DNA of 64,000 nt from Zavarzinia marina. Lineage in GTDB: Bacteria; Pseudomonadota; Alphaproteobacteria; Zavarziniales; Zavarziniaceae. The notes under the pieces are model-generated. The model worked only from the letters and a program-made list of their open reading frames with translations, had not been told where the DNA came from and did no database searches. Shown here piece after piece: positions 1 through 64,000 of this stretch. Made by a program: the position numbers and the translations under genes. The stretch spans positions 186,001-250,000 of the forward strand of contig NZ_JAKGSB010000001.1 in NCBI RefSeq assembly GCF_021568905.1, read 5' to 3'. The stretch's first letter is position 1; each line of letters starts with the position of its first letter.

Positions 1-536
1 GCTCCGCCGGTTATGGCGATCTGCCCGATGGCGCGGAACTCACCGTTGACATCGGCGAAGGGCCCCGTGGCCCGCAGGTCCAGCGCCTGATCGAGGTGGT
101 CGGTGTCGAACCCGGCTCCGCCCCGCCGCATCGCGCGCCTTTCGGCGACCGCGGTGGTTTCGGCGATCGTGGCGGCTTCGGTGGCCGCGAGCGCGGCGGC
201 TTCGGCGATCGCGACCGTGGTGGTTTCGGCGGCGATCGCGGCGGCTTCCGCGAGCGTTCGTCCTTCGGTGGCGGCGGTGACCGCGGCGGCTTCTCCCAGG
301 CCCCGGTGGCCGAGCCCGCCTCCGACGCGGAGACCGTGAGCGGCACCGTGAAGTGGTTCAAGCCGGAATCCGGCTTCGGCTTCATCGTTGCCGACGACGG
401 CGGCAAGGACGTCTTCATCCACAAGAGCGTGCTGCGCCGCTGCGGCCTGATGGAACTGCAGTCCCAGCAGCGCGTGAAGATGACCGTGCAGACCGCGCAG
501 AAGGGCCGCGAGGCGACCTGGATCGCCACGATCTGA
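1..536 (+). CDS. Double cold-shock-domain protein with RGG-rich linker (5' end outside window)
   Basis: The reading frame is open from base 3, so the start lies upstream of the window. The first visible residues, ending ELTVDIGEGPRGPQVQRL, look like the C-terminal part of a first cold-shock domain. About 60 residues rich in Arg, Gly and Phe follow (repeated RGGF and DRGGF units). A complete second cold-shock domain comes next, with the RNP1-like KWFKPESGFGFI and RNP2-like DVFIHKS. Alphaproteobacterial two-domain CspA proteins are single-stranded nucleic acid binders, so RNA binding is inferred. A GTG at 96 could start a single-domain product, but the upstream homology argues for one longer gene. 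A strong hairpin terminator follows the stop. Confidence 0.85.
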   Translation, partial: SAGYGDLPDGAELTVDIGEGPRGPQVQRLIEVVGVEPGSAPPHRAPFGDRGGFGDRGGFGGRERGGFGDRDRGGFGGDRGGFRERSSFGGGGDRGGFSQAPVAEPASDAETVSGTVKWFKPESGFGFIVADDGGKDVFIHKSVLRRCGLMELQSQQRVKMTVQTAQKGREATWIATI

Positions 537-557
537 CCTTTCGCATCCGACGCTTCA

Positions 558-586
558 GGGCCGGACGGGCGACCGTCCGGCCCTTT
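558..586 (+). terminator. Rho-independent terminator of the cold-shock gene
   Basis: A perfect 11-bp stem (558-568 with 573-583) closes a GCGA tetraloop and is followed by TTT. It lies 22 bp after the stop of the cold-shock gene. Confidence 0.8.
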
Positions 587-610
587 GCGTTTCGGGTCCT
601 GGTTTGCGTT

Positions 611-994
611 TCAGGTTCTGGAACGATGTCGCCGCAGGCGCAGCAGGCCGGCAACGAGGCCGAGCAGAAGCGCGGGCGCCAGGGCGACGGCGCCGACGAA
701 AGCCGCCGCCGCGCCGTTCCGCAGCGCAAGCGCCGTCGCGGTCTCGGCTTCGAGGCGCTGCCAGTCGGCGTCGCTCTTCGGGGCGGGCAGGGCGATGGGG
801 CCGAACAGAATGTCGATCCCGCCCACCTGGGCCGGCACCAGATAGATCGTCGAATAGGCCGGCAGCACCGATGCCCGCGCCGGCAGCCGCGCCCAGCTCA
901 CATGGGGCCCGGCCATGACGACGACGGCGACCGCGAAGGCCAGGCAGAGGGCGAGCAGGATCGGCAGGGGCCGAAGCAGGCGGCGGCGCGTCAC
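611..994 (-). CDS. Small membrane protein, function unknown
   Basis: A 127-residue protein with an N-terminal hydrophobic segment (about residues 8-29), a middle region of about 65 residues likely to be periplasmic, and a second membrane segment near the C terminus (about 96-118) followed by a basic tail. I do not recognise a family. The GTG start at 994 overlaps the TGA stop of the EF-hand gene upstream (GTGA), so the two are probably translationally coupled and may work together at the membrane. Confidence 0.6.
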   Translation of the reverse strand: MTRRRLLRPLPILLALCLAFAVAVVVMAGPHVSWARLPARASVLPAYSTIYLVPAQVGGIDILFGPIALPAPKSDADWQRLEAETATALALRNGAAAAFVGAVALAPALLLGLVAGLLRLRRHRSRT

Positions 995-1476
995 GGATTG
1001 GCCGCCAGACCGCCCGGTGCCACCAGGTCGCGGCCCGCCAGATCGGCCAGGGTGATGGCACCGTCGTGATCGGCGTCGAGAAAGGCGAAATGGCCGACGG
1101 CGGCCGTGTTCACCTCGCGCCCGTCGATGAAGCCATCGCGGTCGGCGTCCAGCCGGCGGAACTGGGCCCGCACCCGGCGGCCCGCGTCCTCGCCCGGCGC
1201 GAAACGGGCCTGAAGGCCGACCACTTCGCCGAGCGACAGGCGCGCGTCGCCGTCCGAGTCGGCCTGGGCGAAGAGATTGTCCAGGAAGAGATCGGCTTCG
1301 CCGCTTTCGATCCTGCCGTCGGCGTTGCGGTCGACGGCGACGAAGAGGAGCCGCAGCCCGATCGGGACATTGGCGGCCGCTGCACCGCCCGCCGCCGTCC
1401 CCTCGGCATGGGCGCCGGGGAAAGGCAGCGCGCTCGACAGCGCGAGGGCCAGCAGGCAGGGGCGAAACCGTCTCAT
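991..1476 (-). CDS. Exported EF-hand calcium-binding protein
   Basis: A 161-residue protein with a signal peptide ending near HAEGT. It has four EF-hand loops: DRNADGRIESGE, DSDGDARLSLGE, DADRDGFIDGRE and DADHDGAITLAD. The Dx(D/N)xDG spacing needed for calcium binding is intact in the first, third and fourth loops and nearly so in the second. Such proteins usually act in the periplasm as calcium sensors or buffers; no enzymatic domain is present. The ATG at 1476 is chosen because the signal peptide begins directly after it. The downstream membrane protein overlaps its stop codon. Confidence 0.75.
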   Translation of the reverse strand: MRRFRPCLLALALSSALPFPGAHAEGTAAGGAAAANVPIGLRLLFVAVDRNADGRIESGEADLFLDNLFAQADSDGDARLSLGEVVGLQARFAPGEDAGRRVRAQFRRLDADRDGFIDGREVNTAAVGHFAFLDADHDGAITLADLAGRDLVAPGGLAANP

Positions 1477-1520
1477 GGTCCGACCATCGGGCCGCCGTTG
1501 CGCCCGGTCAAGCCCCGCCC

Positions 1521-1850
1521 TCAGCGCCCGCGCGGGAGCTGGGCGAAACGCAGCAGCAGATAGAAGGCAAAGCCCGTCGCCACCCCCGGCACCGCGCCGA
1601 GGACGAGGGCGATCCAGCCGTGGCGCACACCCGCCGACTGCCGTTCCCGGAGGATCCAGACCGCGAGCACGGCATAGCAGGTCAGGACGTCCAGGGAATA
1701 GCCGCTGGAATAGGGATTCACGAAGCCCTGGCCCAGGGCGCCGATGACGTCCGGATTCTCGATCAGCGGCGGTATGCAGATCGCCGCGAAGGCGGCCGCG
1801 AAGCCGAGGCCGAGCACGATCAGCAGGGCCCGATAGGCGGAATCGCTCAT
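1521..1850 (-). CDS. DUF2834 family membrane protein
   Basis: A 109-residue protein with three likely membrane segments. The FVNPYSSGYSLDVLTCYAVL stretch matches the NPxSS...D signature I associate with DUF2834, a family of small integral membrane proteins without known function. The ATG at 1850 has GGGAGAGAA directly upstream, so a further in-frame start at 1913 is less likely. It is divergent from the GMC oxidoreductase; the 121 bp between them must hold both promoters. Confidence 0.7.
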   Translation of the reverse strand: MSDSAYRALLIVLGLGFAAAFAAICIPPLIENPDVIGALGQGFVNPYSSGYSLDVLTCYAVLAVWILRERQSAGVRHGWIALVLGAVPGVATGFAFYLLLRFAQLPRGR

Positions 1851-1971
1851 TTCTCTCCCCTCTCCATTGCCCCATGTTGCCGAAGCCTGCGGGCTTGGGC
1901 ACAATATGAACAAAAATCACAAACACCCATAACGATAAGAACGCCCGAAGTGGCGCCAAGGGGAGGTCGGA

Positions 1972-3582
1972 ATGTTCGATTACGTGATCGTCGGCGCGGG
2001 GTCGGCGGGCTGTGTGCTGGCCCATCGCCTGTCCGCGGATCCCACCGTGAAGGTGGCGCTGCTCGAAGCCGGCGGGCGGGACTGGAACCCCCTGATCCAC
2101 ATGCCGACGGGCATGCGCGCCCTGGTCGGCGGCAAGGCGGTCAATTGGCATTTCGAGACCGAACCGCAGGACCATCTCGATAGGCGTCGTCTGTTCTGGC
2201 CGCGCGGAAGGGTGCTGGGCGGCTCCTCCGCCATCAACGGCATGGTCTATATCCGGGGACACCGCTCCGATTACGATACCTGGGCCCAGTCCGGCTGCCG
2301 GGGCTGGTCGTGGGACGAGGTGCTGCCCTATTTCATGCGCTCCGAACACAACGAGCGCGGCGCCGGTGCCGTCCATGGTCAGGGCGGTCCCCTGAACGTG
2401 CAGGATTTCGCCGAGCCCAATCCCCTGGTGGACGTCTTCCTTCGCGCGGGGGAGGAGGCGGGCCTGCCGCGCACGGCCGATTTCAACGATGGTGAGCATC
2501 TGTTCGGCGTCGGCACCTATCAGCGCACCTGCAAGGACAATCGGCGCTGGTCGACGGCGCGCGCCTTCCTCGGCGCCTCCGAGGGCCGGCGCAATCTGAC
2601 CGTCATCACCAGGGCACAGGCGACGCGGATCCTGTTCGATGGCCACCGCGCCAAGGGGGTGGAGATCGCGCGCGGGCGAAAGCGCGAAGTGATTTCCGCC
2701 GCCCGCGAAGTGATCCTGGCGGGCGGTGCCGTGAACACGCCTCAACTCCTGCTGCTTTCGGGCGTCGGGCCGGGCGACGCGTTGCGCCATCACGGCATTC
2801 CGGTGGTGCTGGACCTGCCGGGTGTCGGCCAGAACCTGCAGGATCATCTGGGCATCGGGCTCTATTACGACTGTCCGGCCGGCGTCTCCTACGACGAATT
2901 GCTCACCCCCTGGGGCCAGCTCTCGACGCTCGCCAAATATGCCTTAACCCGAAGGGGCGCGGGGGCCAGCCACGGTTTCGAATCCGGGGTCTATGCCTCG
3001 TCCCGCCCGGGGCTGGAGGCGCCGGATCTTCAGGGCTTCTTCCTGTCCAGCCTCGCCATCGACCATGGCCGCCAGCATCTCGGCGGCAAGGGCTCGCAGC
3101 TTGATTTCTATCCGGTGCGCCCGGCATCGCGCGGTTACATCGGCCTGAAGTCCGACGATCCCCTGGCCCATCCCCTGATCCAGCCGCGTTACCTCGAGGC
3201 GCCCGAGGATCTGGAGGTGATGGTCGAAAGCATCCTGATCGGCCGCGAGATTTTCGCCGCCCGCGCCTTCGACGGCTATCGCGGCAAGGAAGTGCGCCCC
3301 GGCCCCGACTGCTCCAGCCGGGAGGCGATCCGCCGCTACATCCGCGCCAAGGCGGAAACCGCCTACCACCCGGTGGGCACGGCGCGCATGGGCACCGACC
3401 CAATGGCCGTCGTCTCGCCAGAACTGGCGGTCCATGGACTGGAGGGCCTGCGCGTGGTCGATGCCTCGATCATGCCCAATGTGATCTCGGGCAACACCAA
3501 TGCCCCGGTGATCATGATCGCCGAGAAGGCATCGGACATGATCCTCGGCCGCGCCGCGCCGGTAATGGCGGCGGCGGCCTGA
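1972..3582 (+). CDS. GMC-family FAD-dependent oxidoreductase (choline/alcohol dehydrogenase-like)
   Basis: A 536-residue enzyme of the glucose-methanol-choline family. The FAD-binding GAGSAG lies at residues 8-13, the GMC signature RGRVLGGSSAINGMVYIRG near 80, and the catalytic His region YHPVGTARMG near 465, followed by the conserved NTNAPVIMIAEKASDMI end. Length and motifs fit choline dehydrogenase (BetA) or membrane-associated alcohol dehydrogenase (AlkJ) relatives. No betaine aldehyde dehydrogenase or betI neighbour is present, so an alcohol substrate is more likely than choline, but this is inference. GGGGAGG lies just before the ATG. Confidence 0.88.
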   Translation: MFDYVIVGAGSAGCVLAHRLSADPTVKVALLEAGGRDWNPLIHMPTGMRALVGGKAVNWHFETEPQDHLDRRRLFWPRGRVLGGSSAINGMVYIRGHRSDYDTWAQSGCRGWSWDEVLPYFMRSEHNERGAGAVHGQGGPLNVQDFAEPNPLVDVFLRAGEEAGLPRTADFNDGEHLFGVGTYQRTCKDNRRWSTARAFLGASEGRRNLTVITRAQATRILFDGHRAKGVEIARGRKREVISAAREVILAGGAVNTPQLLLLSGVGPGDALRHHGIPVVLDLPGVGQNLQDHLGIGLYYDCPAGVSYDELLTPWGQLSTLAKYALTRRGAGASHGFESGVYASSRPGLEAPDLQGFFLSSLAIDHGRQHLGGKGSQLDFYPVRPASRGYIGLKSDDPLAHPLIQPRYLEAPEDLEVMVESILIGREIFAARAFDGYRGKEVRPGPDCSSREAIRRYIRAKAETAYHPVGTARMGTDPMAVVSPELAVHGLEGLRVVDASIMPNVISGNTNAPVIMIAEKASDMILGRAAPVMAAAA

Positions 3583-3602
3583 CAGCCCATCCCCCCACGC
3601 GC

Positions 3603-3842
3603 GTCATCCCCCACACGAGTCATCCCCCACACGCGTCATCCCCCACGCGCGTCATCCTCCACGCGCGTCATCCCCCACACGCGTCATCCCGGCGAAGGCC
3701 GGGATCTCGTGACGAGAAGGCGCCCTTACATCGAAAGATCCCGGCCTTCGCCGGGATGACGCAGAAGTGAGGACGCTGAAGTGAGGACGCTGAAGTGAGG
3801 ACGCTGAAGTGAGGACGCTGAATTGATGACGCGGAAGTGAGG
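3603..3842. repeat. Palindromic element flanked by two tandem-repeat arrays
   Basis: The core is a perfect 25-bp inverted repeat (3682-3706 and 3737-3761, ends CGTCATCCCGGC), each arm itself a hairpin, with a 30-bp spacer beginning TCGTGACGAGAA. To its left are five 16-bp units (3603-3682) built on GTCATCCCCCACRCGC. To its right are four exact 14-bp units GAAGTGAGGACGCT (3764-3819), a diverged fifth and a partial sixth. The array fills the convergent space between the GMC gene and the aminotransferase-like gene. Related arms lie at 15628, 45245 and 55589. Confidence 0.85.
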
Positions 3843-3848
3843 AGGCGT

Positions 3849-4760
3849 TTACGCCCCCTCGGCGTCGCGCAGGCGGCGGTAGAAGGTGCTCAGCGCCTCG
3901 GTCACCGGGCCGGGGCGGCCGTTGCCGATGGGGCGGCCGTCCAGCATGGTGGCGGGGGTGATGCCGCCGAAGGTGCCGGTGACGAAGGCTTCGTCGGCAT
4001 TGGCGACGTCGGACAGCGCGAAGTTCCGCGTCTCGATGCGCAGGTTGTTCTTCTGCGCCAGTTCGATCACATGGGCGCGGGTGATGCCGTTGAAGCAATA
4101 GTCGCCGGTCGAGGTCAGCACGCGCCCACCCTTGACCATGAAGAAATTGGTCGCGTTGCACGACGAGACGAAACCATGGGGGTCCAGCATCAGGGCTTCG
4201 TCGGCCCCCGCCTTGATGGCGTGATTGAGCGCGATGATCAGATTGAGGCGCGAATGGCTGTTCAGGCGCATGTCGAACATGTCGGCCGGCGAACAGCGGA
4301 TCGGCACCGACGCGAGATGCAGACCGCGCTCGAACAGCGCCGCCGAGGGTTCCTTCCATTCGGCGACGATGACCAGGGTCGCGGGGCCGACGGTCATGCG
4401 CGGGTCCTGGTTCGGTGTCTTCTTCAGGCCGCGTGTGACCATCAGGCGGATATGGACGCCGTCGGCCATGTTGTTGGCGACCACGGTCTCGTAGAGCGCC
4501 GCCGCCAGTTCGATCCGGCTGCGCCCGATGTCGAGCCCGATCGCCCGGGCGCCGGCGAAGAGACGGTCGAGGTGGCGGTCCATGAAGGCGATCCGGCCCC
4601 GGATCAGGCGAAAGCCCTCCCAGACGCCGTCGCCCAGCACGAAGCCCGCGTCGAAGACCGAGACCTTGGCCTCGGCGCGCGGCACCAGGGCGCCGTTCAG
4701 ATAGATCAGCACGCTCTCGTTGCGGGGATCGTCGGCGTAGGACTGGCTGCCGATGGACAT
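3849..4760 (-). CDS. Class IV aminotransferase-fold protein, apparently lacking the PLP lysine
   Basis: A 303-residue protein with the full-length fold of branched-chain/D-amino-acid aminotransferases: VFDAGFVLGDGVWEG at 35-49, GADEALMLD near 185, NFFMVKGG near 205 and GITR near 224. In the family the pyridoxal-phosphate Schiff-base lysine sits at the start of KxxNRLxN. Here that stretch reads NSHSRLNL, so residue 167 is Asn (codon AAC). The glutamate of the VTE motif is also replaced, by Ser200. Ordinary transamination is therefore doubtful. The gene starts one base after the stop of the sulfotransferase-like gene (TGACATG), which implies coupling. Plant 'BCAT-like' proteins join similar domains, as I recall. 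Confidence 0.8.
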   Translation of the reverse strand: MSIGSQSYADDPRNESVLIYLNGALVPRAEAKVSVFDAGFVLGDGVWEGFRLIRGRIAFMDRHLDRLFAGARAIGLDIGRSRIELAAALYETVVANNMADGVHIRLMVTRGLKKTPNQDPRMTVGPATLVIVAEWKEPSAALFERGLHLASVPIRCSPADMFDMRLNSHSRLNLIIALNHAIKAGADEALMLDPHGFVSSCNATNFFMVKGGRVLTSTGDYCFNGITRAHVIELAQKNNLRIETRNFALSDVANADEAFVTGTFGGITPATMLDGRPIGNGRPGPVTEALSTFYRRLRDAEGA

Positions 4761-4761
4761 G

Positions 4762-5502
4762 TCAGGCTGCTCCGGTCAGGCGATGGGCGCGCAGGCGCTC
4801 GTAATGGGGGCGGGCGGTCTCGATCAGGGCCTCGAAGCCGGGCGGCGGCGGCTTGGCCGGCCCGGGCGGGCTGAAGCCGGTCGTGGCCTCGACGGCACCA
4901 TACCAATGATCGGCCCAGATCCCGTCCGTGTCGCGCCGGCCCTTCGGCCAGGACAGCATGGCGGGATCGAAGGGAATGCCGACGGCGGCGCAGAGCGCGC
5001 GGAGCATGGCTTCGGGAGCGGCCTGGACGTCGCGCCCTTCGATCACCGGGGGCGCATGGCCGAGGCGGTCGGCGGCGCGCTCGAAGATCTCCGCCTGTTC
5101 GACGATGCCGATGTCGGCCAGCGTCACCGTCTCCCGCTTCTCGAGATAGGAGGCGATCACTTCCACCGGATCGCGGATCAGGAAGCAATGGTTCAGGCGG
5201 TCGAGGACGCCACGGTCCACCTGCGGCAGCAGATGATGGCTCATGTGCTTCTGGTAGTGGATCGCGCCCCTGGCGATCGGGCCCGCGGTCAGGCCCGCCA
5301 TCACCGATCGCCAGTCGCAGTCCATGGCGGCGACGATCGTCTCGCGGCCCGGATGATCGGCGCCGGTCGCGGCCAGATAGAAGCCGTAGAGAGGCTCGTC
5401 CACGACCGTGGTGTCGGTCCGGTTCTCGAAGGCGCGCATCATGGCGGTCGAGATGTTGCGCGGGCCCGACCACATGGCGAGGCGCAGCACCGCCTCGGTC
5501 AT
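4762..5502 (-). CDS. Sulfotransferase-like P-loop protein
   Basis: A 246-residue protein. The N-terminal WSGPRNISTAMMRAFENR (residues 11-28) resembles the 5'-phosphosulfate loop of PAPS-dependent sulfotransferases, and FLIRDPVEVIASYLEKRE near 112-126 resembles the 3'-phosphate motif (RDP...S). This supports a sulfotransferase fold; the acceptor is unknown. Usual sulfotransferases are somewhat longer, and the Cys/Gln-containing variant loop is absent here. It lies 13 bp after nadK and is directly coupled to the aminotransferase-fold gene. The pairing is the main clue to function. Confidence 0.75.
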   Translation of the reverse strand: MTEAVLRLAMWSGPRNISTAMMRAFENRTDTTVVDEPLYGFYLAATGADHPGRETIVAAMDCDWRSVMAGLTAGPIARGAIHYQKHMSHHLLPQVDRGVLDRLNHCFLIRDPVEVIASYLEKRETVTLADIGIVEQAEIFERAADRLGHAPPVIEGRDVQAAPEAMLRALCAAVGIPFDPAMLSWPKGRRDTDGIWADHWYGAVEATTGFSPPGPAKPPPPGFEALIETARPHYERLRAHRLTGAA

Positions 5503-5515
5503 GACAGGGGGGCCG

Positions 5516-6295
5516 TCATGGCGCGAATTGTTCCATGAGGATGCGTTCGCCGAGGGCGCCGCCCGGATCGAACAGCAGCTTCAGGGTGATCTCGCGGTCT
5601 TCCTCGATCTCGACCTCGGCGACGTCGCGCACCTCGGCATTGTCGGCGACGGCGGAGACGGGGCGCTTGTCGCCGCCCTGGGCCTCGACCCGCACCACCG
5701 CCTCGTGGTGCAGCAGGGCGCCGCGCCAGCGCCGGGGCCGGAAGGCGGAGATCGGGGTCAGCGCCAGCACGCCCGCGTTCAAGGGCAGGATCGGGCCATG
5801 GGCCGAGAGATTATAGGCCGTGCTGCCCGCCGGTGTCGCCAGCAGCAGCCCGTCGCAGGTCAGCGAATCGAGACGCATGCGGTTGTCGACGAAGATGCGC
5901 AGCTTGGCCGCCTGATGGGTCTCGCGGAACAGGGAGACTTCGTTGATGGCCAGCGCCTCGTGGATGCGGCCGCTGCGGGTACGCGCCTTCATGCGCAGCG
6001 GATGCAGGCTCGAACTCTCCGCGACCGACAGGCGCAACAGCAGATCGTCCTCGGCATAGGGGTTCATCAGGAAGCCGAGGGTGCCCTGGTTCATGCCGTA
6101 GATCGGCAGGTGCCCCTTGCCCAGATCTTCCTCCATGACCCTGTGCAGGGTCGAGAGCATGAGCCCGTCGCCGCCCAGCGCCACGATGACGTCGGCATTG
6201 GCGCCGGCCTCGCCATAACGGTGGCGCAGGCGCTGCAGGGCGGCCTGGGCTTCCAGCGTGTCGGAAGCGACGAAGGTGATACGGTCGCGGGCCAT
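5516..6295 (-). CDS. nadK: NAD kinase
   Basis: A 259-residue enzyme that phosphorylates NAD to NADP with ATP (or polyphosphate) in the cytoplasm. The diagnostic GGDG is at residues 41-44 within VIVALGGDG, followed by [11 protein letters not shown], the INEVSLFR motif and [16 protein letters not shown], all typical of the short alphaproteobacterial form. It is the second gene of a minus-strand set beginning with moaA 25 bp upstream. Both genes are basic metabolism; the two downstream genes are not normally linked to NADP synthesis. Confidence 0.93.
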
Positions 6296-6320
6296 GATGA
6301 TCGGATCGGGCGGGATGGAC

Positions 6321-7355
6321 TCAGCCGCCGGTGGTGCTCATGTGACGGGCGAGGGCCGGCGGCGCGCCCAAGCGGTCGATGACGAAGTCGTGGCCCCTGG
6401 GCTTCCGGGCGATGGCGGCATCGATGGCCTTCGCCAATGCCGCATCGTTTGCCCCGCTGCGCAGGACCGCGCGAAGATCGGCAGAGTCTTCCTGTCCGAG
6501 GCACATGTAAAGAGTGCCGGTGCAGGTCAGGCGAACGCGATTGCAGGATTCACAGAAGTTGTGGGTCAGCGGCGTGATGAAACCGACGCGCCGGCCCGTT
6601 TCCGCGACATGGACGTAGCGCGCCGGCCCGCCCGTGCGATGGCCGGAGGGGGCGACGGTCCAGCGCGTGGCGATGCGCCGCTCGACCTCGGTCAGGGGCA
6701 GGTAATGTTCCGTCCGGTCGCCGTCGATGTCGCCCATGGGCATGGTCTCGATGAAGGTGATGTCCATGCCTTCGCCATGGGCCCATTCGATCAGGCGGGG
6801 GATCTCGTCCTCGTTGACGCCGCGCAGGGCGACCGTGTTGATCTTCACCGCGATGCCGGCGGCCTGCGCCGCGCGGATGCCGTCCAGCACCGGCGCCAGT
6901 TCGCCCCGCCGCGTGACGGCGCGGAAACGGTCGGGATCGAGGGTATCGAGGGAGACGTTGACGCGCCTGACGCCGGCCGATGCCAGATCATCGGCGAAGC
7001 GCGCCAACTGGCTGCCGTTGGTGGTGAGCGTCAATTCGTCCAGGTCGCCGGTCCGCAGGTGGCGGCCGAGGTTCCGCACCAGACCCATCACGCCCCGGCG
7101 CAGCAGGGGCTCGCCCCCGGTCAGGCGCAGGCGCCGCACGCCGCGCGCGACGAAGGCGGAACACAGGCGGTCCAATTCCTCCAGCGTCAGCAGGTCGGAC
7201 TTCGGCAGGAAGGTCATCGCCTCCGCCATGCAGTATTGGCAGCGGAAGTCGCAGCGATCGGTGACCGAGACGCGCAGATAGGTGATCCGCCGCGCGAAGG
7301 GATCGATCAATGGGGCCGAAGCGGCGCGAGGGGCCTGGTTCACGGTGCCGTCCAT
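6321..7355 (-). CDS. moaA: GTP 3',8-cyclase MoaA
   Basis: A 344-residue radical-SAM enzyme that converts GTP to 3',8-cyclo-GTP in molybdenum cofactor synthesis. The N-terminal cluster motif CDFRCQYC (Cys 35, 39, 42) binds the SAM-reducing 4Fe-4S cluster. The C-terminal cysteines in [14 protein letters not shown] form the second cluster, and the protein ends in the family's Gly-Gly tail. The ATG at 7355 (MDGTVNQ) gives the usual length; upstream in-frame codons would add about 43 unlikely residues. No other moa genes are nearby. It is divergent from glpK. Confidence 0.93.
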
Positions 7356-7474
7356 GGCCTCTATATGGCATGGAACGCCGCCGCCCGCCATCGCCGGCCG
7401 CCTCATGCCAGATCCGCCCCTTGCTTGACCTTTGCCCGGCGATGCCCCAACCATCGCGCCAAAGGGGAGGGACG

Positions 7475-8977
7475 ATGACCGCACGGCACATATTGGCGAT
7501 CGACCAGGGCACGACGTCGACGCGCGCGATCCTGTTCACCGAAGCGGGCGTGCCCGCCTTCGAGGCGCGGCGCGAACTCCGCCAGATCTATCCGGCCGAA
7601 GGCTGGGTGGAACATGATGGGGACGAGATCTGGCAGGCCGTCCTCGCCACCGTGCGCGAGGTTCTGGCGGAAGCCGGGCTCTCGGCCCGCGACGTCGCCG
7701 CCATCGGCATCACCAATCAGCGCGAAACCACGTTGGTCTGGGACCGCAAGACCGGCCAGCCGCTCTACAAAGCCATCGTCTGGCAGGACCGGCGCACCGC
7801 CGAGACCTGCGCCGCGCTTCGCGCCAAGGGGGCGGAGGCCCTGGTCGCCGAACGCACCGGTCTCGTCGTCGATCCCTATTTCTCCGGGACCAAGCTCGCC
7901 TGGATCCTGAACCATGTGCCCGAGGGCAGGCGCATGGCGGCGCGGGGCGAGATCGCCTTCGGCACCATCGACAGTTTCCTGATCTGGCGCCTGACCGGCG
8001 GCCGGGCTCATGTCACCGACGTCACCAATGCCGCCCGCACCATGCTGTTCGACATCAACCGCCAGTGCTGGGATCCGGACCTGCTCGACCTTCTCGGCGT
8101 GCCCGCCAACGTGTTGCCGGAGGTGCTCGATTCGGCGGGCGACTTCGGCCGGACCGAGGCGGATCTGTTCGGTGCCTCGATCCCGATCTGGGGTGTCGCG
8201 GGCGATCAGCAGGCGGCGGCGGCCGGCCAGGCGTGTCTATCGCCCGGCGACATCAAGGCGACCTATGGCACCGGCTGCTTCGTCCTGATCAATACCGGCG
8301 AAGGCGTGATCCCGTCGCGTCACCGCCTGCTGTCGACCATCGCGCTGCGCCATGGCGGGCGTTCCACCTATGCCCTCGAAGGTTCGATCTTCGTCGCCGG
8401 CGCCGCCATCCAATGGCTGCGCGACGGGCTGAGGCTGTTCAAGGGCGCCGCCGAGACCGAGGCTCTGGCACGGAGCGCCAGGCCCAATTCCAGCGTCTAC
8501 ATGGTGCCCGCCTTCACCGGTCTCGGCGCGCCCCATTGGGATGCCGGGGCCAGGGGCGCGATTCTGGGCCTGACGCGGGATACCGGCATCGCCGAGATCG
8601 TGCGCGCCGCCCTCGAATCCGTCGCCTTCCAGACCCACGATCTGATCGAGGCGATCGGCAAGGACATGGCGGCGGAAGGCCGCGCCGGACCGAATGCGCT
8701 CCGCGTCGACGGCGGCATGGTGGTGAACGACTGGGCCATGCAGTTCCTGGCCGACATGCTGGGCATCCCCGTGGAACGGCCGGCGGTGACCGAGACGACG
8801 GCCCTGGGCGCCGCCTTTCTCGCCGGGCTCGGCGCCGGGATCTACGGCTCGACCGATGCCATCGCCCGCGCCTGGCGCCTCGAACGGCGTTTCGAGCCGC
8901 GCCTCGGCGCCGATGAGCGGGGCGCCCGTCTCGAAGGCTGGCGCCGGGCGGTGGGGCGCGTCCTGACGGCGGATTGA
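7475..8977 (+). CDS. glpK: Glycerol kinase
   Basis: A 500-residue FGGY kinase, ATP + glycerol to glycerol-3-phosphate. It begins with the FGGY-family phosphate-binding [14 protein letters not shown], contains [13 protein letters not shown] and the WQDRRT motif typical of GlpK, and [12 protein letters not shown] in the second half. The start at 7475 is fixed by AAAGGGGAGGG just upstream and by the family's N terminus; a longer frame to 7310 is an extension. No glpD, glpF or glpR is present. The next gene encodes an outer-membrane lipid A deacylase relative. Confidence 0.94.
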
Positions 8978-9026
8978 CCTGTTGTTGCGGCGCACATTAC
9001 CATCCGCCGACCGTGCGGGGGATATC

Positions 9027-10040
9027 ATGAACAGATCGACATGCGCGCTGGCGGTGGCTGCCGGCCTCGCGCTCAGCCTTCAGGCCGGTGCCGCAAGGGC
9101 GGAATACCGCTCGCCCAGCGACCTTCGGGACACGTTCACGATCGTCCTCGAGAACGACAAGTTCAACAAATCGGACAAATGGTACACCAGCGGCGGCAAG
9201 CTGACCCTGTCGAAGCCGATCCCGGCGGAACGCTTCATCCTCAGCCCGCTGATCGACGCCAATCTGTGGGTCTTCGACGATCGCGGACGCAGCCGCTGGG
9301 AACTCTCCATCGGCCAGAACATCTACGAGCCGGAGGACGAGCAGCTCAACCCGCCCGATCCCCTGGACCGGCCCTATGCCGGCTGGCTCTACCTCTCCGC
9401 CGCCGCGGTGGCCGAGAACCGGCACCAGCAGAACATCCTCGAAGTACAGTTCGGCGTCGTCGGGCCCTGGTCGCTGGCCAAGGAATTCCAGGACCTGACC
9501 CACGAGATCATCGGTTCCGACGAATCCAAGGGCTGGGGCCATCAGCTCTCGAACGAGCCGGGCCTCGTCGTCGGCGTCTCGCGGCGCTGGCGCTCGTCGC
9601 CCGCGACCTTCCTCGGCAATGTCGCCTTCGATGTCGTGCCCCATGTCGGCGCCGCCGTCGGCAACGTCCAGACCTATGCCGAAGCGGGCGCCATGGTGCG
9701 TCTCGGCTCGAAGCGGGCCCTCGCCAGCGATTTCGGCGTGCCGCGCATCCGTCCGGCCGGGGGCGCGGCGGCGCCCGCCATGGGCCGCAGCTTCGGCTGG
9801 TACGTCTTCGCCGAGGCGGACGGCTGGGCGGTGGCGCGGGACATCTTCCTCGACGGCAATACGTTCGACGACTCGCCCAGCGTCGACAAGCGGACCCTGG
9901 TCGGCGAATGGAGCGTGGGCTTCGTCGCCCATGTGCCGGGCGGGCGCCTGACGGCGGCCTATGTCAAACGGACGAAGGAATTCTCGGACCAGCCCGAAGC
10001 CTTCGAGTTCGGCAGCGCTTCCGTCACCTTCAATTTCTGA
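9027..10040 (+). CDS. LpxR-like outer-membrane protein (DUF2219), copy 1
   Basis: A 337-residue protein with a signal peptide ending ARAE and an outer-membrane beta-barrel ending in Phe (VTFNF). It belongs to the LpxR family, whose Salmonella member removes the 3'-acyloxyacyl chain of lipid A. The catalytic Asn-Asp appears in VLENDKF, and the catalytic His in HEIIGSDESKGWGHQL, which parallels HRIIG of LpxR. Lipid A deacylation is therefore possible but unproven. A paralogue lies at 31726-32769; both carry LDGNTF(D/R)D.PSVDKR. The neighbouring lipid-active genes fit an envelope-lipid role. Confidence 0.8.
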   Translation: MNRSTCALAVAAGLALSLQAGAARAEYRSPSDLRDTFTIVLENDKFNKSDKWYTSGGKLTLSKPIPAERFILSPLIDANLWVFDDRGRSRWELSIGQNIYEPEDEQLNPPDPLDRPYAGWLYLSAAAVAENRHQQNILEVQFGVVGPWSLAKEFQDLTHEIIGSDESKGWGHQLSNEPGLVVGVSRRWRSSPATFLGNVAFDVVPHVGAAVGNVQTYAEAGAMVRLGSKRALASDFGVPRIRPAGGAAAPAMGRSFGWYVFAEADGWAVARDIFLDGNTFDDSPSVDKRTLVGEWSVGFVAHVPGGRLTAAYVKRTKEFSDQPEAFEFGSASVTFNF

Positions 10041-10050
10041 GGATCAGCCG

Positions 10051-11103
10051 ATGGCCGCGGCGGCCCCGGATCCCGTCGCCGCGCTGGTCCGGGCGCGCAG
10101 GGCGTCCGGCTCGCGTCCCGGCGCGCGCGACGACGGCTGTCGTCTCGCCCTCTGCATCGAGGGCGGGGGCATGCGCGGCGTGGTCGCCGGCGGCATGGTC
10201 TCGGCGCTGGAGGCGCTGGGCCTCGTCGACTGCATCGACGTGGTCTACGGCACCTCGGCCGGGGCCTGCGCCGGCGCCTATATGCTGGCGGGGCAGGCGC
10301 TGCAGGGCACCTCGATCTTCTACGAGGACATCAACAATCCGACCTTCCTGCGCATCGGGCGGGTGCTGATCCGCCGCCCGATCATGCGCGTCGACTATCT
10401 GATCGACCATGTCATGCGGCGGTCCCGCCCGCTGGATACGGCGGCGGTGCTGGCCTCTCCCATCCCGCTCGTCATGATGACGACCGACGTCGAGACCGGG
10501 AAAGCCCATGCGCTCCGCGATTTTCCGGACGGCGATTCGGTGCTCGAGGGCCTGCGCGCGACGACCCGCTTGCCGCTGGTCGCCGGCATGCCCGTCACCT
10601 GGCGCGACGGCCGGCAATTGGTCGACGGCGCCCTGACCGAACCCATCGCCGTCGAGACGGCGGCGGTGGAAGGGGCCACCCATATCCTGGTCCTGACCAC
10701 GCGCCACGACATCGGCACGGTCGATGGCGGCAAGGTCCGGCCATGGTTCGCGCGGATGCTGGCGCGCCATGTCTCGCCCGCCGTGGCGGACGCCTATCGG
10801 GCCCGGGCGGCGATCTATGCAAGGTTGTCGGTGATCCTGGCATCGGACCATGTGCCGGTCGCGGGCGCCCCCTATCTGACGGTGGTCTCGCCGACCGGGC
10901 GCTGGCGCAAGGTCTCCAAGATCGAGAAACGCTCGGGCAAGCTGGTGCGGGGCGCCGACGCCGGCTGGGCCGCGGTCATGCGATGGGCGGGGGAAGAACC
11001 ATCCCCCTATCCCGATACCCCGAGCCGACGGCTTCGAAAGCGCGGACGGCCGCGCCGCTTTCGCGTCATTCGCCGGCTGCGCGGTCTTGAACGGCGCGAA
11101 TGA
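10051..11103 (+). CDS. Patatin-like phospholipase
   Basis: A 350-residue protein with a complete patatin core: oxyanion-hole GGGMRG near 39, nucleophile elbow GTSAG with Ser near residue 69, and the catalytic DGA near 192. It resembles the YjjU/RssA-type cytoplasmic bacterial patatins; a lipid acyl hydrolase activity is expected. There is no signal peptide. The C-terminal 30 residues are very rich in Arg, which could bind anionic membrane. It starts 10 bp after the LpxR-like gene and is followed by a membrane-bound hydrolase. Confidence 0.85.
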   Translation: MAAAAPDPVAALVRARRASGSRPGARDDGCRLALCIEGGGMRGVVAGGMVSALEALGLVDCIDVVYGTSAGACAGAYMLAGQALQGTSIFYEDINNPTFLRIGRVLIRRPIMRVDYLIDHVMRRSRPLDTAAVLASPIPLVMMTTDVETGKAHALRDFPDGDSVLEGLRATTRLPLVAGMPVTWRDGRQLVDGALTEPIAVETAAVEGATHILVLTTRHDIGTVDGGKVRPWFARMLARHVSPAVADAYRARAAIYARLSVILASDHVPVAGAPYLTVVSPTGRWRKVSKIEKRSGKLVRGADAGWAAVMRWAGEEPSPYPDTPSRRLRKRGRPRRFRVIRRLRGLERRE

Positions 11104-11153
11104 GCTGTGCGACACAGGGTGAAGTCGCGGCGAACGGGGGACGAGAGCGCGTG

Positions 11154-12377
11154 ATGAACGACAGGGTCCGGCGTCGTCGTGTGGTTTTCGTCAGCGGTTT
11201 CGATCCGCGCGGTGCCCGGCACTATCACCAGCTCTGGCGGGACGAGGCAGCCAAGGCGGCTGCCAGCCACGGCCCCGACGTGACCTTCACGCTCGGCAAC
11301 AGGCGCAAGCACGGCGACATCGTGGTCGAATGGCCGGTGACCGGCAATCTGCCCTTCAAGGGTGCGGCGGCCGAGGTCGAGACCCGTTTCGACTTCCTGC
11401 GCTGGGACGATGTCGCGCGCGAACTCTGGCCCAAGGCGGCCTGGCCCTTCATCCGGGATACGCTGCGCACCATCATGCGCGGCATCGGTATCGGCTATTT
11501 CGCCCGGCTCTATCGGGTGCGCCGGCTCTATCTGCTGACGCTGTTCCAGCCGGTCGCGGTGATTTTCGGGATCTTCGCCGGGCTCTACCTGGCGGCCGCC
11601 GTGCCGGCGGTGATCGGTTTCGCCCTCTCGGGCCTGTCCTGGACCTGGGGCCTGCTGGCCGGGCTGCTCGGCTTTGCCGGGCTGCCGATCATGCTGCGCC
11701 GGCTGGAAAAGGGTTCGGTGCTGTGGCGCGGCCAGCTCAACAATTTCTACACCCACCTGATCTATGACGAATCGCCGCTGATGCAGGCGCGCATGGACGA
11801 GATGGCGGAGGCCATCGCCGATCTGGCGGCGGAAGGCGGGGTGGACGAATTCCTGGTGATCGGCCACAGCGTCGGCACCACCGTGGCGATTTCGGCCTTC
11901 GGTCGCGCCTTGCTGCGCCGGCGCGACGCCTTCGACGGCATCCCCGAGATCGGCTTCGTCACCCTCGGCTCCATGGCGCCGCTGCTGGCGATCGAGCCCA
12001 AGGCCGACTGGTTCCGCCGCGAACTGGCGGCGATCGCCCTTGATCCCGCCGTCACCTGGGTCGATTCCGGCGCCAATTACGACGTCGTCTGTTTCGCCCG
12101 CGTCGATCCCCTGGGCATCGCGGGCATCGAACGGCCGGACGGCGCGCGCAACAGCCCGGTCCTGGTCACCCCGCGTTTCCACGTCCTCTACGACAAGGCC
12201 GAATATGAAGCCCTGTGCCGCGATCCGGCGCAGATGCACACCCAATATCTGATGGCGACGCCCAAGGCCGGGCGCTGCGACTTCATGGCGCTGGCCGCCG
12301 GGCCCCTGTCGCTGAAAGATCGCTTTCCGGAAGCCAAGGGCCCCTGGGCCCCGGCGCCGCGCAAGCAGGGGAAGTGA
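11154..12377 (+). CDS. Membrane-anchored alpha/beta-hydrolase-like protein
   Basis: A 407-residue protein. The N terminus begins VVFVSGFDPRGARHYHQLW. Two hydrophobic segments (about residues 122-146 and 150-172) split the fold, and a nucleophile elbow GHSVG follows near 239. This is a serine hydrolase/lipase-like arrangement with membrane insertion; the substrate is unknown. The ATG at 11154 has GGGGGACGAGAG upstream; an alternative at 11100 overlaps the patatin stop codon. Only one base separates its stop from the P450 start (TGACATG), so they are probably coupled. Confidence 0.72.
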   Translation: MNDRVRRRRVVFVSGFDPRGARHYHQLWRDEAAKAAASHGPDVTFTLGNRRKHGDIVVEWPVTGNLPFKGAAAEVETRFDFLRWDDVARELWPKAAWPFIRDTLRTIMRGIGIGYFARLYRVRRLYLLTLFQPVAVIFGIFAGLYLAAAVPAVIGFALSGLSWTWGLLAGLLGFAGLPIMLRRLEKGSVLWRGQLNNFYTHLIYDESPLMQARMDEMAEAIADLAAEGGVDEFLVIGHSVGTTVAISAFGRALLRRRDAFDGIPEIGFVTLGSMAPLLAIEPKADWFRRELAAIALDPAVTWVDSGANYDVVCFARVDPLGIAGIERPDGARNSPVLVTPRFHVLYDKAEYEALCRDPAQMHTQYLMATPKAGRCDFMALAAGPLSLKDRFPEAKGPWAPAPRKQGK

Positions 12378-12378
12378 C

Positions 12379-13764
12379 ATGACCGGCTTCAGACCGCCGA
12401 AACCCGAGCCCAAACCCGGCGGCCTGCCCTTCTGGAAGGTGCTGCCGACCTGGTTGCGCGACGGTCTCGCGGTCCTGTCCGACAAGGCCTATCGCATGAA
12501 GATGGGGCAGTTCCGCTTTCCGACGCGGCGCTTCTTCATGCTGAACGATCCCCCGCTGATCCGTCAGGTGCTGGTCGAACGGGCCCAGGATTTCCCGAAG
12601 AGCGACATCCTGGGCTTCATGCTGAAGCGTCTGATGGGCGATTCCATCTTCACCTCCAACGGGGCCACCTGGCGGCGCCAGCGCGCCATGCTGAACCCCG
12701 CCTTCGAGGCAACGCGGGTGCGCCTGGTGTTCGACCAGATGCGCTTCGCCACCGAGCGCATGATCGAGCGCCTGGACACGATCGCCGACGGTTCGCCCCA
12801 GGACATCGACATCGAGACGACCCACGTCACCGCCGACATCATCCTGCGCACGATCTTTTCCGAAACCCTGGACCGCGAGCGGGCGGAGCGCGTCTTCACC
12901 GCCTTCAACCGCTTCCAGGAGATCGCCTATGGCCTCGGCATGTGGCGGGTGTTCCGGGTGCCGACCTTCCTCTTCGTCGCCCGCAACCGCGAGGCGGAGC
13001 GCATGGCGCGCGAGATCAAGGGCCTGCTGGCGCCCATGATCCAGCACCGCCTGGATCGCATCGCCGCCGGCGAAACCCCGCCGGAACGCGACTTCCTGGC
13101 CGCCATGATCGAGGCCCGCGATCCCGAGAGCGACGAACCCTTCGGCTTCTCCGAACTCTACGAACAGGTCGCCATGCTGTTCCTCGCGGGGCACGAGACC
13201 TCGGCCTCGGCGCTCGGCTGGACCCTGTTCCTGATCGCCTCCCAGCCTGAGGTGCAGACCCGCCTCCATGAAGAGGTGACCACCGTTCTCGGCGAGCGGG
13301 AGCCGGCCTTCGGCGATCTGCGCGGGCTGTCCTACCTGCGTGACGTGTTCCGCGAGTCGCTGCGCCTCTATCCGCCGGTCGCCTTCTTCGCGCGGGCGAC
13401 GGCCGGGCAGGAATGCATGCGCGGCAAGGACATGAAGCCCGGCTCCATCGTCTTCGTCTCGCCCTGGATGCTGCATCGGAACATCGACGCCTGGGAGCAC
13501 CCGGACGAATTCGACGCCGACCGTTTCCAGACCGAGAAGGGGGCGGAAGCGGCCCGCAACGCCTATCTGCCGTTCAGCATGGGGCCCCGCGTCTGCCTGG
13601 GCGCCGCCTTCGCCCAGCAGGAGGCGGCGCTGATCCTGGCCAGCCTGATCCGCCGCTACCGCTTCGAGCCGGTCGCCGGGCGGGAGCCGAAGCCCGTGGC
13701 GCGCCTGACCCTTCGGGCCGAGAACGGCATCTGGCTGCGCATCCATCGCCGCGAGGCGGCGTGA
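12379..13764 (+). CDS. Cytochrome P450
   Basis: A 461-residue haem-thiolate monooxygenase. The I-helix AGHETS is at 270-275, the K-helix ESLR at 326-329, and the haem-binding FSMGPRVCLG has Cys at 406. Length and sequence fit the CYP102/CYP4-like fatty-acid branch more than the short soluble bacterial class, but no reductase domain is fused and no ferredoxin partner is adjacent; fdxA lies 10 kb away and is of a different type. It sits in an overlapping set with a hydrolase and a glycosyltransferase, so a lipid substrate is likely. Confidence 0.92.
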   Translation: MTGFRPPKPEPKPGGLPFWKVLPTWLRDGLAVLSDKAYRMKMGQFRFPTRRFFMLNDPPLIRQVLVERAQDFPKSDILGFMLKRLMGDSIFTSNGATWRRQRAMLNPAFEATRVRLVFDQMRFATERMIERLDTIADGSPQDIDIETTHVTADIILRTIFSETLDRERAERVFTAFNRFQEIAYGLGMWRVFRVPTFLFVARNREAERMAREIKGLLAPMIQHRLDRIAAGETPPERDFLAAMIEARDPESDEPFGFSELYEQVAMLFLAGHETSASALGWTLFLIASQPEVQTRLHEEVTTVLGEREPAFGDLRGLSYLRDVFRESLRLYPPVAFFARATAGQECMRGKDMKPGSIVFVSPWMLHRNIDAWEHPDEFDADRFQTEKGAEAARNAYLPFSMGPRVCLGAAFAQQEAALILASLIRRYRFEPVAGREPKPVARLTLRAENGIWLRIHRREAA

Positions 13765-14957
13765 TCGGCCTCCTGCTCTGGCTCGGCGCCGCCTGGGCCC
13801 TGGGGGCGGGGCTGGTCACCCTCTGGTCCGCCAATCTGATGCGTCGCCGCGTGCCCCCGCTCGCCGAGGTGCCGGCGGCCGACGTCTTGGTGATCATCCC
13901 GGCGACCGGGCCGCTGCCGCGCCTCGAGGCCCTGGTGGCGGCACTGGACGGTCAGCGGCCGCGCCCCGCCCGCGTGGTCTTTTCCGTCGAATCCGAGGCC
14001 GATCCCGCCCATGCCCGGATCGCCGGCCTGATCGCCGCGCGGCCGGCTTCGGCGGTCCCCCTGTCGCTGGTCGTGGCGGGGGAGGCGGAAACCTCGTCCC
14101 AGAAATGCCGGAATCAGGCGGCGGCGCTGCGTGCCCACGGCGATGCGCCCTTCATCGTCTTCGCCGATGCCGACATATTGCCGCCGCCCGACTGGCTGGC
14201 CCATCTGCTGCGCCCCCTGGCGCGCAATGCCGCGGACATCGTCACCGGTTATCGCTGGCCGCTGCCGCTGGACCATCGCGCGGGCACCGTCTTCGGCGCC
14301 TGGATCGACCGGGCGGTGGCGGGCCTGCCCAAGCCGAACCGGGGCTGGCTCACCTGGGGCGGTTCCATCGCCCTCTCCGCCAAGGTGGTGGAACGTCTCG
14401 ATCTCGCCGAGATGTTCGAACGGACATTGTCCGACGACCTGGCCCTGGCGGGGGCGGCACGGGCGGCGGGCTTGCGCATCATCTTCCGGGGCGCCGTGCT
14501 GGTGCCGACGCCGTTCCATCATTCGCTCGCCTCGCTGCTCGGATTCGGGCGGCGGCAGTATCAGATGTTCCGGATCTATCAACCCTGGCTCTGGGCCTGG
14601 GCGGGGGCGACGGTCGCGCTGAATTTCGTCGGCAGTCTGGCGCTCGTCGCCCTTGCGCTCGGTGGCGGCGCGGGGTTGGCGGCCTGGGCGGCCGGCGCGA
14701 CGCTCGCGCTGCTGGCGGATCGGGAGCGCCGCATCCTGGCACGTCGGGCCGGCATCGAGGCGCGCGGCGTGCCGGCGGCGGAGGGGCTGCTGCGCCTGAT
14801 GCCCCTGGTTCTGCCGCTGGTCCACGGCCTGCATCTGGCCGCCGTCGTCCTCAGCGTCGAGCGGGGCCGGGTGGTCTGGGGCCATTGCACCTATCGCATG
14901 ACGGGGCGGCGTGTAACGTCCATCGAAAGACAGCCGTGGTCGTCTAAGGTTCCCTGA
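13761..14957 (+). CDS. Membrane glycosyltransferase, family 2 (HpnI/ceramide glucosyltransferase-like)
   Basis: A 398-residue protein. An N-terminal membrane segment is followed by a GT-A domain with FADADILPPPDWL (metal-binding DxD near 136), LSDDLALAGAARAAG as catalytic aspartate region and GRRQYQMFR corresponding to the QxxRW-type acceptor motif. Two or three C-terminal membrane segments follow. This layout is that of HpnI and ceramide glucosyltransferases, which add a sugar to a lipid at the inner membrane. The GTG start overlaps the P450 stop codon (GTGA). The product may be the glycosylated form of a lipid oxidised by the P450; this is inference. Confidence 0.82.
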   Translation: MIGLLLWLGAAWALGAGLVTLWSANLMRRRVPPLAEVPAADVLVIIPATGPLPRLEALVAALDGQRPRPARVVFSVESEADPAHARIAGLIAARPASAVPLSLVVAGEAETSSQKCRNQAAALRAHGDAPFIVFADADILPPPDWLAHLLRPLARNAADIVTGYRWPLPLDHRAGTVFGAWIDRAVAGLPKPNRGWLTWGGSIALSAKVVERLDLAEMFERTLSDDLALAGAARAAGLRIIFRGAVLVPTPFHHSLASLLGFGRRQYQMFRIYQPWLWAWAGATVALNFVGSLALVALALGGGAGLAAWAAGATLALLADRERRILARRAGIEARGVPAAEGLLRLMPLVLPLVHGLHLAAVVLSVERGRVVWGHCTYRMTGRRVTSIERQPWSSKVP

Positions 14958-14980
14958 CCCACCAAGGGGAGGATTCGACG

Positions 14981-15622
14981 ATGGCGGAATATACGCTCTA
15001 TTGCTTCGCTCAATCCGGCAATGCCTACAAGCCGGCACTCTTTCTCGAACTGGCCGGCGCCGCGTGGGAACCCCGGTTCGTCGACTTCTTCAACGGCGAA
15101 GGCCGCACCCCCGCCTTCCTCGAGAAGAACGAGATGGGCGAGGTGCCGGTGCTGGAGCACGGTCCCGTCCGGCTCACCCAGTCGGGTGTCATCCTCGACT
15201 ATCTGGTCGAGAAACTCGGGCGCTTCGGCTGGGCCGACGATGCCGAACGGCGCGAGATCCTGCGCTGGATCCTGTTCGACAATCACAAGTTCACCAGCTA
15301 TATCGCGACCTACCGCTTCCTCCTGAACTTCATGCCCAAGCCGCCGGCGCCGGAAGTGCTGGATTTCCTGAAAGGCCGCGTGCGCGCCGCCTGCAAGGTC
15401 TTGGCGGCGCATCTCGAAAACCGGGATTTCGTGGTCGGCGCGGCCCCGACCATCGCCGACCTCTCGCTCGCCGGCTACGTCTTCTTCGAGGCGGAATACG
15501 GCATCGAATGGGCCAGGGACTTCCCCTCGATCCACGCCTGGGCGGAACGCATCAAGGCCCTTCCGGGCTGGAAGCATCCCTATGACCTGATGCCCGGCCA
15601 TCCGCTGCCGGGGCGGGCTTGA
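14981..15622 (+). CDS. Glutathione S-transferase family protein
   Basis: A 213-residue protein with an N-terminal thioredoxin-like domain (residues 1-80, including the cis-Pro region GEVPVLEHG and the glutathione-contacting TQSGVILDYL) and an all-helical C-terminal domain with the N-capping box PTIADLSLAGYV. Cytosolic GST fold; substrate unknown. CAAGGGGAGG lies upstream of the ATG. It is the last gene of the plus-strand run and is followed by a palindromic element that could also end transcription. Confidence 0.88.
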   Translation: MAEYTLYCFAQSGNAYKPALFLELAGAAWEPRFVDFFNGEGRTPAFLEKNEMGEVPVLEHGPVRLTQSGVILDYLVEKLGRFGWADDAERREILRWILFDNHKFTSYIATYRFLLNFMPKPPAPEVLDFLKGRVRAACKVLAAHLENRDFVVGAAPTIADLSLAGYVFFEAEYGIEWARDFPSIHAWAERIKALPGWKHPYDLMPGHPLPGRA

Positions 15623-15627
15623 GGATA

Positions 15628-15656
15628 CGTCGTCCCGGCCTTTCGCCGGGATGACG
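15628..15656. repeat. Single arm of the CGTCATCCCGGC palindromic element
   Basis: Two 12-base arms (15628-15639 and 15645-15656, one G-T pair) around a CTTTC loop. It matches one arm of the elements at 3682-3761 and 45245-45326 and sits between the convergent GST and ammonia-lyase genes, where it may also act as a bidirectional terminator. Confidence 0.75.
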
Positions 15657-15667
15657 GACCTCGGGCT

Positions 15668-17299
15668 TCACTCCAGCGGGCCGACGGAGTCCTCGACGGC
15701 GTCGATGATGGCGCCGGACTTGGCCAGGGTGACGATCGCCGCCATCTCGTTGTGATACCAGCGGTCGCCGTCGAGCGCCGGCAGAATCTCGGCGCGAATG
15801 GCATCGAGGGCGGCCTGGGTGCCGGTGCCGAGGGGGTGGTCCTTGGCGAGGTCGGCGACGAGGGAGAGCGCCTGAGCCGCCATCAGGGCTTCGGTGGCGA
15901 CGATCACTTCCGTGTTCTCGACGATGGTGCGGGCCTTTCGCGCGCACCAGGTGGAATTGGAGACGTGATCTTCGGCGTTGCTCTTGCCCGGGATCGAATC
16001 GACGCTGCCGGGCGTCGCCAGGTGCCGGTTCTCCATGACCAGGGCCGACATCGAACATTGCACGGTGGCGAAGCCGGTGTTGAGGCCGCGCTGGCCCGCC
16101 AGCAGGTTGCGCGGCAGGCCGTAGGACATGGTGGGATCGACCAGCCGCGCCAGGCGCCGTTCCGAGATCGAGCCGAGATCGGCCATCGAAATGCCGAGAA
16201 GATCCATGGCCTGGGCGACATAGGCGCCATGGAAATGGCCGCCGGAAATCACCGTGTAACCGCCGTCATCCAGGGCGAACATCAGGGGATTGTCGGTCGC
16301 CGAATTGATCTCGGTCGTCACGATCCCCTCGACATAGTCGAGGGCCTGGGCCACCGGCCCGTGGACCTGCGGCGCGCAGCGCAGGGAATAGACGTCCTGC
16401 ACCCGGGGCGGCGCCTTCGTGCCCGGGGCGCGCGTCTCGTCCGGAAAGACGACGTCGCGGGCCGCCGGACAGCAGCGCGCGGAATCGCCGATGAGACGCA
16501 TGACATTGCGCGCCACCTTGGCCTGGCCGGCATGGGGCCGCGCGGCATGGACGCGGGGATCGAAGGCCGCCTTCTCGCCGCGCAGCGCCTCGAGGCTGAG
16601 GGCGAGCGAAATATCGGCGAGCTTGGCGATGCGGCGCGCATCATGGGTGGCGAGCACGGCGAGCGCGAGCGAGACGGTGGAGCCGTTGATCAGGGCCGAG
16701 GCATCCTTGGCGCCCAGCTCGAAATCGGGCGCGAAACCCGCCTTCGCCAGCGCCGTCCGGGCCGGCATGCGCTTGCCTTTGTAGATCGCTTCCGCCTGGG
16801 GCAGGCCGGCCACCGTCGCCGCCAGATAGGCGAGCGGCGCCAGGTCGCCGGAGGCACCGACCGATCCCTTCGCCGGGATCACCGGGTGGACGCCGGCATT
16901 CAGGAGCGCGATCAGGCGCTCCACCACCTCGACCTGCGGCCCCGAATAGTTGGAGGCGAAGGCATTGGCCCGAAGCAGCATGGTGGCGCGGGTCACGTCC
17001 TCGGCGAAGGGCTCGCCCACGCCGGTGGCATGGGCCAGGATCGATTTCACCTGATAGGCCGCCATGTCGGCCATGGGCACGCGGATTTCCTTGAACAGGC
17101 CGACGCCGGTGTTGAAGGCGTACATCAAGGGCGCGTCGTCATGCATCCAATTGGCTTCGATGAAGGCGCGGGCGCCGGCGATCGCGGCCCGGGCGTCGGG
17201 ATGCAGGGTGGCCTTGTCGAAACAGCCGTCGGTGCCGGGGCGCGCGACTTTCACCACGCCGCCGATATCCAGTCGGCGGCCGTCGATTTCTACGGTCAT
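15668..17299 (-). CDS. MIO-type aromatic amino acid ammonia-lyase (histidine ammonia-lyase-like)
   Basis: A 543-residue member of the HAL/PAL/TAL family. The Ala-Ser-Gly that cyclises to the MIO electrophile is at residues 149-151 within GSVGASGDLAPLAYL; the catalytic Tyr is at 60. The selectivity position carries His (SILAHATG, His 90), as in histidine ammonia-lyases rather than the Phe-Leu of phenylalanine lyases. It eliminates ammonia from an aromatic amino acid, probably histidine. However, no hutU, hutI or hutG is nearby, and it is about 30 residues longer than standard HutH. It lies 26 bp after the M20 gene. Confidence 0.85.
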   Translation of the reverse strand: MTVEIDGRRLDIGGVVKVARPGTDGCFDKATLHPDARAAIAGARAFIEANWMHDDAPLMYAFNTGVGLFKEIRVPMADMAAYQVKSILAHATGVGEPFAEDVTRATMLLRANAFASNYSGPQVEVVERLIALLNAGVHPVIPAKGSVGASGDLAPLAYLAATVAGLPQAEAIYKGKRMPARTALAKAGFAPDFELGAKDASALINGSTVSLALAVLATHDARRIAKLADISLALSLEALRGEKAAFDPRVHAARPHAGQAKVARNVMRLIGDSARCCPAARDVVFPDETRAPGTKAPPRVQDVYSLRCAPQVHGPVAQALDYVEGIVTTEINSATDNPLMFALDDGGYTVISGGHFHGAYVAQAMDLLGISMADLGSISERRLARLVDPTMSYGLPRNLLAGQRGLNTGFATVQCSMSALVMENRHLATPGSVDSIPGKSNAEDHVSNSTWCARKARTIVENTEVIVATEALMAAQALSLVADLAKDHPLGTGTQAALDAIRAEILPALDGDRWYHNEMAAIVTLAKSGAIIDAVEDSVGPLE

Positions 17300-17325
17300 G
17301 GGGAGGGGGTCCTGGTAGGCGGTGT

Positions 17326-18660
17326 TCAGGCGGCCGGGCGTTCCTCGTTGGGGCGGGTCAGCCGACCGGCATCGAAGTGGCGGATGAAATCAAGAAGGAC
17401 GCGCATGGACACGTCGGCGTCCGCCACGGTGATCGCTTCGGCCGGATTGTGGCTGATGCCCTTTTCGCACCGGACGAAGATCATGCCCACGGGGCACAGG
17501 CGGGAGAAAGCCATAGCATCGTGGCCGGCGCCGGAAGGCAACTGCCGGACTTCGACGCCCGCCCGGGCGATGGATTTGCCGATCGCCTCGATCAGGGCGG
17601 GATCGCAGCGGCAGGCCGCCGCCTCGTGGGTCTGGGTGATGGAAATGTCGACGCCGCGCGCTTCCGCGATCTCGCCGATGCGGCGGTCGATGTCGGCGAC
17701 GGCGCGGCGCCGCGCGGCATCGGAAGGCGAACGCACGTCCATGGTGAAGCGCACCAGGCCGGGGATGACGTTGACGGCGCCCGGCAGCACGTCGACACGG
17801 CCGACGGTCGCCACCAGATCGGGTTCGGCGCCACCCCGCGCCTCGACCGCCAGCATCATCTCGGCGGCGGCGGCGAGCGCGTCGCGGCGCAGGTGCATGG
17901 GCACAGTGCCGGCGTGATTGGCGGTGCCCCGCACCTCGACAGACAGGCGGCTGGCGCCATTGATCGCGGTGACCGCGCCGACCGGCAGGCCGGCGTCCTC
18001 GAGCACGGGGCCCTGTTCGATGTGGAGTTCGACGAAGGCGAGCACCTGTTCGCGGCGGCGCGCCACCTCGGCGACACGGTCGGGATTGCAGCCGAAGGCG
18101 GTCAGCGCCTGGCGGAGCGTGGTGCCCTCCTTGTCGCGCAAGGACAGCGTGGTCTGGTCGAAGGTGCCGGCGACGGCGCGCGAACCCGACAGGGTCACGG
18201 GAAAGCGAACGCCTTCCTCGTCGCCGAAGGCCACCAGTTCGATCGCATAGGGGAAACGTTCCCCGTTGCGGTTCAATTCCTCGATACAGCCGAGTGCGGC
18301 GAGAACGCCCATGTTGCCGTCGTATTTGCCGGCGTCGCGCACGGTGTCGATATGGCTGCCCATCATCAGGCAGGGCGCGTCGGGCGTCAGCCCCTCGTAG
18401 CGGCCGACGACATTGCCGATGGCATCGATCTGGGCGGTCATGCCGGCATCGCGCATCCAGCCGAGCAGTTCCTCGGCGGCGGCCCGATGCTCGGGCGAGA
18501 GGAAGACGCGGGTCAATGTGTCCGGCCCGTCCTCGGAATGCCGGGCAAACGCTTCGAGCCGCTCGTAGAGCCGCTGTCCGAGGGAGATATCATTGACCGA
18601 CTGGCGCATGGGAAAAAGATGGGGTGGTAAAGGCTTCCTGTCTTCCGGCCGGTTTGCCAA
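17326..18660 (-). CDS. M20 family allantoate amidohydrolase-like enzyme
   Basis: A 444-residue dinuclear-metal amidohydrolase of the allantoate amidohydrolase / N-carbamoyl-L-amino acid hydrolase group. Metal ligands lie in GSHIDTVRDAGKYDGNMG and FGDEEGVRF, followed by ELHIEQGPVLE, the dimer-interface domain with NHAGTVPM, and SGAGHDA near the end. GSHIDTVRDAGKYDG is closest to allantoate amidohydrolases in my memory. The TTG at 18660 is preceded by GAAGAAGGA at good spacing; the ATG at 18609 is an alternative without a clear binding site. A role in ureide or carbamoyl-amino acid nitrogen recovery is inferred. Confidence 0.82.
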   Translation of the reverse strand: MANRPEDRKPLPPHLFPMRQSVNDISLGQRLYERLEAFARHSEDGPDTLTRVFLSPEHRAAAEELLGWMRDAGMTAQIDAIGNVVGRYEGLTPDAPCLMMGSHIDTVRDAGKYDGNMGVLAALGCIEELNRNGERFPYAIELVAFGDEEGVRFPVTLSGSRAVAGTFDQTTLSLRDKEGTTLRQALTAFGCNPDRVAEVARRREQVLAFVELHIEQGPVLEDAGLPVGAVTAINGASRLSVEVRGTANHAGTVPMHLRRDALAAAAEMMLAVEARGGAEPDLVATVGRVDVLPGAVNVIPGLVRFTMDVRSPSDAARRRAVADIDRRIGEIAEARGVDISITQTHEAAACRCDPALIEAIGKSIARAGVEVRQLPSGAGHDAMAFSRLCPVGMIFVRCEKGISHNPAEAITVADADVSMRVLLDFIRHFDAGRLTRPNEERPAA

Positions 18661-18690
18661 TGGTCCTTCTTCGATTTTCGAACAATCGCC

Positions 18691-20361
18691 TCAACCGCCC
18701 CGGACGGCGGCGAGCGTCGTCCGGGTCGAGATCACCTCGATCGACAGTTTCAGGCACAGCAGCGCGGGCTGGCCCGAAGCCGTCGCCGCGAGCGCCCGGT
18801 CGAGCGCCGGGGCGAAGTCGGCGGTCCGGCTCACGGTCTCGCCGAAGGCGCCGTAGGCGGCGGCGAGCAGGGTGAAATCCGGGTTGATCAGGTCGGTGGC
18901 GACCACGCGGCCCGGGTAGTGGCGTTCCTGATGCATGCGGATGGTGCCGAAGGAGGCATTGTCGATCACGAGGATCAGGGGGGCGGCGCCGTGTCGGATG
19001 GCGGTCGCCAGTTCCTGCCCGGTCATCATGAAGCCGCCGTCGCCGACGAAGGCGACCACGGGGCGTTCCCCCGCGCATTCGATGGCGGCGGCGACGGCGG
19101 CGGGCACGGCGTAACCCATGGCGCCGTTGCACGGGCCGAGCTGGCTCCTGAACCGGCGATAGCACCAGAAGCGTTGCAGCCAGCCGGAAAAATTGCCGGC
19201 GTCGTTGACCATCACGGTCTCGGCCGGCAGGACCTCGGCCAGACGGGCCATGACGGCATTCATGTCGAGGGGGCCGGGGCAGGGCGTCGGCACCGTGCCC
19301 GCCACATAGTCGCCGCGCACCGCCTGCGCCCAACCGTCCCAGGCGGTGCCGGGCGCGGGCAGGGCGGCGGCGGCGGCGGCGAATTCGCCGGGGCCGGCAT
19401 TGATGGCGAGGGCCGGCTGATAGACCCGGCCCAGTTCCGCGAGATCGGCATGGACGTGGATCAGCGGCACCCGCGGCACCGGGATGTCGACGAGTTCATA
19501 GCCCTGGGTGGAGATTTCCGACAGGCGCGTGCCGACGGCGAGGATCAGATCCGCCTCGCGCACGCGGGCGATCAGCCGCTTGTCGACGGCGGTGCCGAGT
19601 TCGCCGGCATAGACGGGAAGATCGTTGGCGACGATGTCCTGGCGGCGGAAGGAACAGGCGGTGGGCAGGTTCCAGGCCGTCGCGAAGCGCCGGATGTCGG
19701 CCGCCGCCGCCTCGCTCCAACCCCCGCCGCCGACGATCATCAGGGGCCGTTTGGCCGCCGCGATCAGGCGCCCGGCCTCGGCCACCAGGGCGGGATCGGG
19801 AAAGGGCGCGAGGATCGGCGCGGGCGGCGCGTCGGCGACGGCGACCATCTCGCTCAGCATGTCCTCGGGAAGGGCGATGGCGACCGGGCCGGGGCGGCCG
19901 CCGGCAGCGATCCTGAAGGCGCGGGCCATGATCTCCGGCAGGCGGCGGGCGTCGTTCACCTCGACCGCCCATTTGGCGGTCCAGCCGAACAGGCGTTCGA
20001 CGTCGATTTCCTGAAATGCCTCGCGGTGGCGCATCGCGCGGCCCACCTGGCCGATCAGCAGGATCATCGGCGTCGAATCCTGCATGGCGGTATGGACGCC
20101 GATGGCGGCATTGCAGGCGCCGGGCCCCCGCGTGACGAAGCAGACGCCGACCTCCCCGGTCAGCTTGCCGTGGGCTTCCGCCATGAAGGCGGCGCCGCCC
20201 TCCTGGCGGCAGACCACGCTCTCGATCGAGTCGGCATGGTCGTGCAGGGCGTCGAGGGCCGCGAGATAGCTCTCCCCCGGGACCAGGAACACCCGCCGGA
20301 CCCCGTTGATCGCCAATTGGTCGACGAGCACGGCGCCGCCGCTGCGTTCCTGGATGGTCAT
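18691..20361 (-). CDS. Thiamine-diphosphate enzyme, acetolactate-synthase-like
   Basis: A 556-residue protein with the three domains of the acetolactate synthase/benzoylformate decarboxylase superfamily. The catalytic Glu is in VVCRQEGGAAFMAEAHG (near residue 53). The TPP-binding motif starts at GDGGFMMTGQELATAI and ends at IDNASFGTIRMHQ. Whether it makes acetolactate, decarboxylates a 2-keto acid or acts on another substrate cannot be told; no small regulatory subunit gene is adjacent. It is the first gene of the three-gene minus-strand set with the M20 enzyme and the ammonia-lyase. Confidence 0.85.
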   Translation of the reverse strand: MTIQERSGGAVLVDQLAINGVRRVFLVPGESYLAALDALHDHADSIESVVCRQEGGAAFMAEAHGKLTGEVGVCFVTRGPGACNAAIGVHTAMQDSTPMILLIGQVGRAMRHREAFQEIDVERLFGWTAKWAVEVNDARRLPEIMARAFRIAAGGRPGPVAIALPEDMLSEMVAVADAPPAPILAPFPDPALVAEAGRLIAAAKRPLMIVGGGGWSEAAAADIRRFATAWNLPTACSFRRQDIVANDLPVYAGELGTAVDKRLIARVREADLILAVGTRLSEISTQGYELVDIPVPRVPLIHVHADLAELGRVYQPALAINAGPGEFAAAAAALPAPGTAWDGWAQAVRGDYVAGTVPTPCPGPLDMNAVMARLAEVLPAETVMVNDAGNFSGWLQRFWCYRRFRSQLGPCNGAMGYAVPAAVAAAIECAGERPVVAFVGDGGFMMTGQELATAIRHGAAPLILVIDNASFGTIRMHQERHYPGRVVATDLINPDFTLLAAAYGAFGETVSRTADFAPALDRALAATASGQPALLCLKLSIEVISTRTTLAAVRGG

Positions 20362-20482
20362 TCTCTGCTCCCGCTGGATTCGGTCGGCATTCTAGAGCCG
20401 CTTTCGCCGCCACGGAAACGGAGCGGGGGCGAAACCGCGGCCGATTGCCGTTAGGCTGTCGGCGCGAAGGAAAGGACATGTC

Positions 20483-21304
20483 ATGCAGGTGAACAGGCGC
20501 CACATTCTGGCACTCGCGGCGGGGGGGCTGGTCCATGCCGGTCTGCCGCCCGCGTCGGCCAGGGTGCTGCCCGTCCTGCCGGCGGGGTTGCGGCCGATCG
20601 GCCATGGCCGCGTGGTCGAAGTGGTGGACGGCGACACGGTCCGGCTGGACACGCGCGAACAGGTGCGTTTCGTCGGCACCCAGGCGCCGAAACTGCCCCT
20701 CGGCCGGCCCGGCTATCCGACCTGGCCCTTCGCCCGTGAATCACGGGCGCATCTGGTCTCGCTGGTCGGCGGGCAGCGGGTCTCGCTTCATGCCGGCGGG
20801 GCGGCGCGCGACCGTCACGGCCGCATCCTCGCCCATCTGGTCACGGACGACGGCACATGGATCCAGGGCGCGATGCTCGAGGGCGGCTTCGCCCGGGTCT
20901 ATACCTTCAAGGACAATCGGGTGCCGGCGCGCGCCATGCTGGCGCTGGAGGCGGCGGCACGCGAGGCGCGGCGCGGGCTCTGGGCCGATCCGACCTATCG
21001 CGTGCGCCAGGCGGGCGAGCCGGATCTGGCCACGCTTGCCGACGGCGTGCCGGGCTATCATCTGGTCGAAGGCCGCGTGCTCGACGTCGGACGCTCGCGC
21101 GGGCGCTGGTTCCTGAACTTCGGGCGCGACCACCGCACCGACTTCACCGCCACCATCGCGCCGGAGGACGCCGACCTCTTCGCCGACGAGGGCATCGACG
21201 TCCATGGCCTCGAAGGCCGCCGTGTCCGCATCCGCGGCTGGATCGAGGATCGCAACGGCGCCTCGATCGACGTCACCCACCCGGAACAGATCGAGTTGTT
21301 CTGA
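20483..21304 (+). CDS. Exported thermonuclease-fold protein
   Basis: A 273-residue protein with an N-terminal twin-arginine-like signal (NRRHILALAAGG, cleavage near PPASA), then a staphylococcal-nuclease fold beginning VVEVVDGDTVRLD. The catalytic Arg of VRFVG and the second Arg in RDRHGRILAHL are present. The usual catalytic Glu of the xPE motif is replaced in TQAPKLPLG. A C-terminal domain (about 185-273) of OB-like character follows. Periplasmic DNA/RNA cleavage is uncertain because of the missing Glu; similar APKLPLGRPG proteins occur in other alphaproteobacteria as I recall. Confidence 0.75.
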   Translation: MQVNRRHILALAAGGLVHAGLPPASARVLPVLPAGLRPIGHGRVVEVVDGDTVRLDTREQVRFVGTQAPKLPLGRPGYPTWPFARESRAHLVSLVGGQRVSLHAGGAARDRHGRILAHLVTDDGTWIQGAMLEGGFARVYTFKDNRVPARAMLALEAAAREARRGLWADPTYRVRQAGEPDLATLADGVPGYHLVEGRVLDVGRSRGRWFLNFGRDHRTDFTATIAPEDADLFADEGIDVHGLEGRRVRIRGWIEDRNGASIDVTHPEQIELF

Positions 21305-21336
21305 GCGTCTGACCCGATCCGCCGCCTTCAGGCCGC

Positions 21337-22155
21337 TCAGGCCTCGATCCAGTCCTCGACCGTGCCGTCGGGCAGGAAGCAGGCGGCGACCAGCTTGCCG
21401 CCGAAGCCGCAGCCGCCGTCGATGGTGGCGCGATGGGCGCCCATGGCGGGCCCGCCGCCGGTGCGGTCGTAGCCGCGGACCACCATGTGGAAGTCGCCGT
21501 AGGGTTCGGCGTCGATGGGAAAGCCGACGCCGGCACCCCACCAGAAGGTGTCGCGCTGTTCGCTGAGCGGACGGCCGGTATCGAGGCCGGCGTTGACGAA
21601 GAGCAGGCCGGCCTCGGCTGCGACGGCATAGCGCCGCAGGCCCGAAAGGATCTCGTCGTGGCCGGGATGGTCGTGGACCGCCTGCTGAATGCGCGCGGTC
21701 CAGCGCGTGATCGCCAGAATGCCGTCCCGGCAATGATTGTGCCCGCTCTCCGGATCGATGCCATAGGACTGCAGGGTGGCACCCACGCCCTGTCCCACCA
21801 TCCAGTAGAGCACTTCCCGGGGATTGGGCGCGAATTGCAACTGGGTCAGTTTCACCCACATCTCTTCCTGCGCGCCGCGCAGGTGGACGACGTCCCAGGG
21901 CTCCATGCCCGGCAGGCCCATGAAGTGGCGGCGGAAGGCCAGCATCTCGTCGATCGTGTCGGCGGCGGCCGGTCCATGGCCGATCATATTGCCCAGATAG
22001 ACCAGGCGGTCGCCCTGGCGCAGCCGCGCCGCCATGTCATCGTGGAGGCGGGTCAGGCGCTCGATCTCGGCATGGACGGCGCCGACGCACCAGATCCGGC
22101 GCGGACGGTCGATCCGTCCGTAGATCTCGCTGCGCGCGCTGGCCATAACCGTCAT
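21337..22155 (-). CDS. Calcineurin-like phosphoesterase relative with lost metal-binding motifs
   Basis: A 272-residue protein that follows the order of bacterial PPP phosphatases (ApaH/PrpE-like), but the metal-binding signatures are altered. GDxHG appears as GAVHAE, GDxVDRGP as LGNMIGHGP, and GNHE as RGAQEE. At least four of the usual metal ligands or catalytic residues are changed, so it may bind but not hydrolyse a nucleotide or phosphoprotein. The ATG at 22155 is chosen; a TTG at 22206 would extend the protein by 17 residues. It converges with the nuclease-fold gene. Confidence 0.65.
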   Translation of the reverse strand: MTVMASARSEIYGRIDRPRRIWCVGAVHAEIERLTRLHDDMAARLRQGDRLVYLGNMIGHGPAAADTIDEMLAFRRHFMGLPGMEPWDVVHLRGAQEEMWVKLTQLQFAPNPREVLYWMVGQGVGATLQSYGIDPESGHNHCRDGILAITRWTARIQQAVHDHPGHDEILSGLRRYAVAAEAGLLFVNAGLDTGRPLSEQRDTFWWGAGVGFPIDAEPYGDFHMVVRGYDRTGGGPAMGAHRATIDGGCGFGGKLVAACFLPDGTVEDWIEA

Positions 22156-22296
22156 GGAACCCCACGGGATGCACCGCGCCGTCGGGCCGGCGCGGCGAAT
22201 CGGCAATTCAGGAAACTCGTCCTAATTCTACCATGTCTGGGGCGGCGGGCGAGGGGGCAACACAAGGGATGGTGTGCGCCTACCGTGCTTCGGGCG

Positions 22297-22330
22297 AGAA
22301 AAAAGGCGGCGGCATCGCTGCCGCCGCCCC
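22297..22330 (-). terminator. Rho-independent terminator of carD
   Basis: A perfect 10-bp GC stem (22305-22314 with 22319-22328) and a TCGC loop. On the minus strand it is followed by six T residues. It lies 33 bp past the carD stop codon. Confidence 0.88.
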
Positions 22331-22360
22331 CTTTCGTCGAAAGCGCCTCGAAGGCGGGGA

Positions 22361-22876
22361 TCAGGCCGCGCGCAGCACCTTTTCCAGGCGCTCCACGGCG
22401 GCGTCCTCGTCGATCTTCTCGACCGCCGCCACTTCCCGGGCCAGACGGTCCAGTGCCGCCTCGTAGATCTGGCGTTCGCTGTAGGACTGTTCCGGCTGGC
22501 CGGCGTTGCGGTGCAGGTCGCGCACCACTTCGGCGATCGAGACGGGGTCGCCCGAATTGATCTTGGCCTCGTATTCCTGGGCGCGGCGGCTCCACATGGT
22601 GCGCTTCACGCGGGCGCGGCCCTTCAGCACGGTCAGCGCGGCCTTCATGGTGTCGGGGCTCGACAGCTTGCGCATGCCGACCGACTGCGCCTTGCCGCAG
22701 GGCACGCGCAGGGTCATCTTGTCCTTGTCGAAGACGATGACGAAGAGTTCGAGAGCGAATCCGGAAATCGTCTGGCTTTCGACGGCCACGATCTTGCCGA
22801 CGCCATGCGCAGGGTAAACGACGTGATCGCCGACCGCATATTCGATCTGCACCTTCTTCTTCGTCACGACAGCCAT
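22361..22876 (-). CDS. carD: CarD-family transcription regulator
   Basis: A 171-residue protein with the N-terminal CarD/TRCF RNA-polymerase-interacting domain (IEYAVGDHVVYPAHGVGKIVAVE) and the helical C-terminal DNA-binding domain (VVRDLHRNAG...YEAALDRLAREVA). CarD proteins bind the RNA polymerase beta subunit and stabilise open complexes, notably at rRNA promoters. The start MAVVTKKK at 22876 has GGGACG upstream; an ATG 12 bases earlier is also possible. It is adjacent to fdxA, an arrangement common in alphaproteobacteria. Confidence 0.93.
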   Translation of the reverse strand: MAVVTKKKVQIEYAVGDHVVYPAHGVGKIVAVESQTISGFALELFVIVFDKDKMTLRVPCGKAQSVGMRKLSSPDTMKAALTVLKGRARVKRTMWSRRAQEYEAKINSGDPVSIAEVVRDLHRNAGQPEQSYSERQIYEAALDRLAREVAAVEKIDEDAAVERLEKVLRAA

Positions 22877-23352
22877 TTTTCGTCCCATCTTAGACGGATA
22901 GACAATTTGCCTCTTACGGCCGAGTCCGTCGGGTCTCGAGGCCGCAGGCACAAGCACTGTTTGCCAAGGCGGTCAGCGCGGAACCGTACCCAGGACAAAA
23001 CGGCCGCGCGCGCTGCAACTGTCGCGACGGCGGCAGGTCTGTCCGAAGGGGCGGTTATCCAGGGAGGATGAGCCGACCGGGCTATCTATATATCATGCGG
23101 CGCGGCGAAATTGAAGGGATTGTCACTTTGCCCCTTGACACGGCGCCTCAAAAATTCCAAACGCGAGGATTGTGGCCGGCGCTAAGTCATTGAGTCTTTT
23201 CATCAACTCGTAATGCTAGCGTTATTTCGCCACAGGGCCATGCATGCAGCCCATGGCAGTAGACCGCCGCGGAACAGGCGTCCGCGGCGTCATTTCCAGC
23301 CGATTTCGGTTGCGGCGCGGCAAAATCGCCTGCCGCGCTTTGGGGCGAAGGC
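22877..23352. other. 476-bp non-coding space upstream of carD and downstream of fdxA
   Basis: No convincing gene here. It holds two hairpins: 23265-23289 (perfect 9-bp stem, 7-base loop) and the fdxA terminator below. A possible carD promoter on the minus strand has TTCAAT (23110-23115), a 17-bp gap and TATATA (23087-23092), which would give a 5' leader of about 200 bases. The 22990-23060 stretch is GC-rich. The long leader leaves room for post-transcriptional control. Confidence 0.4.
23312..23341 (-). terminator. Probable terminator of fdxA
   Basis: An 8-bp stem GCGCGGCA/TGCCGCGC (23315-23322 with 23331-23338) lies 15 bp past the fdxA stop codon. The T-run on the minus-strand side is poor. 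Confidence 0.5.
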
Positions 23353-23691
23353 TCAGTCCTGCGCGGCCGGCTTGGGCGAAAAGAATTTTTCCAGCTTGTC
23401 GGCGACGCCCTTGAAGCTGTCGGCGTCGGCCATGGCGTCGATCTTGCGGGTGATGTTCGGCCACTGGCTGGCGTAATCGCGGTTCAGTTCGGCCCATTTC
23501 TCGATACCGTCCTCGGTATCGGGGAAGATCGCTTCCGCCGGGCATTCCGGTTCGCATACGCCGCAATCGATGCATTCGTCCGGATTGATGACGAGCATGT
23601 TCTCGCCTTCATAGAAGCAATCGACCGGGCAGACTTCGACGCAGTCCGTGTACTTGCACTTGATGCACTGTTCGCCGACCACATAGGTCAT
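23353..23691 (-). CDS. fdxA: Ferredoxin FdxA (7Fe type)
   Basis: A 112-residue ferredoxin. The motifs [17 protein letters not shown] and [12 protein letters not shown] provide ligands for one 3Fe-4S and one 4Fe-4S cluster, as in Azotobacter-type 7Fe ferredoxins. The C-terminal extension to about 112 residues is usual in alphaproteobacteria. It is an essential-type cytoplasmic electron carrier, but the partner here is unknown. The start MTYVVGEQC at 23691 is the family start; the open frame upstream is not used. It lies 26 bp after terB. Confidence 0.94.
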
Positions 23692-23717
23692 CTTCGTTTC
23701 TCCATCCAGCCGGGCGG

Positions 23718-24170
23718 TCAGTCCTCGAGACCGAGCCTGCGGCGTACTCTCTTGCGCGCGGCGCCGCTGACCGCGTCCTCGACGTAGATCAGGCCGGCGA
23801 TGCGGCGCATCAGGTTGGCTTCGCGGGCGTGTTCGGTGCCATCGGCATAGATCACTTCCCACAGCCATTCGATCAGTTGTTCCCGGCCGGCCTCGTCCAT
23901 GCCGTCCTTGACCGCACGGGTGAAGCGCAGCAGCTGGGCGGATTCCGCCTGGCGCTTGCCGGCCGTCGCGAGCAGCGTCCTCGCCCCCTCGGGGTCGAGG
24001 TCGAAACGGCGGACGAGGATCGCCTGGATCGTATCCAACTCGGCGTCGTCGACGCTGTCGTCCTGGGCGGCGGCCTCCAGCAGCAGCACGGCGGCGGCGA
24101 ACGGCAGGTCCACCGCAGCCTTCCGCGGGGGCTCCTCGCCCTTCAAATATGACAGCAATCGTTCAAACAC
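23718..24170 (-). CDS. TerB-family protein
   Basis: A 150-residue, all-helical protein of the TerB/DjlA-like group: [27 protein letters not shown] near 22-48 contains the acidic Asp/Glu residues that line the metal-binding groove, repeated as [16 protein letters not shown] near 107-122. Proteins of this group were named for tellurite resistance, but stand-alone forms are of unknown role. It lies between fdxA and the DUF2269 gene on the same strand and has no ter partners. Confidence 0.8.
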
Positions 24171-24250
24171 CGCGCTTGCCTATCACGCGCGGCGGACGAC
24201 AACAACCCTGTGCGGAATGCGGAATTGTCGCGGCGGATGATCGGCGGGGC

Positions 24251-24730
24251 TTATAGGTCCGGCTTCAGCACCATCAGGGCGAAGATCAGCACCACCGCGC
24301 CGAAACCGGGCCAGCCGAGGATGAACCAGCGGCGGAACTGCCGGTGGTAGGCGGCGGGCAAATCCGATCCCGCCGCGACCGCCGCCTCGGCGATGTCGCG
24401 CATGTCGCGCTGGATGAAGACCACGGGGATCCAGGCCGCCCCGGCGATCCCGTAGAGGACGAGGCTGGCGGCGATCCAGGGCTCGAACAGGCTGAAACCC
24501 GCCATGTGCAGAAGGGCGAGGCCCGACAGCGGCTGGACGATCACGGAAGGCGTGGTGAACCACCAGTCGGCCCAGACCACCTGGGCCGCGACCCTGGCGA
24601 CGACCACGGGGCGTCCGTCGCGATGGGCCATCAGCATCTGGAACGCGGTGCCTATGCCGGTGCCGAAGACCACGGTCGACGACAGCACATGCAGCAGCTT
24701 GACCAGCATATAGGGATCGGCGGCGATCAT
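24251..24730 (-). CDS. DUF2269 integral membrane protein
   Basis: A 159-residue protein with four likely membrane segments. The N-terminal LVKLLHVLSSTVVFGTGIGTAF, with a His in the first segment and WWFTTPSVIVQPLSG, fits the DUF2269 family, whose conserved His suggests a haem or redox link that is not established. The ATG overlaps the stop codon of the SDR-DoxX gene (ATGA), so the two are co-translated and may share function in the membrane. Confidence 0.75.
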   Translation of the reverse strand: MIAADPYMLVKLLHVLSSTVVFGTGIGTAFQMLMAHRDGRPVVVARVAAQVVWADWWFTTPSVIVQPLSGLALLHMAGFSLFEPWIAASLVLYGIAGAAWIPVVFIQRDMRDIAEAAVAAGSDLPAAYHRQFRRWFILGWPGFGAVVLIFALMVLKPDL

Positions 24731-26013
24731 CGGTCGTGGTCCATGCCGGCCAGGGCGACGGCGGCGGCGATCACCGCCAGATTCTTCAGAAGGGGCCCGA
24801 AGGGATCGAGCCAGAGCGCGGGCAGGCCGATGCCGAGCACGAGCGTATAGCCCGCGACCACGGTGACCTGGGCAAAGGCGGTCCATCCCGGCCTGTAGCG
24901 CAGGAGGACGGCAAGCCCGATGGCGATGTCGACGAAGCAGAAGCCGTAACCGGCGATGAGCCCGGCCGCCGGCCCGAGGCCGATGGCGGCGGCGGTCGCG
25001 ATCATGGTGGAGGCCGGAACCAGCAGGCCGAACAGGCCGGACAGCAGCCAGACCAGCACCAGGGCCGCCCGCAGCGCGGGCCGGGCGAAATAGGTCCGTG
25101 CCTGCCAGCGCGCTTCCGGCGGCACCGGGGTTTCGGCGAGGCTGGCGGTGAAACCGCGCGGGTGCCGCCCCATGGCCTCGGCATAGGGCGCGGGATCGCC
25201 GTCGTTCCCCGCCAGCAATTGGGTGAGGGCGGTGGTCGACATCGGCCCGCCGAAGAGATCGCCGAAGCGGCACGCCAGGCGGACCAGGGGCAGCGGCAGG
25301 CGCAGGAAGGGGGCCGGCCCGCCGCCCAGCCAATGGCGCAGCACGGGCAGGATCTCGGCGAGGCCGACCCGTTCGGGCCCCATGGGTTCGAGCACGAGGC
25401 GGCTCACCCGGCCATCGGCGACGAGATCGGCGATGTCGGCGGCTAGGTCCTCGGCATGGATCGGGTTGAACGCGGCGGCGCCGTCGCCGACCAGGGGGAT
25501 CGCCAGGGGAAACAGCGCCAGCGCCCGTATCAGTGCCGTGCCGCCGTAACCCCCGGCGCCATGGACCAGGGAGGGTTTCAGGATCACCCAGTCGAGCGCG
25601 CTCGCCATCAGGGCGGTATCGCCGGCGCATTTGGTGCGGGCGTAATCCGTATCGGCATCGGGCCGGGCGCTGATCGCCGAGACATGGACGACCCGGCGCA
25701 CCCCCGCCGCTTCGCAGGCGGCAAAGAGCGCGGCCGGGCCCCGGTGGTGGACGGCGTCGATCGGCTGTCCCGGCCGGGCCTGGAGGATGCCGGCGCAATT
25801 GACCACCGCGTCGATCCCCGCCAGCCGGGGCGCCCAGGCCGAGGCTTCGACGTCGCGCGCCAGATCGACACGGGCATGGCCGAGGCGCGGGTCGGGCGAG
25901 GGGGGGCGCGGCGGCCGGCGCATGGCCACGGTCACATGGTGACCGCGCTTCACCAGCGCGGCGACGACATGGCCGCCGATGAAACCGTTACCGCCGAGGA
26001 CCAGAACATTCAT
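24727..26013 (-). CDS. NAD(P)-binding SDR domain fused to DoxX-like membrane domain
   Basis: A 428-residue fusion. Residues 1-290 are an atypical short-chain dehydrogenase/NmrA-like Rossmann domain starting VLVLGGNGFIGGHV (GxxGxxG) with YARTK near 125 as the possible Tyr-x-x-x-Lys. Residues 300-425 contain four membrane segments of the DoxX-like type. The architecture is known as an uncharacterised SDR-DoxX fusion. It likely performs or senses a redox step at the inner membrane, perhaps with quinone or DUF2269. The start follows the glycine-rich motif exactly. Confidence 0.8.
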   Translation of the reverse strand: MNVLVLGGNGFIGGHVVAALVKRGHHVTVAMRRPPRPPSPDPRLGHARVDLARDVEASAWAPRLAGIDAVVNCAGILQARPGQPIDAVHHRGPAALFAACEAAGVRRVVHVSAISARPDADTDYARTKCAGDTALMASALDWVILKPSLVHGAGGYGGTALIRALALFPLAIPLVGDGAAAFNPIHAEDLAADIADLVADGRVSRLVLEPMGPERVGLAEILPVLRHWLGGGPAPFLRLPLPLVRLACRFGDLFGGPMSTTALTQLLAGNDGDPAPYAEAMGRHPRGFTASLAETPVPPEARWQARTYFARPALRAALVLVWLLSGLFGLLVPASTMIATAAAIGLGPAAGLIAGYGFCFVDIAIGLAVLLRYRPGWTAFAQVTVVAGYTLVLGIGLPALWLDPFGPLLKNLAVIAAAVALAGMDHDR

Positions 26014-26062
26014 CGTGCTTCCCGTAGCTTCCCTTCGCCGGGCATTGCGGATGCCGCAATCC

Positions 26063-26344
26063 TCAGCCGCCGGGCGTGATGTCCTCATAAAGGGCCTGGG
26101 CCTCGGGCGCCGGGCCACGCCGCGTGCCGAGACCAAGGACGCGGATCACCCGCGGCGCCGGCCCGAAGCTGAAGGTCAGCACGTCGCCGACACGGATGTT
26201 CTGATGGGCCTTCAAGGCGGGCTGGCCGTTCAGGCGGACGCGTCCCGCCTCGGCGTGATCGGCGCCGAGGCCGCGCGTCTTCACGAAACGCGCGTGCCAC
26301 AGCCATTTGTCCAGGCGGATCGCGGGCCCGGACGTCTCCGTCAT
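26063..26344 (-). CDS. S4-domain RNA-binding protein (Hsp15-like)
   Basis: A 93-residue protein consisting almost only of an S4 domain: IRLDKWLWHARFVKTRGLG, followed by GRVRLNGQPALKAHQNIRVGD. It resembles Hsp15 (HslR), which recognises stalled 50S subunits carrying nascent chain-tRNA, so a ribosome-associated role is likely. The ATG overlaps the stop of the helicase gene (ATGA), a neighbour pair conserved in alphaproteobacteria, which points to shared RNA work. Confidence 0.85.
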   Translation of the reverse strand: MTETSGPAIRLDKWLWHARFVKTRGLGADHAEAGRVRLNGQPALKAHQNIRVGDVLTFSFGPAPRVIRVLGLGTRRGPAPEAQALYEDITPGG

Positions 26345-29300
26345 TTGCCGCCGAGTTTGTCGCGCAGCGCCATCAGCTTGGCGAAGGGCGAATCCGGATC
26401 CACCTTCGGCGGCGGCGGTTCGCCGCGGCGCGGCCGGTTCTGGTGGTGCTGATGGTGGCCCTTGCCGCCCTTCGGGCCCTTGTGCGGGCGCGGGCCATGG
26501 CCGCCCGGCGTCTCGTGCCGGGCCTGGGGCTGAGCGGCAGGAGCCGCATCGGCCTGCTGCGCATTCGGCGGTGGCGCGGCCCCCTCCTCGCGCGGAGGGC
26601 GGGGCTTACGCTTCTTCTTGCTGCGCCGGTCGCGGGGATCGGGATGTTTCTTCGGCTGCGGCGCGAAGGACCCGATCAGCTTCGGCTCGCCACCCTCGGT
26701 TTCGCCTTCGCCTTCCGTGGCCTCCAGGTCGGCCGGTGCCGCGTCGGCGGCTTCGGGCGCCATCACCGCTTCGATCTCGGCGGCGCCGGTCGGGGCGGCC
26801 TCGTCGCCGGTCACTTCAGCGTCGGGGGCGGCGTCGATGGTCGTCTCTTCGCTTTCGGCCGGCGCGGCTTCGGTGGGCGCGGCTTCGGTGGGCGCGGCCC
26901 CGTCGGTGCCGGGGCTGCCTTCCGCCTGGGCGTGGCGCGGCTTCCGGCGCCGGCGGCGGCGCTTGCGCGGCTCGCCCGGCTGGCCCTCGGCGGTCACGCC
27001 GTCCTCACCTTCGCCGGCTTCGACTTCGCCTGTCTCCCCTTCGCGGGCCTCGACTTCCGTCTCCCCGGCCGCTTCGCCTTCGGCATCCGGTGCCGGCGGG
27101 GCGGCGGCGGGTGCCGGGGCGGCGGCGGGCGTGGCCGGGCGCGGGCGGCCCCGGCGGCCGCGAATGCGATAGCGGACGCTCTCGTCCTCCATCGTCAGCT
27201 TCTCATAGCCGAGGGCGCGCATGACGGCGGCGAATTCCTCGTTCGAGCAGCCGACGAGGCCGGTCAGCTCGCCGGTCGGGACGATCATGTCGTCGCCCTG
27301 CTTGTCGCGGAGCGCCTGGTCCAGGCGCTCCAGCATGTCGATGCGGATCGCCTTGGCGCCGCAGCGACGGAAGCCGGCGACGGACAGCCATTCGTCGGGC
27401 GTGCGGCCGTCGAGGGGATAGGCGACATGGCCGGCCGCCGGCGGCGTCACCGAACCCTCGCCCAAGGCGACGGCGCGCAGCGTCAGCTTCATCTGCGTCG
27501 CCTCGGGCTTCAGCAGCGCGGGCAGATAGATCGTCAGCTTGCCGAATTTCACGCCCAGGCGGCGCAGGTCGGCGCGCGCGGGCTGGGGCAGGGCATCGAG
27601 TTCCTGGGCGATGTCGCGTCGGGAAAGGGCGCCCAGCGCCTCGCCCAGGCGGAAGGCCAGGCCGCGCGCGGGGCCAGGCAGTTCCTCCGCCGTCTGCAGC
27701 TTGATCAGGGCGCCGAGCACGGCGTCGATACGGGCGGCGACGAAGCGTTCCAGGCGGTGCAGCACGCGCTCGCGCTGGGCGCCGTCCAGCAATTCGTGGG
27801 GCAGCAGATGAACCCGGGGATGCAATGTGTCGCGCCCGGCCAGCAGCCGCGCCAGCACCGTGCCGTCCCACAGGATGCGGCCGTCCGGGTCCAGCTTGAA
27901 GACCTCGTCGCCGGCCGCTTCCAGTTCCTCGGTGCGGCGCACGACCTCCGGCCCCAGCGCGCGATTGGCGGCGGCCATCACGGCCTTGCCGTCGGTGCCC
28001 TCGGCTTCCGGATCGGGGATGAATTTCAGACCAGACATGCGACCCACATACTCCCCTTCGACGAGAACGTCACCTGCGGAGTCGACCGCGCCCAGCAACT
28101 CGTTCTCGCCTGCCAGTCTTCTGATCAGCGCCGACGATCGCCGGTCGACGAAGCGTTGCGTCAACCGTTCGTGCAGGGCGTCCGACAGCCGGTCCTCTAT
28201 GGCCCGGGCTTGTTCCTGTAGCGGTTCCGGACGCTCAAGCCAATCCCCCCTGTAAGAGACGAACGTCCAAGTTCTGATGTGGGCGAGGCGGGTCGCCAGC
28301 ATGTCGATGTCGCCCTCGGTATCGTCGAGGCGATTCAACTGGTCCTCGACCCAGGGATGAGGAAGGCGCTCGTCGGTGCAGAGATGGCCGTAGATGCGGC
28401 CGAGAAGGCGGACGTGGACATCCGCCATGGTCTTGCGGAAGTCGGGGATCTGGCACACCTGCCACAGCAGTTCGACCCGGCGCCGGCCCTGGGCGAGCGC
28501 GCGGATCGCCTCGTCCTCGGCCATGGCGCGCAGGCTCGACTGGTCGTCGGCGTCGCGCACGCGCATCAGACCCGGCAGGGGCGCCTGACGCTCCAGGCTG
28601 GCGAGCAGGGCGGGCACGGTGGAGAAATCGAGTTCGGCGGACCGCCACTGCAATTGCCGCACCGGGTCGAAGCGGTGGTTCTCGACCCGGGACACCATGT
28701 CCTCGTCGAAGGGCTCGACGCCGGCCGTGGTGCCGAAGGTGCCGTCGCGCATGTGGCGGCCGGCGCGGCCGGCGATCTGCGCCACCTCGGTCGGGGTCAG
28801 GGGGCGGTGGCGGCGGCCGTCGAACTTGTCGTGGGCGGCGAAGGCGACGTGATCGACGCCGAGGTTCAAGCCCATGCCGACGGCATCGGTGGCGACCAGA
28901 TAGTCGACCTCGCCCGCCTCGAACATGGCGACCTGGGCGTTCCTCGTTCGGGGCGACAGCGCCCCCAGGACGACGGCGGCGCCGCCGCGCTGGCGCCGGA
29001 TCGCCTCGGCCAGCGCATAGACGTTGTCGGCGGAGAAGGCGACGACGGCCGAACGCCGGGGCAGCCGCGCGAGCTTTCTGTAGCCGGCATGGCTGAGGGT
29101 CGAGAGGCGCGGCCGCGTGATGAAGGCGGCATCGGGAATCAGGCGCCGGATCACCGGGCGCATGGTCTCGGAGCCGAGGAACAGGGTCTCGGACAGGCCC
29201 CGGGCGCGGAGCAGGCGGTCGGTGAAGACGTGACCGCGCTCCAAGTCGGTGGCGAGCTGGATCTCGTCGACGGCCAGGAACTCGAAGGCGCGGTCCTGGG

Positions 29301-29586
29301 GCATGGCCTCGACCGTCGCCACCCAATAGCGCGCGTCGCGCCCGACGATCTTCTCCTCGCCGGTGACCAGCGCCGCCGAATGCTCGCCCTTCAGGCGGAC
29401 GATCCGGTCATAGACCTCGCGCGCCAGAAGACGCAGCGGCAAGCCGATGACGCCGGTCCGGTGGGCCAACATGCGCTCGATGGCGAAATGGGTCTTGCCC
29501 GTGTTGGTCGGCCCCAGGACGGCGGTGACCCGTCCCTCGGCGACCACGGCGGCGGTCGACCGGACAGGGCGATGAAGCGACGACAT
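26341..29586 (-). CDS. SUV3-like DExH RNA helicase with long disordered tail
   Basis: A 1081-residue superfamily 2 helicase. Walker A GPTNTGKT is at 25-32, motif II reads DEIQ (107-110) as in mitochondrial SUV3, and motif VI is QIAGRAGRHMRDG near 267. A SUV3 C-terminal-type helical region follows to about residue 830. The last 250 residues are low complexity: Ala/Glu/Pro-rich acidic stretches, a poly-basic RKRRRRRRK block, a His/Lys-rich stretch, and the ending SPFAKLMALRDKL. RNA unwinding in decay or ribosome assembly is expected. The S4 gene overlaps its stop. Confidence 0.9.
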   Translation of the reverse strand: MSSLHRPVRSTAAVVAEGRVTAVLGPTNTGKTHFAIERMLAHRTGVIGLPLRLLAREVYDRIVRLKGEHSAALVTGEEKIVGRDARYWVATVEAMPQDRAFEFLAVDEIQLATDLERGHVFTDRLLRARGLSETLFLGSETMRPVIRRLIPDAAFITRPRLSTLSHAGYRKLARLPRRSAVVAFSADNVYALAEAIRRQRGGAAVVLGALSPRTRNAQVAMFEAGEVDYLVATDAVGMGLNLGVDHVAFAAHDKFDGRRHRPLTPTEVAQIAGRAGRHMRDGTFGTTAGVEPFDEDMVSRVENHRFDPVRQLQWRSAELDFSTVPALLASLERQAPLPGLMRVRDADDQSSLRAMAEDEAIRALAQGRRRVELLWQVCQIPDFRKTMADVHVRLLGRIYGHLCTDERLPHPWVEDQLNRLDDTEGDIDMLATRLAHIRTWTFVSYRGDWLERPEPLQEQARAIEDRLSDALHERLTQRFVDRRSSALIRRLAGENELLGAVDSAGDVLVEGEYVGRMSGLKFIPDPEAEGTDGKAVMAAANRALGPEVVRRTEELEAAGDEVFKLDPDGRILWDGTVLARLLAGRDTLHPRVHLLPHELLDGAQRERVLHRLERFVAARIDAVLGALIKLQTAEELPGPARGLAFRLGEALGALSRRDIAQELDALPQPARADLRRLGVKFGKLTIYLPALLKPEATQMKLTLRAVALGEGSVTPPAAGHVAYPLDGRTPDEWLSVAGFRRCGAKAIRIDMLERLDQALRDKQGDDMIVPTGELTGLVGCSNEEFAAVMRALGYEKLTMEDESVRYRIRGRRGRPRPATPAAAPAPAAAPPAPDAEGEAAGETEVEAREGETGEVEAGEGEDGVTAEGQPGEPRKRRRRRRKPRHAQAEGSPGTDGAAPTEAAPTEAAPAESEETTIDAAPDAEVTGDEAAPTGAAEIEAVMAPEAADAAPADLEATEGEGETEGGEPKLIGSFAPQPKKHPDPRDRRSKKKRKPRPPREEGAAPPPNAQQADAAPAAQPQARHETPGGHGPRPHKGPKGGKGHHQHHQNRPRRGEPPPPKVDPDSPFAKLMALRDKLGGK

Positions 29587-29717
29587 GATGCCTGAAGATC
29601 GGGTGTTGCCGGCGGATTCTCAAGCGCTTCGTTGCGCCGGCCTCCTAACCCCGGTTGTCTCGAGGCGAATTGCATCTATCCTTGGTTATCGATTCTCGCC
29701 GCCGGACGCCTTACACG

Positions 29718-30395
29718 ATGAAGTATGCCCATTCGATCCTCCTTGGCGGGCTCATGTTCCTCCTCGCGGCCTGCATGACGCCGACCGGGCGCGATTTCCA
29801 TCGCGCAGACGGCGGGCAGATCGAACCAGGACGCACGACGGAGGCCGACATTCGCCGCCAGTTCGGCGAGCCGGCGAAGGCGCAGCGCTTCACCACGCCG
29901 AAGGGGCAGGAGGGCGGCGGCAATGTCGAGGGATCGCCGTTTGACTCGGCAATGGTCGAGGGATCCTATGTCGTCCTGTCCTATGCGTTTTCCGAGAATG
30001 TCAATGCGGCGGCCTGGCGTCAGTCCAGCCAATACTGGCAGCGCTCGGCAACCTTCATGTTCTGGGAAGGTATCTTGATCGACTATCACATCATGAGCAG
30101 CTTTCCCGAGGATTCGTCCGATTTCGCGTCTGACCGCCTGCAGGCGATCGAGAAGGGAAAGACGATCGAGGCCCAGGTCGAAAGCCTGTTGGGGCGGCCC
30201 GCCGGCGTGGCGATCTATCCCGCCGTTCGAGACCCCGGCACGCGTGTCCTTCGTTATGCATATGGTTTCGTTACGGTCGGGACATTCGTTTCGGACCAGG
30301 CGCTTACGGGCAAGCAGGCGGAAGTCCTGATCGGCCCCGATGGACGCGTCGTCGACTATAAATTCTCCACGGTAGCCGCCAGCCCCAACCGCTGA
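29718..30395 (+). CDS. Lipoprotein with two BamE/SmpA-like repeats, copy 1
   Basis: A 225-residue lipoprotein with signal peptide and lipobox LLAAC (Cys near residue 17). Two repeats resemble the SmpA/OmlA (BamE-like) motif: GRTTEADIRRQFGEPAK and GKTIEAQVESLLGRPAG. BamE fold proteins bind outer-membrane assembly partners, but this is not BamE itself. A tandem paralogue follows 33 bp downstream. The start MKYAHS at 29718 gives a normal signal peptide; the longer frame to 29655 does not. Confidence 0.78.
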   Translation: MKYAHSILLGGLMFLLAACMTPTGRDFHRADGGQIEPGRTTEADIRRQFGEPAKAQRFTTPKGQEGGGNVEGSPFDSAMVEGSYVVLSYAFSENVNAAAWRQSSQYWQRSATFMFWEGILIDYHIMSSFPEDSSDFASDRLQAIEKGKTIEAQVESLLGRPAGVAIYPAVRDPGTRVLRYAYGFVTVGTFVSDQALTGKQAEVLIGPDGRVVDYKFSTVAASPNR

Positions 30396-30428
30396 CGGAC
30401 GATCGGTTCATTGCAACAGAAAATCCCG

Positions 30429-31130
30429 ATGTTCAAATCTCTGGCCACCCTCCTTGCGTCCGCGCTGGTTCTGGCTGCCTGCGCCAGCGGCACAGATTTC
30501 GCGCGGCCCAGCGCCGCCAATGTGACGGTCGGCGTTTCGACCGAACAGGATGTGATCGCCCGTTTCGGCGCCCCCGGACGCCGGCAAGGCGGTATCGCCC
30601 CGAAACCCACGCCCGAGCAGATCGCCAAGGTGACGTCGCCCTTCGACCCGATGCCGGTCGAAGGCTCTTTCGCGCGCCTGGATTACGACTAGATGAAGTC
30701 GGACGGCTTTGGAGAGCGGGACTTCAAGAATGTCGTCTTCGTCCTGTGGAACGACCGGGTCGTGTCCTACAATTTCACGAGCGACATGGAGGGGGCTTCG
30801 ACCCGCTTCGACGCGAGCCGTATCGGCCAGTTGCAGCGGGGCGTCACGACCAAGGCGCAAGTCATCGAACTGCTGGGCACGCCGGCGGGCGAGACCATCT
30901 ATCCTCTCGTCCGGGATAAGGGCAATCGCCAGATCAACTACAGCTACATCGGCATCGGACGCAGTGCCTTCTACACCGGCACGCGTGACATCGAACTGTC
31001 GTTCCTGGAGATCCTGCTGGGCCCCGACGACAAGGTGATCGATTTCCGCTCCCAGTCCGAGACGAAGACGATCACCCCGGAACGGGCCCCCAGCGCGCCG
31101 ATCATGCCGATCTTCATTCCGACCAACTGA
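30429..31130 (+). pseudogene. Lipoprotein paralogue split by an in-frame amber codon, copy 2
   Basis: Starts with MFKSLATLLASALVLAACASG (signal peptide and lipobox), then GVSTEQDVIARFGAPG as first BamE-like repeat. After VEGSFARLDYD a TAG at 30690-30692 ends the frame. The same frame continues at once with MKSDGFGERDF to 31130, including GVTTKAQVIELLGTPAG as second repeat. The continuation aligns through the stop with copy 1 (VEGSYVVLSYAF...). Options are a one-base nonsense mutation, sequencing error, reinitiation at the ATG directly after TAG, or amber readthrough. The reading frame of the second part is still intact. Confidence 0.75.
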
Positions 31131-31148
31131 CGCCGGGTGCCGTCCGCG

Positions 31149-31652
31149 TCACGACGGTTGAAGCGGGCGCTGGCCGGCGTCGTCGAAGTCGAGGAGTTCG
31201 CCGATCTCGGTCGCGGTGACGATCCAGAAGATCAGGCCGGCCAGCGCCCCGAGCATGGCGGCGGCGACGATCAGGGCCGGCCCTTCGCCGCTGTGGAGCG
31301 AGACCGCGAGGCCGTGGGAAAAGGCGATCTGCGTATTCGCCATCAGATCGGCGCGGCCGAGGAACGCCATCGCCAGCAGCCAGGGCAGGGCGGCGACGGT
31401 GGCGCCGAAGCTGATCGCCCACCGCAGGCGCCACAGGACGCCGCGCACCAGCGGATAGAGCGGCAGGCCGAAGGCCAGTGCCGGCAGATAGCCGCCGGCC
31501 AGTGCCGCGAAGATGAAGTAGAACATGCGGTCGACGGTCGGCGGCTCCGACAGCGCGAGCACCGCCGCCGGCGCCAGGGGGGCCAGCAGGAAATCGACCG
31601 CGACATGGCGCAGGGGGCGCCGGGCGCTATGGTTCCGAGGATTACCAACCAT
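31149..31652 (-). CDS. Hypothetical membrane protein
   Basis: A protein of about 167 residues with four or five hydrophobic segments (including FLLAPLAPAAVLAL, MFYFIFAALAGGYLPALAF and LIVAAAMLGALAGLIFWIV). I recognise no family. The start is uncertain: ATG at 31652 and ATG at 31673 both fall inside an 11-bp perfect inverted repeat, and neither has a good ribosome binding site; MFYFIF is another possibility. The gene converges on the split lipoprotein. Confidence 0.55.
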   Translation of the reverse strand: MVGNPRNHSARRPLRHVAVDFLLAPLAPAAVLALSEPPTVDRMFYFIFAALAGGYLPALAFGLPLYPLVRGVLWRLRWAISFGATVAALPWLLAMAFLGRADLMANTQIAFSHGLAVSLHSGEGPALIVAAAMLGALAGLIFWIVTATEIGELLDFDDAGQRPLQPS

Positions 31653-31680
31653 AATGGTTATAAGTATACCCATTATGGTT
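31647..31680. promoter_or_regulatory. Perfect 11-bp inverted repeat at the start of the membrane-protein gene
   Basis: AACCATAATGG (31647-31657) and CCATTATGGTT (31670-31680) are separated by 12 AT-rich bases. The site covers both possible start codons of the gene at 31149-31652 and lies 45 bp past the end of the LpxR-like gene, in a local AT-rich patch. It has the form of an operator for a dimeric repressor; a hairpin that hides the start is the other reading. Confidence 0.55.
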
Positions 31681-31725
31681 AGAATTTCCAGTCCCTTCGA
31701 ACCGTCATTCCCGCACGGCCGGGCT

Positions 31726-32769
31726 TCAGAAACTCCAGCTCAGGCTGAGGGCGCCGAAGGCGGAATTGTTCTTCTGGCCCTCGAATTCCTCGCTGCGCAG
31801 GACATAGCTGTAGGTGAGGCGGGTGGCGCCCAGGAAGACGGCGGCGCCGGCCTGGAGATCGCCGACCAGCGGCCGCTTGTCGACCGATGGACCATCGCGG
31901 AATGTATTGCCGTCGAGGAAGATGTCGCGCAGCACCACGCGCCCCGATATGCCGCCGAACAGATACCAGCCGAACCCCTCGCGCTTGTCGTAGAAGGCGG
32001 TGCCGGCCAGCGCCGGGCGGATGCGCGGCGCGCCGAAATCGGCGCGCAGGTTCTGGCCGAGGCGCAGCATCAGCCCGGCGGCGGCATAGGTTGAGACATT
32101 GCCGACCGCGACCGTGACGTTGGGGGTGACGTCGATGCCGATGCCCGTCGTCTCGCCGGTCAGGCTGACGGCGCGCCACTTGCGGTCGAAGGTCAGATTG
32201 ATCGCCGCTTCGTCCTTCAGCTGATGGTCCCAGCCCCGGGCCGGATTGTCGTTGATGATGTCGTGGACCGTGTTCTGGATCTGCTCGCCGAGCGCCGAGG
32301 GCCCGACGACGCCGAACTGGAGTTCGAAGGTGTTCAGCACTTCCTCCGTATAGGCGAGGAAGGAGACGCTGCCGAACAGATAGCCGGCATAGGGCCTGTC
32401 GGCGGGATCGGGCACCGCGATCGAGGTGTCTTCCGGCGTGAAGATCATCTGGCCGATGCCGAAACCCCAGCGAAGCTGCGATTCCGGCGCATAGAGAAAG
32501 GCGCCGAGCTTGCCGACGTCGGTCACGAAGGAGGGCGGCGACGAGGGCGACAGCCAGGAGATCTGCGCGCCATTGGTATAATAGCGGTCGGTGTCGGCGA
32601 TGGTGTCGTTCTCGATCTGGAACGTCAGGGTGCCGTTCGGGTCCCGCAGCGGCGCGACGCTTTCCTGCGCCAGGGCCGGCGAGACGCAGAGGGGAAGAAG
32701 GAGGGGGGCGAGAACGGCATGGCGCGTCCGTGCCCGGCGGCCCCGCTCTTCGTCGTGCCTCGAATGCAT
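31726..32769 (-). CDS. LpxR-like outer-membrane protein (DUF2219), copy 2
   Basis: A 347-residue protein with a signal peptide ending ALAQES and a beta-barrel end in aromatic Trp-Ser-Phe. Catalytic Asn-Asp of the LpxR family is seen in IENDTI, and the His in [26 protein letters not shown] and [20 protein letters not shown] match copy 1 at 9027-10040. Lipid A 3'-O-deacylase activity is possible. AAGGAGAAGGCG precedes the ATG at 32769. It is divergent from methylmalonyl-CoA mutase. Confidence 0.8.
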
Positions 32770-32829
32770 CGCCTTCTCCTTTCCGTCGCCGGTCGATTTT
32801 CGTCCACGGGCCCGCCCCCTCGAATGGGC

Positions 32830-32849
32830 GGAGAATCGGCCCATTCTCC
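32830..32849. promoter_or_regulatory. Dyad in the divergent lpxR-like / mutase promoter region
   Basis: GGAGAAT (32830-32836) and ATTCTCC (32843-32849) flank a 6-base loop, within a longer imperfect palindrome (TGGGC...GCCCA). It lies about 25 bp upstream of the mutase -35 box and could be an operator for either gene. Confidence 0.4.
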
Positions 32850-32871
32850 AATGGTTGAGTCTGCCCGTCGA

Positions 32872-32901
32872 TTGACTTTCGCAGTGCGAAGATCCTATTA
32901 C
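32872..32901 (+). promoter_or_regulatory. Promoter of the mutase gene with palindrome in the spacer
   Basis: TTGACT (32872-32877), an 18-bp gap and TATTAC (32896-32901), a good vegetative match, 30 bp before the start codon. The gap contains the perfect palindrome TTCGCA-G-TGCGAA (32878-32890), placed where a bound regulator would block RNA polymerase. Confidence 0.65.
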
Positions 32902-32931
32902 GACGGTGGAATTGTAAGGGGATGGCGGGTG

Positions 32932-35079
32932 ATGGCCGATTTTCCGAAGCGTAGCCTGGAGGACTGGCAGGCTCTCGTTGAGAAGGAACTCAAGGGCGGG
33001 ACTGCGGAAGGCCTGACGTGGCAGACGCCGGAAGGCATCGCGGTGAAGCCGCTCTATACGGCGGCCGACGTCGCGGGGCTGGAGACGGCCGACACGCTGC
33101 CGGGTTTCGCGCCCTTCACGCGCGGCGTGCGCGCGTCCATGTACGCCAACCGGCCCTGGACCATCCGCCAATATGCCGGGTTCTCGACGGCCGAAGCCTC
33201 GAACGCCTTCTACCGCAAGAATCTGGCCGCCGGGCAGATGGGCCTTTCCATCGCCTTCGACCTCGCCACCCACCGGGGCTATGACAGCGACCATCCGCGC
33301 GTCACCGGCGACGTGGGCAAGGCCGGCGTCGCCATCGACAGCGTCGAGGACATGAAGATCCTCTTCGACGGCATCCCGCTCGACAAGATGTCGGTCTCCA
33401 TGACCATGAACGGCGCGGTGCTGCCCTGCCTCGCCAACTACATCATCGCGGCGGAGGAACAAGGCGTCTCCCAGGACAAGCTGTCGGGCACGATCCAGAA
33501 CGACATCCTGAAGGAGTTCATGGTCCGCAACACCTATATCTATCCGCCCGAGCCCTCGATGCGGATCATCGCGGACATCATCTCCTATACCTCGGCCAAC
33601 ATGCCGAAGTTCAACTCGATCTCGATCTCCGGCTACCACATGCAGGAAGCCGGCGCGAACCAGCTCCAGGAGCTGGCCTATACGCTGGCCGACGGCCTCG
33701 AATACGTCCGCGCCGCGCTCTCCAAGGGGCTCGACGTCGACGCCTTCGCCGGCCGCCTGTCGTTCTTCTTCGCCATCGGCATGAACTTCTTCATGGAAGT
33801 GGCCAAGCTGCGCGCCGCCCGCTTCCTCTGGGCCGAGCTGATGGCCCAGTTCAATCCGAAGAAACCGTCCAGCCTGATGCTGCGCACCCATTGCCAGACC
33901 TCCGGCGTCTCGCTGACCGAGCAGGATCCCTACAACAATGTCGTGCGCACGGCCTATGAGGCGATGGCGGCGATCTTCGGCGGCACCCAGTCGCTGCACA
34001 CCAATTCGCTGGACGAGGCGATCGCCCTGCCGACCGAATTCTCGGCCCGCATCGCCCGCAACACCCAGCTCATCCTGGCGGAGGAGACCGGCGTCACCCA
34101 TGTCGTCGATCCCCTGGGCGGCTCCTATTATGTCGAGAGCCTGACCGCCGAACTGGTCCGGGAAGCGCGCAAGCTGATCCAGGAAGTGGAGGACATGGGC
34201 GGCATGACCAAGGCGGTCGAGAGCGGCCTGCCCAAGCTCCGCATCGAGGAATCGGCGGCGCGGCGCCAGGCCGCCGTCGACCGGGGCGAGGAAGTCATCG
34301 TCGGCGTGAACAAGTACCGCCTGAAGGAAGAAGAGCCGGTCGACATCCTGGACGTCGACAATGTCGCCGTCCGCGAGGCCCAGGTCGCCCGCCTGAAGAA
34401 GATCCGCGAGACCCGCGACGAAGCGGCGGTGCAGGCCGCGCTCGAGGCCCTGACCGAAGGCGCCAGGGGCGATGCCAATCTGCTCGACCTCTCGGTCAAG
34501 GCGGCGCGGGTGCGCGCCACCGTCGGCGAGATCTCGGACGCGCTCGAGAAGGTCTTCACCCGCCACAAGGCGGTGATCCGCTCCATCTCCGGCGTCTATG
34601 GCGCGGCCTATGACGGGGACGAGGGCTTCGAGCGCATCCGCCAGGAAGTCGCCGCCTTCGCCCGCGACGAAGGCCGGCGGCCGCGCATGCTGGTCGCCAA
34701 GATGGGTCAGGACGGCCACGATCGCGGCGCCAAGGTGATCGCCACCGCCTTCGCCGACATCGGCTTCGACGTCGACGTCGGCTCCCTGTTCCAGACCCCG
34801 GCGGAGGTCGCGCGCGACGCGGTCGAGAACGACGTCCATGTCGTCGGCGTCTCGTCCCAGGCGGCGGGTCACAAGACCCTGGTGCCGGAATTGATCGCCG
34901 AACTGAAGAAGGCCGGCGCCGAGGACGTGCTGGTGGTCTGCGGCGGCGTCATCCCGGCGCAGGACTACGACTTCCTCTACAAGGCGGGCGTCGCCGCGAT
35001 CTACGGCCCCGGCACCAATATCCCGGCCGCCGCCGCCGAGATCATGTCGATCATCGCCAAGCGCCGTCAGGCGGCCTGA
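32932..35079 (+). CDS. scpA: Methylmalonyl-CoA mutase, single-chain type
   Basis: A 715-residue adenosylcobalamin enzyme that interconverts (R)-methylmalonyl-CoA and succinyl-CoA. The substrate TIM barrel includes [16 protein letters not shown] and [17 protein letters not shown]. The C-terminal B12 domain has the DxHxxG motif in [13 protein letters not shown] near residue 594. The length fits the ScpA/MutB homodimer or catalytic subunit, with no small subunit gene beside it. Its GTPase chaperone meaB lies 1.9 kb downstream. It serves propionyl-CoA breakdown or the ethylmalonyl-CoA pathway. AAGGGGATGG lies upstream. Confidence 0.95.
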
Positions 35080-35100
35080 GGCGCTTCCGGTCGGAAAGCG

Positions 35101-35125
35101 AAAGGCGGGGGAGACCCCGCCTTTT
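35101..35125 (+). terminator. Terminator of the mutase gene
   Basis: A perfect 10-bp stem AAAGGCGGGG/CCCCGCCTTT (35101-35110, 35115-35124) with GAGA loop and TTTT, 21 bp after the mutase stop. It may also stop minus-strand reading from the DUF3108 genes. Confidence 0.85.
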
Positions 35126-35146
35126 CCTTGATGGGACCGCTTCCCG

Positions 35147-36028
35147 TTACCCGCCCATGTGCTTGATGTCGGGCGGGGGCAGGAGGGCGGCGGCGGCGCC
35201 GAGACTGTCGGTCGGGGTCAGGCCGCGGGCGACCAACTGGGCCATGGCGATGCCGTATTCCGTCTTCACCTGCACCTTGACCGGGATGGCGCGGGGCAGG
35301 TCGGGGAAGCGGGCGAACCAGATGTCGATCTCGTTCGGATATTTCCTGGCGTCGGTCCGCTCCCACGACGGATCGAAGCCCTTGATGCGGCGATAGCGGA
35401 TCACGCAATGGACCGCCTCGCCCGAGAAGAACGTATCGCCATGGGCCTCGATCGTCTCGGGGCCCTTGTTCTCGAAGGCGATGTCGTAACGCCGGCGGCC
35501 GTCGAAGATCTTGAATTCGCGCTGACAGATGCGATCGTCCGGGCCCGCCTCGGCCGCCAGCATGGCGGCGGTCGCGGGATCCATGGCGCCCATCAGGAAT
35601 TCCGGCTCGACCGGGCGGCGGCCGTCCTCGGCATTGGGCGGCACGGTGACGATCTCTTCCGGTCCGTCGGCATCGAAATAGACGTCGATGGAGCGGCGCT
35701 TGCCGACGCGGCCGTCATAGCGCACCTGATAGAGGTCGGGCCGGGCCGAAGCGTCGTCACTCGCCATTTCGCCGTCGACGCGGCTCTGCATCCGGGCCTT
35801 GAACAGGGATTCCCACAGGCCGACGGTGCGGGTCAGGCTGTCCATGCGGTAGCGATCGCCGTCGACCGTGGTCCTGGTGTCGACCTCGACGATGGGAATG
35901 CCGCCCAGGAACACCCGATAGGTCAGGTCGACCCGCTCGGCCGACGCAAGCGCCCCGGTGGCGAGCGGCGGGCCGAGGAACGCGGCGGCGGCCGCGAGGG
36001 CGAGAAGGCGACGGGCGATCGGCATCAT
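35147..36028 (-). CDS. DUF3108 protein with signal peptide
   Basis: A 293-residue exported protein: signal peptide RRLLALAAAAAFLGPPLATG, then the DUF3108 fold starting ERVDLTYRVFLGGIPIVEVD and carrying FFSGEAVHCVIRYRRIKGF. The family is found in periplasmic/outer-membrane contexts with no assigned function. CGGAGG is just before the ATG. It lies 14 bp after a second DUF3108 gene. MeaB and the mutase flank the pair on the opposite strand, but a metabolic link is not evident. Confidence 0.82.
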   Translation of the reverse strand: MMPIARRLLALAAAAAFLGPPLATGALASAERVDLTYRVFLGGIPIVEVDTRTTVDGDRYRMDSLTRTVGLWESLFKARMQSRVDGEMASDDASARPDLYQVRYDGRVGKRRSIDVYFDADGPEEIVTVPPNAEDGRRPVEPEFLMGAMDPATAAMLAAEAGPDDRICQREFKIFDGRRRYDIAFENKGPETIEAHGDTFFSGEAVHCVIRYRRIKGFDPSWERTDARKYPNEIDIWFARFPDLPRAIPVKVQVKTEYGIAMAQLVARGLTPTDSLGAAAALLPPPDIKHMGG

Positions 36029-36042
36029 GGGAGACCTCCGCT

Positions 36043-36855
36043 TCAGGCGATGGGATCGGCGGGCAGAGGGGCGAGGCCCTCGGCCCTGGTGATGTCGCGG
36101 GCGACGAGCTGGGCCACCGCCTCGCCGAATCTGGTGTGAAAGCACGCCTTCACCGGCACCGGCCGGGGCAGATCGGGGAAACTGGCGAACCAGGCCTCCA
36201 GCGCCTTCGGGTAGTTGCGGTCGCGCGCGCGGTCCCAGGCCGGGCTCGGCTTTCTGATCCGGCGATAGCGGATCACGCAGCGCACGGCCTCGCCGGCATA
36301 GAACGGCCGGCGTTCCGCCGCCAGCGTCTCCGGGCCCTGGTGATCCAGCGCGACGTCGAAACGCTTGCGCCCGTCGAACATGCGGATGTTGCCGCGCAGC
36401 CGCCGGTCGATCAACTCCGGCTGGGCGGCGAGCAGCGAGACGGTGGCGGGATCGAGCGCACCGGTCAGGAAATCCGGCGCCTCGACCGGCGGCTCCGGCG
36501 GTTCGGTGACGATCCGGCTCGGGCCGTCGTCGCCGAAGGCGACGTCGACCGATTGCAGCCGCGTGGCACGGGTGTGATAGCGCGCCTCGAACCGATGGGC
36601 TCGGGCGCCGGCGACGGTGCCTCGCGGCCCCAGCGCGCCGTCGACCCGGCTCCACAGTCGGAGCTTCAGCAGCAGGTCGAAGGCACCGGTCGTGCGTGCC
36701 ACGGCCTCCACGGCATAGCGTCCGCCGTCGAAGGTGGTTCGCGTGTCGACTTCGGCGAAGCCGATGCCGCCGACCATGATGCGATAGGTCAGGTCGACCC
36801 GTTCGGCCGAGCCGGTCGGGGAAAGGGGTCTGTCCTCGGTCTTGGCGACATCCAT
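36043..36855 (-). CDS. DUF3108 paralogue lacking a signal peptide
   Basis: A 270-residue paralogue of the next gene; it shares SAERVDLTYRIMVGGIGFAEVD, VDTRTTFDG, GEAVRCVIRYRRIRK and the PVPVK...FGEAVAQLVARD ending. Ahead of the conserved domain there are only about 17 polar residues (MDVAKTEDRPLSPTG), so no signal peptide can be made; the in-frame sequence upstream (RRPFSYGFAVDAS) is not a signal either. It is therefore cytoplasmic, non-functional, or starts elsewhere by frameshift. A GTG at 36867 is an alternative start. No clear ribosome binding site is present for either. Confidence 0.72.
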   Translation of the reverse strand: MDVAKTEDRPLSPTGSAERVDLTYRIMVGGIGFAEVDTRTTFDGGRYAVEAVARTTGAFDLLLKLRLWSRVDGALGPRGTVAGARAHRFEARYHTRATRLQSVDVAFGDDGPSRIVTEPPEPPVEAPDFLTGALDPATVSLLAAQPELIDRRLRGNIRMFDGRKRFDVALDHQGPETLAAERRPFYAGEAVRCVIRYRRIRKPSPAWDRARDRNYPKALEAWFASFPDLPRPVPVKACFHTRFGEAVAQLVARDITRAEGLAPLPADPIA

Positions 36856-36933
36856 CGAAGCGTCCACTGCAAATCCATACGAAAACGGCCGACGGGGCTT
36901 TGCGGGCGATGCCCGTACTGATAAATCCAGCCC

Positions 36934-37968
36934 ATGATGACAGGTTCCATCCCCGCCGGCGCGCCGGAAAGCATGTCACCCCAGACCGAAGCCCTCGCCG
37001 CCGGCATTCTGGCCGGCCAGCGCCGCGCGCTGGCGCGTGCCATCACCCTGGTCGAATCGACGCGGCGCGATCACCGGGGCCAGGCTTCGCGCCTGATCGA
37101 ACACCTGTTGCCGGCGACGGGCAAGGCGATCCGCATCGGCTTCTCCGGCCCGCCGGGTGTCGGCAAATCCACCTTCATCGAAGCCTTCGGCATGCACCTG
37201 ATCCGCCACGGCCTGAAGGTCGCGGTTCTCGCCGTCGATCCCTCGTCCAGCCTGTCCGGCGGCTCGATCCTCGGCGACAAGACGCGCATGGAAACCCTGG
37301 CCAGGGAGGCGAACGCCTATATCAGGCCCAGCCCCTCCGGCGGGACCCTGGGCGGCGTCGCGCGGCGCACCCGCGAAGCCATGCTGCTGACCGAGGCGGC
37401 GGGCTTCGACGTCGTCTTCATCGAGACCGTCGGCGTCGGCCAGTCCGAGACGGCGGTCGCCGACATGGTCGATCTCTTCGTCCTGCTGGCCAGCCCGGCG
37501 GGCGGCGACGATCTCCAGGGCATCAAGCGCGGCATCATGGAGCTGGCCGACCTGCTGATCGTCACCAAGGCGGACGGCGACCTCGCGGCGGCCGCCGGCC
37601 GCGCGGCGGGCGAATTGCGCATGGCGCTGCACCTGATGCGGCCCAAGGTGCCGTGCTGGCGCGCCGAAGTGCTGACCGTGTCCGCCGTCGCGGCCAGGGG
37701 CCTCGATACCGTGTGGGAGGCGATCGGCCGCTTCCGCACCGCCATGGAGACGACGGGGGAACTGGCCAAGCTCCGCGCCGAACAGGCCCGTGCCGCCCTC
37801 TGGCGCGAGATCGAGGAAGGCTTGATCGCCGCCCTGAAGGAGCATCCCGCCGTCGCCGACCAGGCGCCGGCTCTCGAACGCGCCGTCCTCGCCGGGGAAA
37901 CGACACCGACCCTGGCGGCCGAACGGCTGCTGACGGCATTTCTCGGCCGGACCGTCCGGCCGGAGTGA
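36934..37968 (+). CDS. meaB: Methylmalonyl-CoA mutase-associated GTPase MeaB
   Basis: A 344-residue G3E-type GTPase. Walker [11 protein letters not shown] near 71-80, [20 protein letters not shown], the switch region [10 protein letters not shown] and the base motif TKAD near 208 are all present. MeaB gates adenosylcobalamin delivery and protects methylmalonyl-CoA mutase from inactivation. The C-terminal dimerisation arm is present. It lies 1.9 kb after the mutase gene and is divergent from the DUF3108 pair, with about 78 bp between. Confidence 0.94.
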
Positions 37969-38220
37969 ACGCCGGCCCGAAATGGCGCCTCCCTTATGCA
38001 ATTTTATGGTTAATTTTCGCCGTTAATGCCCTGATCTGGGATTGAATGGCCTCGATACACGCCAGAATGGTGATTTTCCGGCCTCCGTTTCTTTGAACTT
38101 CGTCCAAATTTATGGCTGTCGGCGGTTTCGATCGCCGTCGGGCCGCGACAGGGACGTCGGCGCGACAGGGGCGCCGGCCACAGGGGCGTGGCAGAGCAAG
38201 GGGGACAAGGGGGAGTGGGT

Positions 38221-38754
38221 ATGAACAGGTTCTTCGCGTCGGCCGCGGCGCTCGCCATTTCGGCCGCCGTCGCCCTTCCCGGCCTCGCGGCCGAGAAGAC
38301 GACGACATTCAACGTTTCCATCGAAATCGGCAACGACTGCACGATTTCGGCCAACGACCTCGTCTTCGGCTCGGGCGCCGTGGGCGTCCTCGACACCAGT
38401 ATCGATTCGACGACGACGATGGACGTGCTGTGCACCGCCGGGCTCGACTACGCGGTCGGCATTTCCGACGGCGCGAGCCCGCAGTCCTCGCCCACGCGGC
38501 GCCAGATGACCGGCGGCCCGTCGAGCGAGACCATCAGCTACGAACTCTATACCAATGCCTCGCGCTCGAACGTCTGGGGTGCCATCGCGACCAGTGCGGG
38601 CGGGTCCTCGACGGCGGTGTCGGGCACCAGCCTGGTGACGGGCATCGGCAGCGGCGACACGCAGACCCTGACGGTCTACGGCCGCGTGCCGACGCAGACG
38701 ACGCCACAGGCCGGCACCTACAACGACAATGTGACCGTCACGATCTCGTTCTGA
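38221..38754 (+). CDS. Spore-coat-U-domain pilin (major subunit)
   Basis: A 177-residue exported protein with signal peptide ending LAAEK, then one SCPU domain: FNVSIEIGNDCTISANDLVFG (first conserved Cys), a second Cys in VLCTAGLDYAVG and the final donor-accepting strand TYNDNVTVTISF. This is the major subunit type of Csu-like (archaic) chaperone-usher pili used for biofilm attachment. It is the first gene of a four-gene operon; the 252 bp upstream is AT-rich (for example TTTTATGGTTAATTTT near 38002) and likely holds the promoter. Confidence 0.85.
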   Translation: MNRFFASAAALAISAAVALPGLAAEKTTTFNVSIEIGNDCTISANDLVFGSGAVGVLDTSIDSTTTMDVLCTAGLDYAVGISDGASPQSSPTRRQMTGGPSSETISYELYTNASRSNVWGAIATSAGGSSTAVSGTSLVTGIGSGDTQTLTVYGRVPTQTTPQAGTYNDNVTVTISF

Positions 38755-38773
38755 TCGGGTAGACGAGGGTCCG

Positions 38774-39514
38774 ATGGCGAACCGAGCCTGCTTCGGCAGG
38801 CTCGCCGGCCTGTTCCTGTCGGCCGCGATTGCCGTGGGCGTCGCGGGGCAGGCGCGCGCGGCGAGCCTGAACGTCTCTCCGGTGACTTTCGACGTGGTGG
38901 CACCGCAGGCCACGACATCCCTGGTCCTGCGCAATTCCGGTACCGTACCGATCTATGCCCAGGTCCGGGTCTTCGGCTGGCGGCTGGTCGACGGCCGGGA
39001 GGTTCTCGAGCAGACCTCCCGCGTCGCCGCCAGCCCGCCGATCCAGCAGGTGCCGCCGGGCGGGGAGCAGATCGTTCGCATCGTGCGCATCGGCGATGCG
39101 CCGCTGGAGGGGCAGGAAGCCTATCGCCTGCTGATCGACGAATTGCCGTCGGATCCGACGCGGATCGGCCCGTCGCGCGTGGCGTTGAACCTGCGCTATT
39201 CCCTGCCGGTCTTCTTCACGCCGGATACGGCGCGGCGCGCCGATCTTGCCTGGTCGATCGAGCGGTCGGGCGCCGGCCACGTGCTGCGGATCCGCAATGG
39301 CGGTGGCGACCGCGCCCGGCTGAGCGCGGCTTCGGTCGCGGCGGGCGGGCAGGAACGCGCCCTGGCCGAGGGGCTTCTCGGCTATGTCCTCGCCGACAGC
39401 TTCCTGGACTGGCCGCTGCCGCCCGACCTCGCGGCGGCGGGCGCCGGGAACACGGTGACCGTCAGGGCCCGGGTCGACGGCCGCGAGACGGAACATGTCC
39501 TGGCGGTCCCCTGA
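38774..39514 (+). CDS. Periplasmic pilus chaperone (CsuC-like)
   Basis: A 246-residue PapD-like chaperone. After the signal peptide (cleavage near ARAASL) comes the first immunoglobulin domain with ASLNVSPVTFDVVAPQATTS and the edge strand with LNLRYSLPVFF near residue 145. The second domain follows. It caps pilin subunits in the periplasm and hands them to the usher. It overlaps the usher gene by 20 bp. Confidence 0.88.
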   Translation: MANRACFGRLAGLFLSAAIAVGVAGQARAASLNVSPVTFDVVAPQATTSLVLRNSGTVPIYAQVRVFGWRLVDGREVLEQTSRVAASPPIQQVPPGGEQIVRIVRIGDAPLEGQEAYRLLIDELPSDPTRIGPSRVALNLRYSLPVFFTPDTARRADLAWSIERSGAGHVLRIRNGGGDRARLSAASVAAGGQERALAEGLLGYVLADSFLDWPLPPDLAAAGAGNTVTVRARVDGRETEHVLAVP

Positions 39515-42077
39515 ACGCCGCGCCCATGTCGTTCCCGTCGTTACGGCCGTCATGTGGCTGCAGGTCGCCGCGATGCCGGCTCATGCCGCCGAGACGGTCA
39601 TCGTGCCGATCGTCGATCGTTCGTCGGCCGAGGTTGTCGGAACCAAGTCCGGCGGGGTGACCCGCGGCCATATTCCGGGCGTCGGCTACGGTGTCGTCGC
39701 CGATCTGCCGCCACCCGCATCGAAGGGCGCCGCGGCTTCGGGCGCGACCGGCGAATTCGGCGATGCCGTGCCGGCCCCCGACGCGACGCCGTCCGTCGTC
39801 GCCCGCATCGATCACGGGGCGAGCGCCGCCGAACTGGTGCAGGCCGATCACGAACTCGTGCTCGAAGTCTTCGTGAACGGTGCCTCGACCGGCATGGTGG
39901 CGCGCTTCACCGAAAGGCTGGGCCGCTTCTTCGCCAGCGTCGGCGAATTGAACGAGGTCGGTATCGTCGCGGATGCGGCGGATGCCGATCCCGAAACCCG
40001 ACTCGTCGCGCTCGATGGCCTCTCCGGGCTTCGCTATCGCCATGATTCCGCGCGCCAGCGCATCGAATTGACAGCGGCGCCGGAACGCCTGCTGGCCACC
40101 CGCATTGGCGCCCGTCCGCTCCGCCCGATCACGCCCGAGGCGGATCCCGGGACCGTGACCAATTACGACTTCTTCGGCCGCGTCAGCGATGGCGGCACGG
40201 TCGGCTCCCTGTTCCTCGAAAACCGCGTGTTCGGCTTTCTGCCGGGCCTGATCGCCAATACAGGCATCATCGGCTTCGGCGACGACGCGATGATCGGCGT
40301 CTCCCGCGACGAGACCGTCCTGCGTCTCGATTCCAGCTGGTCCTTCGCCGACGCGGCGGAAATGGTCTCCTATCGCCTGGGCGATGCCATTTCGGGCGCT
40401 CTGGCCTGGGTTCGGCCGGTCCGCTTCGGCGGCATCCAGATCCAGCGCAATTTTTCCCTGCAGCCCGATCTCGTGACCTATTCCCTGCCGCGCCTGGACG
40501 GCGTGGCCCCGGTGCCGTCGACGGTCGAACTCTATGTCAACAACGTACGCCAGCTCAGCGAGGATGTGCCCGGCGGGCCCTTCGTCATCGACCAGCCGCC
40601 GCTGCTGACCGGCAGCGGCGACGCGGTGATCGTGATCCGCGACGCGCTGGGGCGCGAGAGCCGCCAGGTGCTGCCGCTCTATCTCGACGCGACCTTGCTG
40701 GACGAGGGGCGCAGCGACTTCTCCCTGGAGGCCGGCTACATCCGGCGCGACTACGGCTTCGAGTCCTTCTCCTACGCGAATGATCTCGCCGGCAGCGCCA
40801 GCCTGCGCTACGGCCTGACCGGATGGCTGACCCTGGAAGGCCATGCCGAAGGATCCGGCGACGTGGCGATGGCGGGGGCGGGCGGCGTTCTGCGCCTCGG
40901 CCAGGCGGGCGTTCTCCGGCTGGCGGGCGCCGCCAGTTCGGGCGAGAAGGGCGTCGGAACCCAATTCTCCGCCGGCTACAACTGGTCGGGGCGGCGTTTC
41001 TCGTTCAATACGGCCGCGACCCTGACGGAGCGGGATTTCGGCGATCTCTCGATGATCGAGGGGTTCGAGCCGCCCCGGCTGCAACTCACCGCCGGTCTTT
41101 CCGTGCCCGTCGGCGCATCGGGCGCCATCGGCCTCGGCTATGTCCAATATGATTCCTTCAGCGAAGGCGGCGACGTCAATCTCGCCTCCATGTCCTATTC
41201 GGTTCCGCTCGGCAGGCGCAGCTCCTTCTACGCCTCTGCCTTCCGGGATTTCGCGGAGGACGACCGCTATGGCGGTTTCGTCGGGCTTTCCTACAGTTTC
41301 GGCAACCGGATCAGCGCGTCCACCAACATGCGCTATGACGACGGCCGGCTCGGCCTCGGTGCCAGCGTGACGCGCTCGATTCCCTATGAAGGCGGCTTCG
41401 GTTTCAACGCGCGGGCCTTCGAATACGCGGGGGACACGCAGTTCTTCGGGTCCGGCGGCTACAGGGGGGCCGTCGGCGAGACCTGGGCGGGCATCGAGGT
41501 TCTGAACGGCGATGTCGCGGGGACTCTCAGCGCGCGGGGCGCCGTCGCGGTGATGGACGAGGCCGTGATCGCCGGGCGCAGCGTCGACGATGGTTTCGCC
41601 GTTGTCTCCACCAACGGCGTGCCGGACGTGCCGGTTCTGGTCGAGAACCGCGACATCGGCCGCACCAATGGCGACGGCTATTTCCTCGTGCCGGATCTTC
41701 GCGCCTATCAGCGCAATCACCTGTCGATCGAAACCGGGGGCATGCCGGCCGATGTCGCGGTCGGCCGGGTCAAGGCCACGATCGCGCCCGAGGCGCGCGC
41801 CGGGGTGCTGGTGCCGTTCCCGGTCACCAGGGTCGCCGGGGCGACCTTCATCCTGCACGATGGCGACGGCAGGCCCCTGGCGCCGGGCACCATGGTGCGC
41901 CTCGCGTCCGGTGCCGCGCAATCCGTGGTCGGCTACGACGGCCAAGCCTATCTGACCGAACTCCTACCCCGGAATACCATCATCGCCGACCTGCCCGACG
42001 GGTCGTGCGCGGCCGAAGCCCCCTATCTGCCGGCGCCGGGCACTCTCCCGACGATCGGTCCCCTGGTGTGCCGATGA
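39495..42077 (+). CDS. Outer-membrane pilus usher (CsuD-like)
   Basis: An 860-residue usher with a signal peptide (residues 1-31, MPAHAAETV). The N-terminal chaperone-binding domain and 24-strand barrel follow; VPSTVELYVNNVRQLSEDVPGG marks the plug region and VDDGFAVVSTNGVPDVPVLVENRD the C-terminal domains. It forms the secretion and assembly pore for the pilus. It overlaps both neighbours (chaperone by 20 bp; tip gene by ATGA), so all three are translated together. Confidence 0.9.
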   Translation: MSWRSPERRAHVVPVVTAVMWLQVAAMPAHAAETVIVPIVDRSSAEVVGTKSGGVTRGHIPGVGYGVVADLPPPASKGAAASGATGEFGDAVPAPDATPSVVARIDHGASAAELVQADHELVLEVFVNGASTGMVARFTERLGRFFASVGELNEVGIVADAADADPETRLVALDGLSGLRYRHDSARQRIELTAAPERLLATRIGARPLRPITPEADPGTVTNYDFFGRVSDGGTVGSLFLENRVFGFLPGLIANTGIIGFGDDAMIGVSRDETVLRLDSSWSFADAAEMVSYRLGDAISGALAWVRPVRFGGIQIQRNFSLQPDLVTYSLPRLDGVAPVPSTVELYVNNVRQLSEDVPGGPFVIDQPPLLTGSGDAVIVIRDALGRESRQVLPLYLDATLLDEGRSDFSLEAGYIRRDYGFESFSYANDLAGSASLRYGLTGWLTLEGHAEGSGDVAMAGAGGVLRLGQAGVLRLAGAASSGEKGVGTQFSAGYNWSGRRFSFNTAATLTERDFGDLSMIEGFEPPRLQLTAGLSVPVGASGAIGLGYVQYDSFSEGGDVNLASMSYSVPLGRRSSFYASAFRDFAEDDRYGGFVGLSYSFGNRISASTNMRYDDGRLGLGASVTRSIPYEGGFGFNARAFEYAGDTQFFGSGGYRGAVGETWAGIEVLNGDVAGTLSARGAVAVMDEAVIAGRSVDDGFAVVSTNGVPDVPVLVENRDIGRTNGDGYFLVPDLRAYQRNHLSIETGGMPADVAVGRVKATIAPEARAGVLVPFPVTRVAGATFILHDGDGRPLAPGTMVRLASGAAQSVVGYDGQAYLTELLPRNTIIADLPDGSCAAEAPYLPAPGTLPTIGPLVCR

Positions 42078-43051
42078 AGACAGCCCTCGGAATCCGTCGC
42101 ATGGCCGGACCGCTGTTCGCGGCCCTGGTCGCCGCCGCGCCGGCCGCCGCCCAGCAGGTGAGCTGCAGCGGTTCCGCCTCGCCGCTCGCCTTCGGCGACG
42201 TCGACGTGCTCTCCTCGGCTCCCGTCGACGTCACTTCGACGGTCACGGTGAATTGCACCGTCGGCCTCCTCGGGATTCTGTCCTACAACCATGTCTGCGT
42301 CGACATCGGTGCCGGCAGTGTCGGCAATACGGTCTTCGACCGTCGGATGGCGAGCGGCGCGAACCGTCTGAGCTTCCAGATCTATACCGATGCCGCCCGT
42401 TCGAATGTGTTCGGCGGTCCCGCCGGCGGCAGTTCCGTGGCCGTGTCGCAGACCAATCCGATCCTTCTGCCCGGCACGCGGACGTCGACGGTGACGGTCT
42501 ATGGCCGGGTGTTCGGCGGGCAGTCGGCGGCGGTGATCGGCGACTATGCGACCAATCTGGACATCACGCTGCGCTATCTGCGGAACTACAGCGCCGGTCA
42601 TCCGGGCTGCGGCGCGGGCGATTTCTCGTCGGCGTCCTTCACGGGGCCGGTGACGGCGACCGTGGCGCGGAACTGCTATGTTTCGGCGAATGATCTTCTC
42701 TTCGCCACCACCGGCAGCCTGACCGGCAGTATCGACGCCGCCTCCAGCCTTTCCGTCCAATGCTCGTCGCAGACACCCTATACGCTGCGCGCCAATGCGG
42801 GGCAGGGGCTCGGGGCGACGGTGGCGCTGCGCCGCATGACGCAGTCGAGCGGCGAGACAATCGACTACCGGCTCTACACCGACGCCGGGCGTACCATTCT
42901 CTGGGGCGACGGGACGGCCGGCACCTCGACCCTCGGCGGCACCGGCACGGGCGGATCCCAGACCCTGTCCTTCTTTGGCCGCGTGCCGGCCCAGGCGACG
43001 CCGTCTTCGGGGCTCTACAACGATCAGGTCACGGTCACGATCGTCTATTGA
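42074..43051 (+). CDS. Two-domain SCPU protein, probable pilus tip adhesin (CsuE-like)
   Basis: A 325-residue exported protein with signal peptide ending APAAAQQ and two spore-coat-U domains: the first from VSCSGSASPLAFGDVDVLSS, the second from TVARNCYVSANDLLFATTG to SSGLYNDQVTVTIVY. A two-domain last subunit without need of a following donor strand is typical of the tip adhesin (CsuE). Its start overlaps the usher stop. Its last 7 bases overlap the 3' end of the convergent old yellow enzyme gene. Confidence 0.85.
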   Translation: MKTALGIRRMAGPLFAALVAAAPAAAQQVSCSGSASPLAFGDVDVLSSAPVDVTSTVTVNCTVGLLGILSYNHVCVDIGAGSVGNTVFDRRMASGANRLSFQIYTDAARSNVFGGPAGGSSVAVSQTNPILLPGTRTSTVTVYGRVFGGQSAAVIGDYATNLDITLRYLRNYSAGHPGCGAGDFSSASFTGPVTATVARNCYVSANDLLFATTGSLTGSIDAASSLSVQCSSQTPYTLRANAGQGLGATVALRRMTQSSGETIDYRLYTDAGRTILWGDGTAGTSTLGGTGTGGSQTLSFFGRVPAQATPSSGLYNDQVTVTIVY

Positions 43052-44136
43052 TCCGCCAGTGCCGGATAATCCGTATAGCCCTCGGCCCCGCCACCATAGA
43101 GGCTTTCGCGCTTCAGGTCGTTCAGGGGGGCGTCGCGGCGCAGGCGCTCCACCAGGTCGGGATTGGCGATGAAGGGACGGCCGAAGGCGATCAGGTCGGC
43201 GTCGTCGGCGGCCAGCGCCGCTTCCGCCATGGCCTTGTCGTAGCCGTTGTTGGCGATATAGGCGCCCCGGAAGCGTTTGCGCAGCGCCTTGAAGTCGAAG
43301 GGCTGGTCCAGGGTCCGGGCGCCGCCGGTCGCCCCCTCGATGACATGGATGAACAGCACGCCCCTGGCGTCGAGCCCGTCGACCACGGCCGAGAAGAGGG
43401 CGGTGGGATCGCTGTCGGCGATGTCGTTGGCGGGGGAGATGGGGGCGATGCGCACCCCCGTCCGCTCGGGCCCGATCGCGGCGGTGACGGCATCGACCAC
43501 CTCGAACAGGAAGCGGGTGCGGTTGGCGATCGGCCCGCCATAGGCGTCCGTCCGCCTGTTGGTACCGTCGCGCAGGAACTGGTCGATCAGATAGCCGTTG
43601 GCGGCATGGATCTCGACGCCGTCGAAGCCGGCGTCCATGGCGTTTCGTGCCGCCGTTGCATAGGCGGCGACGACGCCCGGAATTTCCGCCGTCTCCAGGG
43701 CGCGGGGCTCGGAGGTGGGCACGAATTCGCCCTTCACGAAGGTCTTGGCATTGGCCCTGACGGCCGAAGGTGCCACCGGGGCGGCGCCCCCCGGCTGGAA
43801 GGCGATGTTGGAGATGCGCCCGACATGCCAGAGCTGGATGAAGATGCGCCCGCCGGCGGCATGCACGGCATCGGTGACGCGGCGCCAGCCGGCGACCTGT
43901 TCCGGGCTGTGGATGCCGGGCGTCGCCTCATAGCCCTGGCCTTCGGGGCAGACCTGGCTCGCTTCCGAGATGATCAGGCCGGCGCCGGCGCGCTGGGCGT
44001 AATAGTCCGCCATCAGGGGCGTCGGCACATTGCCGGGGCCGGCGCGGTCGCGCGTCAGCGGCGCCATGACGATTCGGTTGGCAAGGTCGATCGCCGCGAG
44101 GCGATAGGGCGAGAAGAGGGCGAAGGTCCGGGTCAT
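43045..44136 (-). CDS. Old yellow enzyme family NADH:flavin oxidoreductase
   Basis: A 363-residue FMN enzyme. It has the N-terminal LANRIVMAPLTRDRAGPGNVP, the His-Asn/His pair region FDGVEIHAANGYLIDQFLRDGTN that binds the substrate carbonyl, and GRPFIANPDLVERLRRDAPL at the end. These are the markers of the NemA/xenobiotic reductase group, which reduces activated alkenes such as N-ethylmaleimide or nitro esters. There is no regulator gene (such as nemR) beside it. It converges on the pilus operon with 7 bp overlap. Confidence 0.9.
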   Translation of the reverse strand: MTRTFALFSPYRLAAIDLANRIVMAPLTRDRAGPGNVPTPLMADYYAQRAGAGLIISEASQVCPEGQGYEATPGIHSPEQVAGWRRVTDAVHAAGGRIFIQLWHVGRISNIAFQPGGAAPVAPSAVRANAKTFVKGEFVPTSEPRALETAEIPGVVAAYATAARNAMDAGFDGVEIHAANGYLIDQFLRDGTNRRTDAYGGPIANRTRFLFEVVDAVTAAIGPERTGVRIAPISPANDIADSDPTALFSAVVDGLDARGVLFIHVIEGATGGARTLDQPFDFKALRKRFRGAYIANNGYDKAMAEAALAADDADLIAFGRPFIANPDLVERLRRDAPLNDLKRESLYGGGAEGYTDYPALADQ

Positions 44137-44249
44137 GGTCTCAACTCTTCACGGGGTGTGCGGGAATGCCTTAAGGTTGGGGAAGCGCGGCCGGTGCCAC
44201 AAGGCGCCGCAATGGCCGGGCCATGCGCGGGATTTGCAGGTCTCGGGCC

Positions 44250-44278
44250 TTGACGAACGGGCCTCGCGGGTCTAGAAG
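44250..44278 (+). promoter_or_regulatory. Promoter of rpmB
   Basis: TTGACG (44250-44255), 17 bp, TAGAAG (44273-44278), preceded by C as in the alphaproteobacterial CTTGAC box. It is 70 bp before the rpmB start and oriented correctly. Confidence 0.6.
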
Positions 44279-44348
44279 ACGCGACTTCCACAGGGGGCCG
44301 AGGCTTCCTGTGACGTGGATTTTTTGCGCGAGGCGATGGGAGACACAC

Positions 44349-44657
44349 ATGGCGCGGCGCTGCGAACTGACCGGCAAGGGCGTTCTCGTTGGCAACAACG
44401 TCAGCCATGCCAACAACAAGACCCGGACCCGTTTCCTGCCGAATCTGGTCAATGTTTCGCTGATCAGCGAAGCCCTGAACCAGTCGATCCGTTTCCGCAT
44501 CACCGCGCATGCCCTGCGTTCGGTGGAGCACAACGGCGGCCTGGACGGCTTCCTGCTGAAGGCCCGCGACAACGAACTGTCGCTGAAGGCGCGCCGCCTG
44601 AAGAAGCTGGTCGCACAGCGCGTCCAGGCTGCGGCCGCGGCCGCCGAAGCGGCCTGA
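44349..44657 (+). CDS. rpmB: Large ribosomal subunit protein bL28
   Basis: A 102-residue ribosomal protein. [38 protein letters not shown] is the complete bL28 signature, followed by the usual alphaproteobacterial C-terminal extension ending in an Ala-rich tail. It has its own promoter-like sequence and a gap of 19 bp to the next gene, so the queuosine-precursor transporter is probably co-transcribed. Confidence 0.96.
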
Positions 44658-44676
44658 TTCAGGCCGGCACACAACC

Positions 44677-45234
44677 ATGACGGTGATCGCACGCGCGGAT
44701 CGCGGGTTCTTCGGCTTCGCCATCGTGGCGATGGTCGCCGTCGTCGTGGCCTCGAACATCCTGGTTCAATATCCGTTCGAGCCCTTCGGCCTCGCGGATT
44801 GGCTGACCTGGGGTGCCTTCACCTATCCGCTGGCCTTCTTCGTCACCGATCTGACCAACCGCCAGATCGGCGCCGGGGCCGCGCGCCGCGTGGTCTATGC
44901 CGGCTTCCTGGTCGCGGTGCTGCTCTCGGCCCTGCTGTCCGAGCCGCGCATCGCCGCCGCCTCGGGCCTCGCCTTCCTGGTCGGCCAGCTGCTCGACGTC
45001 ACGATCTTCAACAGCCTGCGCCGTCAGGTCTGGTGGCGGGCGCCGCTGGTCTCCTCCGCGCTCGCCTCGATCGTCGACACGGTGATCTTCTTCACCGCCG
45101 CCTTCGCCTTCTCGGGCCTGCCCTGGATCGGCTGGGCCGCCGGCGATCTGGCCGTGAAGTTCATCTTCACCGTCGGCCTGCTCGCCCCCTTCCGCCTCTT
45201 CATCGCCTTCACCCGCCGCCCGCAGGCGGCGTAA
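44677..45234 (+). CDS. yhhQ: Queuosine precursor transporter (VUT family)
   Basis: A 185-residue protein with about six membrane segments. TWGAFTYPLAFFVTDLTNRQIGA is the hallmark of the YhhQ/QPTR family, which imports 7-cyano- or 7-aminomethyl-7-deazaguanine for tRNA queuosine. DVTIFNSLRRQVWWRAPL further supports it. No other que gene is visible nearby. It follows rpmB by 19 bp. Confidence 0.88.
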   Translation: MTVIARADRGFFGFAIVAMVAVVVASNILVQYPFEPFGLADWLTWGAFTYPLAFFVTDLTNRQIGAGAARRVVYAGFLVAVLLSALLSEPRIAAASGLAFLVGQLLDVTIFNSLRRQVWWRAPLVSSALASIVDTVIFFTAAFAFSGLPWIGWAAGDLAVKFIFTVGLLAPFRLFIAFTRRPQAA

Positions 45235-45244
45235 GGTCAAAAGG

Positions 45245-45326
45245 CGTCGTCCCGGCGAACACCGGGATCTTCCCCAGGCAAATGCACCTTTCTCGTCGCG
45301 AGATCCCGGCCGGCGCCGGGATGACG
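45245..45326. repeat. Second complete CGTCATCCCGGC paired palindrome, reverse orientation
   Basis: Two arms, 45245-45269 and 45302-45326, face each other as in the element at 3682-3761, with a 32-bp spacer. Read on the minus strand, the spacer starts TCGCGACGAGAA, nearly the same as TCGTGACGAGAA in the first copy, so the element has a direction and this copy is inverted. The arms have diverged (the left carries GAACA). It lies between yhhQ and the adenine deaminase gene. Confidence 0.75.
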
Positions 45327-45420
45327 TGATTGGGGGCGCCGGGTACGCGTGTCGCGTTCAAATCCGCCGAAAAGCGATTACATTGATGATCGGGTTCTGT
45401 TTTCGGAAGGCGGCGGCGTC

Positions 45421-47133
45421 ATGGCGAAATACGACACGAGTTTCCTCGAACGTCTGATCGACCAGGCTCTCGGCCGGGTCGAGGCGGACGTGGTCATCCG
45501 CAACACCCGCTTCCTGAACGTCTTCACCGCCGAAATCGCCGAGGGCGACATCGCCATCTGCGGCGACCGCATCGTCGGCACCTATGAAGGCTATCGCGGC
45601 AAGGTGGAGATCGACGGCAAGGGCCTGACCTGTGTCCCGGGCTTCATCGATACCCATGTCCATGTCGAGTCCTGCCTGATTTCGCCCGGCGAATTCGACC
45701 GCTGCGTCCTGCCGCGCGGCACCACGACGGCGATCTGCGACCCCCACGAGATCTGCAACGTCATGGGCACCCGCGGGCTCGACTATTTCCTCGAGGCGGC
45801 GGCGGGCACCGTGCTCGACCTCAAGGTCCAGCTTTCGTCCTGCGTGCCGGCGACCCATCTGGAGACGGCGGGGGCGGAACTGACCGCCGACGATCTGGTC
45901 CGATACAAGGGCCACAAGCATTCGATCGGCCTTGCCGAATTCATGAATGTGCCCGGCGTCCTCTATAAGGATCCGGACGTGCTGGCCAAGCTCGCGGCTT
46001 TCGAGGGCTGTCATATCGACGGTCATTCGCCCATGCTGTCGGGCCGCGACCTCAACGCCTATCTCTCCTGCGGCATCCGCAATTGCCACGAGACGACGTC
46101 CCTGCCGGAAGCGCGGGAAAAACTGCGGAAGGGCATGCAGGTGCTGATCCGCGAAGGCACGGTGTGCAAGGACGTGGAGACCCTGGCGCCCCTGATCACG
46201 GCGGATACCTCGTCCTTCGTCGCCTTCTGCACCGACGACCGCAACCCCCTCGACATTCACGAGGAAGGCCATATCGACTTCCTGATCCGCACCGCCATCC
46301 GGCGCGGCGTGCCGGTGGCTCACGCCTATCGTGCCGCCTCCTGGTCCGCCGCGCAGGGCTTCGGCTTACGCGATCGGGGCGTGATCGCGCCGGGCCGCCG
46401 GGCCGATATCGTGCTCCTGAACGATCTGGCGAGTTGCGACGTGAATGGTGTCATTTCCGCCGGGCGCGTCGTGACGCCGGATCTGTTCGCGTCGCGGGTG
46501 CTGCCGTCGCCGATCGGTCTCGATTCGATGAAGCTAGATCCCGTGACGGCGGAGGATTTCGTGGTCCGGGCCTCGTCTCCCAGCGGTCCCGTGATCGGGG
46601 TCGAGGCGGGATCGGTCGTCACCAATCATCTGACCATGACGCTGCCGTACCGCGACGGCATCCGCCTGCCGGACCCCGCGAACGACGTGCTGAAGGTCTG
46701 CGTCGTCGCCCGTCACGGCAAGAACCGCAACATCGGGCGGGGCTTCGTGAAGGGGTTCGGCCTGACGCGCGGCGCGCTCGCCTCTTCGGTCGGGCACGAC
46801 AGCCACAATGTTTGCGTGGTGGGTCAGGACGACGCCGACATGGCGGTGGCTGTCAATCGTCTGCGCGAGATTGGCGGCGGCTTCGTCGCCGTGGTGAACG
46901 GTCGGGTGGCGGGCGAACTGGCCCTGCCCATGGCCGGGCTGATTTCGGTGAAGCCGTTCGAAGGCGTGCGCACCGATCTGCTGGCGCTCCGTCAGGTCAT
47001 CCGCGATCTCGGCTGCCCGCTGCCGGAACCCTTCCTGCAACTGGCCTTCCTGCCGCTGCCGGTGATCCCGCACCTGAAGATCACCGACAAGGGCGTGGTC
47101 GACGTCGACCGTTTCGAGCTCATCGCCGCCTGA
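45421..47133 (+). CDS. ade: Adenine deaminase
   Basis: A 570-residue amidohydrolase that converts adenine to hypoxanthine and ammonia. The metal site HVHVES is near residue 79, PHEICNVMGTRGLDYF near 112, and ICDPHE precedes the catalytic region; SVGHDSHNVCVVGQDDADM near 458-476 is typical of bacterial Ade. The ATG at 45421 (MAKYDTSF) matches the family start. It converges with the guanine deaminase gene, sharing 14 bp. With the BMP importer it forms a purine salvage unit. Confidence 0.93.
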   Translation: MAKYDTSFLERLIDQALGRVEADVVIRNTRFLNVFTAEIAEGDIAICGDRIVGTYEGYRGKVEIDGKGLTCVPGFIDTHVHVESCLISPGEFDRCVLPRGTTTAICDPHEICNVMGTRGLDYFLEAAAGTVLDLKVQLSSCVPATHLETAGAELTADDLVRYKGHKHSIGLAEFMNVPGVLYKDPDVLAKLAAFEGCHIDGHSPMLSGRDLNAYLSCGIRNCHETTSLPEAREKLRKGMQVLIREGTVCKDVETLAPLITADTSSFVAFCTDDRNPLDIHEEGHIDFLIRTAIRRGVPVAHAYRAASWSAAQGFGLRDRGVIAPGRRADIVLLNDLASCDVNGVISAGRVVTPDLFASRVLPSPIGLDSMKLDPVTAEDFVVRASSPSGPVIGVEAGSVVTNHLTMTLPYRDGIRLPDPANDVLKVCVVARHGKNRNIGRGFVKGFGLTRGALASSVGHDSHNVCVVGQDDADMAVAVNRLREIGGGFVAVVNGRVAGELALPMAGLISVKPFEGVRTDLLALRQVIRDLGCPLPEPFLQLAFLPLPVIPHLKITDKGVVDVDRFELIAA

Positions 47134-48421
47134 CGGCGCGCGCCCCCGCGACATAGGTGGCGGCTACGGAACGGTCGTCGCCCATGATCATCTGGACGAA
47201 GAGCTCCTGTTCGAGATCGCCGTCGACGGCCGTCATGCGATGGGCCATGGCGGGGGTGGCGCCGGCGTCCAGCACGACGACATCCGCATCCGAGCCGACG
47301 TCGAGCGTGCCGATGCGGTCGCCCAGACCCAGCACTTCCGCATTGCCCCGGGTCATCATGTGGAAGGCGTCGAGCGGGCGGAGCGTCTGGCGGCGCAGCT
47401 GCAGGACCTTGTAGGCTTCGCCCGCCGTCGCCAGCATGGAATAGGACGTGCCGCCGCCGACGTCGGTGGCGAGCCCGATCCGGACACCGCCGGCCGCCAG
47501 CCGGTCGCGGTCGAACAGGCCGGAGCCGAGGAAGGTGTTGGAGGTCGGGCAGAAGATGGCGGCCGAACCGCTGTCGGCCAGCATGGCCACTTCGCTGTCG
47601 TCCAGATGGATCGAATGGCCGAAGAGGGAGCGGGGCCCCATCAGGCCGAAGCGGCGGTAGACGTCGGCGTAATTGGCGGCCCAGGGATAGATTTCGCGGA
47701 CGAATGCGATCTCGCGGTCGTTCTCCGACAGATGGGTCTGGAGATAGACGTCGGGGTGTTCGCGCAGCAGCGTCGCGCAGGCTTCGAGCTGCTCGTCGGT
47801 CGAGGTGATGGCGAAGCGCGGCGTTACCACATAATGCTGGCGGCCCCGGCCGTGCCAGCGCCCGATCAGCCCCTTCACCTCCTCGTAGGAGGATTGCGCG
47901 GTGTCGCGCAGGAAATCCGGGGCGTTGCGGTCCATCATCGACTTGCCGGCGATCATGCGGGTGTCGCGCGCCGCGCTTTCGGCGAAGAATTCGTCGGTCG
48001 CGCCGGCATGGACGGTGCCGTAGACGACGGCGGTCGTGGTGCCGTTCGCCAGCAGTTCGTCCAGGAAGAATGCGGCCATGGCTCGCGCGATCGCCGGATC
48101 GGCGAGACGCGATTCCTCCGGAAACGTATAGCGTTCCAGCCAATCCATGAGTTGGGTGCCGAAGGCGGCGATGACCCGGCTCTGCGGGAAATGGATATGG
48201 AGATCGATGAAGCCGGGCAAGATCAGCCGGCCCGAATGATCGTCGATCGGCATGTCGCCGAGGGTGGGCAGAATACCGGATGCTGGCCCACGGGCGGTGA
48301 TCCGGCCGCCGTCCATGACCAGGATGCCGTCCTCGATATAACGCAAGGCGCTCGCGCCGGCTTTTGCCGGATCGTCGGTGAAATCGAGCAGGCGGCCGCG
48401 AAGGGCGCGGGGAGAGGACAT
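47120..48421 (-). CDS. guaD: Guanine deaminase
   Basis: A 433-residue amidohydrolase converting guanine to xanthine. It has the zinc site DLHIHFPQSRVIAAFG (residues 70-86), the GWLERYTFPEE-like DWLERYTFPEESR motif that marks guanine deaminases, YVVTPRFAITSTDEQL and HLSENDREI with further ligands, and CPTSNTFLGSGLFD. It is the last gene after the ABC importer on this strand, 123 bp after the binding protein. Its 3' end overlaps adenine deaminase by 14 bp. Confidence 0.94.
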   Translation of the reverse strand: MSSPRALRGRLLDFTDDPAKAGASALRYIEDGILVMDGGRITARGPASGILPTLGDMPIDDHSGRLILPGFIDLHIHFPQSRVIAAFGTQLMDWLERYTFPEESRLADPAIARAMAAFFLDELLANGTTTAVVYGTVHAGATDEFFAESAARDTRMIAGKSMMDRNAPDFLRDTAQSSYEEVKGLIGRWHGRGRQHYVVTPRFAITSTDEQLEACATLLREHPDVYLQTHLSENDREIAFVREIYPWAANYADVYRRFGLMGPRSLFGHSIHLDDSEVAMLADSGSAAIFCPTSNTFLGSGLFDRDRLAAGGVRIGLATDVGGGTSYSMLATAGEAYKVLQLRRQTLRPLDAFHMMTRGNAEVLGLGDRIGTLDVGSDADVVVLDAGATPAMAHRMTAVDGDLEQELFVQMIMGDDRSVAATYVAGARAVRRR

Positions 48422-48445
48422 CGAAAATCCTTTCGGCCGTGCGTC

Positions 48446-48536
48446 CCCCTCACCCCAACCCCTCTCCCCGAGTGGGGCGAGGGGCCTTGCGCGCTCTCCC
48501 TCGCCCTGCTTGCGGGGAGAGGGCCGGGGTGAGGGG
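48446..48536. repeat. Intergenic palindromic element, CCCTCACCCC type
   Basis: Outer arms 48446-48469 and 48514-48536 match with few mismatches (CCCCTCACCCC...CTCTCCCC versus GGGGAGAGGG..GGGGTGAGGGG). Inner GGGCGAGGG and CCCTCGCCC form a second stem. This type of sequence is dispersed in many proteobacterial genomes. It lies between the BMP protein gene and guaD and could fold in RNA, lowering read-through. Confidence 0.8.
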
Positions 48537-48544
48537 CTTTCGCC

Positions 48545-49630
48545 TTAAGCCGAGACGCCCTCGACGTACCAGTCCATGCCGAGGAGGTCGCCGTCCGCCA
48601 GGGCGGACCCTTCGGCGACCTTCACTTCGCCCTTCTGGTCCTTGATCGGGCCCGCGAAGGGATGGAGGCTGCCGTCGATGATGCCGGCCTTGATCGCTTC
48701 GCATTCCGCCGCCAGGGTCTCGGACACGGCGTCGCTATAGGGCGCCAGCGACAGAAAGCCTTCCTTCAGGCCGTGCCATGTGTTGGCGGTGGCCCAGGTG
48801 CCGTCCAGCACCGCCTGGGCGCGTTCGATGTAATAGGGGCCCCATTCGTCGACGATGGCGGTGACCTGGGCGGTCGGGGCGAAGGCCTTCATGTCGGAGG
48901 CCTGGCCGACGCCCAGGATGCCGCGCTGCTCGGCGATCTGGAGGGGGGCCGGGCTGTCGGTGTGCTGGGTCATGAAGTCGACGCCCTGGTCGATCAGGGC
49001 CTTGGCGGCATCGCCTTCCTTGCCCGGGTCGTACCAGGAGTTGATCCAGACCACCTTCACCTCGGCCTCGGGATTCACCTTGCGGGCGGCGATGGCGGTC
49101 GCGTTGATGCCGCGCACCACTTCGGGGATCGGCACCGAGGCGATATAGCCGATCTTGCCGGTCTTCGACAGCGAGCCGGCCAGATGGCCGACAACGGCGC
49201 GGCCCTCGTAGAAGCGGGACGAATAGACCGAGACGTTGGGCGCGGTCTTGAAGCCGGTGGCGTGCTCGAAATAGGTGTTCTTGAACGTCTTCGCCACCTT
49301 CAGCGTCGGCTCCATGTAACCGAAGGAGGTGGTGAAGATCAGCTTGTTGCCGTCGGCGGCGAGCTTGCGGATCACGCGCTCGGCGTCCGGGCCCTCGGCG
49401 ACATTCTCGACATAGGTGGTCTTCACCATGTCGCCGAATTTCGCCTCGACCGCCTTGCGGCCGAGATCATGGCCGTGGGTCCAGCCGAAATCGCCGATCG
49501 GGCCGACATAGACGAAGCCGATCTTGAGCGGGTCCGCCGCGCTCGCCTTGTGGAAGGGACCGGCGGCGAGCGTCAGGCCGGCGGCGGCGCTGCCGGCGAG
49601 GAAGGTGCGGCGGTCGATGCGTCTGATCAT
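48545..49630 (-). CDS. BMP-family nucleoside-binding lipoprotein-like periplasmic protein
   Basis: A 361-residue substrate-binding protein of the Bmp/PnrA family. It has a Tat signal (DRRTFLAGSAAAGLTLAAG) rather than a lipobox, then KIGFVYVGPIGDFGWTHGHD, FTTSFGYMEP, SSRFYEGRAVVGHLAG and GVDFMTQHTDSPAPL. PnrA-type members bind purine nucleosides; here the next gene is guanine deaminase, which supports a purine ligand. Export by Tat implies folding in the cytoplasm first. It lies 47 bp after the second permease. Confidence 0.88.
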   Translation of the reverse strand: MIRRIDRRTFLAGSAAAGLTLAAGPFHKASAADPLKIGFVYVGPIGDFGWTHGHDLGRKAVEAKFGDMVKTTYVENVAEGPDAERVIRKLAADGNKLIFTTSFGYMEPTLKVAKTFKNTYFEHATGFKTAPNVSVYSSRFYEGRAVVGHLAGSLSKTGKIGYIASVPIPEVVRGINATAIAARKVNPEAEVKVVWINSWYDPGKEGDAAKALIDQGVDFMTQHTDSPAPLQIAEQRGILGVGQASDMKAFAPTAQVTAIVDEWGPYYIERAQAVLDGTWATANTWHGLKEGFLSLAPYSDAVSETLAAECEAIKAGIIDGSLHPFAGPIKDQKGEVKVAEGSALADGDLLGMDWYVEGVSA

Positions 49631-49677
49631 CTTGGGCTCCGAAGGTGGTTCAGAAGGGGAACGGGTGGAGGAACGGA

Positions 49678-50607
49678 TCAACTCGCCGGGCGGAACGGCT
49701 TGCCGAGGCAGGCCGGGGCATCGAGGCGCCCGCGCCAGGGGCCGGCCGAGATCACGGTGAGCACGATGATGGTGGCGAGATAGGGCAGCATGTTCATCAC
49801 CTGCGCCGGGATGCCGATGTCGCCGCCACCCTGGAGATAGAGCTGGAGGATGGTGACCCCGCCGAAGATATAGGCGCCGCCCAGAACGCGCCACGGCCGC
49901 CACGAGGCGAAGGCGACGAGGGCCAGGGCGATCCAGCCGCGGCCTGCCGTCATCCCCTCCACCCACATGGGCGTGTAGGAGAGGGAGAGATAGGCCCCGG
50001 CGAGGCCGGCGGTGAGGCCGCCGAAGAGCACGGCGAAATAGCGCACGCGAATGACGTCATAGCCGATCGAATGGGCCGAGAGGTCGCTTTCGCCGACGGC
50101 GCGCAGGATGAGCCCGGCACGGGTCTTCTTCAGGAACCAGGCGACGGCGACGGTGATCGCGACCGAAAGATAGACCAGGATGTCGTGGCCGAAGATCAGC
50201 GGCCCGATCACCGGCAGGTCGGACAGGCCGGGGATCGACAGCGAGGCCAGCTTGTCGACCGGGGTGCCGATATAGTCGGCGCCGATCAGCGACGACAGGC
50301 CGATGCCGAAGATGGTGAGGGCAAGACCGGTCGCGACCTGATTGGCCATCAGGGTGAGGGTGAGGACGCCGAAGGCCAGCGCCATCACCATGCCGCCGAT
50401 CATGGCGGCCAGAATGCCGAGCGCGGGCGAACCGGTGCCGACCGTGGTGGCGAAGGCGATGACCGCGCCGACCAGCATCATGCCCTCGACGCCGAGGTTG
50501 AGGACGCCCGCCTTCTCCGAGACGAGTTCGCCGATGGCGGCAAGCAGCAGCGGCGTCGCGGCGGCGATCACCGTCAGCAGCATGGCGAGTATCGTGTCGA
50601 GGCCCAT
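49678..50607 (-). CDS. ABC importer permease, nucleoside type (NupQ-like)
   Basis: A 309-residue permease with eight to ten membrane segments of the BMP-associated BPD_transp_2 family. It starts GLDTILAMLLTVIAAATPLLLAAIGE, has SEKAGVLNLGVEGMMLVGA (the conserved N-L-G-V-E-G loop of this family) and GRGWIALALVAFASWRP near 245. It forms a heterodimer with the upstream permease, 3 bp apart. Its partner ATPase lies first in the operon. Confidence 0.9.
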   Translation of the reverse strand: MGLDTILAMLLTVIAAATPLLLAAIGELVSEKAGVLNLGVEGMMLVGAVIAFATTVGTGSPALGILAAMIGGMVMALAFGVLTLTLMANQVATGLALTIFGIGLSSLIGADYIGTPVDKLASLSIPGLSDLPVIGPLIFGHDILVYLSVAITVAVAWFLKKTRAGLILRAVGESDLSAHSIGYDVIRVRYFAVLFGGLTAGLAGAYLSLSYTPMWVEGMTAGRGWIALALVAFASWRPWRVLGGAYIFGGVTILQLYLQGGGDIGIPAQVMNMLPYLATIIVLTVISAGPWRGRLDAPACLGKPFRPAS

Positions 50608-50610
50608 GGC

Positions 50611-51687
50611 TCAGATCCCTTCGACCGCCGGCTTCACCACCCGGACCCGGTAGCGTACCAGGAAATCGGAGGCGAGCAGGAAGAACAGCAGCATGCCCTG
50701 GAAGACGCCGGTCACGGCCTGGGGCAGACCCAGGTTGATCTGGGCATTCTCCCCGCCCATGTAGGACAGCGCCATCAGCATGCCGGAGCCGATGATGCCG
50801 AGGGGATGCAGGCGCCCGAGGAAGGCGACGATGATCGCGGTGAAGCCGTAACCGGGCGAGATGTTGGGCACGAGCTGGCCGATCGGGCCCGAAACCTCGA
50901 AGGTCCCGGCAAGACCGGCCAGCGCGCCGGTCAGCATCAGGCAGAACCAGGTCAGCCGGGTCCGGTCGAAACCGGCATAGCGCGCCGCCGCCGGCGCGGA
51001 GCCGAGGGTGCGGATCTGGAAACCGATGATGGAACGCGACAGCAGCACCCAGCCGGCGACGGCGATCGCCAGGGCGACGACGAAGCCGAGGTGCAGGCGC
51101 GTCTCCTCCCAGATGATGGGCAGGGTGGCGCTGTCGGTGAACATGCGCGACTGCGGGAAATTGTAACCCTGTGGATCCTTCAGGGGCCCGAACACGAGGA
51201 CGGAGAGGAACAGCGTGGCGACATAGGTCAGCATCAGGCTGGTCAGGATCTCGTTCACGTTGAAGCGGGTCTTCAGGAAGGCGGGAATGGCGGCATAGAG
51301 GGCGCCGCCCGCAAGCCCCGCCAGCGCCATCAGGGGCAGGATGTAGATACCCGCCTCGTCCCAGAAGGCGAGCGCCACGGCACCGCCGCAGACGGCGCCG
51401 ACCGTGAGCTGCCCCTCTGCCCCGATGTTCCAGATGTTGGCGCGATAGCCGAGCGCGAGGCCGATCGCGATCATGATCAGGGGAGCGGCCTTCACGCAGA
51501 GTTCGGAGAAGCCGTATTTGGTCTCGAACGGCGAGAGGAAGAAGACATAGAGCGACTCGACAGGGTCCGAGCCGAGGATCATGAACACGAAGAAGCCCGC
51601 CACCACCGTCGCGGCGACGGCGATGAAGGGCGTGAGATAGAGCATCCGCGTCGAGATCTGGCGCCGGGCTTCGATCTTCAGGGCCAT
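50611..51687 (-). CDS. ABC importer permease, nucleoside type (NupP-like)
   Basis: A 358-residue permease. GLALGYRANIWNIGAEGQLTVGA contains the N-I-G-A-E-G loop paralogous to N-L-G-V-E-G in the other permease; FNVNEILTSLMLTYVA and GYGFTAIIVAFLGRLHPLG are typical of NupP. The start MALKIE at 51687 comes one base after the stop of the ATPase gene (TGACATG). With its partner it makes the membrane channel. Confidence 0.9.
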   Translation of the reverse strand: MALKIEARRQISTRMLYLTPFIAVAATVVAGFFVFMILGSDPVESLYVFFLSPFETKYGFSELCVKAAPLIMIAIGLALGYRANIWNIGAEGQLTVGAVCGGAVALAFWDEAGIYILPLMALAGLAGGALYAAIPAFLKTRFNVNEILTSLMLTYVATLFLSVLVFGPLKDPQGYNFPQSRMFTDSATLPIIWEETRLHLGFVVALAIAVAGWVLLSRSIIGFQIRTLGSAPAAARYAGFDRTRLTWFCLMLTGALAGLAGTFEVSGPIGQLVPNISPGYGFTAIIVAFLGRLHPLGIIGSGMLMALSYMGGENAQINLGLPQAVTGVFQGMLLFFLLASDFLVRYRVRVVKPAVEGI

Positions 51688-51688
51688 G

Positions 51689-53257
51689 TCAGGCGGCTCC
51701 CTTCGCGTGGGCATCTTCGGGGCTGCCGTGGATGCCGCCCATCAGGAGACCGATTTCCTCGACCGAGACGGTCGCGGCGGGCATGGCGTCCGACAGCGCG
51801 CCCGCGTTGATCACCGCGATCCGGTCCGAGAGGGTGAGCAATTCGTCGAGATCCTGGGAAATGACGAGGATGGCGCTGCCGGTCGCCGCCAGATCGACCA
51901 GGGCCTGCTGGATCGTGGCGGCGGCGGCGGCGTCGACGCCCCAGGTCGGCTGTGCGACGACCAGGATCTCCGGCTTCTGCAGGATCTCGCGCCCGACGAT
52001 GAATTTCTGCAGATTGCCGCCCGAAAGACTGCCGGCGGCGGTTTCGGTGCCGGGGGTGCGGACGTCGAAGCGCTTGATCACCTCGGCCGCGAAATTGCGC
52101 GACTTGCCCTTGTCGAGGAAACCCGCCTTCAGAAAGCCCATGCGCTTGTGGGCGGACAGCATGGCATTGTCGGTCAGGGACATGTCGGGCACGGCACCAT
52201 GGCCGTTCCGCTCCTCCGGCACGGTGCAGAGGCCGAGCTTGCGCCGTGCGGCGGGGCCGCTGCGGCCCACGGCCTTGCCGTCGATGGTCACCGTGTCCGC
52301 GCTCGCGGCCTTGCGCTCGCCGGCGATGGCGGCCAGCAGGTCGCCCTGGCCGTTGCCGGCGACGCCGGCGATGCCCAGGATCTCGCCGCCGCGGAGCGCC
52401 AGATGGATGTTCTTCAGGGGCACGCCATGGGCCATTTCCGGGGCCATGTTCAGACCCTTCAGGGTCAGGCGCACGGGGCCCGTGTCCTTCCCCGCCTCCC
52501 GCCTGGCGACGCTGCGGAATTCGGCCCCGATCATGAGCTGGGCCATGCTGCGCGCCGTCTCCGCCTTCGGATCGCAGGCGGCCACCACCTTGCCGCCGCG
52601 CAGGATGGTGGCGGCGTCGCACAGCTCCTTGATCTCGTTCAGCTTGTGGCTGATGTAGAGGATCGAGCAGCCCTCGGCCTTCAGCTTGCGCAGGGTCTCG
52701 AACAGCTTGCCCACTTCCTGGGGCGTCAGCACCGAGGTCGGCTCGTCCATCACCAGAAGGCGGGGGGATTGCAGCAGGCAGCGCACGATCTCGATGCGCT
52801 GGCGCTCGCCCACCGACAATGTGTGGACTTCGCGGGCCGGGTCGAGCGGCAGGCCGTAGGATTCGGAGACGTCGCGGATGCGCTTGGCCAGCGCCGTCCG
52901 GTCCTTGCCCGGGTCGTCCATGCCCAGCGCCACGTTCTCCAGCACCGTCATCGCCTCGAACAGCGAGAAATGCTGGAACACCATGCCGATGCCCAGCGCC
53001 CTTGCGGTATGGGGATTGGGGATGTCGACCTCGCGCCCGTCCCAGACGATCTCGCCCGCGTCGGGTTTCAGGATGCCGTAGATCTGCTTGACCAGCGTGC
53101 TCTTGCCGGCGCCGTTTTCGCCGAGAAGGGCATGGATCTCGCCGGGGGCGACCTCGAAGCCGACGTCGCTGTTGGCGATGACGCCTGGAAAGGCCTTGGT
53201 GATCCCGCGCAATTCCAGGCGCGGGTGCTCCTTCACGACGTCGTGTCCAGGCTCCAT
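51689..53257 (-). CDS. ABC importer ATPase with two nucleotide-binding domains (NupO-like)
   Basis: A 522-residue double ATPase. The first domain has Walker A GENGAGKST, signature LSVGERQRIEI and Walker B LLVMDEPTS. The second has GVAGNGQGDL as altered Walker A, signature LSGGNLQKFIV and a Walker B VVAQPTWG in place of the usual DEP. One normal and one degenerate site is the rule in the sugar/nucleoside group. The start MEPGHD at 53257 follows GGGGGGTGG. It leads the five-gene operon ending at guaD. Confidence 0.92.
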   Translation of the reverse strand: MEPGHDVVKEHPRLELRGITKAFPGVIANSDVGFEVAPGEIHALLGENGAGKSTLVKQIYGILKPDAGEIVWDGREVDIPNPHTARALGIGMVFQHFSLFEAMTVLENVALGMDDPGKDRTALAKRIRDVSESYGLPLDPAREVHTLSVGERQRIEIVRCLLQSPRLLVMDEPTSVLTPQEVGKLFETLRKLKAEGCSILYISHKLNEIKELCDAATILRGGKVVAACDPKAETARSMAQLMIGAEFRSVARREAGKDTGPVRLTLKGLNMAPEMAHGVPLKNIHLALRGGEILGIAGVAGNGQGDLLAAIAGERKAASADTVTIDGKAVGRSGPAARRKLGLCTVPEERNGHGAVPDMSLTDNAMLSAHKRMGFLKAGFLDKGKSRNFAAEVIKRFDVRTPGTETAAGSLSGGNLQKFIVGREILQKPEILVVAQPTWGVDAAAAATIQQALVDLAATGSAILVISQDLDELLTLSDRIAVINAGALSDAMPAATVSVEEIGLLMGGIHGSPEDAHAKGAA

Positions 53258-53403
53258 GCCAACCACCCCCCTGACGTCTCCTAAAGGCGACCCCTGTCTC
53301 AGCAGTGCAACATATCGCAACGCACCATGGCAACCGCCGCGCGGCGCAATAATGTTTTTCGGCTTTTCGGGGCAATCAACGAAGTTGATCCGGAAAAAAC
53401 CGA

Positions 53404-54216
53404 TCAGCGGTCCTCAAGCTTCCAGTCGCCATCGACCAGAACGAGAGAAAGGGTCAGGGATTCCGGGATTTCGCCGTCCTCCGGATCCCGGAACAGGACG
53501 ACGGCGCGGCTGTCGTGAAAATGCACTTCCGGCTCGAGGCGCGGCAGCAGCGCGATCAGCGCCCGGCCGGTGCTGCGCGCGGTGGCGGCATCCATCCCGG
53601 CCATCAGATGGAGCAGTTGCGTGGCCGAGGGCGCCAGACTGTCGAGCACGGCGGGATGGTCGCCGGCGGCCATGGCTTCGGCGAAGGCCAGATAGGCCCG
53701 ATAGGGGGCGGAGCGGCGTGCTTCGGTGCCGGTCGCCGCGCCGGTCAGCGGAAAGGCGTTGATGGGCGCGGTGAAGGAGATCAGGTCGTCCAGGCCGAAG
53801 AAGCTGCCGCTGATCGAGCGGTCGCCGATCGCCAGGCTTTCCAGGGGAATCGTGTTTTCCGTCATGCGGATGCGGTCGTCGCCGTCGCGGTAGGACGCGT
53901 AGAGGTAGACTTCCTCGCGATTGTCGACGTCGATCTCCAGCATGACCACCGGATCGCGGGCCCGGACCGCATCGGCCTGCAGGGCCGAGAGGGAGGAATA
54001 GGCGCCCGCCGACCAGGGCGGGATGGGGCGGTCGTCCATGACCACGCGAATGTAGCTGATCGAGGAGACGGGGTCGGTCGCCGGGGTGTGGACGGCCGCG
54101 ACGGCGTGGCGAAGCTGGAAGTCGCCCATCCGGCCTTCCGCATGTCCGCCAAGCTCCGTCGCCCGTGCGCCGCCCGAGGCGAGCACGATGACGGCGACCC
54201 AGCCGATCCGTCGCAT
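53404..54216 (-). CDS. Exported hypothetical protein
   Basis: A 270-residue protein with a short signal peptide (RRIGWVAVIVLASGGARATE). Two parts can be seen: one (about 30-130) with FQLRHAVAAVHTP and SISYIRVVMDDRPIPPW, and a second (about 165-265) of helical then strand character ending in SLVLVDGDWKLEDR, like domains used for periplasmic scaffolding. I recognise no family. It stands alone on the minus strand, ahead of a 445-bp non-coding region. Confidence 0.65.
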   Translation of the reverse strand: MRRIGWVAVIVLASGGARATELGGHAEGRMGDFQLRHAVAAVHTPATDPVSSISYIRVVMDDRPIPPWSAGAYSSLSALQADAVRARDPVVMLEIDVDNREEVYLYASYRDGDDRIRMTENTIPLESLAIGDRSISGSFFGLDDLISFTAPINAFPLTGAATGTEARRSAPYRAYLAFAEAMAAGDHPAVLDSLAPSATQLLHLMAGMDAATARSTGRALIALLPRLEPEVHFHDSRAVVLFRDPEDGEIPESLTLSLVLVDGDWKLEDR

Positions 54217-54661
54217 TTTCAATCGTCTCGCCCTTCTTTCGGCCGCCGCGCCCCTATGCCTGCGCGCCGCCAGGTGCCGCGCCCTCAGGTGCGCCCCCGC
54301 GCGACATGCGCCCCCATGGTGCGCCCCCACATGGTGCGCCCCCATGCGGCCTTCGTGCGATGCCCCGCGGGGCATCCAGGGCCCATTGTCGCCGCGGCCC
54401 GCGTCGGGAGCAAGCGGGACGATCCCGGGTGGCGGCGTTTTGCGCCGGCCGGGAAGGTCGCCACGGGGGCATTCCGTTTCACCAATTGACCTCGTTTCTC
54501 CGAATTCCCGATTGCTTTGGCACCGCAACAATCAAAACGAGTCAAATTTCGGGCAATGACGGCGAGAAAGCATCTGACTTGGGTTCTTTTTGTGGCCGGT
54601 GGATTCGCCCTTGGTGTATTCATGAACCAATGTCGATTCTTCTTCTCGAAGGGGCTTAGGG
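54217..54661. other. 445-bp non-coding region with short GC repeats
   Basis: The left part holds a 60-bp stretch (54288-54347) with four copies of (G/A)(G)TGCGCCCCC, two of them exactly 15 bp apart. The right part (54480-54660) is AT-rich and probably carries the promoter of the following lipoprotein gene. Open frames here have poor amino acid character and I do not call them. Confidence 0.45.
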
Positions 54662-55387
54662 ATGTCGTCGACGCGCATTGCCGGGGTGGCCTTGACTTTG
54701 GCGCTCGGGCTTCAGGGGTGTTCGATGTTCGGGGGCGGCAAGCCGGAGGCGGCCGCGACGACGCCCGTGCCGGCGGAGAAGCCCGTCGTCACCGCGGCGC
54801 TCGAGCCGGAAGTGACCGGCCCGATCGTTCCGGGCGGCCCGCCCATGCCGCGCCGCAAGCCGACCGCCGCCGCCGGTACCACCGGTGCCGTGCCGCGTCC
54901 CGCCTTGCCGGCCCTGCCGGTGGCGCCGGGTGCGCCGCGTATCGGGCCGGGCGCCGTGGTGGTCGCCGACAGCGTCGCGCCGAAGGGCTGCCGCAAGCCG
55001 GCCGAACTGACCGCCGACGATGTCCGCCGCCTGCAGACCGAATTCATGGTCGCCGCGCTTCGCTGCCACAAGGTCGAGGGGCTGGGCATCGCGGACAAAT
55101 ACAACACCTTCGTCCGCACCTTCTCCAAGGAAATGGTCTCCCAGACCAAGACCCTTCAGACATTGTTCCGCCGCGAATACGGCGGTTCGCACATGCGCCA
55201 CTTCGACACCTATGTCACCGCCCTCGCCAATGAAGTCTCGCAGCGCAGCCAGCGCGTTTCCGGCTATTGCGAGAAGGTGGCCGGCCTCCTCGACGCGGTG
55301 AACCAGGTGAAGCCGAAGGACATCGGCAGCTTCTCCAACAATGCGCCGATCATCGTCCGGACCAGCCTGACCAAGCAGTGCTCCTGA
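54662..55387 (+). CDS. Hypothetical lipoprotein
   Basis: A 241-residue protein with signal peptide and lipobox LGLQGC (Cys near 20). A Pro/Ala-rich linker (residues 28-95) leads to a helical C-terminal domain (100-241) with ELTADDVRRLQTEFMVAALRCH, FVRTFSKEMVSQTKTLQTLF and MRHFDTYVTALANEVSQRSQ. It has three Cys in the domain that may form disulfides. No family is recognised, but the linker suggests that it spans from the outer membrane into the periplasm. A strong terminator follows. Confidence 0.72.
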   Translation: MSSTRIAGVALTLALGLQGCSMFGGGKPEAAATTPVPAEKPVVTAALEPEVTGPIVPGGPPMPRRKPTAAAGTTGAVPRPALPALPVAPGAPRIGPGAVVVADSVAPKGCRKPAELTADDVRRLQTEFMVAALRCHKVEGLGIADKYNTFVRTFSKEMVSQTKTLQTLFRREYGGSHMRHFDTYVTALANEVSQRSQRVSGYCEKVAGLLDAVNQVKPKDIGSFSNNAPIIVRTSLTKQCS

Positions 55388-55422
55388 AGGGGCTCCCGGT
55401 TTCAGGGCCGGGGGAGTAAACG

Positions 55423-55453
55423 AAAGGCGCGTCCGACCGGGCGCGCCTTTTCC
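55423..55453 (+). terminator. Terminator of the hypothetical lipoprotein gene
   Basis: A perfect 9-bp stem AAAGGCGCG/CGCGCCTTT (55423-55431, 55442-55450) followed by TCC; 35 bp after the stop codon. Confidence 0.75.
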
Positions 55454-55701
55454 GTTGGGGATCCGTGGATGGTGCGTGCGCTGGAGGCCTTCGTCCCCCT
55501 TGCGGCGTGAGGGCGCTCGGGCGGCGATGCCCTGCCAAGAGCTCGTCTCCCCGCCGCGGGCGGAGGCCCTTGCGGGCGACGGCATGCCTCTCGCCACGAA
55601 ATCCCGGCCTTCGCCGGTCCGACCCTTTCCATTCCCCTCAGCGTGAGGCCGGGAAGACGGACCATTGCCGGCGAGGGGGAACGGGCGGCATTCGGCTTCG
55701 G

Positions 55702-55734
55702 GCAAAAAGAAAGGGCGCCGGAAACCCGGCGCCC
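55702..55734 (-). terminator. Terminator of the first OmpA gene
   Basis: A perfect 9-bp stem GGGCGCCGG/CCGGCGCCC (55713-55721, 55726-55734); on the minus strand it is followed by TTTCTTTTT. It lies 23 bp past the ompA-like stop. Confidence 0.88.
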
Positions 55735-55757
55735 GATCCCTTGCCGTGCTGCTGGAA

Positions 55758-56777
55758 TTACTGCAGCACGATCTCGACGCGGCGGTTCTGCGGCTCGCGG
55801 ACGCCGTCGGGGGTCGGAACCAGCGGCGCGCTTTCGCCCTTGCCGATGGTGACGATCTCTTCCGGCGCGATGCCGAGGCCCATCAGCACGCTCTTGACCG
55901 CTTCCGCGCGACGGACCGAAAGACGCTGGTTGTACAGCGGCGGGCCCGAACGGTCGGCGTGGCCGGTCAGTTCGATGCGGGCGGTGCCCAGGGTCTTCGC
56001 GGCGTTGGCGGCGTCCATGATGATGGCGTTGGCTTCCGGCGTGATCGCGACCGAATCCCAATCGAAGAACACGATGTAGGAACGGACGATCGCGGGCTCC
56101 GGCGCCGGGGCCGGGGCGGGGGCCGGCTCGGCGACCGGGACGACGCCCGTGCCGAAGTTGTAGCTCAGGCCGGCCATGATGTTGTGGCTGGCGTATTCGC
56201 CGTCGACCGAACCAAAGGCATTGCTGCTCCAGGTCGGATCCAGGGTCGCGAAGTAGCGGTAGTCGACGAACAGCGACAGGCCGGTGGTGATCGCGGCCTT
56301 CACGCCGACGATGCCCTGATAGGCGAACTGCACGTCGTCATCGGTGGTCGAGGCGGGCGTGCCACGGCGGATCTTGTCGGTATAGACCCAGGCGGCGCCG
56401 ATACCCGCACCGATGTAGGGGGTGAAGCGCGAGGAATTCTCGAGGTCGTAGAGGGCGTTCAGCATGAGCGCCAGCGCCGAGAGATCACCCGTGGCATTGG
56501 CGCCCTGGATGCGCGACGCCTCGTTCTCGCGGTAGGACACTTCGGCCTCGACCCGGATCCGGCCGAAGTCATAACCCATGGCACCGCCGGCGGCCCAGCC
56601 GTCATCGGTCACCATCTTCTTGACGGCGCCCGGCGGCGTCGGGCTTTCGAAGTCCAGCAGCGGCTGGGTCACATAGCCGCCGAAGGCACTGAGGTAGGGG
56701 CCGACGCGGTCGGCGTGCGCGGCAGTACCGGCGACCAGGATCGCAGCGGCACTGACGAGACCCAGGGAAAGGCGCAT
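55758..56777 (-). CDS. OmpA-family outer-membrane protein, copy 1
   Basis: A 339-residue protein: signal peptide MRLSLGLVSAAAILVAG, an eight-strand beta-barrel (about 24-205), a Pro-Ala repeat linker (PAPAPAPAPEPA), and an OmpA C-terminal domain that holds diaminopimelate in peptidoglycan through ELTGHADRSGPPLYNQRLS and RRAEAVK. It anchors the outer membrane to the wall. Copy 2 lies upstream, 144 bp away, with the same signal peptide and C-terminal end (ESAPLVPTPDGVRE.QNRRVEIVL). TATAGA at about 45 bp upstream could be its -10 box. Confidence 0.92.
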   Translation of the reverse strand: MRLSLGLVSAAAILVAGTAAHADRVGPYLSAFGGYVTQPLLDFESPTPPGAVKKMVTDDGWAAGGAMGYDFGRIRVEAEVSYRENEASRIQGANATGDLSALALMLNALYDLENSSRFTPYIGAGIGAAWVYTDKIRRGTPASTTDDDVQFAYQGIVGVKAAITTGLSLFVDYRYFATLDPTWSSNAFGSVDGEYASHNIMAGLSYNFGTGVVPVAEPAPAPAPAPEPAIVRSYIVFFDWDSVAITPEANAIIMDAANAAKTLGTARIELTGHADRSGPPLYNQRLSVRRAEAVKSVLMGLGIAPEEIVTIGKGESAPLVPTPDGVREPQNRRVEIVLQ

Positions 56778-56820
56778 GGCAATTCTCCGTTTCGACTTGT
56801 TCTATATTCGTCCTAACACG

Positions 56821-56857
56821 AAAGGGACGGCCGGAATCTCCGGTAAGATCCGACCGT
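56821..56857 (-). terminator. Probable terminator of the second OmpA gene
   Basis: A 9-bp stem with one G-T pair (56827-56835, 56849-56857) followed on the minus strand by CCCTTT. It lies in the 144 bp between the two ompA-like genes. Confidence 0.5.
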
Positions 56858-56921
56858 TCCTCTCTTTTTCAAGCCCGCCGGCGCATGGTCCACCGACGAT
56901 ACTCGACTTTGTGCGCCTGCC

Positions 56922-57920
56922 TTACGGCAGCACGATCTCGACGCGGCGGTTCTGCGCTTCGCGGACACCGTCCGGAGTCGGAACCAGCGGGGCGCTTTCG
57001 CCCTTGCCGACGGTCGAGATCGAGTCGGGCGCGACGCCCAGCGCGATCAGTTCGGCCTTCACCGCGTCGGCGCGACGCAGCGAAAGGCCCTGGTTGTAGC
57101 GGGTGCTGCCCGAACGGTCGGCATGGCCGGTCAGTTCGATGCGGGCCACGCCCAGGGTCTGCGCGGCGGAAGCCGCGTCGCGGATGATCTGCGCGGCATC
57201 CGCCGTGATCACGGTCGAATCCCAGTCGAAGAACACCATGTAGGAGCGGGCCACTTCCGGCGGCGGCGGCTCGGCCACCACGGGGGCCGGCGGCGGCGGC
57301 GGCGGCGGGGCCGCCGGCGTGCCGAAGTTGTAGCTCAGGCCGGCGGTGATCGTGTGCTGCTCGTATTCGAACTTCGCGCCGCCGAGATCGGTCTCCAGGG
57401 TGCGGAAGTAACGATAGTCGACGACGGCCGAAAGGTTCTCGGTCACCGAGATCTTCGTGCCCGCGATGCCCTGATAGGCCAGCACGGTGTCGCTCTCGTC
57501 GCTGACGTCATCGTCCAGGTTCGCGGCGCCCATGCCGAAGCCGAGATAGGGGGTGATCACCGACTCGTTCTCGAAGTCGTACAGCGCATTGATCATGCCG
57601 CTGATCGCCTTCAGGTTGTTGTCGGACAGGCTGCCGGTGACGCCGCCGAGCGTGATGGTGTCGTATTCATTGTCGCGATAGGCGCCTTCGAATTCGATGC
57701 GGGCGCGGCCGAAGTCGTAACCGACCGCGGCACCGCCGACCCAGCCATCCTCGAAGGAAACGTCGGCTTCGGTGCCGGGCGCGACTTCGAAACCAGTGTC
57801 CGGATTGATCGTATATCCACCGAAGCCGGTGATATAGGGACCCGAGACCATATCGGCCTGCGCGGCCGCACCAGTGACGAGAATGGCGGCAGCACTAACC
57901 AGACCAAGGGCAAGTCTCAT
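56922..57920 (-). CDS. OmpA-family outer-membrane protein, copy 2
   Basis: A 332-residue paralogue of the next gene with signal peptide MRLALGLVSAAAILVTG, a diverged barrel (about 23-200), a poly-Pro linker (AAPPPPPPPAP) and a closely matching OmpA domain (ELTGHADRSGSTRYNQGLS, RRADAVK). The high similarity at both ends and the lower one in the barrel loops point to a tandem duplication with loops evolving fast. GGAGACG lies before the ATG. The gene has its own AT-rich upstream region. Confidence 0.92.
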   Translation of the reverse strand: MRLALGLVSAAAILVTGAAAQADMVSGPYITGFGGYTINPDTGFEVAPGTEADVSFEDGWVGGAAVGYDFGRARIEFEGAYRDNEYDTITLGGVTGSLSDNNLKAISGMINALYDFENESVITPYLGFGMGAANLDDDVSDESDTVLAYQGIAGTKISVTENLSAVVDYRYFRTLETDLGGAKFEYEQHTITAGLSYNFGTPAAPPPPPPPAPVVAEPPPPEVARSYMVFFDWDSTVITADAAQIIRDAASAAQTLGVARIELTGHADRSGSTRYNQGLSLRRADAVKAELIALGVAPDSISTVGKGESAPLVPTPDGVREAQNRRVEIVLP

Positions 57921-58255
57921 GACCGTCTCCGTTTGATAGATACAATTTGTAAACCAGTTACCAACATAATCTCGTGAGACGCACCGGGCACACGGGATTC
58001 TAACCCAGAATCCAAGACATCCGCCCAATTTGAAGCATTAACAGCAGGCACGAGCGGTCTAATCGCCGACGACGTGTTTCGGGGGCAATGTATTCTCACC
58101 CGGCCCGAAGCGACAACATCCGAATGCCTGCAGGCCGGCCCCCGGGCCATCCGAAGGTCGAGTGTTGCGGCGTCGCAACAGAAGCGGGCGGGGGCCCGGT
58201 GCAAATGCACGGATTCGATGGGCCGAAGCGGCCGTTCGGGAAAGGGGCAGGCGCG
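57921..58255. other. 335-bp divergent promoter region
   Basis: It separates the second ompA-like gene from a small lipoprotein gene. The first 60 bp are AT-rich (GATAGATACAATTTGTAAAC); on the minus strand TTGGTA and TATCTA are 16 bp apart and may be the ompA-like promoter. The right half is GC-rich without recognisable signals. Confidence 0.4.
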
Positions 58256-58534
58256 ATGCGCATTTCGTTCGCGGTCATTCTCGGGCTCTCCGGCGCCGTC
58301 GTCGCGGCCTGCGATTCGCTAGCGCCCGCCTCGACTTCCTGGCCCGGCGACGACCGTGCCGCCTATGACGACATGATGACTCGAACCCGCTGCGACCGCA
58401 GCCTCGGGACGACCGACTGCGCTGTCGCGCCCGCCCCCATGCGGCCCGTGGCAACCGTGCAACAGCCCGCCGCCGCCGAGGCGCCGGGCCCGGCGAAGCC
58501 CGTCCCCCTGGTCGAGATGCCGCCCGGCGAATGA
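58256..58534 (+). CDS. Small lipoprotein, unknown
   Basis: A 92-residue protein with signal peptide and lipobox AVVAAC (Cys near 19). The rest is short and low in structure: DDRAAYDDMMTRTRCDRSLG, a pair of cysteines and a Pro/Ala-rich end. AAAGGGGC lies upstream of the ATG at 58256. It converges with the next gene, leaving 10 bp. No family recognised. Confidence 0.6.
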   Translation: MRISFAVILGLSGAVVAACDSLAPASTSWPGDDRAAYDDMMTRTRCDRSLGTTDCAVAPAPMRPVATVQQPAAAEAPGPAKPVPLVEMPPGE

Positions 58535-58544
58535 GCGCCGGGGT

Positions 58545-58964
58545 TCAGTTCCGCCGCACCCCGAGGCGGGCCGCCAGGGCGGCGACATAGCGCCGGTCCT
58601 GACCGTCCAGGGTCCCGGCGGCCAGTTCCTCGGCATATTCCTTCACTTCGGCGCGGGTCTCCGCGCCCAGTTCCGGCAGGTCGAGAAGCGATTGCAGCAG
58701 CCGGCCCACGGTTTCGTCGCCTTCGTCGAGGACGACCGGCGCCCCTTCCTGATCCTCGCCGTCGATGTCGATCGCGCCATGGTCGAAATCGGCCATGAAG
58801 GGAGCTTCGGCCCGTGCCGGGTAGACGATCGCGTCCTCCCAGTCGAGACCGCTTTCGGCCAGGATGGCGGTGGCGCGGCGGGCGGCGTCCAGGGCCGTGG
58901 CATCGTCTTCGTCGGCCATTTCATGCAGGGCATCGACAAGCCTGGTTCGGCGTTCGCGGTCCAT
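58545..58964 (-). CDS. Hypothetical acidic protein
   Basis: A 139-residue soluble protein rich in Asp, Glu and Ala. MDRERRTRLVDALHEMADEDD begins a helical region; LDWEDAIVYPARAEAP follows and a C-terminal helical part (LLQSLLDLPELGAETRAEVKEYAEEL) ends the protein. CTTGGGAGAGCC precedes the ATG at 58964; a longer frame to 59051 has no such support. I do not recognise it; no neighbours suggest a function. Confidence 0.6.
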   Translation of the reverse strand: MDRERRTRLVDALHEMADEDDATALDAARRATAILAESGLDWEDAIVYPARAEAPFMADFDHGAIDIDGEDQEGAPVVLDEGDETVGRLLQSLLDLPELGAETRAEVKEYAEELAAGTLDGQDRRYVAALAARLGVRRN

Positions 58965-59155
58965 CGTCGGCTCTCCCAAGGGGCGTCGGCGGCGCATGTC
59001 CAGAATCGCCGCATCCGGATCATGATAGTGTCTCGGGCGCGTGCTGGGCATCCCGCATGTGGATTTCCGCCCGCGCCGGGTCCCGGTTCGCGCCGGTCTC
59101 CCGCGCGTCAGAGGGGGTTGCGTTTCCCTCCAAACCTGCCGATGGTGTCGCCGCC

Positions 59156-59671
59156 ATGAAGACGAAGCCGCATTTTCCGCCGAAATGGACGATCGCCGCC
59201 TGCGCCGCGCTCGGCCTCGGGCTGGCGTCGCCGCTCGCCGCCGCCGACCGCGCGGTCGGCGAGAAGGCGATGGCCGCCGGCGACTTCGCCGCCGCCATGG
59301 AGCATCTGCTGCCGCTGGCGGAAGCGGGCGATCCGCTCGCCCAATTCGATGTCGGCGCCATGTACGACAATGGTCTCGGCGTCTCGGCCGACCCGGTCGA
59401 AGCCGCGCGCTGGTATCAGCGCGCCGCGCGCCAGGGCGATCCCTCGGCCATGTTCAACCTCGGCGTCATGTATGAGGACGGCATCGGCGTCGGCCGCGAC
59501 CCGGTCCAGGCCTATGTCTATTTCGCCCTGGCGGTGGAACAGGGTCCGCCCTACGCCCAGCGCAACCGCGACAAGGTGAAGGCCGGCCTGAGCGCCGACG
59601 AACTCGCTCGCGGCGAGGACATGGTGCGCAATTTCAATCCCGTCCCCGAGACGGACGGATCGCCCCGATGA
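59156..59671 (+). CDS. Exported Sel1-repeat protein
   Basis: A 171-residue protein: signal peptide to about residue 30 (ASPLAAADR), then three Sel1-like repeats, the middle ones being DPLAQFDVGAMYDNGLGVSA and DPSAMFNLGVMYEDGIGVGR. Sel1 proteins are scaffolds for protein-protein contact in the periplasm or outer membrane. Its stop overlaps the start of the following gene (ATGA). Confidence 0.85.
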   Translation: MKTKPHFPPKWTIAACAALGLGLASPLAAADRAVGEKAMAAGDFAAAMEHLLPLAEAGDPLAQFDVGAMYDNGLGVSADPVEAARWYQRAARQGDPSAMFNLGVMYEDGIGVGRDPVQAYVYFALAVEQGPPYAQRNRDKVKAGLSADELARGEDMVRNFNPVPETDGSPR

Positions 59672-59982
59672 GGCGGCCGTTCAACCCTGCGCGGCGTTGG
59701 CGGGCCCGCCGGCGCCGTCCCTTCACCGATGTCGGCTTCCGGCCGATGGCGCGGTCCGGCCATGCCTTCGGCGACGATCAGGCCTGGGTCGAGGCCGACG
59801 TGCTGAACACGGCGCGCGAACTGGTCGACCACTACGGCCGCGAGGCCAGTTCCGTCGCGGTCATGCGCGCCGCCGAGTTCGCCGCCCTCGGCGACGACGA
59901 GAGCCATGCCGCCTGGGAGGCGGTGCTGCTCGCCATCGAATATCTGCTGGCGGCCCGGCCCGCGCTTCGCGGCGTTCACTGA
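59668..59982 (+). CDS. Small hypothetical protein
   Basis: A 104-residue protein with a very basic N terminus (RRPFNPARRWRARRRRPF) followed by a helical, acidic region (WVEADVLNTARELVDHYG...WEAVLLAIEYLLAARP). The start overlaps the Sel1 gene stop. I recognise no family; it may bind nucleic acid through the basic end, but this is a guess. Confidence 0.6.
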   Translation: MRRPFNPARRWRARRRRPFTDVGFRPMARSGHAFGDDQAWVEADVLNTARELVDHYGREASSVAVMRAAEFAALGDDESHAAWEAVLLAIEYLLAARPALRGVH

Positions 59983-60118
59983 TACGCGCAAGACCTGCAT
60001 TGGACGCGTGGGGGCATGACGCCCGCACGGATTGACCGCGCGTGCCGCGGGGCCGTTCACTGCCGGGGCATCCGACGATGTCCGCGCGGCGGAACGACGA
60101 GGGCACGAGGGCCCAGCC

Positions 60119-61030
60119 ATGGCGAACGACAACGAGAACAATGCAGCCGGCCATCCGCTGGCCGGGGCCGGTTTCGCCGTCGCCGCCTATCTGACCTGGG
60201 CCCTTCTGGCGCTCTACTGGAAGCTGCTCGCCCATCTGCCGGCGTTCGAGGTCATGCTGCACCGGGCGGTCTGGTCCGTCCTGTTCCTGCTCGGCCTGCT
60301 CGCGGTCATGGGGCGCCTGCCGGCGCTGCGCGCCGCGCTTCGCGAACCGCGCCGGCTTCTGGTCTATGCGCTGACGGCTTCGCTGCTCGCCGTCAACTGG
60401 TACATCTTCATCTGGGCGATGGGGACCAATCAGGCGCTGGAAGCCAGCCTCGGCTATTACATCAACCCGCTGGTCAACGTGCTGCTCGGCGTGGTCATCC
60501 TGCGCGAGCGCCTGTCGCCGGTGCGCCGTTTCGCCGTCGGCCTCGCCGCGCTCGCCGTCGTCGTGCTCGGCTTCTCGCTCGGCGTGCCGCCCTATGTGGC
60601 GCTGACGCTCGCCTTCACCTTCGGGCTCTACGGCCTCCTGCGGAAGATGGCGCCGGCCGATCCACTGGTCGGCCTCGTCATCGAAAGCGCCTGGATGGCG
60701 GCCGTGGCGCTGCCCTGGCTGGCGGTATTGCAGGTGAAGGGCACGGCAGCCCTCGGCCATCACGGCTTTTCGACCGATGCGCTTCTCGTGCTGGCGGGGG
60801 TGGTGACGGCGGTGCCGCTGATCTGGTTCAACGCGGCGGCCAAGCGCCTGGCACTGTCGACCCTCGGCCTGTTCCAGTATATCGCGCCGACGGGGATGTT
60901 CCTGATCGCCGTCTTCGTGAATGACGAGCCCTTCGGCACGGCGCAGCTCGTCACCTTCGCCCTGATCTGGACCGCGCTCGGCTTCGTCGCCGCCGAATCG
61001 CTCCGCGCGCGGGAGGCGGTGCGCGGCTGA
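60119..61030 (+). CDS. rarD: RarD-type EamA transporter
   Basis: A 303-residue protein with ten membrane segments in two EamA halves. YLTWALLALYWKLLAHLPAFEVMLHRAVWS and NWYIFIWAMGTNQALEASLGYYINPLVNV are the RarD signature. It was named for chloramphenicol resistance, but it is most likely a metabolite exporter. The ATG at 60119 has GAGGG upstream. It has no co-directional neighbour after it. Confidence 0.92.
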   Translation: MANDNENNAAGHPLAGAGFAVAAYLTWALLALYWKLLAHLPAFEVMLHRAVWSVLFLLGLLAVMGRLPALRAALREPRRLLVYALTASLLAVNWYIFIWAMGTNQALEASLGYYINPLVNVLLGVVILRERLSPVRRFAVGLAALAVVVLGFSLGVPPYVALTLAFTFGLYGLLRKMAPADPLVGLVIESAWMAAVALPWLAVLQVKGTAALGHHGFSTDALLVLAGVVTAVPLIWFNAAAKRLALSTLGLFQYIAPTGMFLIAVFVNDEPFGTAQLVTFALIWTALGFVAAESLRAREAVRG

Positions 61031-61048
61031 GCGCGCACCGGCCTGATT

Positions 61049-62260
61049 TCAGGCCGCCCTGGCGGCCGCCACGCTGTCGTAGATCGCCTTCTCGAAGCCG
61101 AGGTAGCCCCCGACCGAGGCCGGATCGGCGAAGGGCAGGATCTGGGTCGCCCAGAAGCCGCCGAGGCCCTGCTCCCGGTCGATCCAATAGAACAGATTGG
61201 CGAGACCGGCCCAGGCGAGCGCGCCGGCGCTGCGCCCGGTCGGTGCCGGTTCCTCGTTCACCATGAAGCTCAGCGCCCAGGACTTCGGCATGCCGGGGAA
61301 GAATTCGGCATCCCGCGTCAGGGTCGGGATGGCGCTGGCGAGCGGCGTCACCTTCAGGTCGCCGAGGCCGTTCCGCGCCGCCATGGCCACGGTCTCGGGC
61401 TTCAGCACGCGGCCGTTCTCGCCGGCGCCGTCGTTCAGCCACATGCGGATGAAGCGGCCGTAGTCGCCCACGGTCGAATGCAGGCCCGCGCCGCCCAGTT
61501 GCACCTCGGGTTCGTTCGGCAGGCGCAGTTCCGGCATCGGCACCAGGCTGCCGTCCTCCATGCGCTGGTGGATCGTGGCCATCCGCGCCTCCATGTCGGG
61601 GCGGCGGGTGAAGCCGGTGTCGGTCATGCCGAGGGGCTGGAAGATCCGCTCCGCCATCACGGTGCCCAGGCGCTTGCCCGTGATCGCCTCGACGATCAGG
61701 CCGCACCAGTCGATGCTGATGCCGTATTGCCATTTCTCGCCCGGCTCGAAGGTCAGCGGCGCGTCGAGCGAGGCGCGGGCGCAGGCGATGATCGGCGGCA
61801 GGCCCGTCTTCTCCTCGTAGTCGCGGAGGTTGGGGCAGAAGAAGCTGTAGCCGAAGCCCGCCGTGTGCAGCATCAGCATGCGGGTGGTGATCTCGCGCTT
61901 CGGGGCGCGCAGGCGCGGATTGCCCTCGTCGCAGAAGCCGTCCAGCACCTGGATGTCGGCGATCGCCGGAACATAGGTGCGGGCGGGCGCGTCGAGGTCC
62001 AGCAGGCCGTCCTCGACCAGTTGCAGGATCGCCGTTCCCGTCACCGCCTTGGTGCAGGAGAAGATGGCGAAGACCGTGTCCTCGGTCATCGGCGCCGGAT
62101 CGGCCAGGGACCGGCGGCCGGCCGCCCCCGCGTAGATCGTGCCTTTCGCGTCGGTCGCCAGGGCGACGACACCCGGGACACCACTGTCGGGAACGCCACC
62201 GGTACGCGCGACCGTGGCGGCCAGCACCGCGTCGGCGGCGGCTTTCATGTCCTTGGGCAT
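61049..62260 (-). CDS. Serine hydrolase, beta-lactamase/esterase class C family
   Basis: A 403-residue enzyme. The SxxK motif is FSCTK (Ser 68, Lys 71), followed by a Tyr motif in [11 protein letters not shown] near 174 and HxG-like [15 protein letters not shown] near 257. No signal peptide is seen, so it is a cytoplasmic esterase (EstB-like) rather than a secreted beta-lactamase. Substrate unknown. It converges with rarD, 18 bp apart. Confidence 0.88.
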
Positions 62261-62354
62261 TTTTTCTCCCCTTCTCGCGCCCTCATGAACGCGGGACGCT
62301 GAGAGGAGGGTAGCCGCGGTCCGACCGTTCGTCGGCCCCCCTTACGGGTGGAGA

Positions 62355-63128
62355 TCAATCCTCGATGTCGCGCTCGCCCTGGTTCACGTCGCGCATGCGC
62401 GCGATCGCCTCGTCCCCGGCGATCAGATGGGCGAGCATGTCGGGCGCGGCCGGGCCATCGCCCCGGATCAGCCGTTTCAGGCGCGCGCTGGCGTCCCGCG
62501 ACTGATCGGCCAGGCGATGCGCCATGATCAGGGCGGCATCGAGGGCGAGGTCGGGCGCCATCTCCTGGGCGATGCCGAGCTGCATCGCCTCGATCGGCGA
62601 GACGGTCCTGCCCATCAGCATCAGCTCGAGCGCCTTGGCCGGCCCGACCAGCCGCGCCAGATGCCGCGCGCCGCCGCCCAGCGGCACGAGGCCGATGTTC
62701 GCCTCGGGAAAGCCGATCGTATAGTCGCCGTCCTCGACGATCCTTATGTCGCAGGCAAGGGCGATGTCGAAGCCGGCGCCGATGCAGGTGCCGTTGACGG
62801 CGGCGATGAAGGGCAGGGGGCTCCCCTCGATCCGCGCGAGCTGATGCGCGAAGGCGGTGATCGCGGGCAGCGGATCGTCGCCCGGCGCCACGCTGGCGAC
62901 GCGCAGGTGGCGGCCCATGTGTTCCAGTTCCGGCACCGAATAGGGCCCGGCGAAGACGCCTTCGGTGCCGCCGGTGACGACCACGGCGCGGGCGCGCGGC
63001 GCGGCCTCCACCGTATCGAGGGCGCGGGCGAGATCCGTCACGACCAGGGCGTCGATCAGGCCGTCGGGCGAATTGTCCAGGGTGATGATGGCGACCGAAT
63101 CCTCGATCCGAACCGAAACCTGGGCCAT
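62355..63128 (-). CDS. Enoyl-CoA hydratase/isomerase family protein
   Basis: A 257-residue crotonase-fold protein. The oxyanion-hole region FIAAVNGTCIGAGFDIALACDIRIV and PEANIGLVPLGGGARHLARLVG are clear. GTEGVFAGPYSVPELEHMG in the first oxyanion region is normal. It acts on acyl-CoA esters, with the exact reaction unknown. It follows recG by 19 bp on the same strand. The ending is short and acidic. Confidence 0.88.
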   Translation of the reverse strand: MAQVSVRIEDSVAIITLDNSPDGLIDALVVTDLARALDTVEAAPRARAVVVTGGTEGVFAGPYSVPELEHMGRHLRVASVAPGDDPLPAITAFAHQLARIEGSPLPFIAAVNGTCIGAGFDIALACDIRIVEDGDYTIGFPEANIGLVPLGGGARHLARLVGPAKALELMLMGRTVSPIEAMQLGIAQEMAPDLALDAALIMAHRLADQSRDASARLKRLIRGDGPAAPDMLAHLIAGDEAIARMRDVNQGERDIED

Positions 63129-63147
63129 GAAGTCCTCGCGTCAGCGT

Positions 63148-64000
63148 TCAACCGGAGGCGAGATAGCGGACGGCCGCATCCCGCTCGAACAGATAGAGAA
63201 GCACGCGCAGCGCCTCGCCGCGCGGGGTCTTCAACTGCGGATCCTGATCGAGGATCAGCCGCGCGTCATCATGCGCGATTTCCATCAAGGGCAGATGACG
63301 GTCCATGTCGACCAGGCGGAACTCGGGCACGCCCGATTGCCGCGTGCCCAGGATTTCGCCGGCGCCCCGGATCTTCAGGTCCGCCTCGGCGATGACGAAG
63401 CCGTCGTCGGTGTCGCGCAGGGTCTCCAGGCGCTGGCGCGCGGTCTTGCCCGCACCGTCCGCCATCAGCAGGATGCAGAACGAGGCGGCGGCACCGCGCC
63501 CGACCCGGCCGCGCAACTGATGCAATTGGGCCAGGCCGAAACGCTCCGCCTGTTCGATCACCATCACCGTCGCCTGGGGCACGTCGACCCCGACCTCGAT
63601 CACCGTCGTCGCGACCAGGAGTTTCAGCCGCCCCTCGGCGAATTCCTGCATCACCCGGTCCTTCTCCGCCGCCTTCATGCGGCCGTGGACGAGGCCGACC
63701 AGGCCCGGGAAGCGCGCCGACAGATGGGCGAAGCGATCCTCGGCCGCCGCCGCGTCGGTGGTCTCGGATTCGGTCACCAGGGGGCAGACCCAATAGACCT
63801 GGGCGCCGCCGGCCATGGCCCGCTCGACCCCCGCCACCATCTCGTCGAGCCGGGACAGGGAGACGACACGGGTGTCGATCGGCTTTCGCCCCGCCGGCTT
63901 CTCCATCAGGCGCGAGACGTCCATGTCGCCGAAGGCGGTGAGGGTCAGGGTGCGGGGAATGGGCGTCGCGCTCATCACCAGGACATCCAGCCCGTCGTCG
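63148..64000 (-). CDS. recG: ATP-dependent DNA helicase RecG, C-terminal part
   Basis: The C-terminal 284 residues of RecG; the rest lies beyond the window. DVLVMSATPIPRTLTLTAFGD is helicase motif III, LLVATTVIEVGVDVPQA motif V and LHQLRGRVGRG motif VI, followed by the RecG wedge-side TRAP-like region ADLKIRGAGEILGTRQSG. RecG remodels stalled replication forks and Holliday junctions. Confidence 0.95.
   Translation of the reverse strand, partial: DDGLDVLVMSATPIPRTLTLTAFGDMDVSRLMEKPAGRKPIDTRVVSLSRLDEMVAGVERAMAGGAQVYWVCPLVTESETTDAAAAEDRFAHLSARFPGLVGLVHGRMKAAEKDRVMQEFAEGRLKLLVATTVIEVGVDVPQATVMVIEQAERFGLAQLHQLRGRVGRGAAASFCILLMADGAGKTARQRLETLRDTDDGFVIAEADLKIRGAGEILGTRQSGVPEFRLVDMDRHLPLMEIAHDDARLILDQDPQLKTPRGEALRVLLYLFERDAAVRYLASG

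Follow-up and report, generated by a model that had tools for sequence, protein, structure and literature searches.

A class IV aminotransferase-fold protein without the cofactor lysine, encoded beside a sulfotransferase-like gene or an amino-acid importer

The stretch of Zavarzinia marina DNA analysed here (the window, 64,000 nucleotides) encodes a class IV aminotransferase-fold protein (AT) in which asparagine stands in place of the lysine that should hold pyridoxal phosphate (PLP), and the gene directly upstream encodes a putative sulfotransferase (ST). By alignment and tree, AT belongs to a distinct, monophyletic lysine-less family, that of PDB entry 7z79, and at most of the loci examined the gene for this protein adjoins either ST or an amino-acid ABC importer, with no locus that has both. 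The lysine-less state of an orthologue was already known to others from PDB entries 7z79 and 9j32; they had evidently noticed it, since an N174K mutant of the 7z79 protein was deposited as 9j32. What is new is the alternative partnership of AT with a sulfotransferase or an importer. Our best explanation, to which we give a probability of roughly 0.4, is that AT and ST serve one small-molecule pathway, in which AT would handle an amino-acid-type compound that some lineages sulfonate and others import.

Layout of the locus

The genes follow one another in the order moaA, nadK, ST, AT (Table 1), and a single base separates the last two, with ST upstream (TGA-C-ATG). A reading of this DNA made from the letters alone, which we call the sequence-only reading, had described this TGACATG junction behind moaA and nadK, and its coordinates, strands and lengths hold. 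In Pfam, AT matches PF01063 (E 1.1e-41, 143.6 bits; cut-off 28.5) and ST matches PF19798 (E 7.1e-62, 209.2 bits; cut-off 23.2). The nadK gene may be co-transcribed with the ST–AT pair. We rejected moaA and nadK as conserved partners: among 173 loci, of which some are short, they lie near AT in just two, the window and a locus from the same genus (L278). In another genome of the genus (G004, locus L276), ST and AT do not adjoin and are about 5 kb apart.

Table 1. Genes and key codons of the locus, in window positions
Feature	Position	Strand	Basis or remark
AT, class IV aminotransferase-fold protein, 303 aa	3849..4760	minus	PF01063 and motif NSHSRLN, Asn167, Ser200
ST, Sulfotransfer_5 (PF19798) protein, 246 aa	4762..5502	minus	family match and sulfotransferase fold
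AT codon 167, AAC (Asn), Schiff-base lysine position	4260..4262	minus	
AT codon 200, TCG (Ser), pyridine-nitrogen Glu position	4161..4163	minus	
nadK	5516..6295	minus	NCBIfam PRK04761, above cut-off; 13 bases before ST
moaA	6321..7484	minus	TIGR02666, above cut-off; upstream of nadK

The lysine-less family

Three protein searches found AT orthologues that stand clearly apart from the other class IV proteins. Among the relatives, 48 of 60 genomes gave some match and 11 gave one at E 1e-78 or better; in the class sample, AT was found in 34 of 241 genomes at E 1e-50; and in the phylum sample, 52 of 397 genomes passed E 1e-45, two of them (E 1e-47 and 3e-46) with lysine-bearing relatives. From the class and phylum samples we took all family members, at one locus per genome, except those of the same-genus genomes G001 and G003; this gave a set of 75 loci, in which the window's own genome is the sole representative of the same-genus genomes G000–G005. 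Another set, of 80 loci, holds the best 80 of 564 and were drawn with peptide patterns that included NSHS[RK]LN; because these were preselected on that motif, our statements on conservation rest on the 75-locus set. The alignment and tree, with 85 lysine-less and 25 lysine-bearing rows, do include pattern-drawn loci, and 7z79 is not a row of the tree. A larger set of 173 loci holds some species twice and some loci that are short.

All 85 lysine-less rows lie on one side of a branch that separates them from the 25 lysine-bearing rows with 100% SH-aLRT support, in a tree built by a quick method, with support by SH-aLRT alone and some long outgroup branches. On the other side of that branch, class IV rows have lysine at position 167 in 25 of 25 cases and glutamate at position 200 in 24 of 25, and the four nearest relatives examined (38–39% identity) retain both residues. 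Plasmid-borne copies of AT have Asn167 in 15 of 15 cases. The loss of the PLP lysine is a trait of the family as a whole. Public plasmid records mostly call its members "aminotransferase class IV", a label that is likely to mislead, since the family is without the residue that every ordinary transaminase uses. One family member in the pattern-drawn set lies on a 10.9-kb contig of Segeticoccus rhizosphaerae (L120), Actinomycetota by its record name, where contamination is possible; the other named records of that set are mostly from Proteobacteria.

The cofactor site

AT has the full class IV aminotransferase fold: its predicted model reaches Z scores of 32–41 to 50 PDB entries, among the matches listed. 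It nevertheless scores under the curated cut-off for all 19 listed NCBIfam models that it matches, the best being PRK08320 (242.9 vs 363) and ilvE_I (193.4 vs 245.55). Asn167 aligns unambiguously with the PLP lysine of 5cm0, and in 9j32 (2025), the mutant orthologue, the introduced lysine falls in exactly the Asn167 column; both comparisons bear out the earlier proposal that an AAC codon occupies the PLP-lysine site. Alignment likewise places Ser200, encoded by TCG, in the column of the pyridine-binding glutamate, as had been suggested. Neither ordinary residue is found in the family, where position 167 is asparagine in 75 of 75 orthologues (the window included) and position 200 is threonine in 60, serine in 15 and glutamate in none.

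The sequence-only reading had asked whether a lysine nearby might fit the Schiff-base position. No nearby lysine takes over, because positions 161–174 are free of lysine in 36 of the 85 family rows, the window among them, and this segment has no column that is always lysine. The best lysine column elsewhere is position 113, with 79 lysines and 6 arginines, and since no lysine is invariant in the 85 rows we rule out a relocated Schiff-base lysine.

The other end of the site looks quite different. The residues of the PLP phosphate cup, whose roles we take over from E. coli IlvE and D-amino-acid transaminase (an Arg, G-I-T and a Thr), are nearly all fixed: Arg66, Gly225 and Thr227 are each present in 75 of 75 orthologues, and position 263 is threonine in 72 and serine in 3. 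Around the lost lysine the family motif is NSHS[RK]LN, with few variants; His169 is present in 73 of 75 orthologues and replaced by leucine in 2. A cysteine occurs at position 201 or 204 in 74 of 75, with cysteine and threonine swapping places between the two positions. In the alignment, Trp47, His103, Glu134, Asn202 and Ser217 are fixed within the lysine-less family and rare outside it. Because the cup residues are conserved while positions 167 and 200 have changed and new residues have become fixed, the old cofactor site seems to have kept its phosphate end and had its chemistry end replaced, with the contact roles assigned from IlvE and D-amino-acid transaminase. Judging from the fold, a rebuilt pocket would be lined by Asn167, His169, Ser170, Ser/Thr200, Cys201 or Cys204, Asn202, Trp47, His103 and Glu134.

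The sulfotransferase partner

ST is predicted with a mean pLDDT of 94.8 to adopt a sulfotransferase fold, for which the best match is 4gox (Z 13.9, rmsd 3.9 over 218 residues). It contains the P-loop-like motif WSGPRN.S as well as R.P.....S, to both of which we assign PAPS-binding roles by presumption, and in an alignment of 56 rows, two of them partial, W11, S12, G13, P14, R15, N16 and S18 as well as R110, P112 and S118 are invariant. Family, fold and motifs together point to a putative PAPS-type sulfotransferase.

With a profile built from trimmed domains, ST was found in 25 genomes of the class sample at E 1e-30, and all 25 lie within the 34 of 241 genomes that have AT at E 1e-50 (hypergeometric probability 8e-27, uncorrected for kinship). 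In the 75-locus set, 47 loci have ST at most 3.5 kb from AT, 42 of them in the order AT–ST and 5 in the order ST–AT, as in the window; a third, divergent arrangement, with ST on the opposite strand and on the other side of AT, occurs in three loci of Alteromonadaceae that are not among the 75 (L089, L106 and L111). These counts agree with the earlier proposal of a conserved two-gene unit, and the pair is spread over many Proteobacteria. ST is present but unlinked to AT in 16 of the 75 genomes (G047, G083, G149, G180 and 12 more), and in the other 12 no ST passes the cut-offs applied, which means that AT can function in its absence. The one genome found with ST and no detected AT is G058, from the relatives set, whose assembly is incomplete (87%). 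We found no ST–AT fusion among the ORFs of the bacterial loci L001–L168.

APS kinase, which makes PAPS, was detected in 29 of the 34 AT genomes, vs 6 of 14 control genomes. The five misses are the window's own genome, G010 and G040, in which ST is present, and G049 and G087, in which it is absent. In the window's genome, APS kinase is seen only as a 31-residue C-terminal end at bases 3–95 of two contigs (C1 and C15), as if a repeated cysNC-like gene had been broken by the assembly.

The importer as an alternative partner

In 11 of the 75 loci, AT is adjoined by a complete amino-acid ABC importer, consisting of a binding protein, two permeases and an ATPase, which is encoded on the same strand and is followed by AT. 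The partner at the 75 loci is thus ST in 47, the importer in 11, both in none and neither in 17, an exclusion with a chance probability of 4e-6, uncorrected for kinship. The 173-locus set, in which some species are repeated, gives 104 ST-type loci, 34 importer-type loci (counting L195, whose importer genes are dispersed and lie on the opposite strand) and none with both. Importer-type loci occur in 9 of the 12 genomes without ST vs 2 of the 63 with it (Fisher 9e-8, again uncorrected for kinship); the remaining 3 of the 12 (G246, G577 and G109) have no adjoining importer either. A strict rule that importer genomes lack ST fails, in that 2 of the 11 (G558 and G560) carry an unlinked ST, and the exclusion therefore holds per locus rather than per genome.

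The best tree of ST-type and importer-type rows requires at least 8 changes of state, and the importer label must have changed at least 5 times even when only well-supported branches are counted, so the switch between partners was not one event. A kinship-corrected pair test of the exclusion, with few pairs available, gave a median p of 0.5. The AT motif does not change with the partner, and for this reason AT seems to do the same job in both settings.

Plasmids add further examples, drawn from 15 of 20 AT-bearing plasmid records (that of Azospirillum B510 is unannotated). The importer adjoins AT in Agrobacterium, Paracoccus pantotrophus, Thioclava, Pantoea, Palleronia, Mameliella, Marinovum and Yoonia; it has another gene order relative to AT in Pseudomonas savastanoi and is divergent in Paracoccus yeei. 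Elsewhere the neighbourhood differs: a TRAP transporter rather than an ABC importer lies beside AT in Dinoroseobacter, a TRAP-type neighbour with a TAXI-type binding protein in Paracoccus seriniphilus, no adjoining transporter in Ruegeria and scattered, non-adjoining importer genes in Paroceanicella.

Within 8 kb of AT, the 34 importer-type loci contain a GntR-family regulator (12 loci), a PrpD family member (7), ProC (5), a chloride channel (4), a sulfatase (2) and a member of the ornithine-cyclodeaminase (OCD) family (1), whereas none of these occurs within 8 kb in the 104 ST-type loci. The reference set for this survey was taken from plasmid loci, which biases it toward importer-type loci, and some loci are short. 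The survey is also incomplete, in that 9 of 20 neighbour ORFs matched Pfam and 11 did not, some of the latter perhaps being shadow frames. The cyclic-imine reductases (ProC and OCD) and chloride channels near AT, few as they are, hint at proline-like or anion-releasing substrates. Four loci (L189, L191, L192 and L211) have an operon that combines the amino-acid ABC importer, lysine-less AT, a ClC chloride channel and ProC, with a GntR regulator in three of the four, which suggests that an amino acid is taken up and that breaking it down frees an anion. On the Mameliella alba plasmid pKUB257 (L197, 4986–9628), AT overlaps a choline-sulfatase gene (TIGR03417, above cut-off), which in turn adjoins genes for a DHDPS-like protein and an FAD amino-acid dehydrogenase, and a gene of the proline racemase family lies farther along. 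In Yoonia, a sulfatase lies further from AT beside a ProX-type importer, to which it may belong. We treat a sulfate-ester substrate, suggested by the choline-sulfatase context in Mameliella and Yoonia, as a lead only.

Related structures and proteins

The closest structure to AT is the Variovorax paradoxus aminotransferase-like protein (7z79, 2022), with 54% identity over 299 residues, Z 41.4 and rmsd 1.4. This protein, which we know from its title and sequence, has in common with AT the asparagine and the NSHSRLN and SCN.TNFF motifs. It differs from the window's AT in its motif FDLRLNSHSRLNLIQ, that of a branch in which ST accompanies only 2 of 21 loci and the importer many. The archaeal branched-chain aminotransferases (Geoglobus 5cm0 and 5e25, Archaeoglobus 5mqz) have AT's fold at 38–40% identity and Z about 37; 5cm0, the one compared residue by residue, retains the PLP lysine and glutamate where AT has Asn167 and Ser200. 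D-amino-acid transaminase also has this fold, and its E177S mutant is, by title, 1g2w. D-amino-acid transaminase keeps its lysine and works as a PLP enzyme, and from a match of numbering we take the natural Ser200 of AT to correspond to the serine of that mutant.

ST resembles in fold OlsST (4gox), the CurM sulfotransferase (4gbm) and tyrosylprotein sulfotransferase (5wrj), with Z scores of 13.9, 13.5 and 13.7, at just 11–16% identity to these solved structures. The sequence-only reading also pointed to plant "branched-chain-amino-acid aminotransferase-like" proteins, which are reported to carry an N-terminal sulfotransferase-like domain and so to combine both kinds of domain. PF19798 is among nine profiles that were applied to plants in one study, in whose main text the word "aminotransferase" is absent (PMC12506393). 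Among open papers, we found none on 7z79, the N174K mutant, the bacterial ST–AT pair or the function of PF19798, and none on the importer alternative or the fixed new pocket, although importer pairing was not itself a search topic.

Possible function of AT

That the lysine was lost through decay or a strain mutation, and that the pairing is ordinary gene order, deserves next to no credence. In favour of this, the AAC codon is one base from lysine, but asparagine is found in 75 of 75 loci, one per genome, and in all 15 plasmid loci, which rules out the strain mutation raised in the sequence-only reading; the lysine-less rows form one clade, a structure of an orthologue with asparagine exists (7z79), and ST and AT are linked in three gene orders. 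It is harder to judge whether AT is a catalytically dead pseudoenzyme, which would bind an amino or keto acid and sense it, act as a scaffold, exert control or present substrate to ST or the importer. The loss of the two residues on which catalysis by the parent fold depends, the switch of partner from ST to importer and the GntR-family regulator within 8 kb of 12 of 34 importer-type and 0 of 104 ST-type loci (in the plasmid-derived reference set) would all fit such a protein. We nonetheless find it doubtful, given that the family has fixed polar residues beyond those of its lysine-bearing relatives (N167, H169, N202, H103, E134 and, in 74 of 75, the cysteine of positions 201/204), that the AT motif is unchanged beside the importer and that ST is unlinked in 16 of 75 genomes, which is less expected of a stable subunit.

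Alternatively, AT might be a transaminase or lyase with non-covalently bound PLP or pyridoxamine phosphate (PMP), in which His169 or another residue stands in for the lysine; this possibility overlaps our best explanation and, taken by itself, seems unlikely. There are precedents for parts of it: in the sugar 3-dehydratases ColD and E1 the lysine is replaced by histidine, and fold type II PLP enzymes have serine or threonine at the pyridine nitrogen, which the Ser/Thr at position 200 resembles. The retention of the phosphate residues (R66, G225 and T227 in all 75 orthologues, T263 in 72 with serine in the other 3) and of His169 in 73 of 75 points the same way, but His169 gives way to leucine in 2 of 75 and the phosphate cup could hold another phosphate.

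Our best explanation, a pathway shared by AT and ST, draws on their co-occurrence, their adjacency in three arrangements and the switching of partners. The AT family would have given up Schiff-base PLP chemistry and retained the cup that holds a phosphate. AT would bind an amino-acid-type compound, probably next to a ligand that carries a phosphate (PLP or PMP held non-covalently, or some other phosphate), and would then perform a lysine-independent step on that compound. ST would make or consume AT's compound by sulfonation, before or after AT's step, and lineages without ST would obtain the compound through the amino-acid ABC importer encoded beside AT. Counted against this explanation are the 12 AT genomes without ST, 3 of them with no adjoining importer either, the two importer-type genomes with an unlinked ST, G058 with its ST and no AT, the ST genomes with no detected APS kinase (G010 and G040) or just the end of one (the window's own), and the three plasmid loci in which AT lies beside TRAP-type transporters or no transporter. 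We read AT as either a lysine-independent enzyme (with non-covalent PLP or PMP, or with no PLP at all) or a binding protein; its chemistry is probably of a new kind, because the lysine is lost, the rest of the pocket is kept and the protein is tied to ST or an importer. The sequence-only reading had proposed a two-part enzyme in which the fold has a new role. The lasting loss of the lysine and the tight coupling to ST favour this proposal; the part that fails is that AT should always be half of a pair, since 12 of 75 AT genomes have no ST at these cut-offs and 9 of these 12 have the importer instead. Its further suggestion that AT shapes a sulfated product we keep as a hypothesis.

A more specific version of the shared pathway, which we hold to be improbable, makes AT a lysine-free enzyme acting on sulfonated or sulfonatable amino-acid-type compounds, with Asn167, His169, Ser170 and the swapping cysteine as its catalytic set and the compound made by ST in most lineages and imported in others. 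If true, AT would define a new class of enzyme, and organic sulfate would have a route not seen before. The existence of two kinds of partner gives a direct handle on the substrate of AT and on the chemistry of the lysine-free fold. If the plant fusion belongs to the same family, what the family does would also matter for understanding a plant protein.

Repeats downstream of AT

Just downstream of AT, at 3592–3690, 3682–3761 and 3758–3843, two tandem arrays surround two inverted copies of a palindromic element of 25 bases, CGTCATCCCGGCGAAGGCCGGGATC. The units of the arrays are a 16-base sequence, CCCCCACACGCGTCAT, and a 14-base sequence, GACGCTGAAGTGAG. Two weaker copies occur elsewhere in the window, at 45245–45326.
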